Shown piece after piece: positions 1-64,000 of a stretch of 64,000 nucleotides of DNA. Below the pieces are notes generated by a model. That model saw only the letters and a program-made list of their open reading frames with translations. It was not told where the DNA came from and searched no databases. The translations under genes and the position numbers were made by a program. The stretch is from Benincasa hispida (Eukaryota; Streptophyta; Magnoliopsida; Cucurbitales; Cucurbitaceae). How positions within the stretch are numbered: position 1 is the stretch's first letter; every line of letters begins with the position of its first letter. The stretch spans positions 21,342,966-21,406,965 of the forward strand of contig NC_052357.1 of NCBI RefSeq assembly GCF_009727055.1, in the 5' to 3' direction.

Positions 1-870
1 CTGTTGTTTCTTGGATTCATGGTTCTTTCTTCAAGAGCTTCACCACTTCACAATGCCACTGCGTGACATTGCTCATTTCAGGGGTTTTAGTGTTGCTAGG
101 CTGCCATCTGCGATGCTCTATTCAATCCACCAAAAAAATTCTCCATCTGGATAGTCAGTGGTAATCCATGGTTCTGGCAATTTTTGACCAATCCCTTAAA
201 ACGCTCCCATGCGGCGCTTAAGGTTTCAGCTTCTTCTTGCTCAAAGTTCATGATCTCATGACGCATCCTTGCATTGGTGGTCGGTCGGAAGTATTTTTGC
301 ATGAATTTCTCCACCAACTTCTCCTAAGTTGTGATCTCACCAAGCTCCAGTGAGCTTACCCATTGCTCTGCGTCATCACGCAAAGAATAGGGGAACAGAG
401 ATAGCCTGATTGCTTCTGGGTGATTCTAGGAATAAAAAATGAGTTACACGTTTCTAGAAAATGCTTCATGTGGGCGTGAGGATCTTCTCCACGACCACCC
501 CCAAATTGTCCAACAGTTTGGAGCATTTGTAGCATCACAGATTTCATCTCGAATCTTGTCCCGTCTGGCGTTGGGTATATGATTCATGGTGAGAAATCAT
601 ACAATACAGGAGACGCATACTCTCTCATGGGACGTGTACTACTGTTCGCCATTAGGATCGGATTTTACGTAGCATAAGCTAGTTGTTGAGCTAAGTTCTG
701 ATTTGCCTGTTCGTCCGCCATTTCTTGTTGCCTGTTTTGTTGTCTGAGAAGTTGTTGCCTTAACCTTCGATGACGATTAGATCGGTTTCTTCGTCGGATG
801 GTCTTTTCAACTTTGGGGTCGTATGTAAGTTCAGGAGTGCTCTCCCTACTCATAAACGTTCACAAGCTTA
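1..870 (-). pseudogene. Ty3/gypsy gag remnant (Athila/Tat-like), cut by window edge
   Basis: Minus-strand translation gives three gag pieces in order. An Arg/Gln-rich N-terminal part lies at 853-665. A piece with the pattern FGGGRGEDPHAHMKHFLETC lies at 547-356. A piece at 317-96 contains LVEKFMQKYF-like and AWERFKGLVKNCQNHGLP motifs. These match the retrotrans_gag capsid domain of plant Ty3/gypsy elements. The pieces are in different frames, so the gene is broken by frameshifts and stops. It sits directly downstream of a primer-binding site and LTR (next entries), and the rest of the element runs left out of the window. The lineage call rests on the gag motifs and the tRNA-Asp-type primer site. 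Confidence 0.85.
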
Positions 871-951
871 GGCTTAGCTCGTAATACTCCCTCAACTAAA
901 GTGTTCCTACAAAAGATACAAGCAAAATTTCTGGTTAGTTTTGATGTTGAA

Positions 952-969
952 TCCCTAGCAACTGCGCCA
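952..969 (-). other. Primer-binding site of left gypsy element
   Basis: On the minus strand this reads TGGCGCAGTTGCTAGGGA, one to three changes from the tRNA-Asp-type primer site used by plant Athila/Tat elements. It lies between the LTR and gag, as expected for the start of reverse transcription. Confidence 0.8.
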
Positions 970-974
970 AAAAC

Positions 975-2480
975 TTGTTCGTTTCTATCGTGATTTGAGC
1001 TGGGAGTATATTGTATAAAATGAAGGGGAAAAATAAGTTCTAAGTATGAATGATGCGTTTATGCTTTGATGCGTTGAAGTGTTATAGATGTGCAACAGAA
1101 CGCACGACACTCCTTCTATTGACATTCAAGTTTTCCTAAACCAGACCCAAGTATAAATCCAATTTAGGTTCCTGGTAAGTCCAGGGTCGAACTCAGGGAT
1201 TCAGATTAAGCTAACACAGACCTTGCAATAGCTGTTGTAGGGATATTCTAAATGTATGGAGAAAATGTGTTATTTACACTAAGGTTTGTTTGTGTGCAAG
1301 AAGACATAAAAAAGTTGAGTAGAGAATGATGAATCGTGTGGAAATGGTTTTTAATGCAAGTGGTATGCGTCGATCTAAGATGAATGTACACGAACTAGAA
1401 TGTGATGTGAATGATGGCTTGCTTATTTTTTTTTATGCGTTAGACTTTTATTCGACATTTCTCAATGCGAATAACATACAAAAACTATCTCTAGGATGCA
1501 TGCTTCAAACACAGGATGCAGTAAAACACTAGTAAGTCTATCTCGAGATGTACTATGCGTTCTAACTTGATGCTGGCTTATTTATTCTCTCGAATATTCT
1601 AAGCTAAAGATGCTTTTACCAATTGATCAAGTTGGCTTAAGCGTTTGAAATGGAATTTTGCATGAAGTATAGATGTAACCAACATAAACAAGAAATAAAC
1701 AATGGCAAAGTGTGATAGATCAAATTTGTGAATTTATAAAGCAGCAGATTGTTTTTACAAAAACAATACTTAATCAGATGAAAGGATGAAAGCGATAAAT
1801 GAGATGAAAGGAACTGTGTCAAGTCGCAAAGTACAATCTCTTATCCTCTTTGGCTCAATTCTAGTTGTGTACAATCACTTGTATAAGAATTGGACGAAGT
1901 GACTCTCTCAAGCTCGGCTTCCTCAGCTCCTTGATCGGCGGTGGTAGTGGTTCTCTTCCCTTCTGCTCTTCTCGACACCACAACACATCTCTAAAGATCT
2001 AAAACTACGACTAAGCTAATACTGAGAGTGAGAACTTGAAATTTTTTGAACTTCGAACTCTGTAGGGATTTCTTCTATTTATAGGTGTTGGTCTTCTCCA
2101 GCTTGGTGATGGGCAGCATTAAAGTCCATGCCTTGGTCAGCCGCCTGACACTCAAAAGCTTTTCAGATGCCTGCTCTAGGTGCCCATGCTCTCAAGTAGT
2201 GATTTGACACAAACAGCCTGAATCAATAAATCTTCTTTGTGTTGAATCCCTCCGATGCATGGCCCATGCGTTAGAACTTTTCTTGCGACACTTCTTAATC
2301 ATGCGTTAGCCTCTTGTTGAAATCCTGCAATATAATGCATTAGTGCTGCAGCATTTTAGTAATAAACATTCTTTTGCATGAATTTGCTAATGTTTGAGTA
2401 ATTCCATGCGTTTCTTCTAAAAATGAGGAGATTTTATCATTAAAAAATCTTAATTTTCCAACTTAAGAGCCAGCATATGC
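975..2480 (-). mobile_element. 5' LTR of left gypsy element
   Basis: LTR of the minus-strand gypsy element, ending in ..ACA next to the primer-binding site. The R/U5 stretch around 1160-1205 contains the typical 'ccctgagttcgaccctgg' wording of plant gypsy LTRs when read on the minus strand. A TATA box for the element's own transcription lies at 2076-2083. The outer end is approximate, because copia coding sequence resumes near 2492. The element therefore inserted into the copia element whose 3' end follows. Small open frames inside it (for example 1326-1532 and 1637-1822) are not genes. Confidence 0.75.
2076..2083 (-). promoter_or_regulatory. TATA box of gypsy LTR
   Basis: Minus strand reads TATAAATA in the context ccTATAAATAgaag, upstream of the R region of the LTR. 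It is the likely core promoter of the left gypsy element. Confidence 0.55.
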
Positions 2481-2491
2481 TTGTATTTCTA

Positions 2492-3082
2492 TAAGTTATC
2501 AGAGAACGAGGGCTATATGCTTGTGTATGGAGATAAGGATTTGATCCTTAGAGGATTCGGACTCTGACTTTCAAACTAATAGGGATTCTAAAAAATCCAC
2601 ATCAGGGTCAGTGTTTACTCTGAATGGAGGAGCTATAGTATGATGAAGCATCAAGCAAGGATGCATCGCAGACTCCACTATGGAAGTCAAATATGTAGCT
2701 GCTAAATAGGCTGTTTGGCTTAGAACGTTCCTTACTGATTTAGAAGTTGTTCCAAATGTGTCTTTGCCTTTCACACTTTATTGTGATAATAGTGGTGTTG
2801 CGTCAAATTCTAAGGAACCTAGGAGTCATCGAAGAGGCAAACACATTAAAAGAAAATATCAATTGATTCAGGAGATTGTGCATCAAGGTGACGTGATTGT
2901 CATCCATTTATAAAGGCTGTCAAGGCTAAAGTGTTTGAGGGTCATCTAGAAAGTCTAGATCTACGAGATATGCGGCATATTATCTAGGGCAAGTGGAAAA
3001 TGTTACTAGGTATAGCGTATGCCCTAGTTTATTATATTTTGTACTTTATTTTTATTGTACATTTGGCTCCCTGAGCTTTAGA
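2492..3082 (+). pseudogene. Ty1/copia pol 3' end (RNase H), broken
   Basis: Plus-strand translation gives YMLVYGDKDLIL, then after a frameshift SDFQTNRDSKKSTSGSVFTL, then LYCDNSGVASNSKEPRSHRR, and RGDVIVIH-like text ending in LRDM-like text near 2960. This is the C-terminal RNase H of a copia polyprotein. It has at least one frameshift and several stop codons (for example near 2640 and 2705). A gypsy element interrupts it on the left. It is followed by a polypurine tract and the 3' LTR called A here. Confidence 0.85.
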
Positions 3083-3095
3083 GCAAGTGGGAGAT
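3083..3095 (+). other. Polypurine tract of copia element A
   Basis: The purine run gcaagtgggaga lies immediately before the LTR start (TATTGGG, a decayed TGTTGGG). The same wording precedes the other copia LTR at 17814. Confidence 0.75.
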
Positions 3096-3871
3096 TATTG
3101 GGATTGATGTCCTAAATCTCTTTTGTATTGTCGTAATTTGTAAACATTATGTAAACAAATTGTTATTAATAAAATAGTTGTTATTTTATGAGCATATACT
3201 CAAACTAATAAACTAAGATCCTAGGTTATTTTATGTAATTTAAGCATGTATGTAAAGACATACAGGTGGATCATGGTTAAATGATAACCTAAATGGTCTA
3301 TAGTAGATGGATATGATTGAGTACCTTATTCTGGTGATACTATGGATACGACCCACTTTGTAGATGTTACAAATATTGTAAAGTGCTACAAATGATCTGG
3401 ACCTAATCATTCATGTGGAGATATGTGAGCGAGGGTATCCTCTACAAAGAGTTTGTATAAGACCAGACCACGAAATGACTAATCTCATTATATAACACCG
3501 TTAATAGTAGAGACTTACATTTCACCAGGATGACCATAGGTGACATGACTGGAATCCTGAGTGAGTTATGAATTCCTGCCTATGAAGGCGGTTCTTTGAT
3601 TTTCATGGGTGAGAATGGCCAGATCCAACCTCAATATACCTACAATTTTAGAGGTTTGTCTGAGTGGAGAGGTGGGAACACAACTACACAAAAGGAATTC
3701 ACTCATTTTCTAATATTAGGGTAAGTAGATAAATTGCTCCCTTAAGGGTTGATTCCGAAGCTTGAATAATGTAGCCACACCCTCTCTTCGCTTGAGAGGG
3801 ATTTGGTCATAGTTGAACTATGACTTATTGTTCATTAGATGGATTAGTGGTACTTAAGGAGTATATATAAC
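3096..3871 (+). mobile_element. Copia 3' LTR A, first part
   Basis: Start of a long (about 1.67 kb net) copia LTR that begins 'ttgggattgatgtcctaaatctc'. Copies of this family recur through the window in both orientations (B, C, E, H, I, J, M). It stops at 3871 where LTR B is inserted and continues at 7768. The five bases at 3867-3871 (ATAAC) and at 7768-7772 (GTAAC) are the target-site duplication of B, with one mismatch. Confidence 0.85.
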
Positions 3872-4361
3872 TGAAGGAACTGGTGAAGCTCCTTGAGCGA
3901 AAATGGGGATCGGTCCCAAATCTCAATTTTTACCGAACATGAATATTACATAAACAAAACAGAAATATTATGCATCAAAATAAAAATTTACAACATGCTA
4001 ATTATGAATAAAAGAGAAAAGATGTCAGAGTACCCTTACATTTGAAGAATTCTTCTTCAAATTCCCTCTCCAAAAAATCACGAACAATCAAGATGACCAC
4101 CACTAATTGGTTTCCTCTATATTTTATGGGATGAGAATCCAAGGAATTTGTGAGGTCTTGGAATTTTGGGAGAGGGAAAGATAAGATGAGAAGAGAAGAG
4201 AGGTGAGAGGCTGAGACCTTTTCTCAAAAAGATTTTTGTGTGCAGATTGAATTTTACTAAATCCTCTGTAAAAATTCTAAAGAAGGAAGAAGACGAGGAA
4301 AAAACAACCATCTCTCACCCTACTATCAAGTAGTAGAGAGAAAAAGGGGAGGGAGTTATAA
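3872..4361 (-). mobile_element. Solo LTR B, left part (inserted in A)
   Basis: Minus-strand copy of the same LTR family, beginning (plus strand) TGAAGGAACTGG, which is the reverse of the family's 3' end. It is interrupted at 4361 by LTR C and continues from 6278 to 7767. Net length is about 1.98 kb, with no internal coding sequence, so it is a solo LTR. The open frame at 4117-4311 is LTR sequence, not a gene. Confidence 0.8.
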
Positions 4362-6277
4362 TGTTGGGAATGTCCTAAATCTCGCAGTTCGTAATCATGG
4401 AAACATATTCTATTTATCAATAAAAGTATTATTGAAGCAATTATTCAATAAAAGTGTTATTGAAATTGCATTATGTAATAAAAATCCAATAAACGAATCC
4501 ATGGCTATAGTATGAATACAGTAGCTTTATGTAGAGACATAAAAGAGGATCAAGTTATAGTATATGGCCAAAAAAGTCAATAAGTATATGGATGAGTTTG
4601 AGTATCTTGTTCTGAGGACACTATGGATGTGGTCTACTTTGTATGTTGATAAAAATGGCGTAATCCTAAAATCGTTCATATGGGGACATAAGAGTAGGGG
4701 CATCGTATGCAAAAGATTTTTTCATAAGACCGGACCACAAAATAGTCACTTTTTCTTTGTAACGACCATTTACTGTTAAAACTGACTTTTTTCAGTTTGA
4801 TGACCTAGGAAACTTGATCTTAATCCTGAGCTAACTATGAACTCTGGGATTAACCTTTAATTTGCATAGGTGAGAGTAGTTCAATAATACTACTCAACAA
4901 CCCTCCCATTTTAGGGATAAGACCAGATAGATAGTTGGGGACATAGTCCTGCAAGATAGAATTCTGTCCTACCCATTTTAGGTTTAGTAGACAGGTTGTT
5001 CCCTTAAGTACTGATTCCTGGTCTTGAACAAAGAGGTGCCACCTTCTCATGGTCGAGAAAGACATGGTTTATAACTTGGACTATAAACCAATTATTCAAT
5101 AGAAGATCAGTGAGAGCTTAAGGAGTAAGATGTATTTACAGGGCTAAAACGGTAATTTTGACCTAGTTGTAAATATGAAAGACCTGTAAAGGATCGACTT
5201 ACTGATTATGGTTAAATCAAGTGGATAGAAATATATCTACAGTGAGGAGAGTGCAACCATCGAGCTATAGTGGTATGTTTCGGTGGTTAGCGAATATTGA
5301 TTAATTCGGTTTAAAGAGTTTAGCCAGTTAATCTCAAATCGTTGAAGCTCATGACCTATAGGTCCATAAGATCCCTCTACTAGCTCGTAAAACATTACAT
5401 CTTAGATTAGAAAATTGAGTAAATTTGAAGTGTTCAAATTTGAAATTAGGATTTGAGTTTGAAATGTTCAAATTCAATTTAGGGTTTGGATAATTATATA
5501 TGATATAATTAAACGTTTTAATTTATTGAAATTAAACTTAAATTGGAGAGTTTAAAATATTTAAATATCTATTTAAATATAATTTACATGAATAGGGATT
5601 CATGCTTAATTTAGGTGTTTTGTTAATTTAATACTTGATATTAAATTATTATTTAATTAATTAATTAAAATGAAATTAATTTCAATTTTTTAAGAAATTC
5701 AATTTTTTGAAAATTGAACTTAAATTATATTTTATCCTCCACCCAAATTAAATATTAATAATTTTTTTTAAAAAAATGGATTTTTAAGTAGAATATCCAA
5801 CATTTTGATGTTGGTAGTGGAGTTTTCCACATTTTGACACCTTGCCTATTCACTTAATGTTAATTGAGGTGTCAATTGGCTGAATGTTTGAGTGCTTGCA
5901 TATTTAAACTTGATAAATATTTCATCTTTCAGAAGTTTGAGGGTCATGCAATCCAATTTTCTGAGATTTTTCAAGTAGAGAATATTTTGGCTTTCAAGCT
6001 CTCTAAATCCCTCTCAATTGAGAGTTTCCACCACTCAATCCAAGGCTGAGAATAGTAGAGAAGTTCCTCTTGGTGGTCTACTAGAAATTTGAAAATCAAT
6101 TTCGTAGAGTCCAGCTAGGACCAAGAGTGTTTCTACAAAGGTATACACATATGAAACCTTTTTTTTTTTTTTTTTTTATGAAAAACTGTTTTAAGCATGC
6201 TTTTGATCTCAAATTAAGTGTAATTAGAGTGCTTAATGATTCTATTTGCTTCCACTTTATGCGTGTTTATCCTATTA
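4362..6277 (+). mobile_element. Solo LTR C (inserted in B)
   Basis: Plus-strand LTR of the same broad family, starting TGTTGGGAATGTCC, about 1.92 kb, with no internal coding region. It is flanked by TATAA (4357-4361) and TACAA (6278-6282), a 5-bp target duplication with one mismatch. Joining B across it restores the 'ggagttataactctc' text seen in the uninterrupted LTR A at 8128-8145. It contains a long T run near 6161-6178. Its 3' terminus does not end in the usual CA, so that end is decayed. Open frames inside it (4564, 4850, 5864, 6127) are not genes. Confidence 0.75.
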
Positions 6278-7767
6278 TACAACTCTCTTCCAAAATTATT
6301 TTTAAAAAATGGATTAATTAAAAGAAATAATTTTAATAAAACATTATTATATATTATAAGATAACCACTTTATCGTATAATATATTAAACTATATGTATA
6401 TCAAATAAACATATAACCTATAGTTTAATATTGTATCCAATACAATATAACCTATATTTTAGTTCTTTAATTAATGCATGGTATTTAATATAAATCCCAT
6501 TTATACTAAATTTAATTATACTTTTTCAATTCACATAATTAATATTTGAATCATATTCAAATATTTAGTTCCTCTCAAATAAACTTTATATTATAATATA
6601 TCAAATATATTATAGTAATTATATCATATATAGTTAAATTAATTTAATTATATCACATATAGTTAATTCCCTCAATTAATTTGAACAACTCAAATTAATC
6701 CTAAATTGATTCTCATTTAATCCTTGTTGAGCTATAGATGAGACCTCATGAACCTGTAGCTTGAAGCTCTAATGATACTTGAATAACTAATTAAATTTCT
6801 TTAATTATATTATTCAACATCCATTAATTGTTGGGCGCTCCGCTAAAGACCGACAGCTGCACTCTTCGCACTACAGATATATTTCTGTATCCATTGGATA
6901 TAATTAGTCAATAGTGATGACCCTTCACAAATTGATCATAAGTACAACTAAGTCAAAATTACCATTTTGTCCCTGTAGTTACATTTAACTCCTTAAGTAC
7001 CACTGAATCCTAATGAAAAATAAGTCATAGTCCAACTATGACTAAACCCTTCTCAGGCCAGGAGAGGGTGTGGCACCACATTATCAAGCCCTAGAATCAG
7101 CCTTTAAGAGAACAATTTATCTACTTATCTCGACCTCAGGGAATGAGTGAATTTCGTCTTGTGTAATTGTTCCCAGCTCCCTAATCAGACGAATCTCTAA
7201 GATGGTAGGCTTGTTGAGTCGGTGATCTAGCCACTCTCACCCATACAAATCAAAGGATCGCCCTCATAGGCAAGAGTTCACAACTCATTCAGGATTCAGG
7301 TCATGTCACTTATGGTCATTCTGGTGAAATGTAAGTCTCAATAATAAACGATGTTATAAATGAGACTATTCATTTCGTGGTCCAGTCTTATACAAACTCT
7401 TTTGTATAGAATACCCCGTTCACATGTCTCCATATGAATGATCAGGATCATATCATTCTAGCACTTTACAACAATTGTAACATCTACAAAGCGGATCGTA
7501 CTCATAGTGTCACCAGGATAAGGTATCTAACCTTCTCCATCTACTACAGACTATTTAGGTTTTCACTTAAACATGATCCACCTGTATATCTCTACATACA
7601 TGTTTAAGCTACAGAAGATAACTTTGGATGTTAGTTTATTAGTTTGTAAGTTTAATGCTACTAAATGTCAAATAAAACATCTCATATTTTATTAAATAAA
7701 TAAAATATTTGTACAATACAATTACAAACTACATGATCCTACGAGATTTAGGACATCTACCCCAAAA
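6278..7767 (-). mobile_element. Solo LTR B, right part
   Basis: Continuation of B after LTR C. It runs to the reversed family start (..gagatttaggacatctaccccaaaa; canonical end is ccccaaca). It is followed by GTAAC at 7768-7772, the partner of the target duplication at 3867-3871. Confidence 0.8.
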
Positions 7768-8658
7768 GTAACTATAGGGATAAAATGGTAATTTTGGTTC
7801 AGCTATACTTACGAGCAATTTTTTAAGGATCATCGAACTGTTGACTGGTTATATCCAAAGTACAAAGAAATATATCTGTAGTATATGAGATTTATATAAT
7901 TGAATTTAGCATAAATGTAATTTATATTAAATACCATGCGTTGTTGAGAAAAAATAAAACTATAGGTTATATTGTATTTGATACAATATAAAACTTTAGG
8001 TTGTGTTATATTTTATATAACATATAGTATATATATACACTAAGTTAGTTATTACATATATATATATATATATAATTATTAATTAAATTAAATTAATTTT
8101 TAACTTTAATTTAATTAAAGAGAGAGAGTTATAACTCCCTCCCCTTAATTCTCTTTCAACTAGAACGTGAGAGATGGTTCAGTTTTGACTGATCATCTTC
8201 TTCTTCTTTTTAAGAGTCAGTGAAAGATCTCTGGGAAAATTCTCCAAGAACAGAGAAGAAAACTTATTCTTCTTCCTCCTATCAAATCTTTCTCTCTCTT
8301 CCAAAATTAGAAAGCCCACGGCTCTTGGATTCTCATTCTCAAGAGAATACAGAAGATTGACCTTTTGGTGGTGGCCATTTATATTTGTTGGATTTTTTTT
8401 TTTTTTTTTTTTGGAGATCGAGATCCAGAACGAAGTGTTTGTGATCCAGATCGAGGGAATACATGAAGAATTATTTGGCTACAAGGGTAAGTCATTTTCT
8501 TCCCTAATTCTTCTATGAATTAAACATGCCGCAAATTAGATCTGTATAATGCATAATTTTTTTATGTTTTGTAAAAATGAGTTTTTTTTAAAAAAAATAA
8601 AAAATAAAATTGGGACCGATTCCACGTTTCTGCTCAGGGCCTTCACAAGTTCCATTCA
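7768..8658 (+). mobile_element. Copia 3' LTR A, second part
   Basis: Continuation of LTR A after insertion B, from 'gtaactatagggataaaatgg' to the 3' terminus ..ccttcacaagttccattca. It includes a TA microsatellite at about 8052-8075 and a T-rich tract at 8393-8411. Decayed gypsy pol begins directly afterwards, so copia element A itself seems to have inserted into that gypsy element. Confidence 0.8.
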
Positions 8659-8663
8659 ATTTC

Positions 8664-10680
8664 ATGGCTTCTCATGGCATTGTTTTAGGATATCTTGTAT
8701 TTTCTAGGGAATTGTTAACTTTCCTTATCCTATAGATGTTAAGGAAGTTCATTATTTTCTTGGAAGTGCAAGTTTTTACAGGCCCTTCATCAAAGATTTT
8801 TTAAGATTGCACTTCCTCTATCTACCTTACTTAAAAAAGATGTCTAGTTCAATTTTGACAAAGAGTGCCAAAGAGCTTTGGACATCCTTAAAGAGAGATT
8901 GACTTTTACCCCAATTCTTCAACCTCCATGATGGGACCTACCTTTTGAAATCATGTGTGATGCTAGAAACCTAGACATCGGAGCAATTTTGGGGCAAAGA
9001 GTCGATAAAAAGAGCCATGTCATTTGTTTTAAATCTAGAACTCTCAATCCGACTCAAGTCAATTACACCGCCACCAAGAAAGAAGTTTCTTGCTATAGTC
9101 TTTGGTTTGGATAAATTTCATCCTTATTTCCTTGATTTTCCTATTACTATCTATATTGACCATGCTGGTCTTAGGTACTTGATGACAAAGAAAGAGTCCA
9201 AGGCACACCTTGTGAGATGGATTCTTCTTCTTCAGGAATTCAACCTAATGATCAGGATAGGAACAGAACCAAAAATTCAATTGCAGACTATTTAAGCCAG
9301 ATTGTGTAAGAAGAAGATTCTATATCAATGAGAGAAGACGTTATAGATGAACACTTGTTTCAGGTATCTTCTTCTATACCATGGTATGTCGACATGGTGA
9401 ATTTCCTAGTCATCGGTAAGTTTCCTTGTGACATGCCTGCTTCTAAAAGAGCTAAACTCCATAGTGGTTCTAAATACTTTGTTTGGGACCTCCCCCACCC
9501 ATCCCCATCTTTGAAAGTTTTGTGCTGATCAAATAATTAGAAGGCGTGTCCTAGAACAAGAAGTTGAGTCCATTTTATCTTTTGGTCATGAACTTACCCA
9601 TGGTCATTTTAGCCTAAAGAGAACTACTAGAAAAGTTTTAAATGGTGGTCTATTTTAGAATTCGTTGTCTGTTGACTCTTATGCTTTTTATAAATCTCGT
9701 GAAAAATATTTGAGATCAAGATCACTTTCTAAGAGAAATGAAATTCCTCTGAACTCATTTCTAGTATGTGAGATTTTTTATGTTTGGGGACTAGATTTTA
9801 TAGGACCCTTTCCCTCCTCTTTTGGATATCTCTACATTATTTTAGCAATAGATTATGTATCCAAGTGGGTCAAAGCTATTCCTACACAGACTAATAACTT
9901 TACTGTTGTTTCAAGTTTCCTCAAGATTAACATATTCTGTTGGTATGGTATTCTTCGTGCTATTATCAGTGATCAAGGCTCTCATTGTTTCAATTGAATT
10001 GTAGAAGCACTTTTTAGGGAATATAGAGTCCACCGTTGTGTTTCTACTTCTTATCATCCTCAAACGAATGGACAAGTAGAGATATCTAATAGAGAGCTGA
10101 AAAACATCTTAGAAAAGACGGTGAACACGAAGAGGAAGGACTAGAGCATGCACCTAGACGATGCTTTGTGGGCATATAAGACAACGTTCAAAACACCCAT
10201 TGGGACAACGCCCTTTAGACTAGTCTATGGCAAGGTGTGCCACCTTCCAGTCGAAATTGAGCACACGACATATTGGGCGGTCAAGTAGTGCAATATGAAT
10301 GTGAAGCAAGCCGGCGAAGAGAGATTATTGGAACTCCAAGAGTTGGAGGATTGAGGGTACAAGCTTACAAGAATTCTCGCCTCTATAAAGAAAAGGCAAA
10401 GCTTGTTCATGATAGAGCTCTCATGAAGAAGGACTTCTATGTCGGTCAGAACGTCCTTTTATTTAACTCTCACATCCAATTGATGCCAAATAAGTTGAAA
10501 TCTATGTGGTTGGGTCCATTTGAAGTAACTAATGTCTTTCCTTATGGTGTTGTAGAAATCAAAAGTTTTGAGGCAGGAAAAGAATTCAAGGTAAATGGGT
10601 ACCCGTTGAAGATTTTCAATGAAGGGGAAGGCAACTTTACTCACTTGAGCTTGGCTTTGACCCTTCCCTCATACACATGA
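8664..10680 (+). pseudogene. Athila/Tat-type Ty3/gypsy pol remnant (RT end, RNase H, integrase)
   Basis: Plus-strand translation across several frames gives, in order: the end of reverse transcriptase (GIVLGYLVFSREL, then VHYFLGSASFYRPFIKDF, about 8670-8805); RNase H (about 8880-9300, with FLAIVFGLDKFHPY, YIDHAGLRYLMTKKESKAHL and WILLLQEFNL); a linker (DEHLFQVSSSIPWYVDMVNFL); and the integrase core ([45 protein letters not shown]). The integrase C-terminal part follows (YKEKAKLVHDRALMKKDFYV, then GPFEVTNVFPYGVVEI). The order and motifs fit plant Athila/Tat pol. There are many stops and frameshifts, for example near 8900, 9297, 9525, 9657, 9997 and 10288. The last open stretch, about 10340-10680, covers the integrase C-terminal domain. 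Confidence 0.9.
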
Positions 10681-12101
10681 GCCCATACTCACCTAACGCC
10701 GAATAACCGATGATAAAAAAATTTACACTTCTTAGAAGCAACCAGGCGTCAAATTTAATAGCTTTTTTTATTTTAGTTTTTTAGTTTTTAGTTTTGCTTA
10801 TTTTCAATAAAATTGAATAATTGAGACAATTTTGAATGACTTTTTTCTTAACATAATACATTGTTGCTAGAGTTTCATCATCCTCAAACCTCTGCATGCA
10901 TATAAATTTAGGGGAGCTTTCTGTTCACTCCCTTTCTTTGTCCTTGTGCTTAGTTTTTAGTTTTAGTACATTGAGGATGATGTATAGTTTGAAAGTTGGG
11001 GGTGGGTGTGAAGCATGTTTGTTCGCTTTTGCATGTATGTTGTTTTGGTCTGGCTTGATATCTAGTTATGTTACGCAAAAATTTGATAGATGTTGATTCT
11101 TTGATTCTTGATGCATATCTTAGATAACCTTTGAGCATCTGAGTTTGAGTTTTGTGTTTTCTATTTAGAGAATAATTTTTGTTCTGAATGACTGAATGAT
11201 TGAATGATTGATTGATACAATGCATGGCATGTTTGCTTAGTTTTTCGCTTCTTTTTAATGAAAGTTTATGATACAATTTTCAAGTATATGCTTGCATGAT
11301 CTTAGTATGAAGAATTCTTTCATGATTTTGGGCCCATTTTAAAAAACTTTCTTGTCATTTCATGCATATTTTAGTACTTTGTTGAGTAATTTTTGGCTCC
11401 TAGATTCTTAAAAATTGTTTATCTTTCTTAGATTTTTGTTGTCATCTCGAAAGATCCATCTTTGGTTTAAGAGTAACCATTCTTATTTTAGAGTAGTGCT
11501 AGACAAAATGGATAAAAGTGATGAGCCTAAGTGTGTGAAATAAATAAATAAATAAAAAGAGAAGCAAAATAGTTGCTAAAAAAAAGTTTTTTTTTAATTA
11601 AAAAAAAAAGTATGTGTATGGATAGATGTGAAAAGAACTATCCCCGTTGTGTTCAATCAGAACCCCGCGAGAAAAGAGTGGGTATGGTTCCCTGTAATGG
11701 ATGTGTGAAAGCTAGTCCTCTAGACAAAACAAATGCCCTCTAGTTTTTTGTGTATGTGTGTTACACACCCTTGTCTAAGTGTTACCTTTTTTGCAAGTTT
11801 GGTATGTCTAAAGCCGATAACCGAGTGAAAATAGAGTAAAAAGAAAATGGAAGTTAGATAAAACTTTTTTGGGCATTCTTTGAAGCTTTTGTTCCATTCA
11901 TTCATGATATAACTTGAAAAGTATTTTTAAATGAGTTTCAATTGATTGTTTGAATTTAAATTACCTAAGTGATTGCTAGCTTGACTTAAAGAATGTTAAG
12001 ACTTGAGATTCGATTAGTGTAATTGAGTGGACAGATTTTTTTATGCATGATTGTATTTTTTTACCTTGCTCAGGACGATCAAGAACTATGTTGGGGGTAT
12101 T
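10681..12101 (+). mobile_element. Gypsy 3' non-coding region with polypurine tracts
   Basis: No coding sequence is recognisable between integrase and the LTR. A G-rich stretch, gaaagttgggggtgggtg, lies at about 10990-11010. A second, tatgttgggggtatt, lies directly before the LTR start at about 12087-12101; this second one is in the polypurine-tract position. A long 3' region like this is usual for Athila/Tat elements. The open frame at 10950-11276 (minus) has no recognisable domain. Confidence 0.7.
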
Positions 12102-13494
12102 TGATAGCACCTTAAAAGTGTTACAATTTCTAGCTTACTCTACCATTGTTCGTGAATTTTTATGTATTTACTACATATTTTGTAGGAAATAATCATTCGA
12201 GGGGTAAAATGGTTAATTGAAGCGAAAAAGAATCAAAAGGAGCTAATTTGGAGCTCAAAAGCATGAACCAAGCAAAAGGTAGAAAAAATACAAAATTTCC
12301 CTTGATGAGAGCGCAGTGGTGCTTACCATGCTCTATGCTCAATGCTGAAGGGCAAAGAGAAACTTTCCTGGGAGCGCAGCGGCGCTTCCTTGTAGCACAT
12401 TTGTGTTGCGAATTTTGATGGAACAATGCAGATGTGCACATGCGGACAATTTGAGGTGGATGCCTACCTGAGTGCCTCAACACTCGTTAATGCACTACAG
12501 CAAAAAAAGACTCGATATAAATAGTTTTTGCAATTTTTGGGCAAAGGAGAGAGCAGATTCACTTCGTTCATTTTTCCAGATTTTTATCCAAACACTTCAC
12601 CATTATTTTTCTATCTCTCAATCTCTTTTCTCTCAATAATCCCTTGTATTACTTCAACTTTTTGTAAGAATTTAAGGATGTTGATGGGCTAAGGTGAGTC
12701 TTTCTTGGAAATAGGTAGTTGATTTCTAATTTTTGAGAATTTCTTGTATTCTTTTTGGCATGTTTTATGAATTCTTGGTTGAATCTTGTGCATATTCTTA
12801 TTAGATTTTGGTTTGAATGAATTGACAACTCATAATAATTGAAATCTTGTATGCAAAACACATATGGCACTATAGCATAATTGTGTTCGGTTGCAAAATT
12901 AGGGATTCTTGCTAGGGTTAAAAGACTTTTTCTTTAATTCTTGTAAGCATGAACTGATTAATTTCAATCATAAAATCAAATTAAAAATCTAGGCTTTCCG
13001 GTTTCAATATCACACCCATTATTCTTAATGCAAGTTCTTTTTGGTATGAAAAACCACTAAAGGAAAAAATACTCAAAAGGAATTTAGGGTTAAACAAGAT
13101 TTAGATTTTGTTTAATTAATTAGGGCAATTAGAAGTTCTCTCTAATCGGTTGTGGAATTCATGAAAAATGCCATAATTATTTGATTCGACGATAGAATTA
13201 AAATTGACAATCCTATTCCCAAGAATTTTACAATGAGATTTCTAAAAACAAAAATATTTCTCTCTACAAATTTTTGCAATTTACGTTCTTGTATATTTTT
13301 ACATTGTCTTTCAAAACAAACCCCCCATCACAATTGAATTCACTAATTGTCTCAAGCTAGTCAAAGGTTCCTTGTAGAGATGATTCGATCTTGCCTTCTA
13401 TACTATGTAATTAGTGTAGGTTGCATTCATCAATTTTTTTACAAATTTATTTGATCCTAGGAGTGTGTTTACGACGACATTTTTGAGGCGATCA
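12102..13494 (+). mobile_element. Gypsy LTR (1.39 kb) with internal sequence on both sides
   Basis: Starts TGATAGCACC after a polypurine tract and ends ..GATCA three bases before a tRNA-Asp-type primer-binding site. It includes the GAGCGCAG-type repeats common in Athila LTRs (12309-12400) and a TATA box at 12516-12523. Because internal 3' sequence lies on its left and primer site plus leader on its right, it is at once a 3' LTR and a 5' LTR. Confidence 0.8.
12516..12523 (+). promoter_or_regulatory. TATA box of gypsy LTR
   Basis: TATAAATA in the context ctcgaTATAAATAgttt, located after the U3 repeats and before the pyrimidine-rich leader of this LTR. Confidence 0.55.
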
Positions 13495-13497
13495 AAA

Positions 13498-13515
13498 TGG
13501 CGTGGTTGTTGGGGA
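13498..13515 (+). other. Primer-binding site, tRNA-Asp type
   Basis: TGGCGTGGTTGTTGGGGA, which differs from the standard plant gypsy tRNA-Asp primer site at a few positions, mostly C-to-T. The changes are consistent with deamination of methylated cytosine. Confidence 0.8.
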
Positions 13516-13724
13516 ACCTTAGCAACTAGTTTAGGAAATTTTGAATTCTAGAAAAAAAAAAACTCTAAAAAAAGATTGTGTGTGATTAACTTTCCTTTGG
13601 TGTATGGCTCGCTCCTTTGGGAGTTTCATGCTTTTTCTTTCTTTCTTTCTTTTTTTTTTTTTGTAGATATAACTTAAGAGGAATGACAAATACGAAGGGA
13701 AAGAAGAAGAGGAGAAGAATATAT
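13516..13724 (+). pseudogene. Gypsy leader and gag start, truncated
   Basis: Leader sequence followed by an ATG at 13684 that opens a short Lys/Arg-rich reading frame (MTNTKGKKKRRRIY). This resembles a gag N-terminus but is too short to prove. It is cut at 13725 by the insertion of the next copia LTR, so no functional gag remains here. Confidence 0.5.
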
Positions 13725-15748
13725 TGTTGAGATATATGCTCTAAAGCCTCGTAGTTAATAAGTTATTTGAAATAATGGTTGATTTTTGTTATATAGGCAA
13801 TTATCCATTAAGGAAAGATCCAAGATTATTTTATGTAACTTGAACAATGTGCAATAGACATACAGATGGATCATTTTCAAGTAATAACTTAAATGGTTTG
13901 TAGTATATGAATAAGGTTGAATGCCTTATCCCGATGACACAATGGACGCGACCCACTTTGTAATGTTACAAGAGTTGTAAGTGTTACAAACAATTTGATT
14001 TAAATCTTTCATGTGGAGACATCTTATACAAAGAGTTTGTATAAGATTGAATCGCGGAATGACTAATCTCTCTTTATAACATTATTGACTGAAGAGATTA
14101 ACATTTCATAGGATGACCATAGGTAACTCGACCTCAATCTTGAGTGAGTTATGAACTCCTCTCCATGAAGGCAATCCTTTGATTTGTATGGGTGAGAGCG
14201 GCCCCAATTATCGACTCAATGAGTCTACCATTTTGGGGATTCGTCTGAGTAGGGAGTTGAATACATAACTACAAAAGATGGAATTCACTTATTCCCGTCT
14301 TTAGGATAAGTACATGAATTGCTCCATAAAATGCTGACTTCGGATCTTGAACAATGGGGTCCCTCCCTCTCATTGGCCCAAGAGGATTTTGTTTATGGTA
14401 GAAATATAAATAGGTTGTTCATTAGAGGATCAGTAACACTTAAGGAGTAAGGGGTAGCCATAGGGGTAAAACGGTAATTTAACCCAACTGTAGATATGAG
14501 CAATTTGTGAAGGGTTGACTTACTGATAATTGGTTATATCCGTGGGCACAAGAATATATTTACAATGCGAAGAGTATAGTTGTGGATCTACAATGCGAAG
14601 AGTATAGTTGTGGATCTTTAGTGGAGTGATCCACAATTAATGAATGTTGATTAATTTAATTAATTAATCTTGTATCATTGAAGCTTCTAACCCGTAGGTC
14701 CATTAGGTCCCCTACTAGCTCACTAAGAGTAAACCAAGAAATATTTAGTTTTGGAAGAATTTGAATTGTTCAAATTCTAAGGGAATTTAAATTAACTGTA
14801 TATGTTACAATTAATATATTGTATATGATACAATTAATATAATATATATCGATACATTATATTTTACAGTTAATTTTGAACATATTCAAAATTAAACTGC
14901 ATAATATGATAATGTATTTGAATAAGATTCAAATATTAAAGTACGAATGATATTCATATTATAACTATAGGATAAATTTAATATGAATGAGATTCATATT
15001 AGAACTATATGATAAATTTAAAATGAATGAGATTCATATTAAAATGATAAGTTAAATTTAGGATAACAATACATAACACCTTAATGAAGGTCCTATATTT
15101 CAATTATGTCAACCAACTATTATTTTCACAAATTTCTAAGTAGGTTAGTTAATTATACAAAAATTAAGATCCAATTACCTTCAAACCTAAAATTATACTC
15201 CTTGTGGTGGGCATCTAGAGAGAGAAAATGTATTTCTGATATATTTTTCCATATTTACGAAGCATCTTTAATGTTGGAAAGAGAAAATATTTATTATATT
15301 CTATTAATTATTTGAGATTGAGTGGGAAAGATAGAATACAGAGGAGAGAACAAAAGAGTAGTGAGAGATCTGTCTAAAAATCATCCTCCAAAATGCAGGC
15401 GGCTAGGGTAATTTAAAGAAAATTCATGATAGGGTCGCGACGCTTGACTCTATGCAATATAGGTCTCTGATCTCCGTCAAATTTTGTAGTGCTGTGACGC
15501 TGCTCCAAAATTGATGCTACTAGAAAAAGTGTTGAGCGTTGGTGGTGCTGATGCGCCTTCAGGGGCATTTTTGTCACTTTTGCTCATTTGAAGCCCAAGT
15601 TGACCTCTTAAATTTTCAAATAAGTTTGTTTTGTTTCGAAATTGGTGCTAAGGATCGGATCTACTTAAATTATGCTCAATGCTTATAAAATCAAGGAATA
15701 AACATGTGAAATACGAGAACAATCCGAATTAAAAGAATGAGATAACAT
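13725..15748 (+). mobile_element. Copia element N, 5' LTR
   Basis: LTR starting TGTTGAGATATATGCTCTAAAGCC. The same start is found at 17814 (TGCTGGGATGTATGCTC) after a copia polypurine tract, so these are the two LTRs of one element. The body is a diverged relative of the A/B/E family (same 'ggatgaccatagg' and 'gggtgagag' blocks). It contains a perfect 28-bp tandem duplication at 14561-14616. It probably continues after the hAT insertion to about 16460. The open frame at 15106-15315 is LTR sequence. Confidence 0.75.
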
Positions 15749-15756
15749 ATTTTAGG

Positions 15757-16434
15757 TAGAGATGTCCATGGGACAGGATAAGGACGGGGAAGCCCTCCCC
15801 AACCGCATCCCCGCTCTCCTATTCCATTCCCTGTTCCCACGAGGACGGGGTGGGGATTCTCCGCAGAGATTTCGTCAGGATCGGATTCCCTACGTGAAAT
15901 ATTTTTCCGCCATCATTTTTTTCTAACAATTTTTTATTTCAATTAAATATATATTTTTAACAATTCCTTAAACATATCCAATACAACTTTTATTTAAATA
16001 AAACATTATCAATTTTGGTAATAAAAACAATAATACACGTTCAATTTAAAAATATAATTAAAATGTTAAATTCTCATAATTTTTATAAATTAAAGTTCAA
16101 CAATTAGAACATTCTATCTTAAATATTACAACATCTAAAGAATTAAAGTAATAAAGTCTTAAACTTAAATAATTAAAACCTCCATAAGTATCTTAACAAA
16201 GTCTACAATATATATATATATATATATATATTTGTATGGGTGTTATGAATTAATTTATATACAAAAGTCAAGGTGAGGCGAGGGTATGGGATGGGGTCGG
16301 GTTCAGGGTCGAGGTTGGGGAATATATTCCTCGGCCCCGACCCCGAATTACAAATGGAGAAAAAAAATTACCCATTCCCTCGTTTGAGGCAGGTCCCTGC
16401 GGGTTGACCCCATGAGGTTTTTTGGACATCTCTA
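15757..16434. mobile_element. hAT-type non-autonomous element, 678 bp
   Basis: Terminal inverted repeats TAGAGATGTCCA (15757-15768) and TGGACATCTCTA (16423-16434) flank a 678-bp element. It is bordered by a perfect 8-bp target duplication ATTTTAGG at 15749-15756 and 16435-16442. An 8-bp duplication and TIRs beginning TA(G) are typical of the hAT superfamily. Both ends carry G/C-rich subterminal sequence (gggacaggataaggacgggg and its counterpart near 16380-16415), and the middle is AT-rich with a TA microsatellite at 16209-16231. No transposase is encoded. It lies inside the copia N 5' LTR. Confidence 0.9.
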
Positions 16435-16460
16435 ATTTTAGGTGCTATCAATGTACTTAA

Positions 16461-17813
16461 CCTCAGTCTATTTTTGTAGCTTTTCTTGATGGGGTAAAAC
16501 CCATAGGATATGAATGGATCTACAAAAGGAGATATAAAAGTGTAGGATTTGAAGATACAAATATTCAAAATGAGAATATTAGCAAACGGTGAGAACTAGC
16601 ATGACAACTGGTAAGAAAATTATACTGTGAGTCAATTTTCTCACTTGTTACTAGTTGAGTCTTTATGCATTATTTGATTCATAGTTGCATATGAAATATA
16701 CAAAAATGAATTAATTTTTTTATGAAAAGAAGTTCAATGCATCTACACAAATCAAGAAATTTTTCGAAGATTGAATTGTAAAAGGTTTCCAAAATCGTGA
16801 TGTTCATTTGAGAAATGAATTTCACAATTAGGTTCTTTGAGTATAAAGTTTGATATAGTATCATAATCTATGACTTTGAATAATAACAATGTTTTTGTAT
16901 AGATAAGGAATTGAAAAGTGGGTGTTTATCTATTTTTTTATTGATATTTACTCATTATGCATGAAGTAAAAATCAGTATGAAAGTTTGACTATTTAACCA
17001 ATTTCAAATAGTTGATTTGAAGTGATATTGTATATTAAAAGTCCACATAGAGATGTTGAGGACATTATGTTAAGTTTGTCTCATGCATCTTACATTTATA
17101 AATTTGTTGTTGAATGTTTGATGTAATGACTTTAGACAGAATGATAGTGTATCATTCTAAAGTGAAGTTAAAATATCTGAGGAAAAGTTTTCTAAGACAT
17201 CTAAAGTGTTGAGGGGGATGTAATTCTTACATGAGACTTATTAATGTTTAATATAAAATTGGTTAGTATATCTATAAAGTCAAGGTATGACCATTGAGTT
17301 TGAAAATTAAAACTTATGAATAGTGAGATGTTGGTGTATAAAGTTTATGATTTGATCTTTTACGAGATACACTGTCTCATACAAGGTTCATTAAAATCCA
17401 TGTTTTATCCTAAGTGGTATAACTTGGACTACAAGGTATTGTGTATAAAGAAATAATTTGCATAACCATGGTATATCCTTCAATATTTCAAAGTTATTTC
17501 AGATATGAAATGATATATCCACTTTATGAGATAGTGTTGTGCACGGACTAAGTATGAGGATATTTGTAAACACCAAGTTGCAGGAATAAAAATAGATTAA
17601 GAGAAATGTCATAGTGGTGACCAAATGGTAGTTGTTGCCATAACAGTTTGAATTATATAATAGGATTCTCTAGGCTAAAGTGTGAGAAGATCTCCTAGAA
17701 TATCTAAGACTACGAGACATGTCTCTAGTGCGCTAGGGAAAGTGGGAGAACATGTTGGGTATAGAGTATGTCCTAGGATACATGTCTCACCAACTTTAGT
17801 GCAGGTGGGAGAT
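16461..17813 (+). pseudogene. Copia element N internal remnant (RT start and pol end)
   Basis: At about 16484-16540 the translation FLDGVKPIGYEWIYKRRYKS matches the start of copia reverse transcriptase (LPKGKK.IGCKWVYK.K). At 17675-17790 the sequence matches the last codons of copia pol and the region before the 3' LTR, and aligns directly with 2925-3035 of element A. What lies between is heavily decayed with many stops. A polypurine tract, gcaggtgggaga, ends at about 17812. The element cannot encode a working polyprotein. Confidence 0.7.
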
Positions 17814-18705
17814 TGCTGGGATGTATGCTCTAAAGCCTCATAGTTAATAAGTTATTTGAAAGTGGTTGATTTTTTATATATGCAATTAACCATTAAGAAA
17901 AGCTCCAAAGTTATTTTATGTAACTTAAATAGTATGTGGTAGATATAGGTGGATCATGTTCAAGTACTACATAATGTTCAAGTACTACATACTATTCAAG
18001 TAATAACCTAAATAGTCTATAATATTTGGATAAGGTTGGATGTTTTATCCTTGTGACACTAAGGATACGACCCACTTTATAAATATTACAAGAGTTGTAA
18101 GTGTTACAAACGATTTAATCCATGTGGAGACAAATGAGTGGGGGTATCTTATACAAAGAGTTTGTATAAGACCGAACTGCAAAATGATTAATCTCTCTCT
18201 ATAAGACCGTTGATTGAAGAGATTAACATTTCATAAGATGACTATAGGTAACTTAACCTAAATCCTGAGTGAGCTATGGACTCTTGTCTATGAGGGCAGT
18301 CATTTAATTTGTATGGGTGAGAGTGGCCGAGTCGTCGACTCAATAAGCTTACCATTTTGGGGATTTGTTTAAGGGAGCTGGAAACATAGCTACATAAGAT
18401 GAAATTCACTCCTTCCCACATTTAGGGTAAGTAGATGAATTGTTCCCTTAAATGCTGACTCCGGATCTTGAACAATGGGGCCCCTCCTTTTCATTAGTCC
18501 GAGAGGGTTTTGTTTCTGGTAGGACCATAAACAGGTTGTTCGTTAGATGATTAGTAAGATTTAAGAAGAGGTAACTACATGAGTAAAGCAGTAATTTAAC
18601 CCAATTGTAGTTACGAGCAATCCATAAGAGTTGACTTATTGATAATTGGTTATATCTGTGCATACATAAATGTATCTACAATGTGAAGAGTATAGCTGTA
18701 GGTCC
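17814..18705 (+). mobile_element. Copia element N, 3' LTR, truncated
   Basis: Begins TGCTGGGATGTATGCTC and parallels the 5' LTR at 13725 block for block until about 18700 (the 'gcgaagagtatag' block), where the similarity stops. The second half of the LTR is missing. The right end is approximate. Confidence 0.75.
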
Positions 18706-20096
18706 TTAAACAAACCGTGAAGAGGGGCAAATGAACAAGGGAGCTTCTCATTAATCAAAGGAGGACTAGACAGTCAGGTAGGGTTTGTCCATCTTGATGA
18801 TCAATAGATTTCACCATGTTTACGGCCTATCGAATGGGATGAAAAGTTCAATATCTTCTTATTAAAAGGATATACATATATAAATAAAATTGAAACAATA
18901 TAATTTCAAGTGCGGGTTCTCAAAATATATATTAAATGAATAAAGGGTTAAAGTGAGCTTAGTAATTGATACGTCTTCCTTTTCCTAAGTCGGAAACATC
19001 GCTTCACATCCTTTAAATTATTGTAATAATAATTATTTTTTTAAAAAAAAAAAAAACTCAAAGGGAAAAAGTTATATTTTCACGTCATTGTCGACAAGGG
19101 ACCGTTTTAAAATTCTTCTGGGTTGTAAAATCCGGTGGAAACTAAATGGGCTTGGGTTTTGTGAGTAAATTGGGCCTGGTCCATTTCCGTTAATTTCGCA
19201 GGTAAATTAGATATATACCTATTTTTGCTTCTATGACGTTATGGTATTATTTCTTCTTCTTTTTTTCCTTGCTCATTTTGAGTTTAAATATTTGTTGAAA
19301 TTTTGATGGAAAAATATAGGTAAATGAGGTTGAGGTGCTCTTTTAAGCCCAAATTAAAAGCAATTTAATTATCTACCAATTTTTTATCAACCTATAATTA
19401 TGCATATTCTCGTGAAAAAGTTCAAATCTATATACTTCACATTTGTTATACTAAAAAAAATTACTCAATATATGTGGAGCATAAAAACAAAATTTAAAAT
19501 TCCATAAATAGTGTCTACTTCCCTAGAATGGAAATCGAGGAATGGGAATAAAAAAATGTGGGATCCACTTCATTATCCTTGATGATGTTTACCACTTTCT
19601 ACTATACCATGCTCTCTTTTTTCTAGAAAAAAAAAATGGATTGTTTTTAAATAAAGAAAAATGAATTAATTTATTTACAAATATAGTAAAATAATATTTA
19701 TAGTGATACATCACGATAAACTGTGATAGACCATGATAGATACTGTGAAATTCTGCTATACTTGAAAATATTTTAAGCAGTTTTACCCATTTAAAACAAT
19801 TACCTATTTATTTTCCTTCTTTAAAAATCTATAATATTCATATACAATTGATTTTCTTTTCTTTTTGTTTTATTTCACAAAGTTGTTCCTAAATAGAAAT
19901 TACTAATTTTTCTCATTCTTTTGAAAACCTAAACTAAAAAAGTAAAAAATAAAAAAAAAAAATCATCTTGCTTTACCTTTTATATAACCTCACAATTCCA
20001 TTTATTTTCATAGGACTTGTTTACGAATTGAGTGTTACCCTTTTCTCCATAACTTCAGATTTTGTTTTAAAACGTTTTCTCTATGTTCAATCGATG
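18706..20096. other. Intergenic, AT-rich; one MITE-like repeat
   Basis: No gene is supported. At about 19668-19796 there is a repeat with several CTGTGATAGA/CATGATAGA-type words between 'acaaatatagtaaaa' and 'ctatacttgaaaatattttaagcag' (roughly inverted ends). I recognise this layout as a common short repeat of cucurbit genomes. The rest is poly-A/T-rich sequence without coding features. Confidence 0.5.
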
Positions 20097-20109
20097 ATGT
20101 TCTGATTTT

Positions 20110-21123
20110 TTTTTAGAATAGGTGATATTATTATACAACAACAAGGAGGATCCCACAGCCCGAGATCAAGGCATCAAAGCAACAAAGCACAATGAAAAAT
20201 AGGGCAACAAAACCAAAACAAAGCCAACAGGATAAGACTAGAACAGAACCAACACATAGACGCAAACTTGCAAACCACCAGGAAGAAAGGCAGAGAAAAG
20301 AAACCAAAACCCCACAACCTAGAGGCTACAGTAAAATAGAGAACAACGGAAAAAATATCCGTATACACACTAGATAAGACCAAGAAGGTCAACCCTCTAG
20401 GAAGTAGCACAAGCACGAACCGTAGAGACTATAACGTGAACCAGAGCAGACACTGACCTCGATAGACCTCCATGCAGCCGTCGATTATATTCCTGCCAGA
20501 TGTAATATATGGACGCACACTAGAAAACACGGAACAACTTACTACGAACCCCCTTACCCGACCCCACTCAGCACAACCAACTCAACTCTACATTCCAACC
20601 AGCCACCTGATGCGTCGAACCCAATTGACGCAACACACTAGACCACACCTCTCTCCCAAACCCACACTCAAAAAATAAATGATTCCGCAACTCCACACCT
20701 CCCTCACACAGAAGACAGCCCCCTCTGACAACACACCCCAACTCCTCAACCAATCCCGCGTACCCAACGTGTCTCTCACTGCTAACCACACAGAAGTGAC
20801 GCAGAATACCACCCCCGCCCACAAAATACCAGCCCAAGACACCCTAGGACAACGAGGACATATACTCTCCCAAGTACTAACGATAGAAAACCGACCACTA
20901 GCATCCAGCACCCAAATTTAATAATCCTCTCCCCTCACTCTAGGTCTCACTGCCTGGATAAGACTCCAGATCTCAAGCAGCTCCCAAGACACTATAGGCC
21001 ACCTCCAACCTCCCTCACCATCCAAGAACTCCGATAACTGCGCTTCCAAACTACTTCTTGCATCATGAACCACCGTAGACCCATATGAATCCAAAATCGC
21101 GCCCCCGACAGTTAAAGATCCCA
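20110..21123 (-). mobile_element. 5'-truncated LINE (non-LTR retrotransposon)
   Basis: The minus-strand translation runs ILDSYGSTVVHDARSS, ..RVRGEDY, SGRFSIVSTWESICPRCPRV, WLAVRDTLGTRDWL, then CEGGVELRNHLFFECGFGRE. This is the C-terminal zinc-binding domain (zf-RVT) that ends ORF2 of plant L1-type LINEs. It has frameshifts (for example between 20790 and 20760). The plus-strand T run at 20106-20114 is the poly(A) tail of the element. A perfect 13-bp target duplication, ATGTTCTGATTTT, flanks it at 20097-20109 and 21124-21136. Only the last kilobase of the LINE is present, a typical 5' truncation. Overlapping plus-strand frames (20192, 20472, 20679) are shadows. Confidence 0.9.
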
Positions 21124-21136
21124 ATGTTCTGATTTT

Positions 21137-23120
21137 GTTGTATGCTTTTGTGATGTATTTTATTTTGTAGCTATTTAATGTTAAAAAAAACACTCATTTG
21201 GACTTAAATTGGTTAAATCAAATTCATTCATAATAAATTCACTATTATTAATATTATTAATATCAAATAAACTGCAATAATTATGAAATTCATTGTTATT
21301 AAATAGGCTATAGATCATAAACTTTTAAATAATTGTTATTATTTAAAAAATAAAAATAAACTTATATTGTAGCATATTCATAATTTATGCATTTTATAAT
21401 TTATTTGAAAAAAAAAAGAAAGAAAATTCGGGTAATAATTTTTAAGAGTAAAAAACAAAGGGTTTAATGAGCGGTTTTAAAAAACAATTGAAGAAAAGAG
21501 ATGGCAATGCTTTATATTGTAGGTGAAAGAAAAAGTTAAAAAATGAATGAATGAATTAAAGTTTAAGCTAAGAATAGAAGTTCAAACACATGATCATTAT
21601 TAACATTAACCGAACCAACTAACTAATTACTCCACTTCCATAAATATTCCAGCTGTACACCACTAATATTACTAAAATATTGATTTGGCATATAATTTTG
21701 CTTGAATTACCAATTTTATTTATTTAGAATTACAAATTTCTATATGTCCATATCTATCTCTATACTTTTTAGGTTGACTCTCTACCATAACTATCATTTA
21801 TTTAAACATTAATGTGACATGTTTAATTCATTCATTAAGTAAACTATTTAACACAATATAGAAACGAAAAAAAGACAGCTCTTTTTGCTTAGTTGGCTTT
21901 ATCTTACTACATTAGAAGGAATATATATATATATATAGTAATACTGTAATATAATATATATAATTCGATTGACATTAAAACCTTCATTCTAACTAATCGA
22001 CCCGAATCGATAGTTAAGTAGGATTGCAATTCCCCACCTCTTATGTAAAAAAACGTAAAAAATTACTCTTTTCTATGTTATATGATAAATTAGTTTAATT
22101 AATATATTTAATAACAATAATGTTATTAAAAATGACTAATTAGAATCAAAATTCAACAACGTTAAACATAAATAAAATATTTATTTTTAAATTGATATAG
22201 GGTGGATATGGTTTAATTTTTCAAGTGTTTATCTTTGGAAAATTATTTTAGAAAAAGTTAGAATGTTTGGCAACCCACTTAATATAACTTTAAGAAAAAA
22301 ATGAATTTATGAAATAAGTTGGTTCGAGAGAAACACATGATATCGACTTTTAGAAAGAAAAAAAAAAGAGTATTTAATGATTAATCTCTTCCTAATTTGT
22401 ATTATATATAAAATCACTAAAATATCCTCACTAATCATCTACCTCACATGTCCATCATGGCTGTTGTCGGCTACCACCCCATTCGTCAGTCAAGTCCAGC
22501 TACAATTATTGCTAACAATCTACTCTTGGAAAATTTTCGACAACCATCTCCGACGATCAACTTAGATGACCACCACCACGGATCACCTCCAACAATCATC
22601 TTCGTGCGACCACCTCTAACGACTAACTTTGATGACCATCTCTGACAACTAACTCCAATGACCAACTCTAGCAAAGAACTCTAATTCAATGACCAGGTCT
22701 AACGACTGGCTTTGTTAACCAAATGCATCGATTATCTCCAACGATCAACTCTAATAACTAACTCTAATGACCAATTAAATCGATTATATGCCAAAAAGAC
22801 TTGGCTAATAACTTCTTTAAAAAAATTTCAAATCTAAAATTATTAGTTCATATTTTCATAGTATTTACTGTTTAATAATAGTCTTTATAGTAATTTGACA
22901 GTAGTAGTAAAGTAACAAACCATATAAATTTGTAAGTAAAAGCACTTTTGCGAAAAATGCAACCAAATACAAAGTGTTTTCTTTTAAACCATATTTATAA
23001 AAAGTGTATATCGAAAATGACCTATGAAAAACACGTCTTTCTAGGCAATTCAAACAAATCTATAATTAACTTAAAGTAAACAAGAATAAACTTCTATAAA
23101 CAAAAACATAATTATGAATA
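21137..23120. other. Intergenic AT-rich DNA with a degenerate CAAC-rich repeat
   Basis: No gene is supported. At about 22540-22780 the plus strand is a degenerate tandem repeat built on words like 'tccaacgatcaactctaatga' with a period of roughly 20 bases. Elsewhere there are AT-rich tracts and a TA microsatellite at about 21921-21937. Confidence 0.5.
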
Positions 23121-23126
23121 ATTTAA

Positions 23127-23440
23127 GTCCCGTTCGGTAATCATTTTATTTTTATTTTTATTTTTTAAAAATTAAGTCTATTTTCTCACATTTTTTTACA
23201 ATGGATTTTATCTTTATTAAGTAGAAGAATTTAATTCTTAACGAAATTCAAAAATAAAATAAAATGTTAAAAAATTATTTTTTTTAGTTTTCAAAACTTG
23301 CCTTAGTTTTTTAAAACATAGATAAAATGTAGATAATAAAGCATGAAATTTTAGAGGTGGTAGGGATATTTATAAACTTAATTTTCAAAAACTAAGAATA
23401 AAAAATCAACCTTAATTAGTGATTCATTTTCTAATTTTCA
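23127..23440. mobile_element. MITE-like repeat (family shared with 58609-58912)
   Basis: Begins tcccgttcggtaatcatttta and continues with the 'aaaaattaagtctatttt' block that also opens the element at 58609. It also contains 'gaggtggtagggatatttataaac', the reverse counterpart of the 'aaacacctcttccacc' block at 58667-58682. This is the common plant 'CCCGTTTGGTAACCATTT' MITE type. Ends are approximate and no target duplication was identified. Confidence 0.5.
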
Positions 23441-23943
23441 TAGCACCTAATAGTTAAAATTAATAATATGAATAGTATAGCCAAATTCGTTAATAGACAG
23501 GAGTCTTAAAACAAATTTGACAATATAGTTAGAGGTTCGAATTCTCATCCTATATTTAGTTATATGTTGAATTAATTATTATATTAAATAAATACTTTTG
23601 TAATAATAATAATGACAAATGCCTTGTCCACCATCTTAAGATTTATGAGCACAATCTTAACTTTATGGTAAAGCTCAGCCTTTGTTCAATTATAATGTTT
23701 AAAATAGGATACTTTTTCTTTGTTAATGTAATTATATATATATATTTTTACTATAATAACAACCAGGTAATAATTCAATTAATTCCTAAATTTGATATTA
23801 CACTTCAAAGTTGGGGGGCAAAAAAGAAAAAAGGGGGAAAAAGAAGGGTAAAAAGGAAAAAAAAATATCAGCGGATAGGATTTTCTTCTCCTTATACGGT
23901 GGATCCTTACCGTCCATCTCCATACCCAATAATGTCCAGCGGA

Positions 23944-24405
23944 TTATTCCGCCACCGTTGGCAACCGTCCGCCACCCCAACTCGGCCGGACAGATTCCGG
24001 CGGAGGCAATCGTCCCTGCGCCACCACCAACGACTTGTAGATCTCAGTGATCATTTTTTCATCATACTCCTTCAACGTGCTCCTTCCGGCGCCGGCCCAG
24101 ATCCCATCGCCGCCGCCGCCGCCGCTGCCGGAGCCGATGACCCTCGAGTTTGCAAATGCTAACATCGCCCTGACATAAGAATCCCTCAGCCATAGAAGCA
24201 GTTTCTTGAGTGACGGCAGGCGCCGGAACAACCTGAGCTTAGGCGAGATCTTGATCCGCCAAATCCGCCGCCGCCGCCTCCCTCCAGCGGCCCCTAGTTG
24301 CACGGTCTCCGTCTTACGGCCCACGGAACCAGCCAGTTTCCGGTAGCTTTTCCTCCTCAAGTAACGCCTCAGGCCATTGTAAACGCTGACTGAAACGCCT
24401 TCCAT
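23944..24405 (-). CDS. Small basic plant protein of unknown function, 153 aa
   Basis: Single-exon reading frame of 153 residues. The N-terminus (MEGVSVSVYNGLRRYLRRKS) is basic. An RRRRR run lies at residues 43-47. A leucine- and arginine-rich stretch at 58-75 could be amphipathic. A glycine-rich linker (about 91-100) precedes a conserved-looking EYDEKMITEIYKSL block at 113-126. I recognise this overall design from uncharacterised plant proteins but cannot name a function. There is no signal peptide or clear membrane segment, so cytosolic or nuclear location is only a guess. High GC and intact reading contrast with the surrounding decayed transposons. The start fits a 5'-leader intron: on the minus strand TTAG/GTGAAT at 24507/24506 and TTTCAG/ATTTC at 24412/24411, 6 bases before the ATG. 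Plus-strand frames over it (23665, 23811) are shadows. Confidence 0.8.
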   Translation of the reverse strand: MEGVSVSVYNGLRRYLRRKSYRKLAGSVGRKTETVQLGAAGGRRRRRIWRIKISPKLRLFRRLPSLKKLLLWLRDSYVRAMLAFANSRVIGSGSGGGGGDGIWAGAGRSTLKEYDEKMITEIYKSLVVAQGRLPPPESVRPSWGGGRLPTVAE

Positions 24406-24411
24406 TGAAAT

Positions 24412-24506
24412 CTGAAATCCAGAATTTTGTGAAATGGAGAGTGAGAAATTTGAGTAATTTAAAGAGGGGAAAAAAAGAAATGATAGGAAGATAATTAATA
24501 ATTCAC
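24412..24506 (-). other. Probable 5'-leader intron of the 153-aa gene
   Basis: A GT..AG pair on the minus strand, donor TTAG|GTGAAT and acceptor GGATTTCAG|ATTTC, bounds 95 AT-rich bases ending 6 bases before the start codon. Transcript data are needed to confirm it. Confidence 0.5.
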
Positions 24507-24702
24507 CTAAGTTTGTGAAATGGAATTAAATAATTTTGTTGGAAGGGAGAAAGAAGATGGGGTGGTGATGCTCATAAATGGGGCAGCAGGCAGAGACTGT
24601 GTTGTAACCTGTATTGTTTGCTTCTGTATTTGCCACCTAAATTGAATGAATGAATATGAAGGTGTGCCTACATGTGAGATCCTCACCATTGGATTTTATG
24701 TG

Positions 24703-24710
24703 CTTTTATA
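24703..24710 (-). promoter_or_regulatory. Candidate TATA box for the 153-aa gene
   Basis: Minus strand reads TATAAAAG about 300 bases upstream of the start codon. With the leader intron removed it would give a leader of roughly 170 bases. The ATG at 24689 lies too close to it to be in the transcript. Confidence 0.4.
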
Positions 24711-24719
24711 TGTCAAGTT

Positions 24720-27700
24720 TATGATGAAATTAAAGCAAAAGCATTTAATTCTTAAGCTTCTTTAGCTGAGGTTTTTTTAATTCTTTTTATTTTTTAACAT
24801 TGCATTAATATATATCAAGTGACTCGAATTTTGAAAACAATGAATACTAACATTTTGCTTACATTACATACCACTATAGATCACGCTCATTACTTTCTAT
24901 GTCCCTTTCGCTTGTTCTCCATTCTCCCTCTCGCACTCATCCTGCCTTCTTCCCTTTCTCTCTCGCACGCACTTGTGGCTTCCATCTAATTGTGTATTCA
25001 TTACCCGCTTCAATGAACGCTCTGCTCATGCTTCAAGCCATCAACTAGTCATTCATCCCTCACTCTAACGAACTCTCGTGCTTCGAGCAACCTTCCAACC
25101 ATTTATCACGACGTGAGGATTTGAAAGAGAAACCTAAAGATTTTCTGTACTTACAGTGTTTAAAGAGGAGAAAAAAAAAACAAGAACGTGAGGATTGTGG
25201 AAGGAGCGCAGGCGAGAGGGACAGAGAAAGTGGTCACGACGATCTGAGTGGTACGAGATGTACAAGAAAAGGTTAGTATTTATTGTTTTCAAAATTTGGG
25301 CCATTCGACATTAGAGTAATATAAATCTGGGCATGAGTACTAAAAAACCCTCTTTAGTCTAATGTGATATTATTTTCACATTCGGTTGGCAAGATTTGAA
25401 CTTTTAACCTTATTGATATGTATGCTTTAATTAATTTAAGTCTAATTCAACTCACTAAAATTTATACGTTAGGCAAGTTGAAGTCAATTTCAAGAGGGCA
25501 AAATTATATTTGATAGGCTTATGGCCTATATTTTATAATAAAATCATTTAAAACCTAGGAATTAAATGGTTCAATGGTGTTCATTCCAACAAAGGAAGGA
25601 ATTCATGGTATCTAAAATTTTTTGCAAATTCCTTCTGTGACTCTTTTTTTCTACTATCGAATTGCCTTAGAAAGAGTATCAATGACAGTTCACAATGACA
25701 CTTCACAAAACCCTCTTAATTAATTTTTAGTGATTTTGTGCTACTGTCAACAACAATCACCCACCGGCAATGACAAATTTTCACTTTTAAATATGTTATT
25801 AAGATTTCTATCAAACATAGGAATATTAAGGACAATGAGGAACCATCGATAAAATATTTATATTGACATTTTATTATTATCACAAAAAATTTTAATGGTA
25901 TCATTTTTTATTGTCAAGAATATCTTAATCATAGCAATGTTTTAAGTCAACAAATATCATATAATGACATCTATTTATCGTCATAGAAATTCAACTAACG
26001 AAGATTTCACATCATTAATTAAATACATCTCAAGAGAGTTTGATAAATGTTAAATAAACACTTATAACGTTGCAGAATTATTGGTCTAATATCTTGTCCA
26101 TTACACATGTTTTTCATGAAAAATTAATCAAATAACATTAAAACGTGAGCATGAGCATTCATTGAAGCTTGTTTAATTTTTATACCTAATAACAATTATA
26201 TTCCTGAGGTTTACAAGATTTCAAGCATTCTTATATAATTTATATAATTCCCCAATCATACTTTTGTCACATTTTACTAATTATATCAAATAATTTCTCC
26301 AAATTAACCTTTGCTGATTATCTAATCCAACATTTAAATTTTGTTAAAATATTATTTTTTTTCTTTAAAGCTTGTTAATTTTAGTCCATACACTTTAGAT
26401 AAATCTTAAATTTAATCCCTTAAATTTAACTTTTATTTGAAATTGACTAAATAATAGTCTTAATTTTCATGTAACAAAATACAATATATCATTCATATTT
26501 TCAAAATTTAGAGTGAAAACGCCTATTAAATAATAATTTTTTTTCAATATCGGCAATAATAAATAAGCAATAGCTATTAGTCAAAGTGAACTTAGTTCTA
26601 TCATAATTAGTATCGCCTCCTTTCCAAAAAATTAGAGATTTGATCTCTCATCCTTTAGTTGTTGTAAAAATAATTAATAACTACTAAATTTAGGAATTTT
26701 AAAAATATACAAACTTAAATTGAACAAATTTCAAAGTAGAAACACGTACCATCTTAAAATTTTCACTCCTACAATTATTTGTAATGTAAAATGACGGGAA
26801 TAATTTTGCTTTCTTCAATAACTTTATTATTTGGTAATAAATATTTTGAATTTACTTTTCCAATTATAATAGACTGAACTCAAACTATTATTGTAGATGG
26901 AACCATTTACACGCAAGTTTAATTAGAAGGTAGAAAATTAATGCAATCATAATTGAGGCAAAAAGTTTTTGTTGGATATTAAATTAAATAGCATTTAGTT
27001 CACCATTTTAATTGCCATAGCTATCTTAATTTTAAAGGAAAATATACATTCTAACCATTAATTGTAATTCAAACGATAACTAACACGTATCCTTTTATTT
27101 AAGATTGAAGACTCAAAAGATTGTAAATTAAAATAAGTTTTTCTATCAATTCTAATCTTAAACTTTCCATTAAATTTTGTACCAATCTAAAAATGATTGG
27201 ATATGAATCAAAGAAGTTTCACATTTATAAGAAGTTTTTTGGTTTAATGAGAGCCTAAATTTAAGCCTAAGTGAATGACTTCACATCATTGTGAGCATAA
27301 CAAAACATGTATAACATATAGGCTGGTAAAATCGTGACATTGCATCTTACATATATAGGCTTTGTAAAATTGTACATAAAGTATTTTTTTTTTTTTAATT
27401 TCTTGGAAAAAAGGAAGAAGAAGAAGGGAAAGTTTTATTAATTCTCAACATTGGATAAAATTTTAAAATTTATAAAAATCATTCATCAACATGTATATTT
27501 TTCATTAATGGTAGGTATGATCAAATATGAAACGAATTTCACTAGTCAACACTATATATATCCACATCCGTTACATTTAATTTTGTTTATGATATAGCAA
27601 GGTCTGTCACTATTCTTGATTTAAAAGATTTATAGATTTGTGGTCACTATTTTATTATATGGTTTAAAAAAAGTCTCCTCCCTCGAGTTTCATGTCAAAC

Positions 27701-29440
27701 ACATAAATTTGGTTTAGCTTTTAACATGCATGAATCACGTCCCCATAAATCACGTCTCTTTCCAACCTTTCACTTTTGGCTTTGACAAAAAGACGGATAC
27801 ACACAAATATAAGTGACCAAATTTATTAATTGTCTCAATTTGTAACAATATAGTTGATATTCTCATCATTATTATAGATTAAAAATTTTAAAATACTAGT
27901 TTCAGATTTTTTTCTAAAATGGTATAAAACCTTTTACGTAAATTAAAATATGCATTTAATCATTTAATATGAAACTACCAAATTTAGTACCTTTAAATAT
28001 GGAAAAATCGATTTTTATAATTTCACAATCATTTCTAAATATATCCTTCGTACTTATTAAAATGTTGGAGGATGAATTAAATTTGTCCTAATTTTTTTTC
28101 TAGAATAATTTTCCAATTTACTAAATATTATGTGATACAAGTTTCTTATAAACTATTGTTCACATTGTTCTTCAATAAGAGTGCAATTTAGAAGTTTTTA
28201 ACCTAAATGGAAACTTTTTAACCTTTAGAATAAATAAACGAACAGACAAATAAAGAATTAGATACTAAAGGATATATCTAATCTAAAAAAAAGGGTTCAA
28301 TTACTATTTCTACGGTCTCTTCAATTTTTTGTTTGTAGTTAGTTTTGAACTAAGTATGGAGTTGGGATATAATGAGTGTTAAAAATGTGTCAATCTAATT
28401 AAAAAATTCGGGTGCACCTGACTTACATTGTGTCCTTGAAAAAAAAAGTTTTGAATTGAGTAAAAATAGGAGAGACCATGTAGGTTTTTGGGTTAAAGAG
28501 GGCAAAAGGTTGTGTAGAAAAGTCAGGTTGTAATTCACATTAAGCCCATCGTTTTGAACAAATCCTAGATTTATTTTATTTTATTTTTAAATAGATTTTA
28601 TTTTAGGTTAGATTGTATTTGAAAATTTCTCAACTTTCGAATTCATCAATTTTACTCTAAAATTTTGCTAGGTTATTTTGTCAAAATTTTCGTTTACATA
28701 CTTAAGGAGCCATGGCATTTTTTAAATTATAAAATATAGTCTTTTTAGACTTTTTAAAAAATATTTTTTAAATAAAAAACATTTGCTTTATCTTTTTTCT
28801 TCTTCCTCTCCTTTCTAAAAATAGAAAACGACACTGGAAGTTTATAATAGTTTGGGAGCATATTAAGTCAATGCAATTGTATGTTTTACTATGATGAACT
28901 CTTACTACAAATCTCTCAATCAAATAGTTCAACAAAAGCTATTTGCTTCTATATTGTACTATAATTTAGTAGCTCGGGATAAACAACAAAGAGAAACACC
29001 CAACTTTCAAGAGAATGCTTATTGTATTTGCTCAATGGAAATTCAAGGCCAAATGAGCTTTATACATATTAGTGAGTCCATTTAAGAAGAGAGAGAGAAC
29101 TAATTTTTGCAAAAGTTGAATCATGTGAATTGAGAGGGAGAAAGTCACACACATAAAATCAATATTATTTTGAGTTCTCACTACTTAAATATCTTAAAGG
29201 GATTGTTTGTTCTGTAGGTATTTAAGATTTTTATAGAGTTGATATTTAGATTACTGTGTTTGTTGTGCGGTATTATAAGATGCTCTGTCATCTAGAGAAT
29301 TTTGGATGCCCTCCTAAAATATGGATCTTCTTCACCGAGAGATTTAATATAGGTCTAAGGGGCTCGAGCCCCTCCTCAACTTTATATATATATAGACATA
29401 GATATATGTAACTAACAAAGTATTATTAGACATTGATAGA
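24720..29440. other. Intergenic AT-rich DNA
   Basis: About 4.7 kb with no supported gene. Open frames at 25716 (minus) and 28891 (plus) are short and show no domain. A 14-bp perfect palindrome GGGGCTCGAGCCCC lies at 29359-29372. Otherwise I see AT tracts, short CT-rich stretches (24900-24965) and nothing recognisable. Confidence 0.5.
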
Positions 29441-29449
29441 TCTGAAAGC

Positions 29450-30060
29450 TAATTGTTGTACTGTGAAAACCACTGCTTTAAAAGCAAAGTCGACGGAGGG
29501 TTGGAATCACAGCGAGAGAAGTGTTTACTTAGAATTGAAGGAGAATATCGAAGAAGAAGAAAAAGCTAAAGCAGGGATGCAAAGAACTATTTTTTTCAGA
29601 TTTAGGAACTTCGGTCTTGTAAAGCAATTGTAGAAGAAGAAGAAGGTCAATAGTAATAAATGTTTGGAAAATAATAAATTCAAATTTGAAAAATAATTGC
29701 ATTATTAAAAACCCTAAATATTTTTATTTTTAAACAAATTAACGTTTAAGATTTTGTAAAAAGTTAAAAAAAAAAAAGAAAACTATTTTATTTTCTTCTC
29801 TTTTTTTTTCCGCGTAAACGCAGTTACCCAAACCCAAACCTCGCTCGCCCGTCTGACCAAAAGGTGGTGGCGACAATGGTGCACGTATGGTGAAAATGTT
29901 ATACTTCCACCACCAACACATTTTCACAAGTCTCTAGAAGTGATCTTCTTTATACCATCTATCCACTCCTTAATTCTTCAATGTGGAACAAGTGAAAGGT
30001 GTTATTCCCATGTGTCTTTATTGGCCTTGGACCTAAAATGCATGTGGGTCATTCCCAATA
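29450..30060 (-). mobile_element. Copia element D, 3' LTR
   Basis: This block matches 39800-40504 plus 41608-41667. Both contain 'gctaaagcagggatgcaaagaac', 'aaaccctaaat.ttttattttt', 'aagattttgtaaaaagtt' and 'gtcattcccaata' in the same order. It is therefore the partner LTR of a minus-strand copia element whose pol lies between. The right edge (..cattcccaata at 30060) is clear; the left edge is approximate. Frames at 29433 and 29739 lie inside the LTR. Confidence 0.75.
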
Positions 30061-30162
30061 GTTCCACATGAATGACCTACAGGCACATTAAAAATGTAGA
30101 AAAAAGAAGATGATTCTAAGCAATAGAAAGATAGTAAACTTAAGCATCAATATCTTACGATT

Positions 30163-30281
30163 ATCCATCAAATCTATCACAATAGACCACCCAACATGAA
30201 GGGCTATGGATCACTCGCAAATTATCCATCAAGTCTATCGCAATAGACCACCCAAAATAAAGGGCTATGGATCACACTAAG
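30163..30281. repeat. Two-copy tandem duplication, about 60 bp
   Basis: 'attatccatcaaatctatcacaatagacc..gggctatggatcac' is repeated immediately with a few changes (second copy from about 30223). It lies between the 3' LTR and the end of pol of element D. Confidence 0.7.
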
Positions 30282-30289
30282 GATTTGAG

Positions 30290-31871
30290 TCCCATACTAA
30301 TTGAAGACTCTAGGATTACTCTCCTTGTTAGGCCTTCGATGAGATGATCTGCTAAATTTCTCTCAGTATTACATACTCTATGGAGATAATTTCTTCCTTC
30401 AACAGTTGTTTCGCAGCTCTATATCTGACGAATATGCCTTCTTTTGCCATTATATATACTGTTATTGGCAATACCTATGACAGCCTGTGAATCACAATGC
30501 AAAGATATTGGTATAGAAGCTGTCTCTTATACACATCTAGATGTGTATAAGAGACAGGCTCTAATAGTGACAATTTTAGTCACAGGTGAATAAATATCAA
30601 AATCTGTCTCTTATACACATCTAGATGTGTATAAGAGACAGGCTCTAATAGTGACAATTTTAGTCACAGGTGAATAAATATCAAAATCTGTCTCTTATAC
30701 ACATCTAGATGTGTATAAGAGACAGGTTATTGGCAATACCTATGACAGCCTGTGAATCACAATGCAAAGATATTGGTATAGAAGTGCACCCCCCCCCCTC
30801 CCGGCATGTCTCGTGATAGACTTCTTAGCCAATCTACTTCTTGTCCAAGTAGTTCAAGTGCTATAAACTTTGATTCCATGATGGATCGTGCTATATAAGT
30901 TTGTTTAGCTGATTTCCATGAAATAGCTCATCCACTCGGTATAAATACGTATCCACTAGTGGAATTTACTTTGTTGTTATCTATTACCAAGTTTGCATCA
31001 CAATATCCTTCTAATACTACAGGAAAATTATTGAAATGTAGAAAAAAAAAATCTACTGTACATCTGAGATACCTTAGTAAACGACAAAGTGCTGTCCAAT
31101 GATCCTTATTAGGATTATGAGTGTATCTACTGAGTCTACTCACAACATATGCAATATCGGGCCTAGTATAGTTCACTAAAAACATAACATTGTCAATAAT
31201 TTTGCATATTCAGGCTAAGAGACACTTTCACCCTTATTCTTCTTAAGACTCATGCTAGGATCATAGGGTGTTCTTATAGGTGTAACATTAAAACTGTCAA
31301 ATCTCTTTAACAACTTTTCAATATAATGTAATTAACATAAAAAGAAACCATTTCCATTTTTTCTTATCTTAATACCAAGTATCATGTCAGCCTCACCTAA
31401 ATCTCTTATTTCAAATTGTGAGGATAAAAATAACTTTATTTCATTAATTATATCTATGTTTGTATCAAAGATAAACATATCGTCAACATACAAACAGATA
31501 ATTACATAGTCATCTCCAAATGACTTTGAGTAAATATAAGTACTTAAAACCATTGTTTACTAAATTATTGTTAAAATTTTCATACCATTATTTAGGAGCT
31601 TGTTTCATATCATAAAGAGATTTTGTAAGTTCACAAATCTTAATTTCTTGACCAGCAACAATAAAGCCTATAAGTTAGGCATATACATTTCCTCTTCCAA
31701 GTCCTTAGTAAGGTTATCTTCACATCCATTTGATGTATTAGAAGACCATGTATTGCATCATAGGCTATGAAAGCTCTAATAGTGACAATTTTAGTCACAG
31801 GTGAATAAATATCAAAATAGTCCATGCCTTGTTTTTCTATGTATCCCACAACACTAGTCTAGCCTTAAACT
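30290..31871 (-). pseudogene. Copia element D pol, C-terminal half (RT, RNase H)
   Basis: Minus-strand translation gives, from right to left on the plus strand: RT text GYIEKQGMDYFDIYSPVTKI and IHQMDVK (about 31849-31700); the RT catalytic motif in VIICLYVDDMFIFDT (about 31520-31470) followed by [37 protein letters not shown] (about 31175-31115); SGYVFIPSG (about 30950-30928); then RNase H text HCDSQAVIGIANNSIYNGKR (about 30500-30440) on to SERNLADHL-like sequence. Frameshifts and stops break it. It continues on the right of LTR E at 37917. The assembly artefact at 30520-30784 lies inside the RNase H part. Confidence 0.85.
30520..30784. other. Sequencing-library artefact: three Nextera mate-pair junction adapters
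   Basis: Three exact 38-bp copies of the Nextera mate-pair junction adapter lie at 30520-30557, 30604-30641 and 30688-30725. The adapter is two Tn5 mosaic ends, CTGTCTCTTATACACATCT and its complement, head to head. They are separated by two identical 46-bp spacers (30558-30603 and 30642-30687) that copy 31773-31818. The 59 bases before the first adapter (30461-30519) are repeated exactly after the last one (30726-30784). Removing 30520-30784 restores continuous copia RNase H coding. This is untrimmed adapter assembled into the contig, not a genomic feature. Confidence 0.98.
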
Positions 31872-33057
31872 TGAAGGAACCATTGAAGGTCCTTGAAAAG
31901 AAACGGGATCGGACCCAAAATCCAAATTTATAGAACATCAATTTTATAGAAAAGAAACATATAAATTATGCATCTAATTAAAATATAACAGGCTTGGAAG
32001 AAATTGCAGAACTACAAAATTGGGTTTACAAACCCTTACCTTTGAAGAACTGTCTTCAATTGTGAAACCCTCGAACCAAATGGAACACCACTGATAGAAT
32101 TCCTCTGTATTCTCTGGATGAGAATCCAGGAGGAGTGGGCTCTAGCTACTTTGGAAGAGGGATTTGAGAGAAGAGGGGAGGAGGAAGATTGTTCAGAGAT
32201 CTTAGAACAATTCTGTGTTTTCTCTGTTTTGTGTTTCTGTGGAATAACATAATGAGAGGATGAAGATAACCCACAACCTCACTATCACGTTTTTTTAGAG
32301 AAAATGAGGGAAGGGAGTCCCAAAATTGGTTTTTAAAATTAAAATTAATAAAAAAAAATTAATTTTAATAAAAACTTTAATATATATTTATATGATAACC
32401 ACTTTATCATATAATATATATTAAAGGTTATCATATAATATATATTAAACTATATGTTATATCAAATATAACATATAATCTGTAGTTTAATATTGTATCT
32501 AATACAATATAACCTATAGTTCAATTCTCTCAACAACGATATTTAATATAAATGAATGTAATTCCATTGATATTAAATTTAATTATATGAATCCAATTCA
32601 CATAATTAATATTTTAATTAATATTTGAATCATATTCAAATATTTATTTCTCTAAAATAAACTTTATATTATAATGTATCAAATAAATTATAGTAATTAT
32701 ATCTTATATAATTAGATTAAATTAATTATATCATATATAATTAATTTGAACAATTCGAATTAATCCAAAAATCGATTTTCATTAATTCCCGTGTAGCTAC
32801 AGAGAGAACTTCCTACACTTGTAGCTTGAAGCTTTAACTGTACATGAATTATTAATTAAACTCCTTTAATTATATTATTTACCATCTATTAACTGTCAAA
32901 TACTCCACTAAAGATCGACAGCTGCACTCTTCACACTATAGATATATTTTTATGTCCATTGGATATAACCAGTCTACAGTACGATAACCCTTCACAAATT
33001 GCTCGTAAGTACAGTTAGGCCAAAATTACCGTTTTGCCTCTGTAGTTACATTTAACT
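31872..33057 (-). mobile_element. Solo LTR E, left part (inserted in pol of D)
   Basis: Minus-strand LTR of the same family as A/B, beginning (plus strand) TGAAGGAACC. Flanks AAACT (31867-31871) and AAACA (37917-37921) form a 5-bp target duplication with one mismatch. Joining the flanks restores copia RT reading (TIDMF, then KARLV). It is interrupted at 33057 by element F. Confidence 0.85.
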
Positions 33058-34111
33058 TGTCACACCCCCTCCTAAATTACCCTTTAAACTTGCAAGGAGG
33101 TGTGACTGTAGCAGTTACCAACTCTCTTGCTAGTGTTTACTGCCTATTGACTTGCTTAACATGACTTAGAACCTTGAAATGCACATCTATATATGTATGC
33201 TCAAATATCAAGCCATGAGAACAAATGACAATCATTAAACGAGTTATACATTACTCTTCAATGATACAACTTATACACTTTACATAAGCAGAAAGCCCAC
33301 CAAACTCAACTAGTCCCTACAAGACATGATACATGTGTACTACTTATTACAAAATCCTCACATAACTTCTAACATTTTGGTCTTGAGTGGCAGAGCAGTA
33401 GCAAAGTTGTCTTCTGGGGAGTGACCGTTACCTGTGGAGAAAATATTTAAACAAAGTGAGCTAGAAGCCCAATGAGTGACTAACCGTTGAACATAAATGG
33501 CATATACATCAATCATGTCTAACAAGGAGATCATGAAATGAAAAGCGTTGCTAAGAATGAGAAATTAGCCAAGCAAGTAATTACATAACACTTTTCCTAC
33601 TAGAGTTTAACCATAACAAGGTTTCATAAGCCTCAACTCTAGGAAACGCCTGCCTTATCTTCCACATTAAATATCTTTACAAGAGAGCGACTCCTATGGT
33701 CTACTCTTGTACATAACCTTATTGAACCTCAACCTGGTTAGGGGAGGAACCCTCCGACCCAACTACCACTATTACCTTAGTCGAAATGTGTCACTCATGA
33801 CCATTACTTAAACCATTAACTGTAGCTCATCGAACAGCTCCATAACACTTAAAGCATAAGCATGATAACGTTCTATGGATACTTCCTTAACCTTAATTGA
33901 GAACGAGCATTCATCGTTCAAACCCCAATGTCTGTATCACTCCAAGAGACCCATACTTCGGCCTCTGTTACTAAAACATGGCCTAGGAAACCCACACATC
34001 GACCTCTCACTTATGGCCTAAGAGACCTATACTTCAGCCTCTTCTTTCGAACCTTCTATATGCACGTGGCGTCATTAAGTATCGTCAACACCTTAGATAC
34101 TTCCTGGACAC

Positions 34112-34739
34112 TGATGACATGCAGAAGTGCATGATATCTTAGGCTTTCTACTTAGAATTATTAAGGTTGTTAGGCAGAATATGCGTCGATCATGATAAGA
34201 AATTCACAAGAATATGAGCTTGCGTTGATTAGCATGTCAAATCTCAACTAACCCATTATTTTGCATTAATTATGCGTTCAATATTCTATTTTTGTAGCCA
34301 ATGCAAGAAATGAATGTAAACGCGAAAACTGGACTATCGCATAGACGACTGCATTCGGAGAAGCACTCCATCGCAAGACAAGCTGGTCAAAGGTGTGTGT
34401 AAATTATGAGCTTGCGTCGATCAGCATGACCAAAGGGAAGCTCATAATTTACACACACCTTTGACCAGTTTGCCTTGCGATGGAGTGCTTCTCCGAATGC
34501 GGTCATCTATGCAATGGTCTGGTTTCTGCGTTTACGTTCATTTCCTACATTGGCTACAAAAATAGAACATTAAACGCATAATTAACGCAAAATAATGGGT
34601 TAGCTGAGATTCGACATGCTGATCGACGCAAGCTCATATTCTTGTGAATTCCTTATCATGGTCGATGCATATTCTGCCTAACAACCTTCATAATTCTAAA
34701 TAGAAGGCCTAAGATGTCATGCATTTCTGTATGTCATCA
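34112..34739. mobile_element. Foldback element G: 302-bp inverted arms around a 24-bp loop
   Basis: Arm 1 at 34112-34413 and arm 2 at 34438-34739 are reverse complements at about 90% identity by eye, with differences almost all transitions. They are separated by a 24-base loop. The outer ends read TGATGACATGCAGAA and its complement, and 5-bp flanks GACAC (34107-34111) and AACAC (34740-34744) look like a target duplication. Each arm matches the first part of gypsy LTR K (46183 onward; shared 'ttaggcc..ctatttagaattatgaaggttgtta' and 'tctcagctaacccattatt' blocks). Thus G is two inverted U3 ends of that LTR family. It interrupts F at a point where copy L has uninterrupted sequence. Confidence 0.85.
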
Positions 34740-36589
34740 AACACCTTCCATGCTTTCAGTGTCCAACTAACTAAATACATATCATGCTTAACATCCATCA
34801 TTTATAAACCATCCAGAACGTAGCCTTACACTTAGCATTTGTGGAAACTTAGCTACAGTCCTTAGAATGTATGTTTCACATAGGATACCTTTATGCAATA
34901 AGGCTATCATGTCACCTTGGTATGCGATCAACCAAACACATACTTGAGGAAAATGCTAAGCAACCTCACGTAGCTTATTTTCTTTGAACCTATGAACTTA
35001 TCAACAATTATCCATGAATGACATAGTCCATCCCTTCTCATAGTCCTTGCTAACACGAAGCTAGCTCAACGCATAGCATTCTTCATTTACTGAAACTTGA
35101 CTTCATCTCTTGGGATCTGGATCCTCTATCCATCCTCTTCCTAGTCATACTGACCTTACGTGTACGTAGTTAGGATTCTATCATCAATTGTCTCTAATTT
35201 CAATTACCACTTCGAGGTATTGATCTAAACATACTTTACTAGAAGTCCTTCACTTAGACCTCTCACTTGGCTTGTCTTATAGGCCCAACTTTCCTTTAGT
35301 AGTCTACGCTAACCATTTAGATTCTGTCTAGGGCAACATACCTCATAAGCACTAGACACTAATTACTTAGAACATCGTGCCCGAACCATAACTATCTATA
35401 CTCTATAAGCTATTAATCTACCAATCATTCGTAAACATCAATAAGCTAAATAGCTAGGTAAACGTTTAAGGTTGACTACCAATAAGTGATTTTTCATAAA
35501 GCATGACTTGTTAAATCTTTCATAATATTTGTAAGCATTAGAGTCACTCACAGCCTTTGGGAAATCCCTTTAAGATGATGAGCTTCTCCCACTAATGTCA
35601 ACCTTGTGAACACACCAAAATACTTTAGTTACTAGTCATGGTTTCCCTTTTTAGACTCTCTTTCAGATATAAGCTCACATTTACACAATTTGCTTTCAAT
35701 TATTCTTAACCTACCTTAGGGCATCGGGTACCTAGACGAATTTAAAAGGGCATAAACTTCAGCAGGTCCCCTTCTTTCTGACGCCCACACCCAACGCTTA
35801 GTAGGGTCTTTAGGGTGCCAAAATCACGTTAAGCAAGTAGTTGCCTATTTGCCCAACAATTTCCAGATTTAGTTTCTAATGTCAATAGCTCAAAATCCAT
35901 AACTCATTTTAAGAAAAATCTCTCTTCAAACATGCTCGGAATCGTGTTGAAAATGTTACCTCAAAGTTTCAACATAAAACTCTCTGTGGTTTGATCTAGA
36001 GCTTTAAATCTTTCCCAGTGACCCTAGCTCGCAAAGGTGCCTGCTTGTTCAACACTTTCTAAGTTTAGCTTCTAAAATATGTAACTCAAATTCTAGGCCT
36101 TAACTTGCAAAATTTTCTTCTACAAACTTACTCATAAGGGTGATAACAATGTTACCTTAAATTTTCATCTTGAAATTTCATGTGGCTTGGTCTAGATCTA
36201 CGTTTCTTCATCGAGTGCTCGGAATGCCCAAAAAATGCACCTTTGACTTTTTCTTCCTTCTCCGACCCTCTTTCCAGCTAGATCTCCCATCCAAAGGCTC
36301 GATTTCAGAAACTAGACTCGTAGAGTTTTCCAATGGTACCAAGTTCATTAAATTTTCTCAAGCAAATCCTCCCAAAACAAGCCTTAGAATTTCTCCTTCT
36401 TTTTGTACTACTGTCCAGCCCTTCACCTGAAATCTCCTTAAGCCACCTCACCCATTAATGGAGATCAAACGTCGAGATGAAGCCATTTGTCCAAGTAACT
36501 AAAAGATGAGTCTAAAATTGAGCGTTTAAATTTGAGTGTTTTGAGCAACTCGTTTCTCGTTGAGGAAACTCGATGGGGAGAGGTCCTTA

Positions 36590-36920
36590 CTTGACAGACA
36601 TTTTTAGGATTCTCTGTTAAATACTCGATGGGAGGACTCGCTACTCAATGGAGAACTCGACGCTGGGAGCTCGCTCGACATGCGCTCCTTATTCGATGCT
36701 CGAACTCGACACACGAGCCTTCCTCACTCATCCTCGACACTCACCTTCTTCCTCACTCACATATACTCGATACTCAGCAGCATCTACTCGATGCTTAACC
36801 CTTCTCGATTACTCATACTCGACGCTCGCCTCCTTATCGCTCACTTATACTCGACGCTCGCCTTCTTCTCATTAACTTATACTCGATGCTCACCTGGTGC
36901 TTACTCGATGTTCAAGCATC
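36590..36920. repeat. Degenerate ACTCGATGCTC minisatellite in LTR F
   Basis: Many imperfect copies of ACTCGATGCTC/ACTCGACGCTC with variable spacers, for example 'tatactcgatactcagcagcatctactcgatgctt'. It lies in the distal part of LTR F. A related word (ATCGAGTA, its complement) forms the array at 42640-42910. Confidence 0.7.
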
Positions 36921-37149
36921 CTTCAGTTCCTTCAACACTAAGCCAAAAATTCCCCTCATAAACCCCATATGATATGTAATGAAAGCTAGGCTCCCTTACT
37001 TAACCGTTTTTCTCCTGTTTGCCAAAATTCATCTTTTACTTCGAGATGTACAAATCCAATCTAACTTAGATGCTTAACCCAACATTTTTCTTAACTTAAC
37101 GATAAACATAGTATAAAAGGGAAAAGTGAGGTGCGAGTCTTACTTAACT

Positions 37150-37916
37150 ACTTGTACCACTGATCCCTCTAATGAACAATAAATCATAGTCCAACTATGA
37201 CGGTCAGGAGAGAGTGTGGCGCCACATTGTTCAAACCCTGGAATCAACCTTTAAGAAAGTAATTTATCTACATACCCCGACATTGAGGAAGGATTGAATT
37301 TCTTCTTGTATAGCTGTGTTCCCAGCTTTCAAATAAGATGAATCTCCGAAATGGTAGGCTTGTTGAGTCGGCGATCTGGCCACTCTCACCCATACAAATC
37401 AAAGGACCGCCTTTATAGGCAGGAGTACACAACTCACTCAAGATTCAGTTCATGTTACCTATGGTCATCCTGGTGAAATGTAAGTCTCTATTATGAATGG
37501 TGTTATATAATGAGACTAAACATTTCGTGGTCCAGACTTATATAAACTCCTTTTTATAGAATACCCCCATTCAAATGTCTCTACATGAATGATCAGGATC
37601 AAATCATTTGTAGCACTTTACAATAATGTTAACATCTACGAAGCGAGTCATACTCGTAGTGTCACCAAGATAAGGTATCCAACTTTATCTATCTACTACA
37701 GACCGTTTAGGTTATCACTTAAACATGATCCACCCATATGTCTTTACATACATGTTCAAACTACAAGATAACCTTGGGTGTTAGTTTATTGGTTTATGGA
37801 TTAATGTAACTAAATGTCAAATAAAACATCACATATTTTATTAAATAAATAAGATGTTTGTATAATACAATTACAAACTATAGGATCCTACGAGATTTAG
37901 GACACCAACCCCAATA
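37150..37916 (-). mobile_element. Solo LTR E, right part
   Basis: Continuation of E after F, from 'acttgtaccactgatccctc' to the reversed LTR start ..ccaaccccaata (canonical caaca). Net LTR length with the left part is about 1.95 kb. The frame at 37589 is LTR sequence. Confidence 0.85.
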
Positions 37917-39662
37917 AAACATATCTATTGTACCATCTGGTCTAATTTTCTTCTTAAAGATCCATTTACACCTAATGACTTTATTTCCTTTAGGTAGTTC
38001 CACTAATTCCCATGTTTGATTCAAACTAAAGAATCTAATTCACTCTTGATTGCCTTTTTCCAAAAACTAGAATCTATTGAGCTCAAAGCTTTTTGATAAG
38101 TTTTTGGATCCTTATCTATTAAATACATACAAGCAAATTGATTGTCTATTTTATATGAATTAACTAGAAAGATAGTTAGAAAATCAAGTCCAAAATTCTT
38201 ACTAACCCTTTGTCTTTTACTTCTTCTAGGCTTTAATTCAAATGTGTTATTAAGGCTAGAAAGAGGGAGTTCAGATATTTGATCGATGCTTGAAGTACTG
38301 GTAGTTTTATCACTGAATGAATTATCTTTTGATTTATCACCAGTTTTAATCATGGGAAAAACATGCTGAAATATACATCTCTATATTCATACAGTGAGTT
38401 ATCACTTAAACAAATAAACCTATATACAACACTATTATTTGCATAATCAATGAAAACTCAATCAAAAGTTTTAGAACCTATCGTGGGTTTCTTGAATTCT
38501 GGATGGGCTACCTTAGCTAAGCACCCGCACACTTTTAAGTAATTCAGGTTAGGTGGATACCCTTCCATAACTCGTATAAAGTTTTATCTAGTTTTTTTGT
38601 GAGGAACCCTATTAAAAATAAAATAGGCAGAAAGCACAGATTCCCCACACATGTTATCAAATAATCCAGAACTTAGTAACATAGCATTTATAATTTCTTT
38701 TAAAGTTCTACTTTTACATTCTGCTCCCTACCCCTTGCATTGACTTAGATTCATTCTTTTTTAGCCAAGGCGATCGACCTGACTTTTCTAGAAGGAGTAA
38801 TTTCAATATTGGACTCAACTCAAAGGTTCAGACGAGGGACCCCTTTACCATTCTGTATAAATGGACTATCCTATTTGTACAGATATGGTATTGCTAGGAT
38901 TAACCCAGATTTGGACGCATATCCCTTACCAATAAAGTCACCATTTTTTGTAATGATAACCTTGTTAGCTTCAAACACAATCCTACGTCATGTTTTGTTC
39001 AACAAACTTGCCGACACCAAATTCTTATGCAAAGAAGGAACATATAGTACATCACTAAGGGATAAAGAGTTTTTCTAGAAGTAAGTTTCAATAAAATCTT
39101 CCTTTTCCCAAAGCAGTCATGAAATTTCCCATGAAAAACACATTCGCCATTATCGATATCCTGAAAATCATGGAAAAGATCCCAATTTGAGCATAAATTC
39201 CTTGATGCACCCGTGTCATAAATCCAATCAGACTTGTTCTCCACCAGATTTGCCTCCACGATCACCACAACAATGGTATCGTTTTCGACATCATTGGGTT
39301 GTGAGACTGGTTTAGCAGCAACATAATTTTGATCTGGCCTTCCCTTTTGTTGGATGCACTGGTAGGATTTATGTCCAGTTTCCTATAGACATAACATATT
39401 ACTTTAGATTTCTCTATTCGTCCACCAACGGCCTTAAATTGACCCTTCATCTGCGATGTCTTTGCTATTTGTTTCCTTTTATTTTTTTAATATGTCTTTG
39501 ACATTTAAAGATTCAATAAGAGTTGTCCACGGTGAGAACGCAGTCCACCTCCAACTGCTCAAAGAAGATGAGTAGCTTCTGGGACTAGTGGTGATAATTG
39601 GCTTCGTCGAGCAGCTCCAACTTGGATAGATCTGGGAGAAATTTTCTTAATTTCATCGACAT
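37917..39662 (-). pseudogene. Copia element D gag and pol, N-terminal half
   Basis: Minus-strand translation in order: gag start near 39662 (LRKFLPDLSKLELLDEANYH, then QKLLIFFEQLEVD); a zinc-knuckle region near 39400; protease (WIYDTGASRNLCSNWDLFHD, about 39230-39165) with the DTGA active site; GKRKILLKLTSRKTL; an integrase fragment (RTLKEIINAMLLSSGLFDNM, about 38735-38670, then FIFNRVPHKKT and YPPNLNYLKVCGCLAKV); a linker (SLNNTFELKPRRSKRQRVS); and the start of RT (SELDSLVSNQTWELVELPKG, about 38045-37985). Most of the integrase catalytic core is missing between about 38760 and 39000. Stops and frameshifts make it non-functional. Confidence 0.85.
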
Positions 39663-39704
39663 AGATTAAAAATTTGCTTTCAAAGTATAAGATGTCAAAA
39701 AATC

Positions 39705-40504
39705 TAGAATCTGGTTGTTGTGTCACACTGCCTTGAAAGCAAATTCGTCACGACCATGGTACAAATTGTTCTTGTCGATTGCTCCACAAGGTTAACACAA
39801 TGTCACCCTTCAAACGTGCACTCATCGGACAAAGGATTGGAATCATAGCGAGAGAAATGTTTGCTCAGAATCAGAGGAGAAGATCAAAGAAGAAGAGAAA
39901 GCTAAAGCAGGGATGCAAAGAACGGGTTTTTCTAGATGCGGAAACTCTGGTTCTGTAAAGCAATTGTAGAATAAGAAGAAGGTCAACGGTCATAAACTAA
40001 ACTGAAAAAATGTAGTCCTCGATGGTATAGAAGGAGTCCACACCTCCCCTCTCCATATGTGACATGTGTCACCATCATTTTTTTTATATTAAATATTTAC
40101 AGGCCCCACTAATACTTTTAAACAACCATTGCTCCTCCTTTTTTTTTTAATTAACAACTTTCTCTCTCCATCTTTAACTCAACACTTGGAAAATAATAAA
40201 TTTAGATCTGGAAAATAATTACATCATTATAAACCCTAAATGTTTTTATTTTTTAAAAAAATTAACATTTAAGATTTTGTAAAAAGTTAAAAAAAAATAA
40301 TAAAACTATTTTCTTTTTCTTTCAGCGAGCGCGATTACCTGAACCAGCCCATTCGATCGGACGGATGAAGGTGGCAACGCATGTGTGGTGAAAGAGTTAT
40401 ACGTCCACTACCAACACACTTTTATAAGTCCCTAGAAGTAATCGTCTATTTATACCATCTACCACTCCTTAATTCTCAAATGTAGGACAAGTGAATGGTG
40501 CTAC
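39705..40504 (-). mobile_element. Copia element D, 5' LTR, main part
   Basis: Partner of the LTR at 29450-30060 (see shared blocks there). It is interrupted at 40504 by LTR H and resumes at 41608-41667, where it ends ..cattcccaata like the other copy. The inner edge next to gag is approximate and no clear tRNA primer site was found. Confidence 0.7.
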
Positions 40505-41607
40505 TGAAGGAACTCTTAACGAAGAGCATCCATGAGCGCGTTCGGATCTTTCTGATTTCCTTGTGATACAACACATACATTCTAACAGATAGTTATGTAA
40601 TTTACACTAATTAACGACATGCTTTGATAAATAAAATACAAGGGATTGAGTTCACATGCCAGTTGAAGACTCTCTTCAATTTCGAACTCAATGCAGCGGA
40701 AGAACCTTTACGTTCTCTATTGCCCAGCAAAACAGTCGGCTACAGTAGCACGATCGTCTACATGAACGGCAGCAATATGAACAAGCACGAGCAACCAGGA
40801 GCGGGGACGACACCACCACTTGGAGCCCTTGGTATTCTCGGAGTGAGAACCTAAAGCGTGGTCTTTGTTGAATTTGGTAGAGGTCAGAGGAATGGGTTGA
40901 TTATGTAGACGATAAGCAAGTGGGAGAGAAAGCTATCTATCTACTTGCTCCTGCCTCGAGGAAGGAGTGAATTCCATCTTGTGTAGCTGAGTTCCCAGCT
41001 CCTAAAACAGACGAGTCCCCGAAATGGTAGGTTCGAATTGGTGACTTGGCCACTCGCACCATACAAATCAAAGGACCACCCTCAATGGCAGGAGTTCCCA
41101 ACTCACTTAGGATTGAGGTTATGTTACCTATGGTCATCCTAGTGAAATGAAGTCTCTGTCATGAACGGTGTTATATAATGAGATGTTAACACTTCATGGT
41201 CAGGTTTTATACAAACTCTTTGTATAGAACGCCCCTACTCGCATGTTCCCTACACGAATGATCAAGATCAGACCATCTGTGACAAGTCACAACACTTGTG
41301 ACCATTCCACAAAGCGGGCCGCATCCGTAGTGTTACCAGGATAAGGTTTCTCTCCTATATCCATATACTACAGACCATTTTGGTTATCACTCAAAATATG
41401 ATCCACTTGTATGTCACCACATACATGTTTAAGTTACATACAGATAACCAAGGATTTTATGTTTATTGGTTTGTGGTAAAGCAAATAAAACATACAACTG
41501 AGCAAAATCAAGATGTGAAGTAAATATCATATATTATACAAAACAAGCGTTTGTACAAACTGTTTACAAACTACAGGACACGAGACTTTAGGGCATCAAC
41601 CCCAACA
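40505..41607 (-). mobile_element. Solo LTR H (inserted in 5' LTR of D)
   Basis: Minus-strand LTR of the A/B/E family, plus-strand start TGAAGGAACTC and end CCCCAACA, so both termini are intact. A perfect 5-bp target duplication GCTAC flanks it at 40500-40504 and 41608-41612. At 1103 bp it is shorter than its relatives and has lost much of the AT-rich middle. The frame at 40624-40854 is part of the LTR. Confidence 0.9.
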
Positions 41608-41667
41608 GCTACTCCCATGTGCTTTTGTGGGCTTTGGGCCTAAAGTGTACATAGGTCATTCCCAATA
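41608..41667 (-). mobile_element. Copia element D, 5' LTR, outer end
   Basis: Matches 30001-30060 ('cccatgtg.ctttgtgggc' and 'gtcattcccaata') and completes the LTR interrupted by H. It marks the outer boundary of element D. Confidence 0.75.
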
Positions 41668-41937
41668 GGTATTAATACCATTAACTAGTTCATTAGTCAA
41701 TTTGTTTTCCAACCTTATTCGAACCCAGGTACAAGCCTCATTGCCCACTCCTTACATTTTTTTTCCAGATTTTTCTTCCTTAATGCCCTTTTCAAAGAAA
41801 ACAATAATTACACACTAATCCCTACCAAATACAATTGAAAATTAAGAAGGAAGTCATCTACATTAACTATTCAACTTCATTTTTAAATTTCTCTTTTTGT
41901 TTTAATTTCTTCTTCAAATTCTTCTTGGCTTTTTTTT

Positions 41938-42160
41938 CAACTTCTTCTCCTAGTTTGTGAGGTAATTTTTTTAAAATTTATTTTTCTTCTTCTTTTTAAG
42001 CTTGTTATTTTATTTATATGCATTAGGTTTTAATATTTCAAATCATTCTTTCTTCTCTAACTTCTTCTCCTAGTTCGTGAGGTAAGTTTTGTAATTTTTT
42101 TCCCCTTTTTAAGTTTATTATTTTATTTATATGTATTTGATTTTCATATTTCAATCATTC
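41938..42160. repeat. Two-copy tandem repeat, about 118 bp, pyrimidine-rich
   Basis: 'aacttcttctcctagtttgtgaggtaa..ttattttatttatatg' at about 41938-42054 is repeated at about 42058-42160 with several changes. No coding potential is seen. Confidence 0.7.
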
Positions 42161-42261
42161 TTATTTTTTTTATTTTTAGTTTTTTTATTTTATATTTGTT
42201 TTATTAATTTTTTAAATAATTTATGGATCTTAAGTAAAAATCTTAAACTCTGCTTGTTGGG

Positions 42262-42477
42262 TTGTTTAAGTTATCATATTGTTGTAACTTACATGCTGCA
42301 AAGCCCGACCTTGCACACAGTCCTTGGAGGTTGAGCCATGTTAATACAAGCTTCCTACAGGAGTCAGATACACTAGATTGTGGGATATTTTGTCTCAAGT
42401 TCTTCGAATACTTGATGACCAGGTCTAGCCTGGAGAGTTTACGGCAAGATAAAATGCATGATTTTAGGTTGTAGTAT
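42262..42477 (+). pseudogene. Ulp1-like (C48) cysteine protease C-terminal fragment
   Basis: Short reading frame with QESDTLDCGIFCLKFFEYLM at about 42358-42417, followed by RQDKMHDFR. The Gln..Asp-Cys-Gly core and the trailing Q-D-M..FR segment are the C-terminal catalytic part of Ulp1/SUMO-protease-like domains. The histidine-containing N-terminal half is absent, so no complete active site exists. Ulp1-like domains are often carried by plant Mutator-like and CACTA elements. A Mutator-like transposase remnant lies at 49491-51480 on the other strand, and only LTR insertions I and J with a short spacer separate the two. It is most likely part of the same transposon. The first 60 bases of the frame may be non-coding. 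Confidence 0.7.
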
Positions 42478-42639
42478 GGTGTCGAGTTATAGGCTGATCA
42501 ATTTTTTAATTAGGTCTTTCTATGTAAATTTTGACAATATTTGTGAATGAATGACCTGTTACTTTTATATGAGCAAATTGTATATTTCCATAGTATAAAG
42601 TTTCAAGAAAGTGTGTGTATATTTCCATATTAAGCAACT

Positions 42640-42910
42640 GTATGTGTATCGAGTATACATGATTTTAGGTGTCGTGTATCGAGTAACCTATATCGAACAT
42701 CAAGTATTGAGTAACTTGCATCGAGTATGGTTTAACATGTATGGTTTAGTTAATGTTTATCGAGTATTCCTGAGTAATCGTGTATCGAGTAACATGTAAT
42801 GTGGATCGAGTATTGTTTATTGAGTATTGTGAGTAATCGCATATCGAGTAACATGCATCGAGCAGTGAGTAACGTGTAAATTGAATCGAGTATTGAGTAT
42901 TTATCGAAAT
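42640..42910. repeat. Degenerate ATCGAGTA tandem repeat
   Basis: More than ten imperfect copies of (t)ATCGAGTA(acatgt) with variable spacing, for example 'gtatcgagtaacatg'. It follows the Ulp1-like fragment and is related in sequence (reverse complement TACTCGAT) to the array in LTR F. Confidence 0.75.
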
Positions 42911-43228
42911 ATCTTTACTTTATATAATGTATAATCTATAATGCAAAATAATAAATTATAAAGTATTTATCAGAATGCTATACATTATTTGACATCGATT
43001 GTGTCTAGGCCCTTTGAGTCTCGGTCCTTGCCAATTTGGCGCGTTTGGATATATCAACTGGTTCATTTCCCTTTTATCTACTATGTCTAAGTTGGTCACA
43101 TCATCCACATTTCTTTAATGTGACATGTTCTCCAGCAGACGATATCCTGTTTACCTTTCGTTTATCAATCGATACCACTCTTTTCAGTGGTACCGCTCTT
43201 TTCAGTGGGGGTATTTATTGATGGTGAA
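42911..43228. other. Non-coding spacer, probably transposon interior
   Basis: No coding feature was recognised. It contains a short direct repeat (actcttttcagtggtaccgctcttttcagtggg) at about 43177-43210, next to LTR I. Confidence 0.3.
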
Positions 43229-43671
43229 GGAAATCTGACATGAGGATTTCCATGAGCAACGGAATGATCGTTAAAAATTACATTCGAAATTTAACATTAA
43301 CAATTATCGTATGAATATGAAATTACAGCATGCTTTACAATAAGATAAAGGGACTACATATACATATCTTTGAAGACTCATCTTCAAACTCCCTTTATCA
43401 CGAATGCTCGTTCAATCTCCAAGACTGTAACACACGAATGCTCGAACACAGCGACCGCAACACAACACGATCATAACGAACACGAACTCAACGATCTTTA
43501 AGATAACGAACCCAACGAACAACTTCCAAAACCTCGACCTCAGTCGAGTTGAGTAAGATACCACCACAATGGCTACCTTGGTATTCTCAGTGTGAGAATC
43601 CAAAAGTGTGAACTCTATGTGGACTTGGTTAGAGGAAGAGATTGGAGGATTAACAATAGTGTCAACGATTG
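43229..43671 (-). mobile_element. Copia-family LTR I, left part
   Basis: Minus-strand LTR, plus-strand start TGAAGGAAATC with the conserved 'gaagactcatcttcaaactc' block. It is interrupted at 43671 by a Cassandra-type LTR and resumes at 44091. Net length is about 1.75 kb. No target duplication of its own was found, because its right end abuts LTR J. Confidence 0.75.
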
Positions 43672-44090
43672 TGTAACGACCCGAGTTCAGGAAGGGTACA
43701 TGAATGAACCGATATCACATCCGAATGGGAGGGATCCCGAGGACATGAAAGTGTGGCTAAGAAAGGCTAAAAAGAATTGAAAGTTACTACCTATACCAAC
43801 AAGGTGTACCTTCTTTTTCGGTGGCTCAATCATAAGAACTCCAAAGTTGAGCGTGCTTAGCTTGGAGCAATCTTATTATGTTGGGTGACCTCCTAGGAAT
43901 TTTCCTAGAATGTATGTGAGTGAGGACAAAACATGCTGAAAGGACCCGTATTGGTTTATGAGGACAACTTTCACTTCTAAAAATGCATTCAAGGCAACGG
44001 AGGAAGGGAAAGCATTCAAGGCAAGGGGGGGAATGTCGGGGCCATTAGAGGCCGAATCCGGATTTTGAATCTTGGGCCTGGGGAGTTACA
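43672..44090 (+). mobile_element. Cassandra-type TRIM solo LTR carrying a 5S rRNA-like core
   Basis: Termini TGTAACGACCCGAG and GGGAGTTACA with a perfect 5-bp target duplication GATTG (43667-43671 and 44091-44095). Inside, about 43800-43910 resembles plant 5S rRNA. 'agaactccaaagttgagcgt' continuing to 'gcttag' covers box A (43844-43860), and 'ttgggtgacctcctaggaa' (43881-43899) covers box C. Cassandra elements are small non-coding LTR retrotransposons whose LTRs carry a 5S-derived RNA polymerase III promoter, and this copy fits that design. At 419 bp it is a solo LTR on the long side for the family, with a small internal repeat ('gcattcaaggcaa' twice, near 43987-44025). Confidence 0.9.
43800..43910 (+). 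promoter_or_regulatory. 5S rRNA-like internal Pol III promoter of the Cassandra LTR
   Basis: Boxes A and C are close to the 5S consensus, with a handful of changes. The 5' third of the 5S sequence is more diverged. It is not a genuine 5S rRNA gene, because it is single-copy here and inside an LTR. Confidence 0.75.
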
Positions 44091-45403
44091 GATTGAGCAA
44101 GTGGGAGATGAGAAGAGTTTATCATATAGACAATGCTCAATCGTCTAGTAAATGCTCTGCGATCGTATAGCAAATGCTCCACAATCATTTAGCTACAACC
44201 AGCTGCATGAACTATCGTATAGTGTCACTCTACAATCGTTTAGTCTCTCTTTCGGCTACTATAAAACCACCAATAACCTCCCACTCAATTGGTTATTAGA
44301 GAAAAAGATAGAATTATCCAATAATTAATATTATTATAAACATATATGATAATCAACTTACCATATTATATTTATAACCTATAGTTTTAATATTTCATCT
44401 CATCAATTTGAACATTTCAAATCAATACCAAGAACTAATTCTCAACTTGAATTCATTGAGCTACAAAGGGGATCTTATGGACCTATAGCTTAAAGCTTCA
44501 ACGGTACGTGAATAACTGACTAAACTCTTTAGTCACGGGATCCACCATCCGTTAACTACCGAGCACTCTACTAAAGATTGAAAGCTGAATTCTTCTTACT
44601 ACAGATATATTTTGTGTCCATATTAACCAATCAATAGTGTGATAACCTTTCACAGATCGCTCGTAAGTATAGTTGGGCCAATATCCGCCCCTCTAGTTAC
44701 ATCTAATTCCTTCAGTACCACTGAACCCTCTAATGAACATAAGTCATAGTTCTAGTATGACCGAGTCCTCTCTTTCAAAGAGAAATTGTGGCCACTATGT
44801 TCAAGATCCGGAATCAGCCCTTAAGGGAGCAATCTATCTACTTACCCCTGCTTCGGGGAAGGAGTGAATTCACTTGTATAATTGAGTTCCCAGCTTCCAA
44901 ATAAGAAAATTCCCTAAAAAGGTAGGCATGTTGAGTTGGCAATCTGGCCACTCTCAACCATACTAATCAAAAGACTGCCCTCAAAGGCAGGAATTCCCAA
45001 AACACTCGGGATTGAGGTCATGTCACCTATGGTCATTTAGGTGAGATGTAACTCTCAAGTATCAACGACGTTATATAAAGAGACTAGTCATCTCGTGGTC
45101 TGGTCTTATACAAACTCTTCGTATAGGACATCCTCGCTTGCATGTCGCCACATGAATGGTCAGGATCTACCATCTGTAGTAGTTCACAACATTTGCAAAC
45201 CTTTACAAAGTGGGTCGTATCCGTAGTGTCACCAGGATCAGGTATCCCACCTTAATCTATATACTACAGACCTTTTTAGGTTATCACTAAGGCATGATCC
45301 ATTTGTATATCTCATATACATGCTTAACTCTTATTTTATTCATAACAATATGTACAGTTTACAAACCACGAGACTCTAGAAGAATTAGAACACCAATCCC
45401 AAC
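44091..45403 (-). mobile_element. Copia-family LTR I, right part
   Basis: Continuation of LTR I to the reversed LTR start ..caatcccaaca. It contains repeated words around ATCGTATAG (44140-44260), also present in LTR J at 45830-45910. The frame at 45041-45226 is LTR sequence. Confidence 0.75.
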
Positions 45404-46182
45404 AAAAGAAACTCTAAAATTAGAGAACTAGTGAGCGAAAGCGGATCGTTCCAAACTCCACTGTGAAAGAAAATAAACATTTACAATCAAATAGAACAGT
45501 TATACATCAAAGAATAAATTACAACATGCTTCGAAGATTAAATACAAAGGGATCGGAGTAGAATACCCTTGAAGAACCCTTTCTTCTAGTATTTCCTCGA
45601 TCAATCTCCAAAGCGTCCAATAACCAAACACAACGAGCAACTGAAAGATCCTCGATCACTAGCGAGTACAACTTGGTCTTCGATCCTCGATCAGGACTGG
45701 ATACCACCACTCGATTACTTTGGTATTCTCGGTGTAAGAATTCAGGAGGTGTGGGTTTTGTATGAATATGGATAGAGGGATGGAGGAAGCAGATGATCGA
45801 GTATGTGACAGAAGGAAGAAGTCTATCGTATAGACTTGATACTTGATGGCGAAGTAAGCGAGTAATTATCGTATAGTGAAACTTGATACTCTATCGTCTT
45901 TTCTCTCAACAAGTAATCTGATTACTTGATCGTGAAGCATGTGTTGCGTAGGAATGAAAATGAAAAACTATTTTTCAACTTTTATCCCACCGGTTGCCAT
46001 AAACCATCTAAAACCACCCACTAAGATGATTATTGGAGAAAACGAAAATCAATTATCTCATAATTAATTAATTATAAATAAATATAATAACTAATTCATC
46101 ATATTATATTTATAATCTATAGTTTTAATATTACATCATATGCAACTTATAAACCATAGTTCTTTTTCTCTTTTATAGAATT
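45404..46182 (-). mobile_element. Copia-family LTR J, left part
   Basis: Minus-strand LTR abutting LTR I, starting AAAGAAACTC (terminal TG lost or shared with I). It is interrupted after 46182 by gypsy LTR K. Flanks GAATT (46178-46182) and GCATT (48252-48256) are K's target duplication with one mismatch. The frame at 45519 is not a gene. Confidence 0.75.
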
Positions 46183-46469
46183 TGATGACGGGCAGAAATG
46201 CACGTCATCTTAGGCCTTTTATTTAGAATTATGAGGGTTGTTAAGTAAATATGTGGCGAATATGTTAGGAATTCATGAGAAAACGAGTTTGTGTCTATCG
46301 ACATCAAGAATCTCAGCTAACCCACTATTATGCGTTATTATGCATTTAATTGTCTATCTTTGTAGCTAACACAGGAAGCGGGCGCATACGCAGAAGTCGG
46401 GCTATCGCAAAGACGACCGCATGCGAGAAATCTCTCCATTGCAAAGGCGAACGCATACGTTCGATGCAT

Positions 46470-46600
46470 GGATGTTGCGGCCATCAACCGCATACGTCCA
46501 TCGCATAGAAGTTGCGGTCGTCAAGCGAATGCGGTCATCGCAGAGAAGTTGCGGCCATCGAGTGAATGCGATTATCGCAAGGAGAATGCGGCTACATAAT
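46470..46600. repeat. GC-rich U3 repeats in LTR K
   Basis: Imperfect copies of 'gttgcggccatcaagcgaatgcg' separated by 'catcgcagagaa'-type spacers lie just upstream of the TATA box of K. They are the most GC- and CpG-rich part of the LTR. Confidence 0.6.
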
Positions 46601-46788
46601 GATAACCATAGTAGAGAGATGAACGCAAGGTTTGTGAAATGCAAGCATGAATGCATACCTCGGGAGAATCAAGATGATGTTGACATTTCACCTACCACGC
46701 TGTTAGCAGTAGAGATTCAGAAAAGGATCATCGCGCCGCGAATGTCAGAATCAGAGCAGGTCCATTAATGTTGTCGGCGATTAAGCTC

Positions 46789-46796
46789 TATAAATA
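46789..46796 (+). promoter_or_regulatory. TATA box of gypsy LTR K
   Basis: TATAAATA in the context gctcTATAAATAgaaac, downstream of the U3 repeats and upstream of the R region. Confidence 0.6.
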
Positions 46797-48251
46797 GAAA
46801 CTGATGAGCAGAATTTCAAAGGATCCAAGGTTTTTTGCCTGAGGCTCCCTGCCTTAAGGCGGATCCTTGTAATCTAAAAGAAAGCGTGAGAAGAAAGCTT
46901 GAGAGTTCTTCATCTTCTTCATCCATTCTGAGTGACGACCGGAGCCTTCGCCGGAGTCAGAGGAAAGAGTCTGCTCCACCACCCTTCCATGGCACCACCG
47001 GCAGCCTTGACATACCTCTACTAGAAGCAAGACATTGCTTCCAGCTAGCCTTTCCATTTCTCTTCTTTCCTTATATTGTATTGTATTACATTTTGGCTTA
47101 AGGAATTCATACATTTTGTGATAAATGCATTTCTATATTTCCTTCAATTCCATCTCCATCTTCATTTACTTAGTATCCTTAACTTTCATTGCATCATTGA
47201 GTAAGATTGTTAGAGTATCACATACTTAATCATGCGACATAGGAATATGAAGCATGTAGCAAACCACCGGGAGGTGTGCATTGCGTGAGTGTTGTGAGAA
47301 AACCTTATTTGCTTAGTGTAAAGCTGTAACAACACTTGTCTATAAGCGGACGCAATGCTTGTCTACGAGTAAAGTCAGCAACAACTAACTGCCGGAGAAG
47401 GTAAGTGGTTGGTCGCATTAAGCAATGTAAGCAAGTGTTTACTAGGAATAGGAATAATCTTACGTCAACCAGGTTTATGCGATTACCTTGTCTTATGAGT
47501 GCATCATTCCTCATTTAGACATACTTGGGAGAGTAGTCTAAAAACCAATCTAAGTCTCGGGAGAGCGGACTGGATCGCATAAGCAAGAATGAGAAACTTA
47601 GTAATAAGCTTCGTTTGCTATTACACAGCGTATGCACCCTACGGTTAGGATATTGCATGCGTCTAGAAGTAGGATATGGTGGTATGTGGTCATCTCACTT
47701 ATCTGTGAGAGCACGTGAGCGCGCGTTAATGGAAGGCTTAGAAATAGGCTTTTCGACACTATCGCATATACATCGCATGCGTCCTAGAATTAGGCACAAG
47801 TGTGTATAGCATAATCGCATAGCTTTGTGCTGGCTGGGGTTGCCCTTGTGGTCAAGCTCAGTGTTGCAGTAAAGACATCCTCACCTTTTCATCTATTTTT
47901 CCATACGTTTTACTATGCATCAACAGTTGTCGTGTCTCTACCTCTCAGTCATATTCTTACCGCTTAGTCTGTTAGTTAGGAGTAGGAATATTTTATAGCT
48001 TATAACCCCCATCATTCTTTTATTCATCCGCCGCAAACACAACACCGCATACATTTAGCTACAAGTCCCTGAGTTTGACCTCGGATCACTCGAGAAACTT
48101 GCGTTTGCGTTATACTTGGCGCGAGCGCAAGAAAACTTGTGACAGGAACGCATTGTCATTGCAGTTGAGATCAACACGTATTTTTCTTTCCAACGCATGA
48201 CCACCGATGCATGAGTATGAACGCATAAGCGTTCACTAATTTTCGTCACCA

Positions 48252-49490
48252 GCATTTAATATAAATCATATTTATATTAATTCCTCTATTCAAATAATAA
48301 TATATCAAATACATTAAATCAATTATATCATATATAATTGAATCAATTTAATTATATCACATATAAGCAAATTCCCTCTTGTTAATTTGAACACTTCAAA
48401 CTAACCTAAAAACTGATTCTTAACATGAATCCATTGAGCTACCAAAAGGACCTTATGGACCTGTAGCTTGAAACTCCAATGGTACGTGAATAACTGACTA
48501 AACTCTTTAATCACGATATCCACCATCCGTTAACTGTCGAATACTCCACTAAAGACCGACAACTGCACTCTTCGCACTACAGATATATTTCTATGTCCAT
48601 TGGATATAACCAATCAACAATACGATGACCCTTCACAAATCGGTCGTAAGTACAGCTAGGCCAATTACCGTTTTGCCCTGTAGTTACATCTAATTCCTTA
48701 AGTACTACTGATTCCTCTAATGAACAATTGATCATAATCCTACTATGACTAAACCCTTTTCAAGCCAAGAGAAGGTGTGGCGCCACATTGTTCAAGCCCC
48801 AGAATCAGCCCTTAAGGGAGCAATTTATTTACTTGCCCTACTTCGAGGAAGGAGTGAATTTCGTCTTGTGTAGCTGAGTTCCCAGCTCCCTAATGAGACA
48901 AATCCTCAAAGTGGTAGGTTTGAGTCGGCGATCTGGCCACTCGCACCCATGCAAATCAAAGGACCATCTTTATAGGCAGGAGTTCATAACCTACTCAGGA
49001 TTTTTAAAATCATGTTACCTATGGTCATCTTAGTGAAATGAAAGTCTCAATTATGAATGTCGTTATATAACGAGACCAAACATTTCATGGTCCGGTCTTA
49101 TACAAACTCCTTTGTATAGGATACCCCCGCTCGCATGTCTCTACATGAATAATCAGGATCAGATCATTTGTAGCACTTTACAACATTTGTAACACACACA
49201 AAGCAGGTCGTATCCGTAGTGTCACAAGGATAAGATATCCCTCCGTTATCCATATACTATAAACCATTTAGGTTATCACTTAAAGCACGATCTACTTATA
49301 TGTCTCCATATACATGCTTAAGTTACAATGATAATCATGGATCTTAGTTTATTGGTTTGTGGTTAATGCAACTAAAATATCTCATATTTCATAGACTGAA
49401 GTGAATAAAATATCTCATATTATAAATCACAAAACATTTGTTCATACAAGTGTTTACAAACTACAGGACCTTACGAGATTTAGGGCATCA
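48252..49490 (-). mobile_element. Copia-family LTR J, right part
   Basis: Continuation of J to ..cgagatttagggcatca. The last dozen bases of the family terminus (accccaaca) are missing, so J is truncated where Mutator-like coding sequence resumes. The frame at 48055-48255 overlaps the K/J boundary and is spurious. Confidence 0.75.
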
Positions 49491-51480
49491 TTTACCTCGG
49501 TATACCCTGGTGGCTTTTTCCATTCGAAAACATGACCAAATGGTTTTATTGACTCCATGTATGCTAGTACTAGACAATCAACACTATAAAATCTGTTGCA
49601 TAGAATAAACAGATTGATCTTGCGCTCTCTAACTTCTACAATAGCATGGAAATACTGAATCTCCAAACATTGAAATTGTATGCAACTACATTTCAAGTGT
49701 TAAGACTAACGATACCATCTAATCTACCGTCCTTGACATGGAATCTATAACAATTAGCTAGGCCAATTGGCAATACGGAATCTCCAAACACTGAAATTGT
49801 ATGTAACTACATTAGTATCGTCTAGCTTTGTCTCACTCTAAACCCATTATTTCCTCTATATTCTTTGAATGTGTCGATGTACTATTAGACCACATTGTTC
49901 ACTGCTCATGAAACCAACCTTAAAGTCTTATGTATTTTAGCAACGAAGTTATCAGCAACTCTCTTGCTTCTTTGGTAATAGCATTGAAGCACTCGACACT
50001 ATTGATGGTCATGTTATCATATCAGTTCCCAGATAGGTAACACCATGCCCATCGCTAAATATCAGCATCCTCCAAATATCTAGAAAGGGAATTGTTGTTG
50101 TAGTTCACTATTTGGACCCAATGGTGTTGAACTCAGATTCTCGATATGCTTTGCAAGTATCGTGAAACAATTGTCTAACGGACTCGTCCTTGAAGTATTT
50201 CTCCACGTTCCTTTTCTAATGGAAGGTATAAATTCCATGGTAAGAATTGAGGAATACAACATCAACGACATTAGCTATACTCTGTCTATGGTCTGAGTCG
50301 AATACGAGGTTAACGCATTCTTTAATTGTTGTTTTAAAGTTCGTCATGAGCCACTTCAAGGCTCGGTCATTCTCACTATCAACAATTGCATATGTCAATA
50401 GGCACAGTTGGTTATTATCGTTCATTGCAACACCAACTAGCATTGTTCTCTTGTATTTATCCTTTAAATAAGTATCATTTACAATGATCACGGGTCGACA
50501 ACTCTTAAAACCTCTTAAACTCGCACCTAGTGCCATGAACATGTATTGGAAATATTTTGATTCATCAAGCTCGATCTCAAATACAGTTCTAAGATTTTCT
50601 ATCTTCAAAGCTTCACCATATGCATGTAAAAGAGCATATGATTTCTCTGGCGTCCACCTTGCAAGAGTAAAAGCAGTTTCTCTTGCACGTCATGCCTTGT
50701 CATAACTAATATTGATTTGATTGATGTCACATATCCTCAATAATATGGTATGGTTTGCCCCAGACCAACGTCGAACTTGTTCTTGATTAAATGACCGATA
50801 ACAAATGTGCTAGCTTGCCTATGATCATGATTCAATACTTCAATCGAGTATGTGTGATTGGACGTGCATTTTGTGATCTTGAAAATATCACATCCGTCCA
50901 TTTTAATTGCTCGAATGGTCCACTTACAAGTTGGGTGTAAACACTGAACACTATACAGTTTTTTTTTTTTTTTTTTTAACCCGCAGCTCAAAGTTGTTCT
51001 TAATGGCCAACATTGCTAACATCATCTTCACATCATTCTTGTTGAAGAAAATTTGACCTACTTTAATGATATCCACTAACCCTATGGACGATTGTGGTTG
51101 CATGGTTAAGTCTTTCGTTCTGGCATTATTACTGGATGGTACATTTCACGGATTTTGGCGAGGTACACTCCTAACAAAATAGCCAAAATCATTTGACAGA
51201 ATCCGAGTTGGTTGTTTATTTATTCACAACAGAAGGACCATTCCCTAAAACAACTTGGGTTGGTTGTTCTTCATTCCTAGCTTCGTCCTCTTCTATCATC
51301 ATATTCTTATTTACACATGTCTCAACCTCTTCTATTGTCACATTCAGATGCAATACGTTTACTATATTAACATCGATGTTGTCGTTTCTCAATGATGTTG
51401 TCGTTTTCCAGTGAGACACCCAATGGACAAACATCATGCTTATTAACATCCGCTCCACACATGGGTTCGTCTTCTCTCTC
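49491..51480 (-). pseudogene. Mutator-like (MULE) transposase, degenerate
   Basis: Minus-strand translation in order: an acidic N-terminal part at 51458-51216 (IEEVETCVNKNM); a MuDR-type N-terminal zinc region at 50991-50737 (VQCLHPTCKWTIRAIK, then HTYSIEVLNHDHRQAS); the MULE catalytic domain at 50608-50216 (FMALGASLRGFKSCRPVIIV, NDTYLKDKYKRTMLVGVA, SENDRALKWLM, then FDSDHRQSIANVV and YHGIYTFH); and a SWIM-type zinc finger at 49696-49454 (CSCIQFQCLEIQYFHAI, then FYSVDCLVLAYMESIKP). The usual SWIM C..C..H order is kept in part. Frameshifts and a poly-K tract (T run at 50959-50978) break the frame. LTR J cuts its 3' side. Terminal inverted repeats were not located. Confidence 0.85.
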
Positions 51481-52929
51481 TAGATAATCAAATTTACCTC
51501 GTGATGAATTTCTTCAATTTCCTCGAGACTTACCGCAACAAAACACATAATATCCCATATTCAACACACAAAACAATAACATTTCATTTTTTTCCTTCCC
51601 TTCCCAAAACCTTCAGCCGTACGTTCTCTCACCCTGACTCAGCCTCTTCATTTTCCCACCCACCGCCGCCGTCGTCTTCCCCTCCGGCGCCCTGACCTCG
51701 CTCGGCCCCTTCTTTATGCTTCTTCACTTTGACGACCTCCAAGTAAGGTGGGTCAAGGGTAGAATTCCAATTCACTGAGGAATCGTCAAATGGAAGAGGT
51801 ATATGCTTTTTGTGGTACTTTCTAACACGTGGCAGGTTATGGTTGGCTAAGACTTTGAACTGGGTCCGTTACTTTTTTTTTTTTTTTAACCTTAAAAAAC
51901 ATGTTGTAATTTTTACTCTAAATGAGTGGTTTGGTAGCCCATCTAAAAGTTGTTCAAGTTAGTTAAATAAATATGTATTTGATAGAACATTTGAATTTTG
52001 TTTTGAAAATTATTTTCTAATTATGTGATTTTAATTATGTCAATTTTGAAAATAATATTTTTATATTTCTATTGAAACCCGATTTTAAATTTTAAATTTT
52101 AAATTTTAAAATGCATTATATATTTTTAATTAAAATGTTTAGAAATATAGAATTCATTTTCAGTTAAAAAAAGAAAATTGTATAGGGCAGCAAACGAATT
52201 AGTATATTTGTAATTTTAGCAACAGGTTTTTAGATTTACAAATATATATAAGAAAATAATAATAATCCTCCAACGTCATTTTCACTTCTATATGTTTTTT
52301 CATAATATCTCATCTTTCAGTATTTTTTCTCTCATGTGTATATTTTCACTTTTTCAATCTTCCTTTGTCTGACTCAATCATCATTTTTTCTTTCTTGTTT
52401 TTGTGTATTACAATTTTTCCATTTTCTTCCTATTTTTCTTCCATTTTTGTTTGGTTTTCTTTTTATTTAGGGGATTTTTGTGTTTTCTTTTAGTTAAAAA
52501 GTTTGTTTTCTTAACAATTTGGTGTGCTTTCTTTGATTTAGTTTTTAAACCATCGATATATTTTCTGATTTTAATTTTTATCTTAATAGTGTTTCAAGTA
52601 TCATATATAAAATTTAGAGTACATCAATCAATAGTAGTTCACGAATATACGAAAATTATTTTACATTAGTTGTACTTTATTTATTTATTTATTTGTGTAA
52701 TTATTGTGTTTTTTGTTTGCAGCAATTTGAGTTACCACTGATTTATTGTTTATATTCCCTGTGTTTTGTAGTTATGATAAGTTTCCAATAATTGCTTTTT
52801 AGAATGGTCAATGAGATGGTGGACAACGTCGATTTAATTTACAAAGATGAAGTTCATGGCATATTAGAAGTTCATCAATAATAACCTATTGGATCTTTTA
52901 GTATATAACACTAAATTAAAATTGTATAT
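51481..52929. other. Intergenic; GC-rich patch then AT-rich DNA
   Basis: A C/T-rich patch with proline-like codons (about 51590-51715) may be the upstream end of the MULE or a remnant of its terminal region. The rest is T- and A-rich. The frames at 51501 and 52403 show no domain. Confidence 0.4.
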
Positions 52930-53660
52930 TACATCAGCAATCTAACCAATATCAATGAGTAAACTTATTAAATTTTTTAGTTGAATAGTTAGTGTATCAG
53001 ATATCAATCAGCAAACCTATTAAAATTTTCTAGTAATCATTAGTGTTGTCATATATCAATCAACAAGCATATTAAATCTCTAGCTAGTCCATCAATATAC
53101 TATTAGATATCATGAACAATATATTGAATATCAAATAATTTAAGACATTAGTATATCCGACAACAATTAGTCAATACCAGAAGTAAGACATGAGTGTATA
53201 AACAGTATATCTACCACCTTTCAATATTTCAAGTGCATCTTAGCAGTATGTCTAATAATAAACATTCAATCAGTAACTTATATTATAAGTGCATCAATGA
53301 TATATCAAATGTAAAACATGAATGTATCAGACGTTATTCATTAAACACTTAAAGTAAGATATGAGTGTATCAACAATATATCTAACATCAATCAACATTT
53401 TAATATTATTCGCAGTATGTCTAACATCCATCAACATTCAATCAGTAATTTATTTTGAAATAAGTATGTGTATTTCATTTTATATATATGGTATTCCAAG
53501 TGTATCGACAATAAATCAAATATAGGAAATGAGTATATCAGACATCAATCAGTAAATACTTGAAGTAAGATATAAATGTATCGACAATATATCTAACATC
53601 AATCAACATTTCAAGTGTATCACGTAATATATCTAATAGCTATCAATGTTAAATCAACAA
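52930..53660. repeat. Degenerate AT-rich tandem array (GTATCAACAATATATCTAACATCAA)
   Basis: Words such as 'gtatcaacaatatatctaac', 'atcaatcaacatttcaag' and 'taagatatgagtgtatc' recur in order at least four times with a period of very roughly 110-120 bases. No coding sequence is seen. Confidence 0.6.
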
Positions 53661-53858
53661 TCACACATTTTAACCATGGAAAATTTTTGAACCTTTGATT
53701 ATTTTGGTATTGTAGGGATAAAACCCTAATGCAGCAGAATAATTAAGACCTAACTCGAAATTAATTGAGAGATTGAAATACCAATACACTGACAAAATTA
53801 TAGAATATAATAAGGGAGATCTAGAATCTCAACATACTGTAAAATTAGGTTAAACATA

Positions 53859-54436
53859 TGTCACACCCCCTCCCAGATTATCCTCTTAATCAAGAAGAGA
53901 ATGTGATTACAGTAGTTACCATTGCTTTTATGGCACTTACTACCCATCTAAACTTCCTTAACCTGCTTTAACAACCCTGGATACAAGATATTACTATATA
54001 CAACTCTTAACATGGCTTAATAAAATAACATGTATAACCAAGGTTCAACACACACACTGCATACAAAACATAATTATAGATACCAAAACCTAGTGGGTCC
54101 CAAAACTCCTTACAAGTCCCTAAACATGAACAATACATACGTACAAACATTTCTAAGATAAACACCTAAACTTCACTTATGTCTTTAAGCTTTAACTTGA
54201 GTCCTTGAGTGATAGAGCAGTAGGACAGCTAACTTCTAGGTAGATGATCACTACCTGAGGGAAAAGAAAACATTTGAAAAGAATGAGCTACTAGCCTAAT
54301 GAGTGACCATTTAAAACATATGTACTGAAAACTACCAAGCAAACTCATACTTAAAACTTTTAAACATATAACTGCTGGAACACATTAAATAACATAATCT
54401 TTAGTTGAGAGAGAACCCTTTTGCTCAATCCCTCAA
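53859..54436 (-). mobile_element. Gypsy-type LTR L (F family), left part
   Basis: Starts (plus strand) TGTCACACCCCCTCCCAG and aligns with 33058 onward, including 'cttgagt.cttgagtg.cagagcagtag' and 'gagctactagcctaatgagtgac'. It is interrupted by LTR M and resumes near 56237. The flanking target duplication was not resolved. Confidence 0.65.
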
Positions 54437-56236
54437 TGTCAAACCTTAGCTGGTGCGGAGTAATCTTTGTAAGAGTTAAACAACATGCAGTGGAAGTATC
54501 AAAGATTCATAAGCATTCTAATTCACTAATTTTGGCAAAAACTAAAGCATGCTCTTCATAAAAAATGAGTTTTCAGAACATAATGAACTTTCCAAGAAAA
54601 CGTCTGTTCAGCTGCTGTCTTCACTTGATATCAACGTGAACCACCTCAAAGCCTTCCCTACAATGCTCTTAGAGCTTTAGGCAAAGTTGTGGGACTCAAG
54701 AATAGCTTGAAGGTGTGAAGAAACAAGGAAAGCTCACAATAGCAAATTGAAGAAGACAATTTCTTCTTTACCGATATTTTTCTCTCAAATTCTGTATTCT
54801 CATTCTTTTTTTTTTTTTCTCCAACAACTCCAATCTTCTTTATATATTTAGATGAACATGCAAAGTGACGGAGTGCATGGCTTGTAGCTCATGCTTGGAG
54901 AATCAAAGTAGAGAAGATAATGCATTTTGTGTGAGCATAAAGATGATGGTAATGGAGAATACCCATTTTCCATTTTGTGCAAACATGAAAACGAATTTCC
55001 ATTTTCTTTTAACACACAAAATGACTTTTACATCATTTTTAATTCAAAAATTGATTTTCTTAAATTAATTTCATAAATTAATTTAATATCAAATATTAAA
55101 TAAATTTTGCACAATAATCATCTTCATATATTTAAATCATATTTAAATATTTATTCTCTTGTTCCGTTTAATTTGAACGTTTCAAATTAATTTCTCAAGT
55201 TACCCTAAAGCTTACCCATTTACGAGCTAGTAAGGGGACCTCATGGACCTACAGATCATGGGCTCCAACGATCCAAGATTAATCGGCTAAACTCATTAGA
55301 CCGATTTAACCCCCATTCGTTAACTAATGGGTGATTCCACTAAAGTCCATAGTTGAACTCCTTTCACTGTAGATATATTATATCCACTCGATATAACCAT
55401 GATTAGTAAATTAACCCTTCACAGGTTGCTCGTAATAACAGCTGGGTCGAATCTCTGTTTTACCCCCGTAATTACCTCTTGTTCCTTAAATTCCACTGAT
55501 CCCCTAATGAACAATTAATTTGTAATCTAATCAACAAATCAAATCCCTCTTAGGCCAATGAGAGGGTGAGGCCTATTGTTCAAGACCCAGAATCAGCATT
55601 TGAAGGGAACAACCTCTTTACTAACCCTAATCGGGTAGGAGTGAATTCCCTCTTGCACCTTATGTTCCCAACTATTCATCCAGTCTTATCCCCAAAATGG
55701 TAAGCTTATTGAGCATAGGCAATTGGTCTACTCTCACCATTTGCAGATCAAAGGATAATCCCAAACAAACAGGAGTTCATAGTTAGTTTAGGATTAAGGT
55801 TAAGTTACCTAGGTCATCGCTTTGAAATAGTCAATCTTAAACAGTAAACAATGTTATAAAGTAAGAGTGACAGGTTTCGTGGTTCGATCTTGCACAAGAC
55901 ACCCTCACTTCTCATGTCTCGACATGCACGAATTAGGATCACTTCGTATGTAGCACTTTACAACACTTTGTAACAACTACAGAGTAGGCCGCATCCAATA
56001 GTATTACCAGAATAAGATACCCAATCTTATTCATATACTATAGATCATTTTGACTATTTACTCGAACCTGATCCACTTGTATGTCTCCACATAAAGTTCA
56101 AGTATTCATATAATAGTCAAGGGAATTAAGTTTATTGGATTTCTAAAAAACAATATATTCAACAACAACTTTATTGAAGTCTCATAATAAGTTCTAATGT
56201 TTACAAACCACGAGTTTTAGGACATAAAACCCAACA
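54437..56236 (-). mobile_element. Copia-family LTR M (inserted in L)
   Basis: Diverged minus-strand member of the A/B/E family. The reversed landmarks 'gttaactaatgggtga', 'tagatatattatatccactcgatataacc', 'cactctcaccat'-type text and the terminus ..aaaacccaaca at 56236 are in order. Outer flanks share CTCAA, a weak hint of the target duplication. The left edge is approximate. It has a T run at 54807-54819 and no coding sequence. Confidence 0.65.
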
Positions 56237-57010
56237 ATCTCAACACAACCAACGTCAACTCTACCTACGTACACGTGGTAATAACTAAGTACCGTCATAC
56301 CTTAGGTACTAGGGCCCAGATAACTTCTCAAAGTCCTTCAGTATCGAGTCCATCATAATCATCATAAAACTCATTCTTTGAAATAAAGCATACTTGCATA
56401 AGTAACTTAAATTGTATGCTTAAAACATCTTCATCATATATCATGAAAATTACTAACATATTCATAAACATAAAGAGTAGAAGTACTTAAATCATGCTTT
56501 CATAAACACCTTTAAACTAAGCATGCGTTGAAACTCTTTGGAAGCTAGTTTGCTTGGAAAACTATCTTAATCGTACTTAGAAATGAAAGCAAGTATGAAA
56601 CTAGTCTTTTAATAAAATATGCGTTTACTAAAGCATTTGGAAGCACTTAGTCTTGTCACTCGGGGTGTCGTTCTTATGGTTGGTAAGCCTTCCCTATTGG
56701 CGTGTGTCCTGTAAAAATGATAAACACTTTTGGTTAATACTAATAGTTTCCTAATGAGCCTAACACATAAGAACAAGCTTAGCATTTAACTGTGAGTATC
56801 AATCTTTCCCTCAATGCATGGCATAATTAAGAAATACCTTAGGTCAAATGGTTAGGCGATGTAGCAACAAGCGCTCACCCCTTGCGCTAAACCTCACTCA
56901 CATGCATATGCGTTGCGCGCCTTGCCTATGCGCCAATGCTTCCTTCACCAACGCAACACAACCTCGCCTTTTCACACACACCTTGCACTCATAACGCAAC
57001 TTTGACATTA
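56237..57010 (-). mobile_element. Gypsy-type LTR L, right part
   Basis: 'ctacgtacacgtggtaataactaagtaccgtc..accttaggtact' aligns with F at 34060-34100, and the sequence continues straight across the point where F carries foldback element G. The far end, near 57010, is a guess. It contains a CG-rich stretch (gcgcaccc-type words) at 56870-57000. Confidence 0.55.
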
Positions 57011-57690
57011 GAACACATTTTTTAGTTTATCGTGATGAAATTGAAAATTTTGAGTGGAATTGATACAATTGGAAAAATTATTTAAAAAAAAACATTTATT
57101 CGTTGGATTATTAAGATTGTAAAAGTATTATTGAATTGATTTTTGTAAATGATGAAAAAATATATTGGATTTTTGGTAATAAAAAACTCTATTTAATTAA
57201 GTACACCTCTCATCTTAGAATATTCCAATCAAAACTCTACTCGATACTCTGTTTCATGTTATGTGTTATCAAATTTATAATATATCTTTTCTTTTGTGAG
57301 ACAAAACTAAAGTTGACTTCTTAATTAATGTTTTTAGTTTTAATTATTCAATAATCATGATTAAATAAAACTAAAAGTAAACAATTAATCAATCAGTAAT
57401 CTTCTTCAAATCTTGTTTAAGATCTAGATTCCTCCATTACATAGAAAAAGAAAAGTATAGACATATCATATACTATTTCATTTTTTAAAAAAGGTATATT
57501 TTCTAACTTTAAAGTGAAAAGGAACAATTTTATTGGTTATGTTATAGTGCACTTTTTTCTTCCATTATTGGGAAAAAACCCCGTCCCAAAAGTGGCAAGA
57601 TAATGGGAATAAGAATCCAAAAGGTTAGATATTATGTGGTTGACAATATTTATATAAATGTCATAGATGTTATATGAATTAACTTTGTAT
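57011..57690. other. Intergenic AT-rich DNA
   Basis: No gene or repeat was recognised. The frame at 57136-57324 has no domain. Confidence 0.4.
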
Positions 57691-57799
57691 TGGTAGTATT
57701 CTAATAAAGGGATGTTTCTCGAAAACGCAGATTTGGCAAAATTGTTTTCTTATCGAGATTTTTCTTCTAACATTATTTGCCGATCTCTTTCCTTTTTCA

Positions 57800-58480
57800 G
57801 TGTGCGACTGTTCTGGAAGTTAAGGTTGCTCTTCCTTGTTTCTGTTGGGCATATTTAAAGGACAATTAGTCCTCTGGTTATGATCGATTGTTTTGTCTTT
57901 ATTAGAGCAACATCATGTTATAGTTTTGTAATTGTATTGTTCATGTTTGTAAGAAGAAGAGAGTTGCATCACTTGGAGATATACTGCGATCTACTTACTA
58001 CTTGTGTATCGTGATTCATCTGAGAAAGGGTTTCTCAAAGTTTAGTGGGAGCCTAAGTCGTTCGAGCAAAGGGGACTTTATTCTTAGAAGGAAAGATATG
58101 ATCCAAAGTGAGAATGAGTCTCACAACTTGAAGGAAGCTCGAGTCTTGCAGAGAAAGAGTCTCTATCTTAGGAGGAGCTTAAGACATTCTTCATTGACAC
58201 TACTACTTAGGGGGAGCTAAGTTTCCATGAGAGGGAGTCTTAAACCTAAGGGGAGCCTAGGTGTACGGTTGAGTGATAAAGATGTCTGGGAGTCACTGTA
58301 ATTGTGTTATCATTACAAATAAGTACTACGTTGTAATTGCTTGTTATTGATAAGTTATCTTTCCTAGGTATACTGTCCTCCAAACGTAGGTAGTTTACAC
58401 GGAACTAGGTTACCAGTCTCCTGTATTTATTTTTCTCTTAATTATTTCTAGTAATTGTTGTGTGGAATGTTGTAACAGTG
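57800..58480. repeat. Repeat unit 1: LTR-like sequence with about 42-bp tandem repeats
   Basis: About six imperfect units of the type 'aaagagtctcacacttaaggggagcctaagt..' lie at 58020-58260. They are followed by 'aagtactacgttgtaattgcttg', 'atctttcctagg' and 'aaacgtaggtagtttacacggaactaggttac'. The same order recurs at 59780-60230. The tail resembles the R/U5 end of plant copia LTRs, so both copies are probably LTR remnants. Ends are approximate. The frame at 58002-58220 reads through the repeats. Confidence 0.65.
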
Positions 58481-58608
58481 TAGCTATCATAGTTATCACA
58501 TAGTAAACAACTTCTTTCTTATTTTCAGAAAATCATATGGAAGAGAAGATAATATATATGAACATTAAACATTAAACAAATAATTGAGGTTCATTTGATA
58601 ATAACTTA

Positions 58609-58912
58609 GACCCCGTTTGATAACCATTTGATTTTAAATTTTTAGTTTTTAAAAATTAAGCCCATAAACACCTCTTCCACCTACAAATTTCTTGCGTTGT
58701 TACTTTGTTATTTACTTTTTACCAATATTTTCTAAAAAATCAAGCCAAATTTTGGAAATTAACAAAAAGTAGTTTTAGAAAACGTGTCTTATTTTTTGAA
58801 TTTGACTAAGAGTTCATACTTAAAAAAGATAGAAACCATGACAAGAATTTGAGAGGAAATAGATTTGATTTTTAATAACTAAACGAAAAATAAACGATTA
58901 TCTAACGGAGCT
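58609..58912. mobile_element. MITE, about 304 bp
   Basis: Inverted ends gaccccgtttgataaccattt and aaacgattatctaacggagct (partial match) bound an AT-rich non-coding element with the inner 'aaaaattaagcccataaacacctcttccacc' block. A clear target duplication was not found. Confidence 0.6.
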
Positions 58913-58989
58913 TTGGCTTCTTAAAAAAAAAAATTGTGCTTATTTTCTCGCATTTTCTTAGTCAAGATTTTCATATTTTTTGGGTAAAT

Positions 58990-59150
58990 ATTTGAAATTT
59001 TAGCCAAATTTAAAAAAACAAAAAGTAGTTTTTGAAAACTGGTTTTCTAATTTTTAAAATTTAACTTTGATTTTTTAAACCTAATAGATGGAAGAGGTGT
59101 TTACAAAATTAATTTTTTAAAAAAAACTAAATAATTAACCAATGAAATTA
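58990..59150. mobile_element. Partial MITE copy, opposite orientation
   Basis: 'aaaaagtagtttttgaaaactg' and 'gatggaagaggtgtttacaaaattaatttttt' are the reversed blocks of the MITE at 58609. Only part of the element is present. Confidence 0.5.
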
Positions 59151-59779
59151 ATCAATATTATTCTTTGTGTTTTGTTGAGTTGTGAATGGGAGAGGAGGAA
59201 GGATTCATTCAATAATTTATAAAGTAATACAGAGCTCCAAAAAAAAGAAAAAAAAAAAAAAAAAAAAAAGGATGAAAATGGCATGTGAAAAGCCAAATAG
59301 TTAAAGACCAAAAAAATTCCAACTCAAGTGGGCATTTTGGAATTTTGGAATTTTGGAATACCCTTATCCTAAAAGAAAGCTACCAACCACTAAAGGCACA
59401 TGGGATATAATGATCCAAAATGCTCAAGTGTTGGTGCCAAAGTCATGGCATTAATTGCTTTATATTCTCCTATTTCTTCCACCCTCTCCCCCAACTTCTT
59501 TTCTTTTTCTCTAACAAACACTTCCCTTCTACTCAAAGAAATCCATTCCATTCTAATCACATCCTACTCAAACACCTATATGATAGTACTAATTTGAGAA
59601 ACTACTTTTTAAAGAAGTGGATTCATGTCATTGTTTGAGTAAAAAGAAAATTTGTAAGCTTCAATACTTCATCTTTTTGACAATGATCGATGGGAGAAAA
59701 TATATATATATCGTATGCAACTTGCATGCAATAATTACGAGAGTTGTGGGTAGAAAAAAATCATTCAATATTCTAAAGT

Positions 59780-60240
59780 AAGATTATATTGATCTTAGGG
59801 AGAACATAAGACTTTAACACTTGACAAAGATTCTCTATCTTAGGAAAAACCTATTTCATTATTACTTGAAAAGGATTTCTCTAATTTAAGGGAAGCCTAA
59901 CTTATTCAAGTGAAGATGCATTCACAAAAAGGTAGAAAGATTACATTTGAGAAAGAGTCTCACACTTACGGGGAGCCTAGATGATTCTTTACTAATGTAC
60001 TCATACTTAAGGGAGCCTAAGTTTCATTGAAAGGGAGTCTCACACTCAAGGGGAGTTTAAATGATCATTTACTGATTCGAACGTTTTGTGTGTCATTGTA
60101 TTTGTCGTAAATTTATATATAAGTACAACATTGTAACTGCTTGACTTCATATTAGTAAAAGTATCTTTCCACGGACACATCACCCTCCAATGTAGGTGGT
60201 ATTACACTGAATTACATTATCGAACTCTATGTTCTGTTTT
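59780..60240. repeat. Repeat unit 2: LTR-like sequence with about 42-bp tandem repeats
   Basis: About seven imperfect units ('aaagagtctcacacttacggggagcctagat' and variants) at 59790-60070. They are followed by 'aagtacaacattgtaactgcttg', 'atctttccacgg' and 'aatgtaggtggtattacactgaattac', in the same order as at 57800-58480. Confidence 0.65.
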
Positions 60241-60949
60241 AGTTTTTTACTTTTATGTATTTGTCTATGATATTTTTAAAAAAACTGTAATATCGTGTGT
60301 AACCTTTATTTCATTCTATTTAACTCTCTTTTCACTATTTATATGTTGAAGTTTTGTCGGGTTGCATTTTATATCATTTGCATCATTTCCTAATTTATAG
60401 CTTAGATTATTATACATGTAAACATTTAAAAGGAACTAAATGCATAAGTCAACTTTCTAGTAAATAGTTGACAATTGATATGTATCTTAGAGTTTCAAAT
60501 CCCCATACTTTATATTTTATTTATATTTGTTGTACTAAAAAATTTATACTTCGATAAAAAGATGAATTGAAATGACTAAACATATAGATTAAAACAAAAA
60601 GCCTATTCCAAGACATGTTGAGAATATGAATCATTTCCTCTCTCGAAGTCGTAGGTTTAGATCTCCATACTATGGTTATTCTAGGAACAACTTTCGTTTA
60701 TATAGTTAATGAAAAAAAATCATTCAATATTATTAAATAAACTTGAGACATCTCAAAACCAATGTAAAACATAGTAGTTTATGATTACATTAGATTTTTC
60801 CTTCCTTCCAATATATTGCTATTTCAGTTAAGATATCTAAACTCCCAAGAAAATATTCAAAGAAATTAAAATAAAGAATCATTAATACGTCTTAATTTGT
60901 AAATGCATAATCAGTCTACAAGTAATTTTTTCGATTTAACTACGCCTTA
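60241..60949. other. Intergenic AT-rich DNA
   Basis: No gene was recognised. It lies downstream (3') of the extensin-like gene and probably includes its terminator region. Confidence 0.4.
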
Positions 60950-60972
60950 CTTCTTCTTCTTCTTCTTCTTCT
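60950..60972. repeat. (CTT)n microsatellite
   Basis: About eight CTT units, roughly 110 bases beyond the stop codon of the extensin-like gene and possibly within its 3' untranslated region. Confidence 0.85.
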
Positions 60973-61083
60973 GATCTCCCCTTCTTCCTCTTTCACCTTT
61001 CTTCAATGGCAGAAAAATTGCAGAGGAACAAGAAATCAAACCCATTTCTCAATCCTCTGTCAACAATGGAGAATTCATTTTTT

Positions 61084-61551
61084 TTAGAGGAAAAGAATGA
61101 TTAAGAAAGGCAGAGGCAAAAATTTCCATAAAAATGGAACGGATTTGGCAGAAGCAGAGGGGGGAGTGTAATAATAGTAAGGAAAATACGGTAAAATTGG
61201 GTTCGGCGGCGGCGGAGCAATGCCGGGAAATTGGCCACCGTCGGCTGGAGGGTAGGGCTGGACGGAGGACGGCGGTGGTGGAGAATGGTAGACGCATGTA
61301 TCACACGAGGGAGACGAGGGAGGCGGAGGGCATTGGGAAGTGGGGAGTGGCGGTGGCGGAGATGGAGGCGGAGGGGGCGGGGGAGGGCAGTCAACAAGGG
61401 GCGGCGGCGGGAGTTGGCATGGGTTGTCACAGCTTGAGCACATGGAGCAGCCAACCTGATCCTTGGCCACGGCGGTGGCGAAACAGAGAAGGGAAAATTT
61501 GGAGAGTGAAAAGAGGAAGAAAGTGAGGGAAATGGAGACGAGATTGGCCAT
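61084..61551 (-). CDS. Short proline-rich extensin-like cell-wall protein, 155 aa
   Basis: Single exon of 155 residues. Residues 1-29 form a signal peptide (MANLVSISLTFFLFSLSKFS, cleavage likely after ATAVA). A cysteine cluster CSMCSSCDNPC lies at 35-45. Proline-rich blocks follow at 48-97, with SPPPP-type extensin motifs at about 64-68 and 90-94, the sites where prolines are hydroxylated and arabinosylated. A YYYY run (126-129) could be cross-linked in the wall. The C-terminus is short and hydrophobic (FLPLPFLIILFL, 144-155) after small residues (SASAKS), which suggests a GPI-anchor signal or a tail anchor. Secretion to the plasma membrane or wall is inferred. The high GC of the proline blocks creates long overlapping frames on both strands (61049, 61101, 61134, 61231), which are shadows. 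A weak TATA-like TTTATATT lies about 50 bases upstream on the minus strand. Confidence 0.85.
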   Translation of the reverse strand: MANLVSISLTFFLFSLSKFSLLCFATAVAKDQVGCSMCSSCDNPCQLPPPPLVDCPPPPPPPPSPPPPLPTSQCPPPPSSPSCDTCVYHSPPPPSSVQPYPPADGGQFPGIAPPPPNPILPYFPYYYYTPPSASAKSVPFLWKFLPLPFLIILFL

Positions 61552-62483
61552 TGATGTGAATTGGAAGCTACACGATCATATGGTAGAAGAAATTGAAATA
61601 TAAAGGTACAGAATTTGGGTGGGAGTGGTCATTTTAGGTCTCCCCAATTTTAAGTTTTTCGTTAATTATTTATGCGTTTAGACTAATTGATCTTCCCCCT
61701 CACTAATCTTAAATTAATATTAGTAGCCCCATAAAAATTCGAAAAGTCCCAAAATTCGCTTAAATCAACTATAATTTTTAGTCGATTTGAGCTGAAACTG
61801 ATCGGTTTGACAGTTTCAACTTGCATTAGGAAAAAAAAACTGAAAATAAACTATTGAATTTAATTTGGTAAAAGAAAAAGATCGGATTATATAAGTTTCG
61901 ATAAAAATTTGTTTGGTTCAAGTTTGGTTTAGTATAACCACCAAATTGCATGTACCCTAATCAAATATAACAAGTTTAGTCTTCACTTTTTTGTGTCTAT
62001 TGAGAGGTTAATGTTTAAACTTATACAACCTCTAAACTTGAAATTAAGAGGGAGAGCATGTGTATGGGCGAGTGCACCAGGCAGTTAGCAAGTGATTTAG
62101 CTTCTACGGAACCATTTATTCATTATGAAAAGACGTGAAACAATAATAATAGACAAGTAAAAAATGGGGGGGGGGGAACAAAATTTATGGCATTTTGAAG
62201 TCAAAGTTAAATTAAAACAAGAAATTAGGACATTGGCTCCCCATAGGCTACAATGTCGCTACAAGCGAGGATTATCAAAATAATTGAATTAGCCTCCCAT
62301 ATATAACTCCTAATTTCAGGATTTTTTTTTACCCTTTGTGCACGCAATTTGTGATCTGATGTGAGATTATTTCGGTAATTTCCGTTGATGAAGACATTTA
62401 AGAAGCGGCGCAAAATTTTAAACTATTATTATTTATTTTGAGGCCACGTTGAAGCAATGGTGCGGCCGTGGAGGAATCAACTT

Positions 62484-62494
62484 GTCCCACATCG
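62484..62494 (+). promoter_or_regulatory. snRNA-type upstream sequence element (USE), orphan
   Basis: GTCCCACATCG is an exact match to the plant snRNA promoter element RTCCCACATCG. A TATA-like TATTAAAA starts at 62518, leaving 23 bases between. This is the spacing of Pol III-type plant snRNA promoters (U6, U3) rather than the 33-34 bases of Pol II types. No known snRNA is recognisable downstream. The frame at 62468-62689 overlaps it and has no domain. Confidence 0.45.
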
Positions 62495-62789
62495 ACTGAG
62501 AATCAGAACCAGGTGAATATTAAAAAGCCAAGCCAGCTATTCCCAAAAACCCTTCTTTTAAATAGTGCAGGATCAATTCTCGGTAGGGTCACCATACAAG
62601 TACTCTTATTTAGAGGGTTTTCTTTCAAAAATCACTCCCTTTTAAAGAAAATAAATGAAACTAAAATCACAAGATTTACTAATATATAAATAAACCCTAC
62701 TATAGTATTATCTTTTGCTAAAACTTACCCATAAACTTAGTAAAATTAACTACATTAAAATTTACATGCATATGTCAAAAAGCCTTTAC

Positions 62790-63782
62790 TTAAAATTGTT
62801 CACCACGCAAAGCCCTGAGAATCCTCGACTGTGGAGCATCGGGATCTCCACGCATTGCATTTTGTTTCCAAATCTCCGTCGCTCTCCGCAGCGAATCATC
62901 CACCGTGTCCAGCTGCTCCGGCAACCACCCAATCACATCCTTCCCGTCCCCGTCGTACGCCGTCCCGTCCGTGGCTCTGGTTATCGGCTTACGCGTATCA
63001 GCAAACTCGATCTCCGCCAATGGAGACGCCTTGTGGTGCTTGTAATAATCTCTATTGTCTTCCTCCTGTTCTTTCATTTCAGTCGTTCTGTTTTCTTTCC
63101 CCTTCTCCAACGGCCCGCCGTAGACGCCGATGCAGCTCACCTCGTCGGTCACCGTACTTTGGGGTCTCTTTTGTTGAGTAATGGGCTTCGAGGCCTGGCC
63201 CACTACCTTGGTTTCTAACCGAGGGGAGGAAGCGTGTTGGGCCTTCGGTTGCCCAAATGGCCCATTTGAATCTCCTAATTTAGGGTCCTTCCTTTCGTAA
63301 TTGGCTTTTGTATTATCTGGCTCTAAATTATCCTGTGATTCCTACAAAATCAGGATCATAATCGAAATTAAAAATAGCGCTTCCAAAGCCATTGTAAACA
63401 TTTTTACAATGTTTCCAACATAGTGTTAAATCACTAAAAATTAATTATTAAATTAATTTTACGTTTTTAAATACAATTTTCTTATTATCAAAATTGATTT
63501 ACGTCAATTTTTTAAAGAGAAGTTTTGACAATAGCAGAATGATTTTGATAGTATAAGAGAGAGAAGAAATCGTAGAGCTCAGATAAATGATGATACGATA
63601 AGAGAGAAGAAATATACCTCGGGTTCCCCGGATAAAACCGCAGGGTCATTGTCGTCGTTGGCGTGAACGGACGGGTCAGCAGTACGACGTGTCGTCAGAG
63701 CACTTCGTCGGAGGCGTTGAAATTGGGCCAGAGAGAGAGCCCAGTTCGATTTCGGTGCGATCGCCGTCAATCTCGATTGCAT
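62790..63782 (-). CDS. Two-exon plant protein of unknown function, 238 aa
   Basis: Exon 1 is 63782-63618 (55 codons) and exon 2 is 63341-62790 (183 codons plus stop). The donor is CCCGAG|GTATATT and the acceptor TTTTGTAG|GAATCAC, a phase-0 GT-AG intron of 276 bases. Residues 1-36 (MQSRLTAIAPKSNWALSLAQ then FQRLRRSALTTRRTA) lack acidic residues and are rich in Arg and Ser, like a mitochondrial presequence. Residues 37-100 are acidic and polar and look disordered. The C-terminal third (KASPLAEIEFADTRKPITRA, then VIGWLPEQLDTVDDSLRRAT, ending RILRALRGEQF) looks folded and conserved. I recognise no named domain. There are no membrane segments. Two ABRE/G-box sites lie 80-120 bases upstream. Plus-strand frames at 62715 and 62831 are shadows. 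Confidence 0.75.
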
Positions 63783-63863
63783 TGTTCACTCCCACATTTT
63801 TGTTTTCGGCAAGGTCATTAAAAAGAAAAATAAACAAGTTTCTAGAGATGAGAAGATAATATG

Positions 63864-63872
63864 ACACGTGGC
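63864..63872 (+). promoter_or_regulatory. ABRE/G-box 1
   Basis: ACACGTGGC matches the ABA-response element consensus bound by bZIP (ABF/AREB) factors. It lies about 82 bases upstream of the two-exon gene's start codon. Confidence 0.6.
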
Positions 63873-63894
63873 CATCAGGTTGACAACGCAGGGT

Positions 63895-63902
63895 CCACGT
63901 GT
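63895..63902 (-). promoter_or_regulatory. ABRE/G-box 2, inverted
   Basis: Minus strand reads ACACGTGG, the inverted twin of the site at 63864, with CACGTG centres 31 bases apart. Paired ABREs are the usual requirement for strong ABA responsiveness. Confidence 0.6.
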
Positions 63903-64000
63903 ATTTTGAGTGGTAAGTTCTGGGTTATTCTAATTTATTTATTTATAATATTATTATGTCTTGTCGTGTCTTCGGAGATGCACCTAGAACAATGGGGAAT

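Follow-up and report, generated by a model that had tools for sequence, protein, structure and literature searches.

Palindromic 38-bp inserts in the Benincasa hispida reference assembly point to Nextera mate-pair junction adapters from untrimmed reads

The mosaic end is a sequence derived from the ends of Tn5. Nextera mate-pair libraries are described as being made by tagmentation with a 19-bp biotinylated adaptor, two of which are joined when the tagmented fragment is circularised (PMC3928519). The long mate-pair junction adaptor that remains in such reads is the problem addressed by NextClip, and the locus presented here likewise involves 19-bp adaptors that circularisation would have brought head to head; it differs from the case described there (PMC3928519) in that the adaptor appears to have passed beyond the reads and entered a finished chromosome-scale assembly, where flanks are duplicated and spacers recur. 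A biotinylated ring adapter used for 4-kb mate pairs, which is ligated to mechanically sheared fragments, is printed with a 38-base sequence identical to that of our locus (PMC7357533). The third close system is the Tn5/IS50 transposon, whose target preference is shared by the DNA that flanks the present adapters. The Tn5 target has been described by the consensus GNTYWRANC, to which the authors of one study added a Nextera motif of their own finding, GTNYWRNAC (PMC8224930), and a G/C pair has been placed at the edges of the 9-bp core of the target (PMC8557372).

The window analysed here is a stretch of 64,000 nucleotides of Benincasa hispida, located in contig C9 of the assembly. A 38-bp sequence is present in it three times without mismatch, at 30520-30557, 30604-30641 and 30688-30725; it consists of a 19-mer and, directly after it, the reverse complement of that 19-mer, and so forms a perfect palindrome. 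The 19-mer, CTGTCTCTTATACACATCT, which we take to be the engineered mosaic end of Tn5, has six exact matches in the window, three on the plus strand (at 30520, 30604 and 30688) and three on the minus strand (at 30539, 30623 and 30707), and none was found with up to two mismatches in 100 dinucleotide-preserving shuffles of the window. Each 38-mer can therefore be read as a junction adapter of two Tn5 mosaic ends standing head to head. Between the three adapters lie two identical spacers of 46 bp (30558-30603 and 30642-30687), which reproduce on the plus strand their native source at 31773-31818, within the copia reverse-transcriptase stretch of the host element. Adapters and spacers are enclosed by a 59-bp direct repeat, whose first copy (30461-30519) runs on into native sequence on its left side and whose second copy (30726-30784) does so on its right side, the two being identical at 59/59 positions. 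The adapters, the spacers and the flank duplication had all been claimed in a sequence-only reading of this DNA, and exact search, a palindrome check and sequence comparison confirmed every one of their coordinates. The extra bases amount to 59 + 3x38 + 2x46 (59 + 114 + 92), that is 265, and sit inside a decayed Ty1/copia pol.

The host element is represented on the minus strand by two pieces of a Ty1/copia reverse transcriptase (Pfam RVT_2), one at 31335-31556 (E 2e-15, above the curated cut-off) and one at 31643-31858, which falls just below that cut-off (E 3.9e-7, 30.4 bits; cut-off 31.6). With this copia-type reverse transcriptase, the host of the insert is, judging by its sequence, a Ty1/copia retrotransposon. 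The reading toward the insert is presumably copia RNase H, to go by its sequence pattern; a Pfam search of the short RNase H pieces returned no RNase H match, the one hit being below threshold and to an unrelated family, and 0 matches were obtained when one piece was searched against PDB sequences. Removal of the 265 bases had been said to restore copia RNase H coding. The count is right, but the same copia copy is also broken outside the insert, since in-frame stops and a change of frame occur close to it; the element is thus decayed, and coding is restored only locally. In the window with the insert in place, an open reading is visible across 30461 and no open reading frame (ORF) of at least 120 aa overlaps the insert. 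Beside the retrotransposon piece, at 30160-30275, the window also carries a 55-bp unit in two tandem copies that are 93% alike and 61 bp apart, and a MULE transposase piece was found at 50216-50608 on the minus strand (Pfam PF10551, E 3.2e-11).

A run of ten C stands next to the artefact, at 30789-30798, and is enlarged relative to the C runs of the other copies with which it was aligned. Eleven loci of other copies entered this alignment, two of which (L163 and L164) are the same copy, leaving 10 distinct ones. A run of four to six C occupies the corresponding place in 8 of these 10 copies and is shorter in two (L159 and L165). The run had been regarded as low-quality gap fill; it is indeed there, but with a C run in 8/10 copies this reading is not established, and the greater length in the window may have arisen natively or through an error of the assembly. 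Apart from it, the window has a single run of at least nine C or G, the eleven G at 62166-62176.

Other copies of the element, free of the insert, served as a proxy for the true genomic sequence of the locus. A 701-base query (window 30300-31000) was compared with the assembly; since scoring was applied to 40 of 2,040 first-look candidates, the following counts cover a part of the family. Besides the query itself and its own inverted match, the scored candidates yielded 73 pieces of other element copies, which combine into 34 left-right flank pairs, each at one place, with 5 pieces unpaired. The insert was absent from all 34 copies that, among the scored candidates, retain both flanks. In 32 of these pairs the flanks overlap by 58-60 bases, that is by a single 59-mer with no insert, the overlap being extended by extrapolation as far as the insert edge wherever an alignment ended slightly early. 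The 59-mer is hence one genomic segment that the assembly displays twice. In the other two pairs, on contig C1243 and on contig C1 near 89.07 Mb, the alignments end well short on the right and the pieces adjoin; some sequence is therefore missing from these two copies, and the insert is likewise absent there.

The 38-mer is by no means confined to this element. Over the 912,946,352 bases (912.9 Mb) and 1,791 contigs of the assembly, the 19-mer has 10,766 exact matches on one strand and 10,764 on the other (21,530 in total), with 0 occurrences of the reversed pattern used as control. The exact 38-mer was counted 9,991 times, or on average once per 91 kb, again with 0 for the reversed-pattern control, and 10,978 times when up to three mismatches were allowed. 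Such numbers, together with the perfect palindrome and the direct flank repeats seen at some sites, are what a natural palindromic repeat, a MITE or a Tn5/IS50-like transposon family of the genome could produce. In an old repeat family, however, a broad spread of divergence would be expected, and here 91% of the copies within three mismatches (9,991/10,978) are exact. Moreover, the 38-mer is that of a published library adapter (PMC7357533) and is found in unrelated prokaryote assemblies. Unlike Tn5/IS50, the insert has no ORF of at least 120 aa, its copies have diverged little, and it lacks the 9-bp target duplication: an exact 9-bp flank duplication was seen at 0 of the 41 sites described below (the duplication measures 59 bp in the window and 10 bp at locus L146), which speaks against transposition into the genome. 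On the uniformity of the copies, the missing 9-bp duplication, the identity with an adapter and the lack of an ORF, a real transposon was rejected, and a natural repeat of any of these kinds retains next to no probability.

Read-through of an ordinary Nextera adapter, not of the mate-pair type, would bring in the same 19-bp mosaic end. The mosaic ends of the assembly are on the contrary mostly arranged head to head, since the 9,991 full junctions take up 19,982 of the 21,530 exact ones. The assembly contains 0 copies of the Nextera read-2 tail attached to the mosaic end and 0 of a 25-base TruSeq adapter string, and neither Nextera tail nor the TruSeq core is present in the 284,959 bases formed by the window and 40 fetched loci. 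Four mosaic ends are unpaired in these bases; three belong to junctions that differ at one or two outer bases, and the fourth (L148) is a single mosaic end. Ordinary read-through is accordingly given a negligible chance. The lack of the TruSeq string and of the Nextera tail would fit a screening step that removed standard adapters but let the junction adapter through.

The DNA next to the mosaic ends bears on the way in which they were attached. Forty of the 45 sites listed in the first 5.9 Mb of contig C1 were fetched (the five left out being four with only one exact mosaic end each and a junction lying near another one), which gave, with the window, 41 sites and 49 full junctions. Reading outward from every mosaic end of these sites provided 102 flanks, of which 95 are distinct. 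They match GNTYWRANC at a mean of 3.87 of the 7 specified positions, compared with 2.57 (sd 0.121, highest 2.81) for the same flanks read 20-109 bases away, corresponding to a z of 10.8. The first flank base is G in 43/95, for a control frequency of 0.206. Without the window, the match remains at 3.82 versus 2.57 (z 10.0, 91 flanks). The motif GTNYWRNAC, tried after the base table had been seen, fits slightly better (4.11 versus 2.57, z 11.9). Such a target preference separates Tn5 mate pairs from a ring adapter put on sheared DNA. A mate-pair library built by ligating a ring adapter to mechanically sheared DNA, without Tn5 tagmentation, would carry exactly the 38-mer described for that adapter (PMC7357533); as a Tn5 preference at 41 sites is not expected from shearing, this origin is considered very unlikely.

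The inserts are thus almost certainly Nextera mate-pair junction adapters, brought into the assembly by untrimmed mate-pair reads. This interpretation, already offered in the sequence-only reading, gains support from the genome-wide excess of the 38-mer over its reversed pattern (0), the low divergence of its copies, the Tn5 target preference, the insert-free relatives and the zero counts of the two ordinary adapter strings searched genome-wide (the TruSeq string and the Nextera read-2 tail). The feature is a laboratory and software artefact, not biology.

The junctions are often accompanied by repeated sequence. At 14 of the 41 sites (the window and 13 of the 40 others), 16-213 bp of the sequence preceding a junction recur immediately behind it, as was the case for 3 of 498 control points. 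Four further loci (L140, L146, L147 and L184) present a duplication whose length or position placed it outside the rule, and the remaining sites have none by the adjoining-repeat test. Several duplications are inexact, such as that of L139 (92% over 213 bp), which favours two contig ends that were built separately. More than one full junction is present in 7 of the 41 clusters, with three in the window, four in L152 and two each in L170, L179, L180, L181 and L188. Those of L152, at 4722-5260, alternate with identical 129-bp units with a period of 167 and make up an artificial tandem array.

These features could be accounted for as follows. In a library of this type, each end of a fragment cut from genomic DNA by Tn5 receives a 19-bp mosaic end, and circularisation of the fragment sets two mosaic ends head to head as a 38-bp palindrome. 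The likely cause of the inserts would then be the use of untrimmed mate-pair reads in contig extension or gap filling. Contig ends may have been extended by reads running into the adapter, and the extended ends joined at their common 38-bp palindrome and not at their true overlap, so that this overlap would remain in the sequence twice, as a flank repeat whose length varies (59 bp here). Neighbouring tagmented pieces might sometimes be left in between, like the 46-bp spacer, which would have been walked twice; the 59- and 46-bp pieces would both be separate tagmented fragments. Counted against this explanation are the 27 of 41 sites without a flank duplication by the rule, and the join mechanism is not extended to them.

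In the window, junction 3 (31818, adapter, 30461) alone has the order of one circularised fragment, which would measure about 1.1 kb without the insert. The order of junction 1 (30519 to 31773) and of junction 2 (31818 to 31773) is unlike that of a single circularised fragment, and these two would need either short tagmented pieces ligated together or a repeated walk of the assembly graph. In the former scenario, the 59- and 46-bp pieces would be short products of tagmentation within one neighbourhood, truly ligated as a concatemer and faithfully assembled. Each piece is indeed bounded by mosaic ends on both sides, and the distinct flanks of the window, of which there are only four, agree with the Tn5 consensus at 5.00 of 7 positions; identical pieces occurring twice would however be rare under random ligation, and the many inexact duplications elsewhere fit better with two separately built contig ends. 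We regard a concatemer formed in the tube as possible yet rather unlikely, and most of the remaining probability goes to a repeated graph walk.

Two other sources were considered and discarded. The k-mer length of the assembler, suggested by a second occurrence of 59 at L153, does not suit adjoining duplications that vary from 16 to 213 bp. Similarly, a single circularised fragment of several kilobases is no general cause, given the order of window junctions 1 and 2 and because, in 20 loci each about 10 kb long, copies of a flank lying kilobases away were found only at L142, where the copy is inverted, and at L146, where it lies on the same strand about 4 kb on. Both flanks are uninterrupted there, and these distant copies look like those of a related repeat copy.

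The importance of these observations is practical and not biological. Very probably, this chromosome-scale assembly holds about ten thousand unscreened junction adapters, each of them marking an adapter-mediated join, and about one third of the sampled sites also have a stretch of 16-213 bp falsely duplicated in tandem. With junction adapters at a mean spacing of 91 kb over 913 Mb, the reference has false insertions, false tandem duplications and broken reading frames along its length, and whoever catalogues its repeats, transposons, structural variants or genes would meet the adapters as a high-copy "palindromic repeat". If this is true, the adapters could conversely be used to map misassembly, false repeats, gene breaks and spurious peptides in the derived annotation. 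What is added here to the first observation is the scale, the Tn5 signature and the uninterrupted relatives. A search for papers on adapter contamination of public assemblies found none, and no paper listed by other literature searches reports the present contamination in its title or the opening lines of its abstract; we do not claim it to be unreported.

The same 38-mer is present in other public records. A megablast search located it in none of 20,395 E. coli records, in none of 50,697 phage records and in 5 of 72,556 plasmid records. Viral contigs, scanned for exact copies, had 7 such stretches, spread over 6 contigs. This spread over E. coli, phage, plasmid and viral records is the scattered pattern of contamination. 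Public prokaryote contigs contain at least 120 stretches with the 38-mer, from 19 named assemblies among the matches listed, and their 279 distinct flanks match the Tn5 consensus at 3.66 versus 2.57 (z 16.3). The plasmid records with the exact 38-mer are NZ_CP032357.1, NZ_MT039157.1, NZ_KY978628.1, NZ_MF589339.1 and NZ_MF918372.1, which hold it at 14 places in all, the palindrome being counted on both strands, with no annotated feature under the listed match. The junction adapter was also observed in records titled as chromosomes, namely CP051244.1 (L033), NZ_CP051236.1 (L123 and L128) and CP017948.1 (L109), one of them titled "complete sequence".
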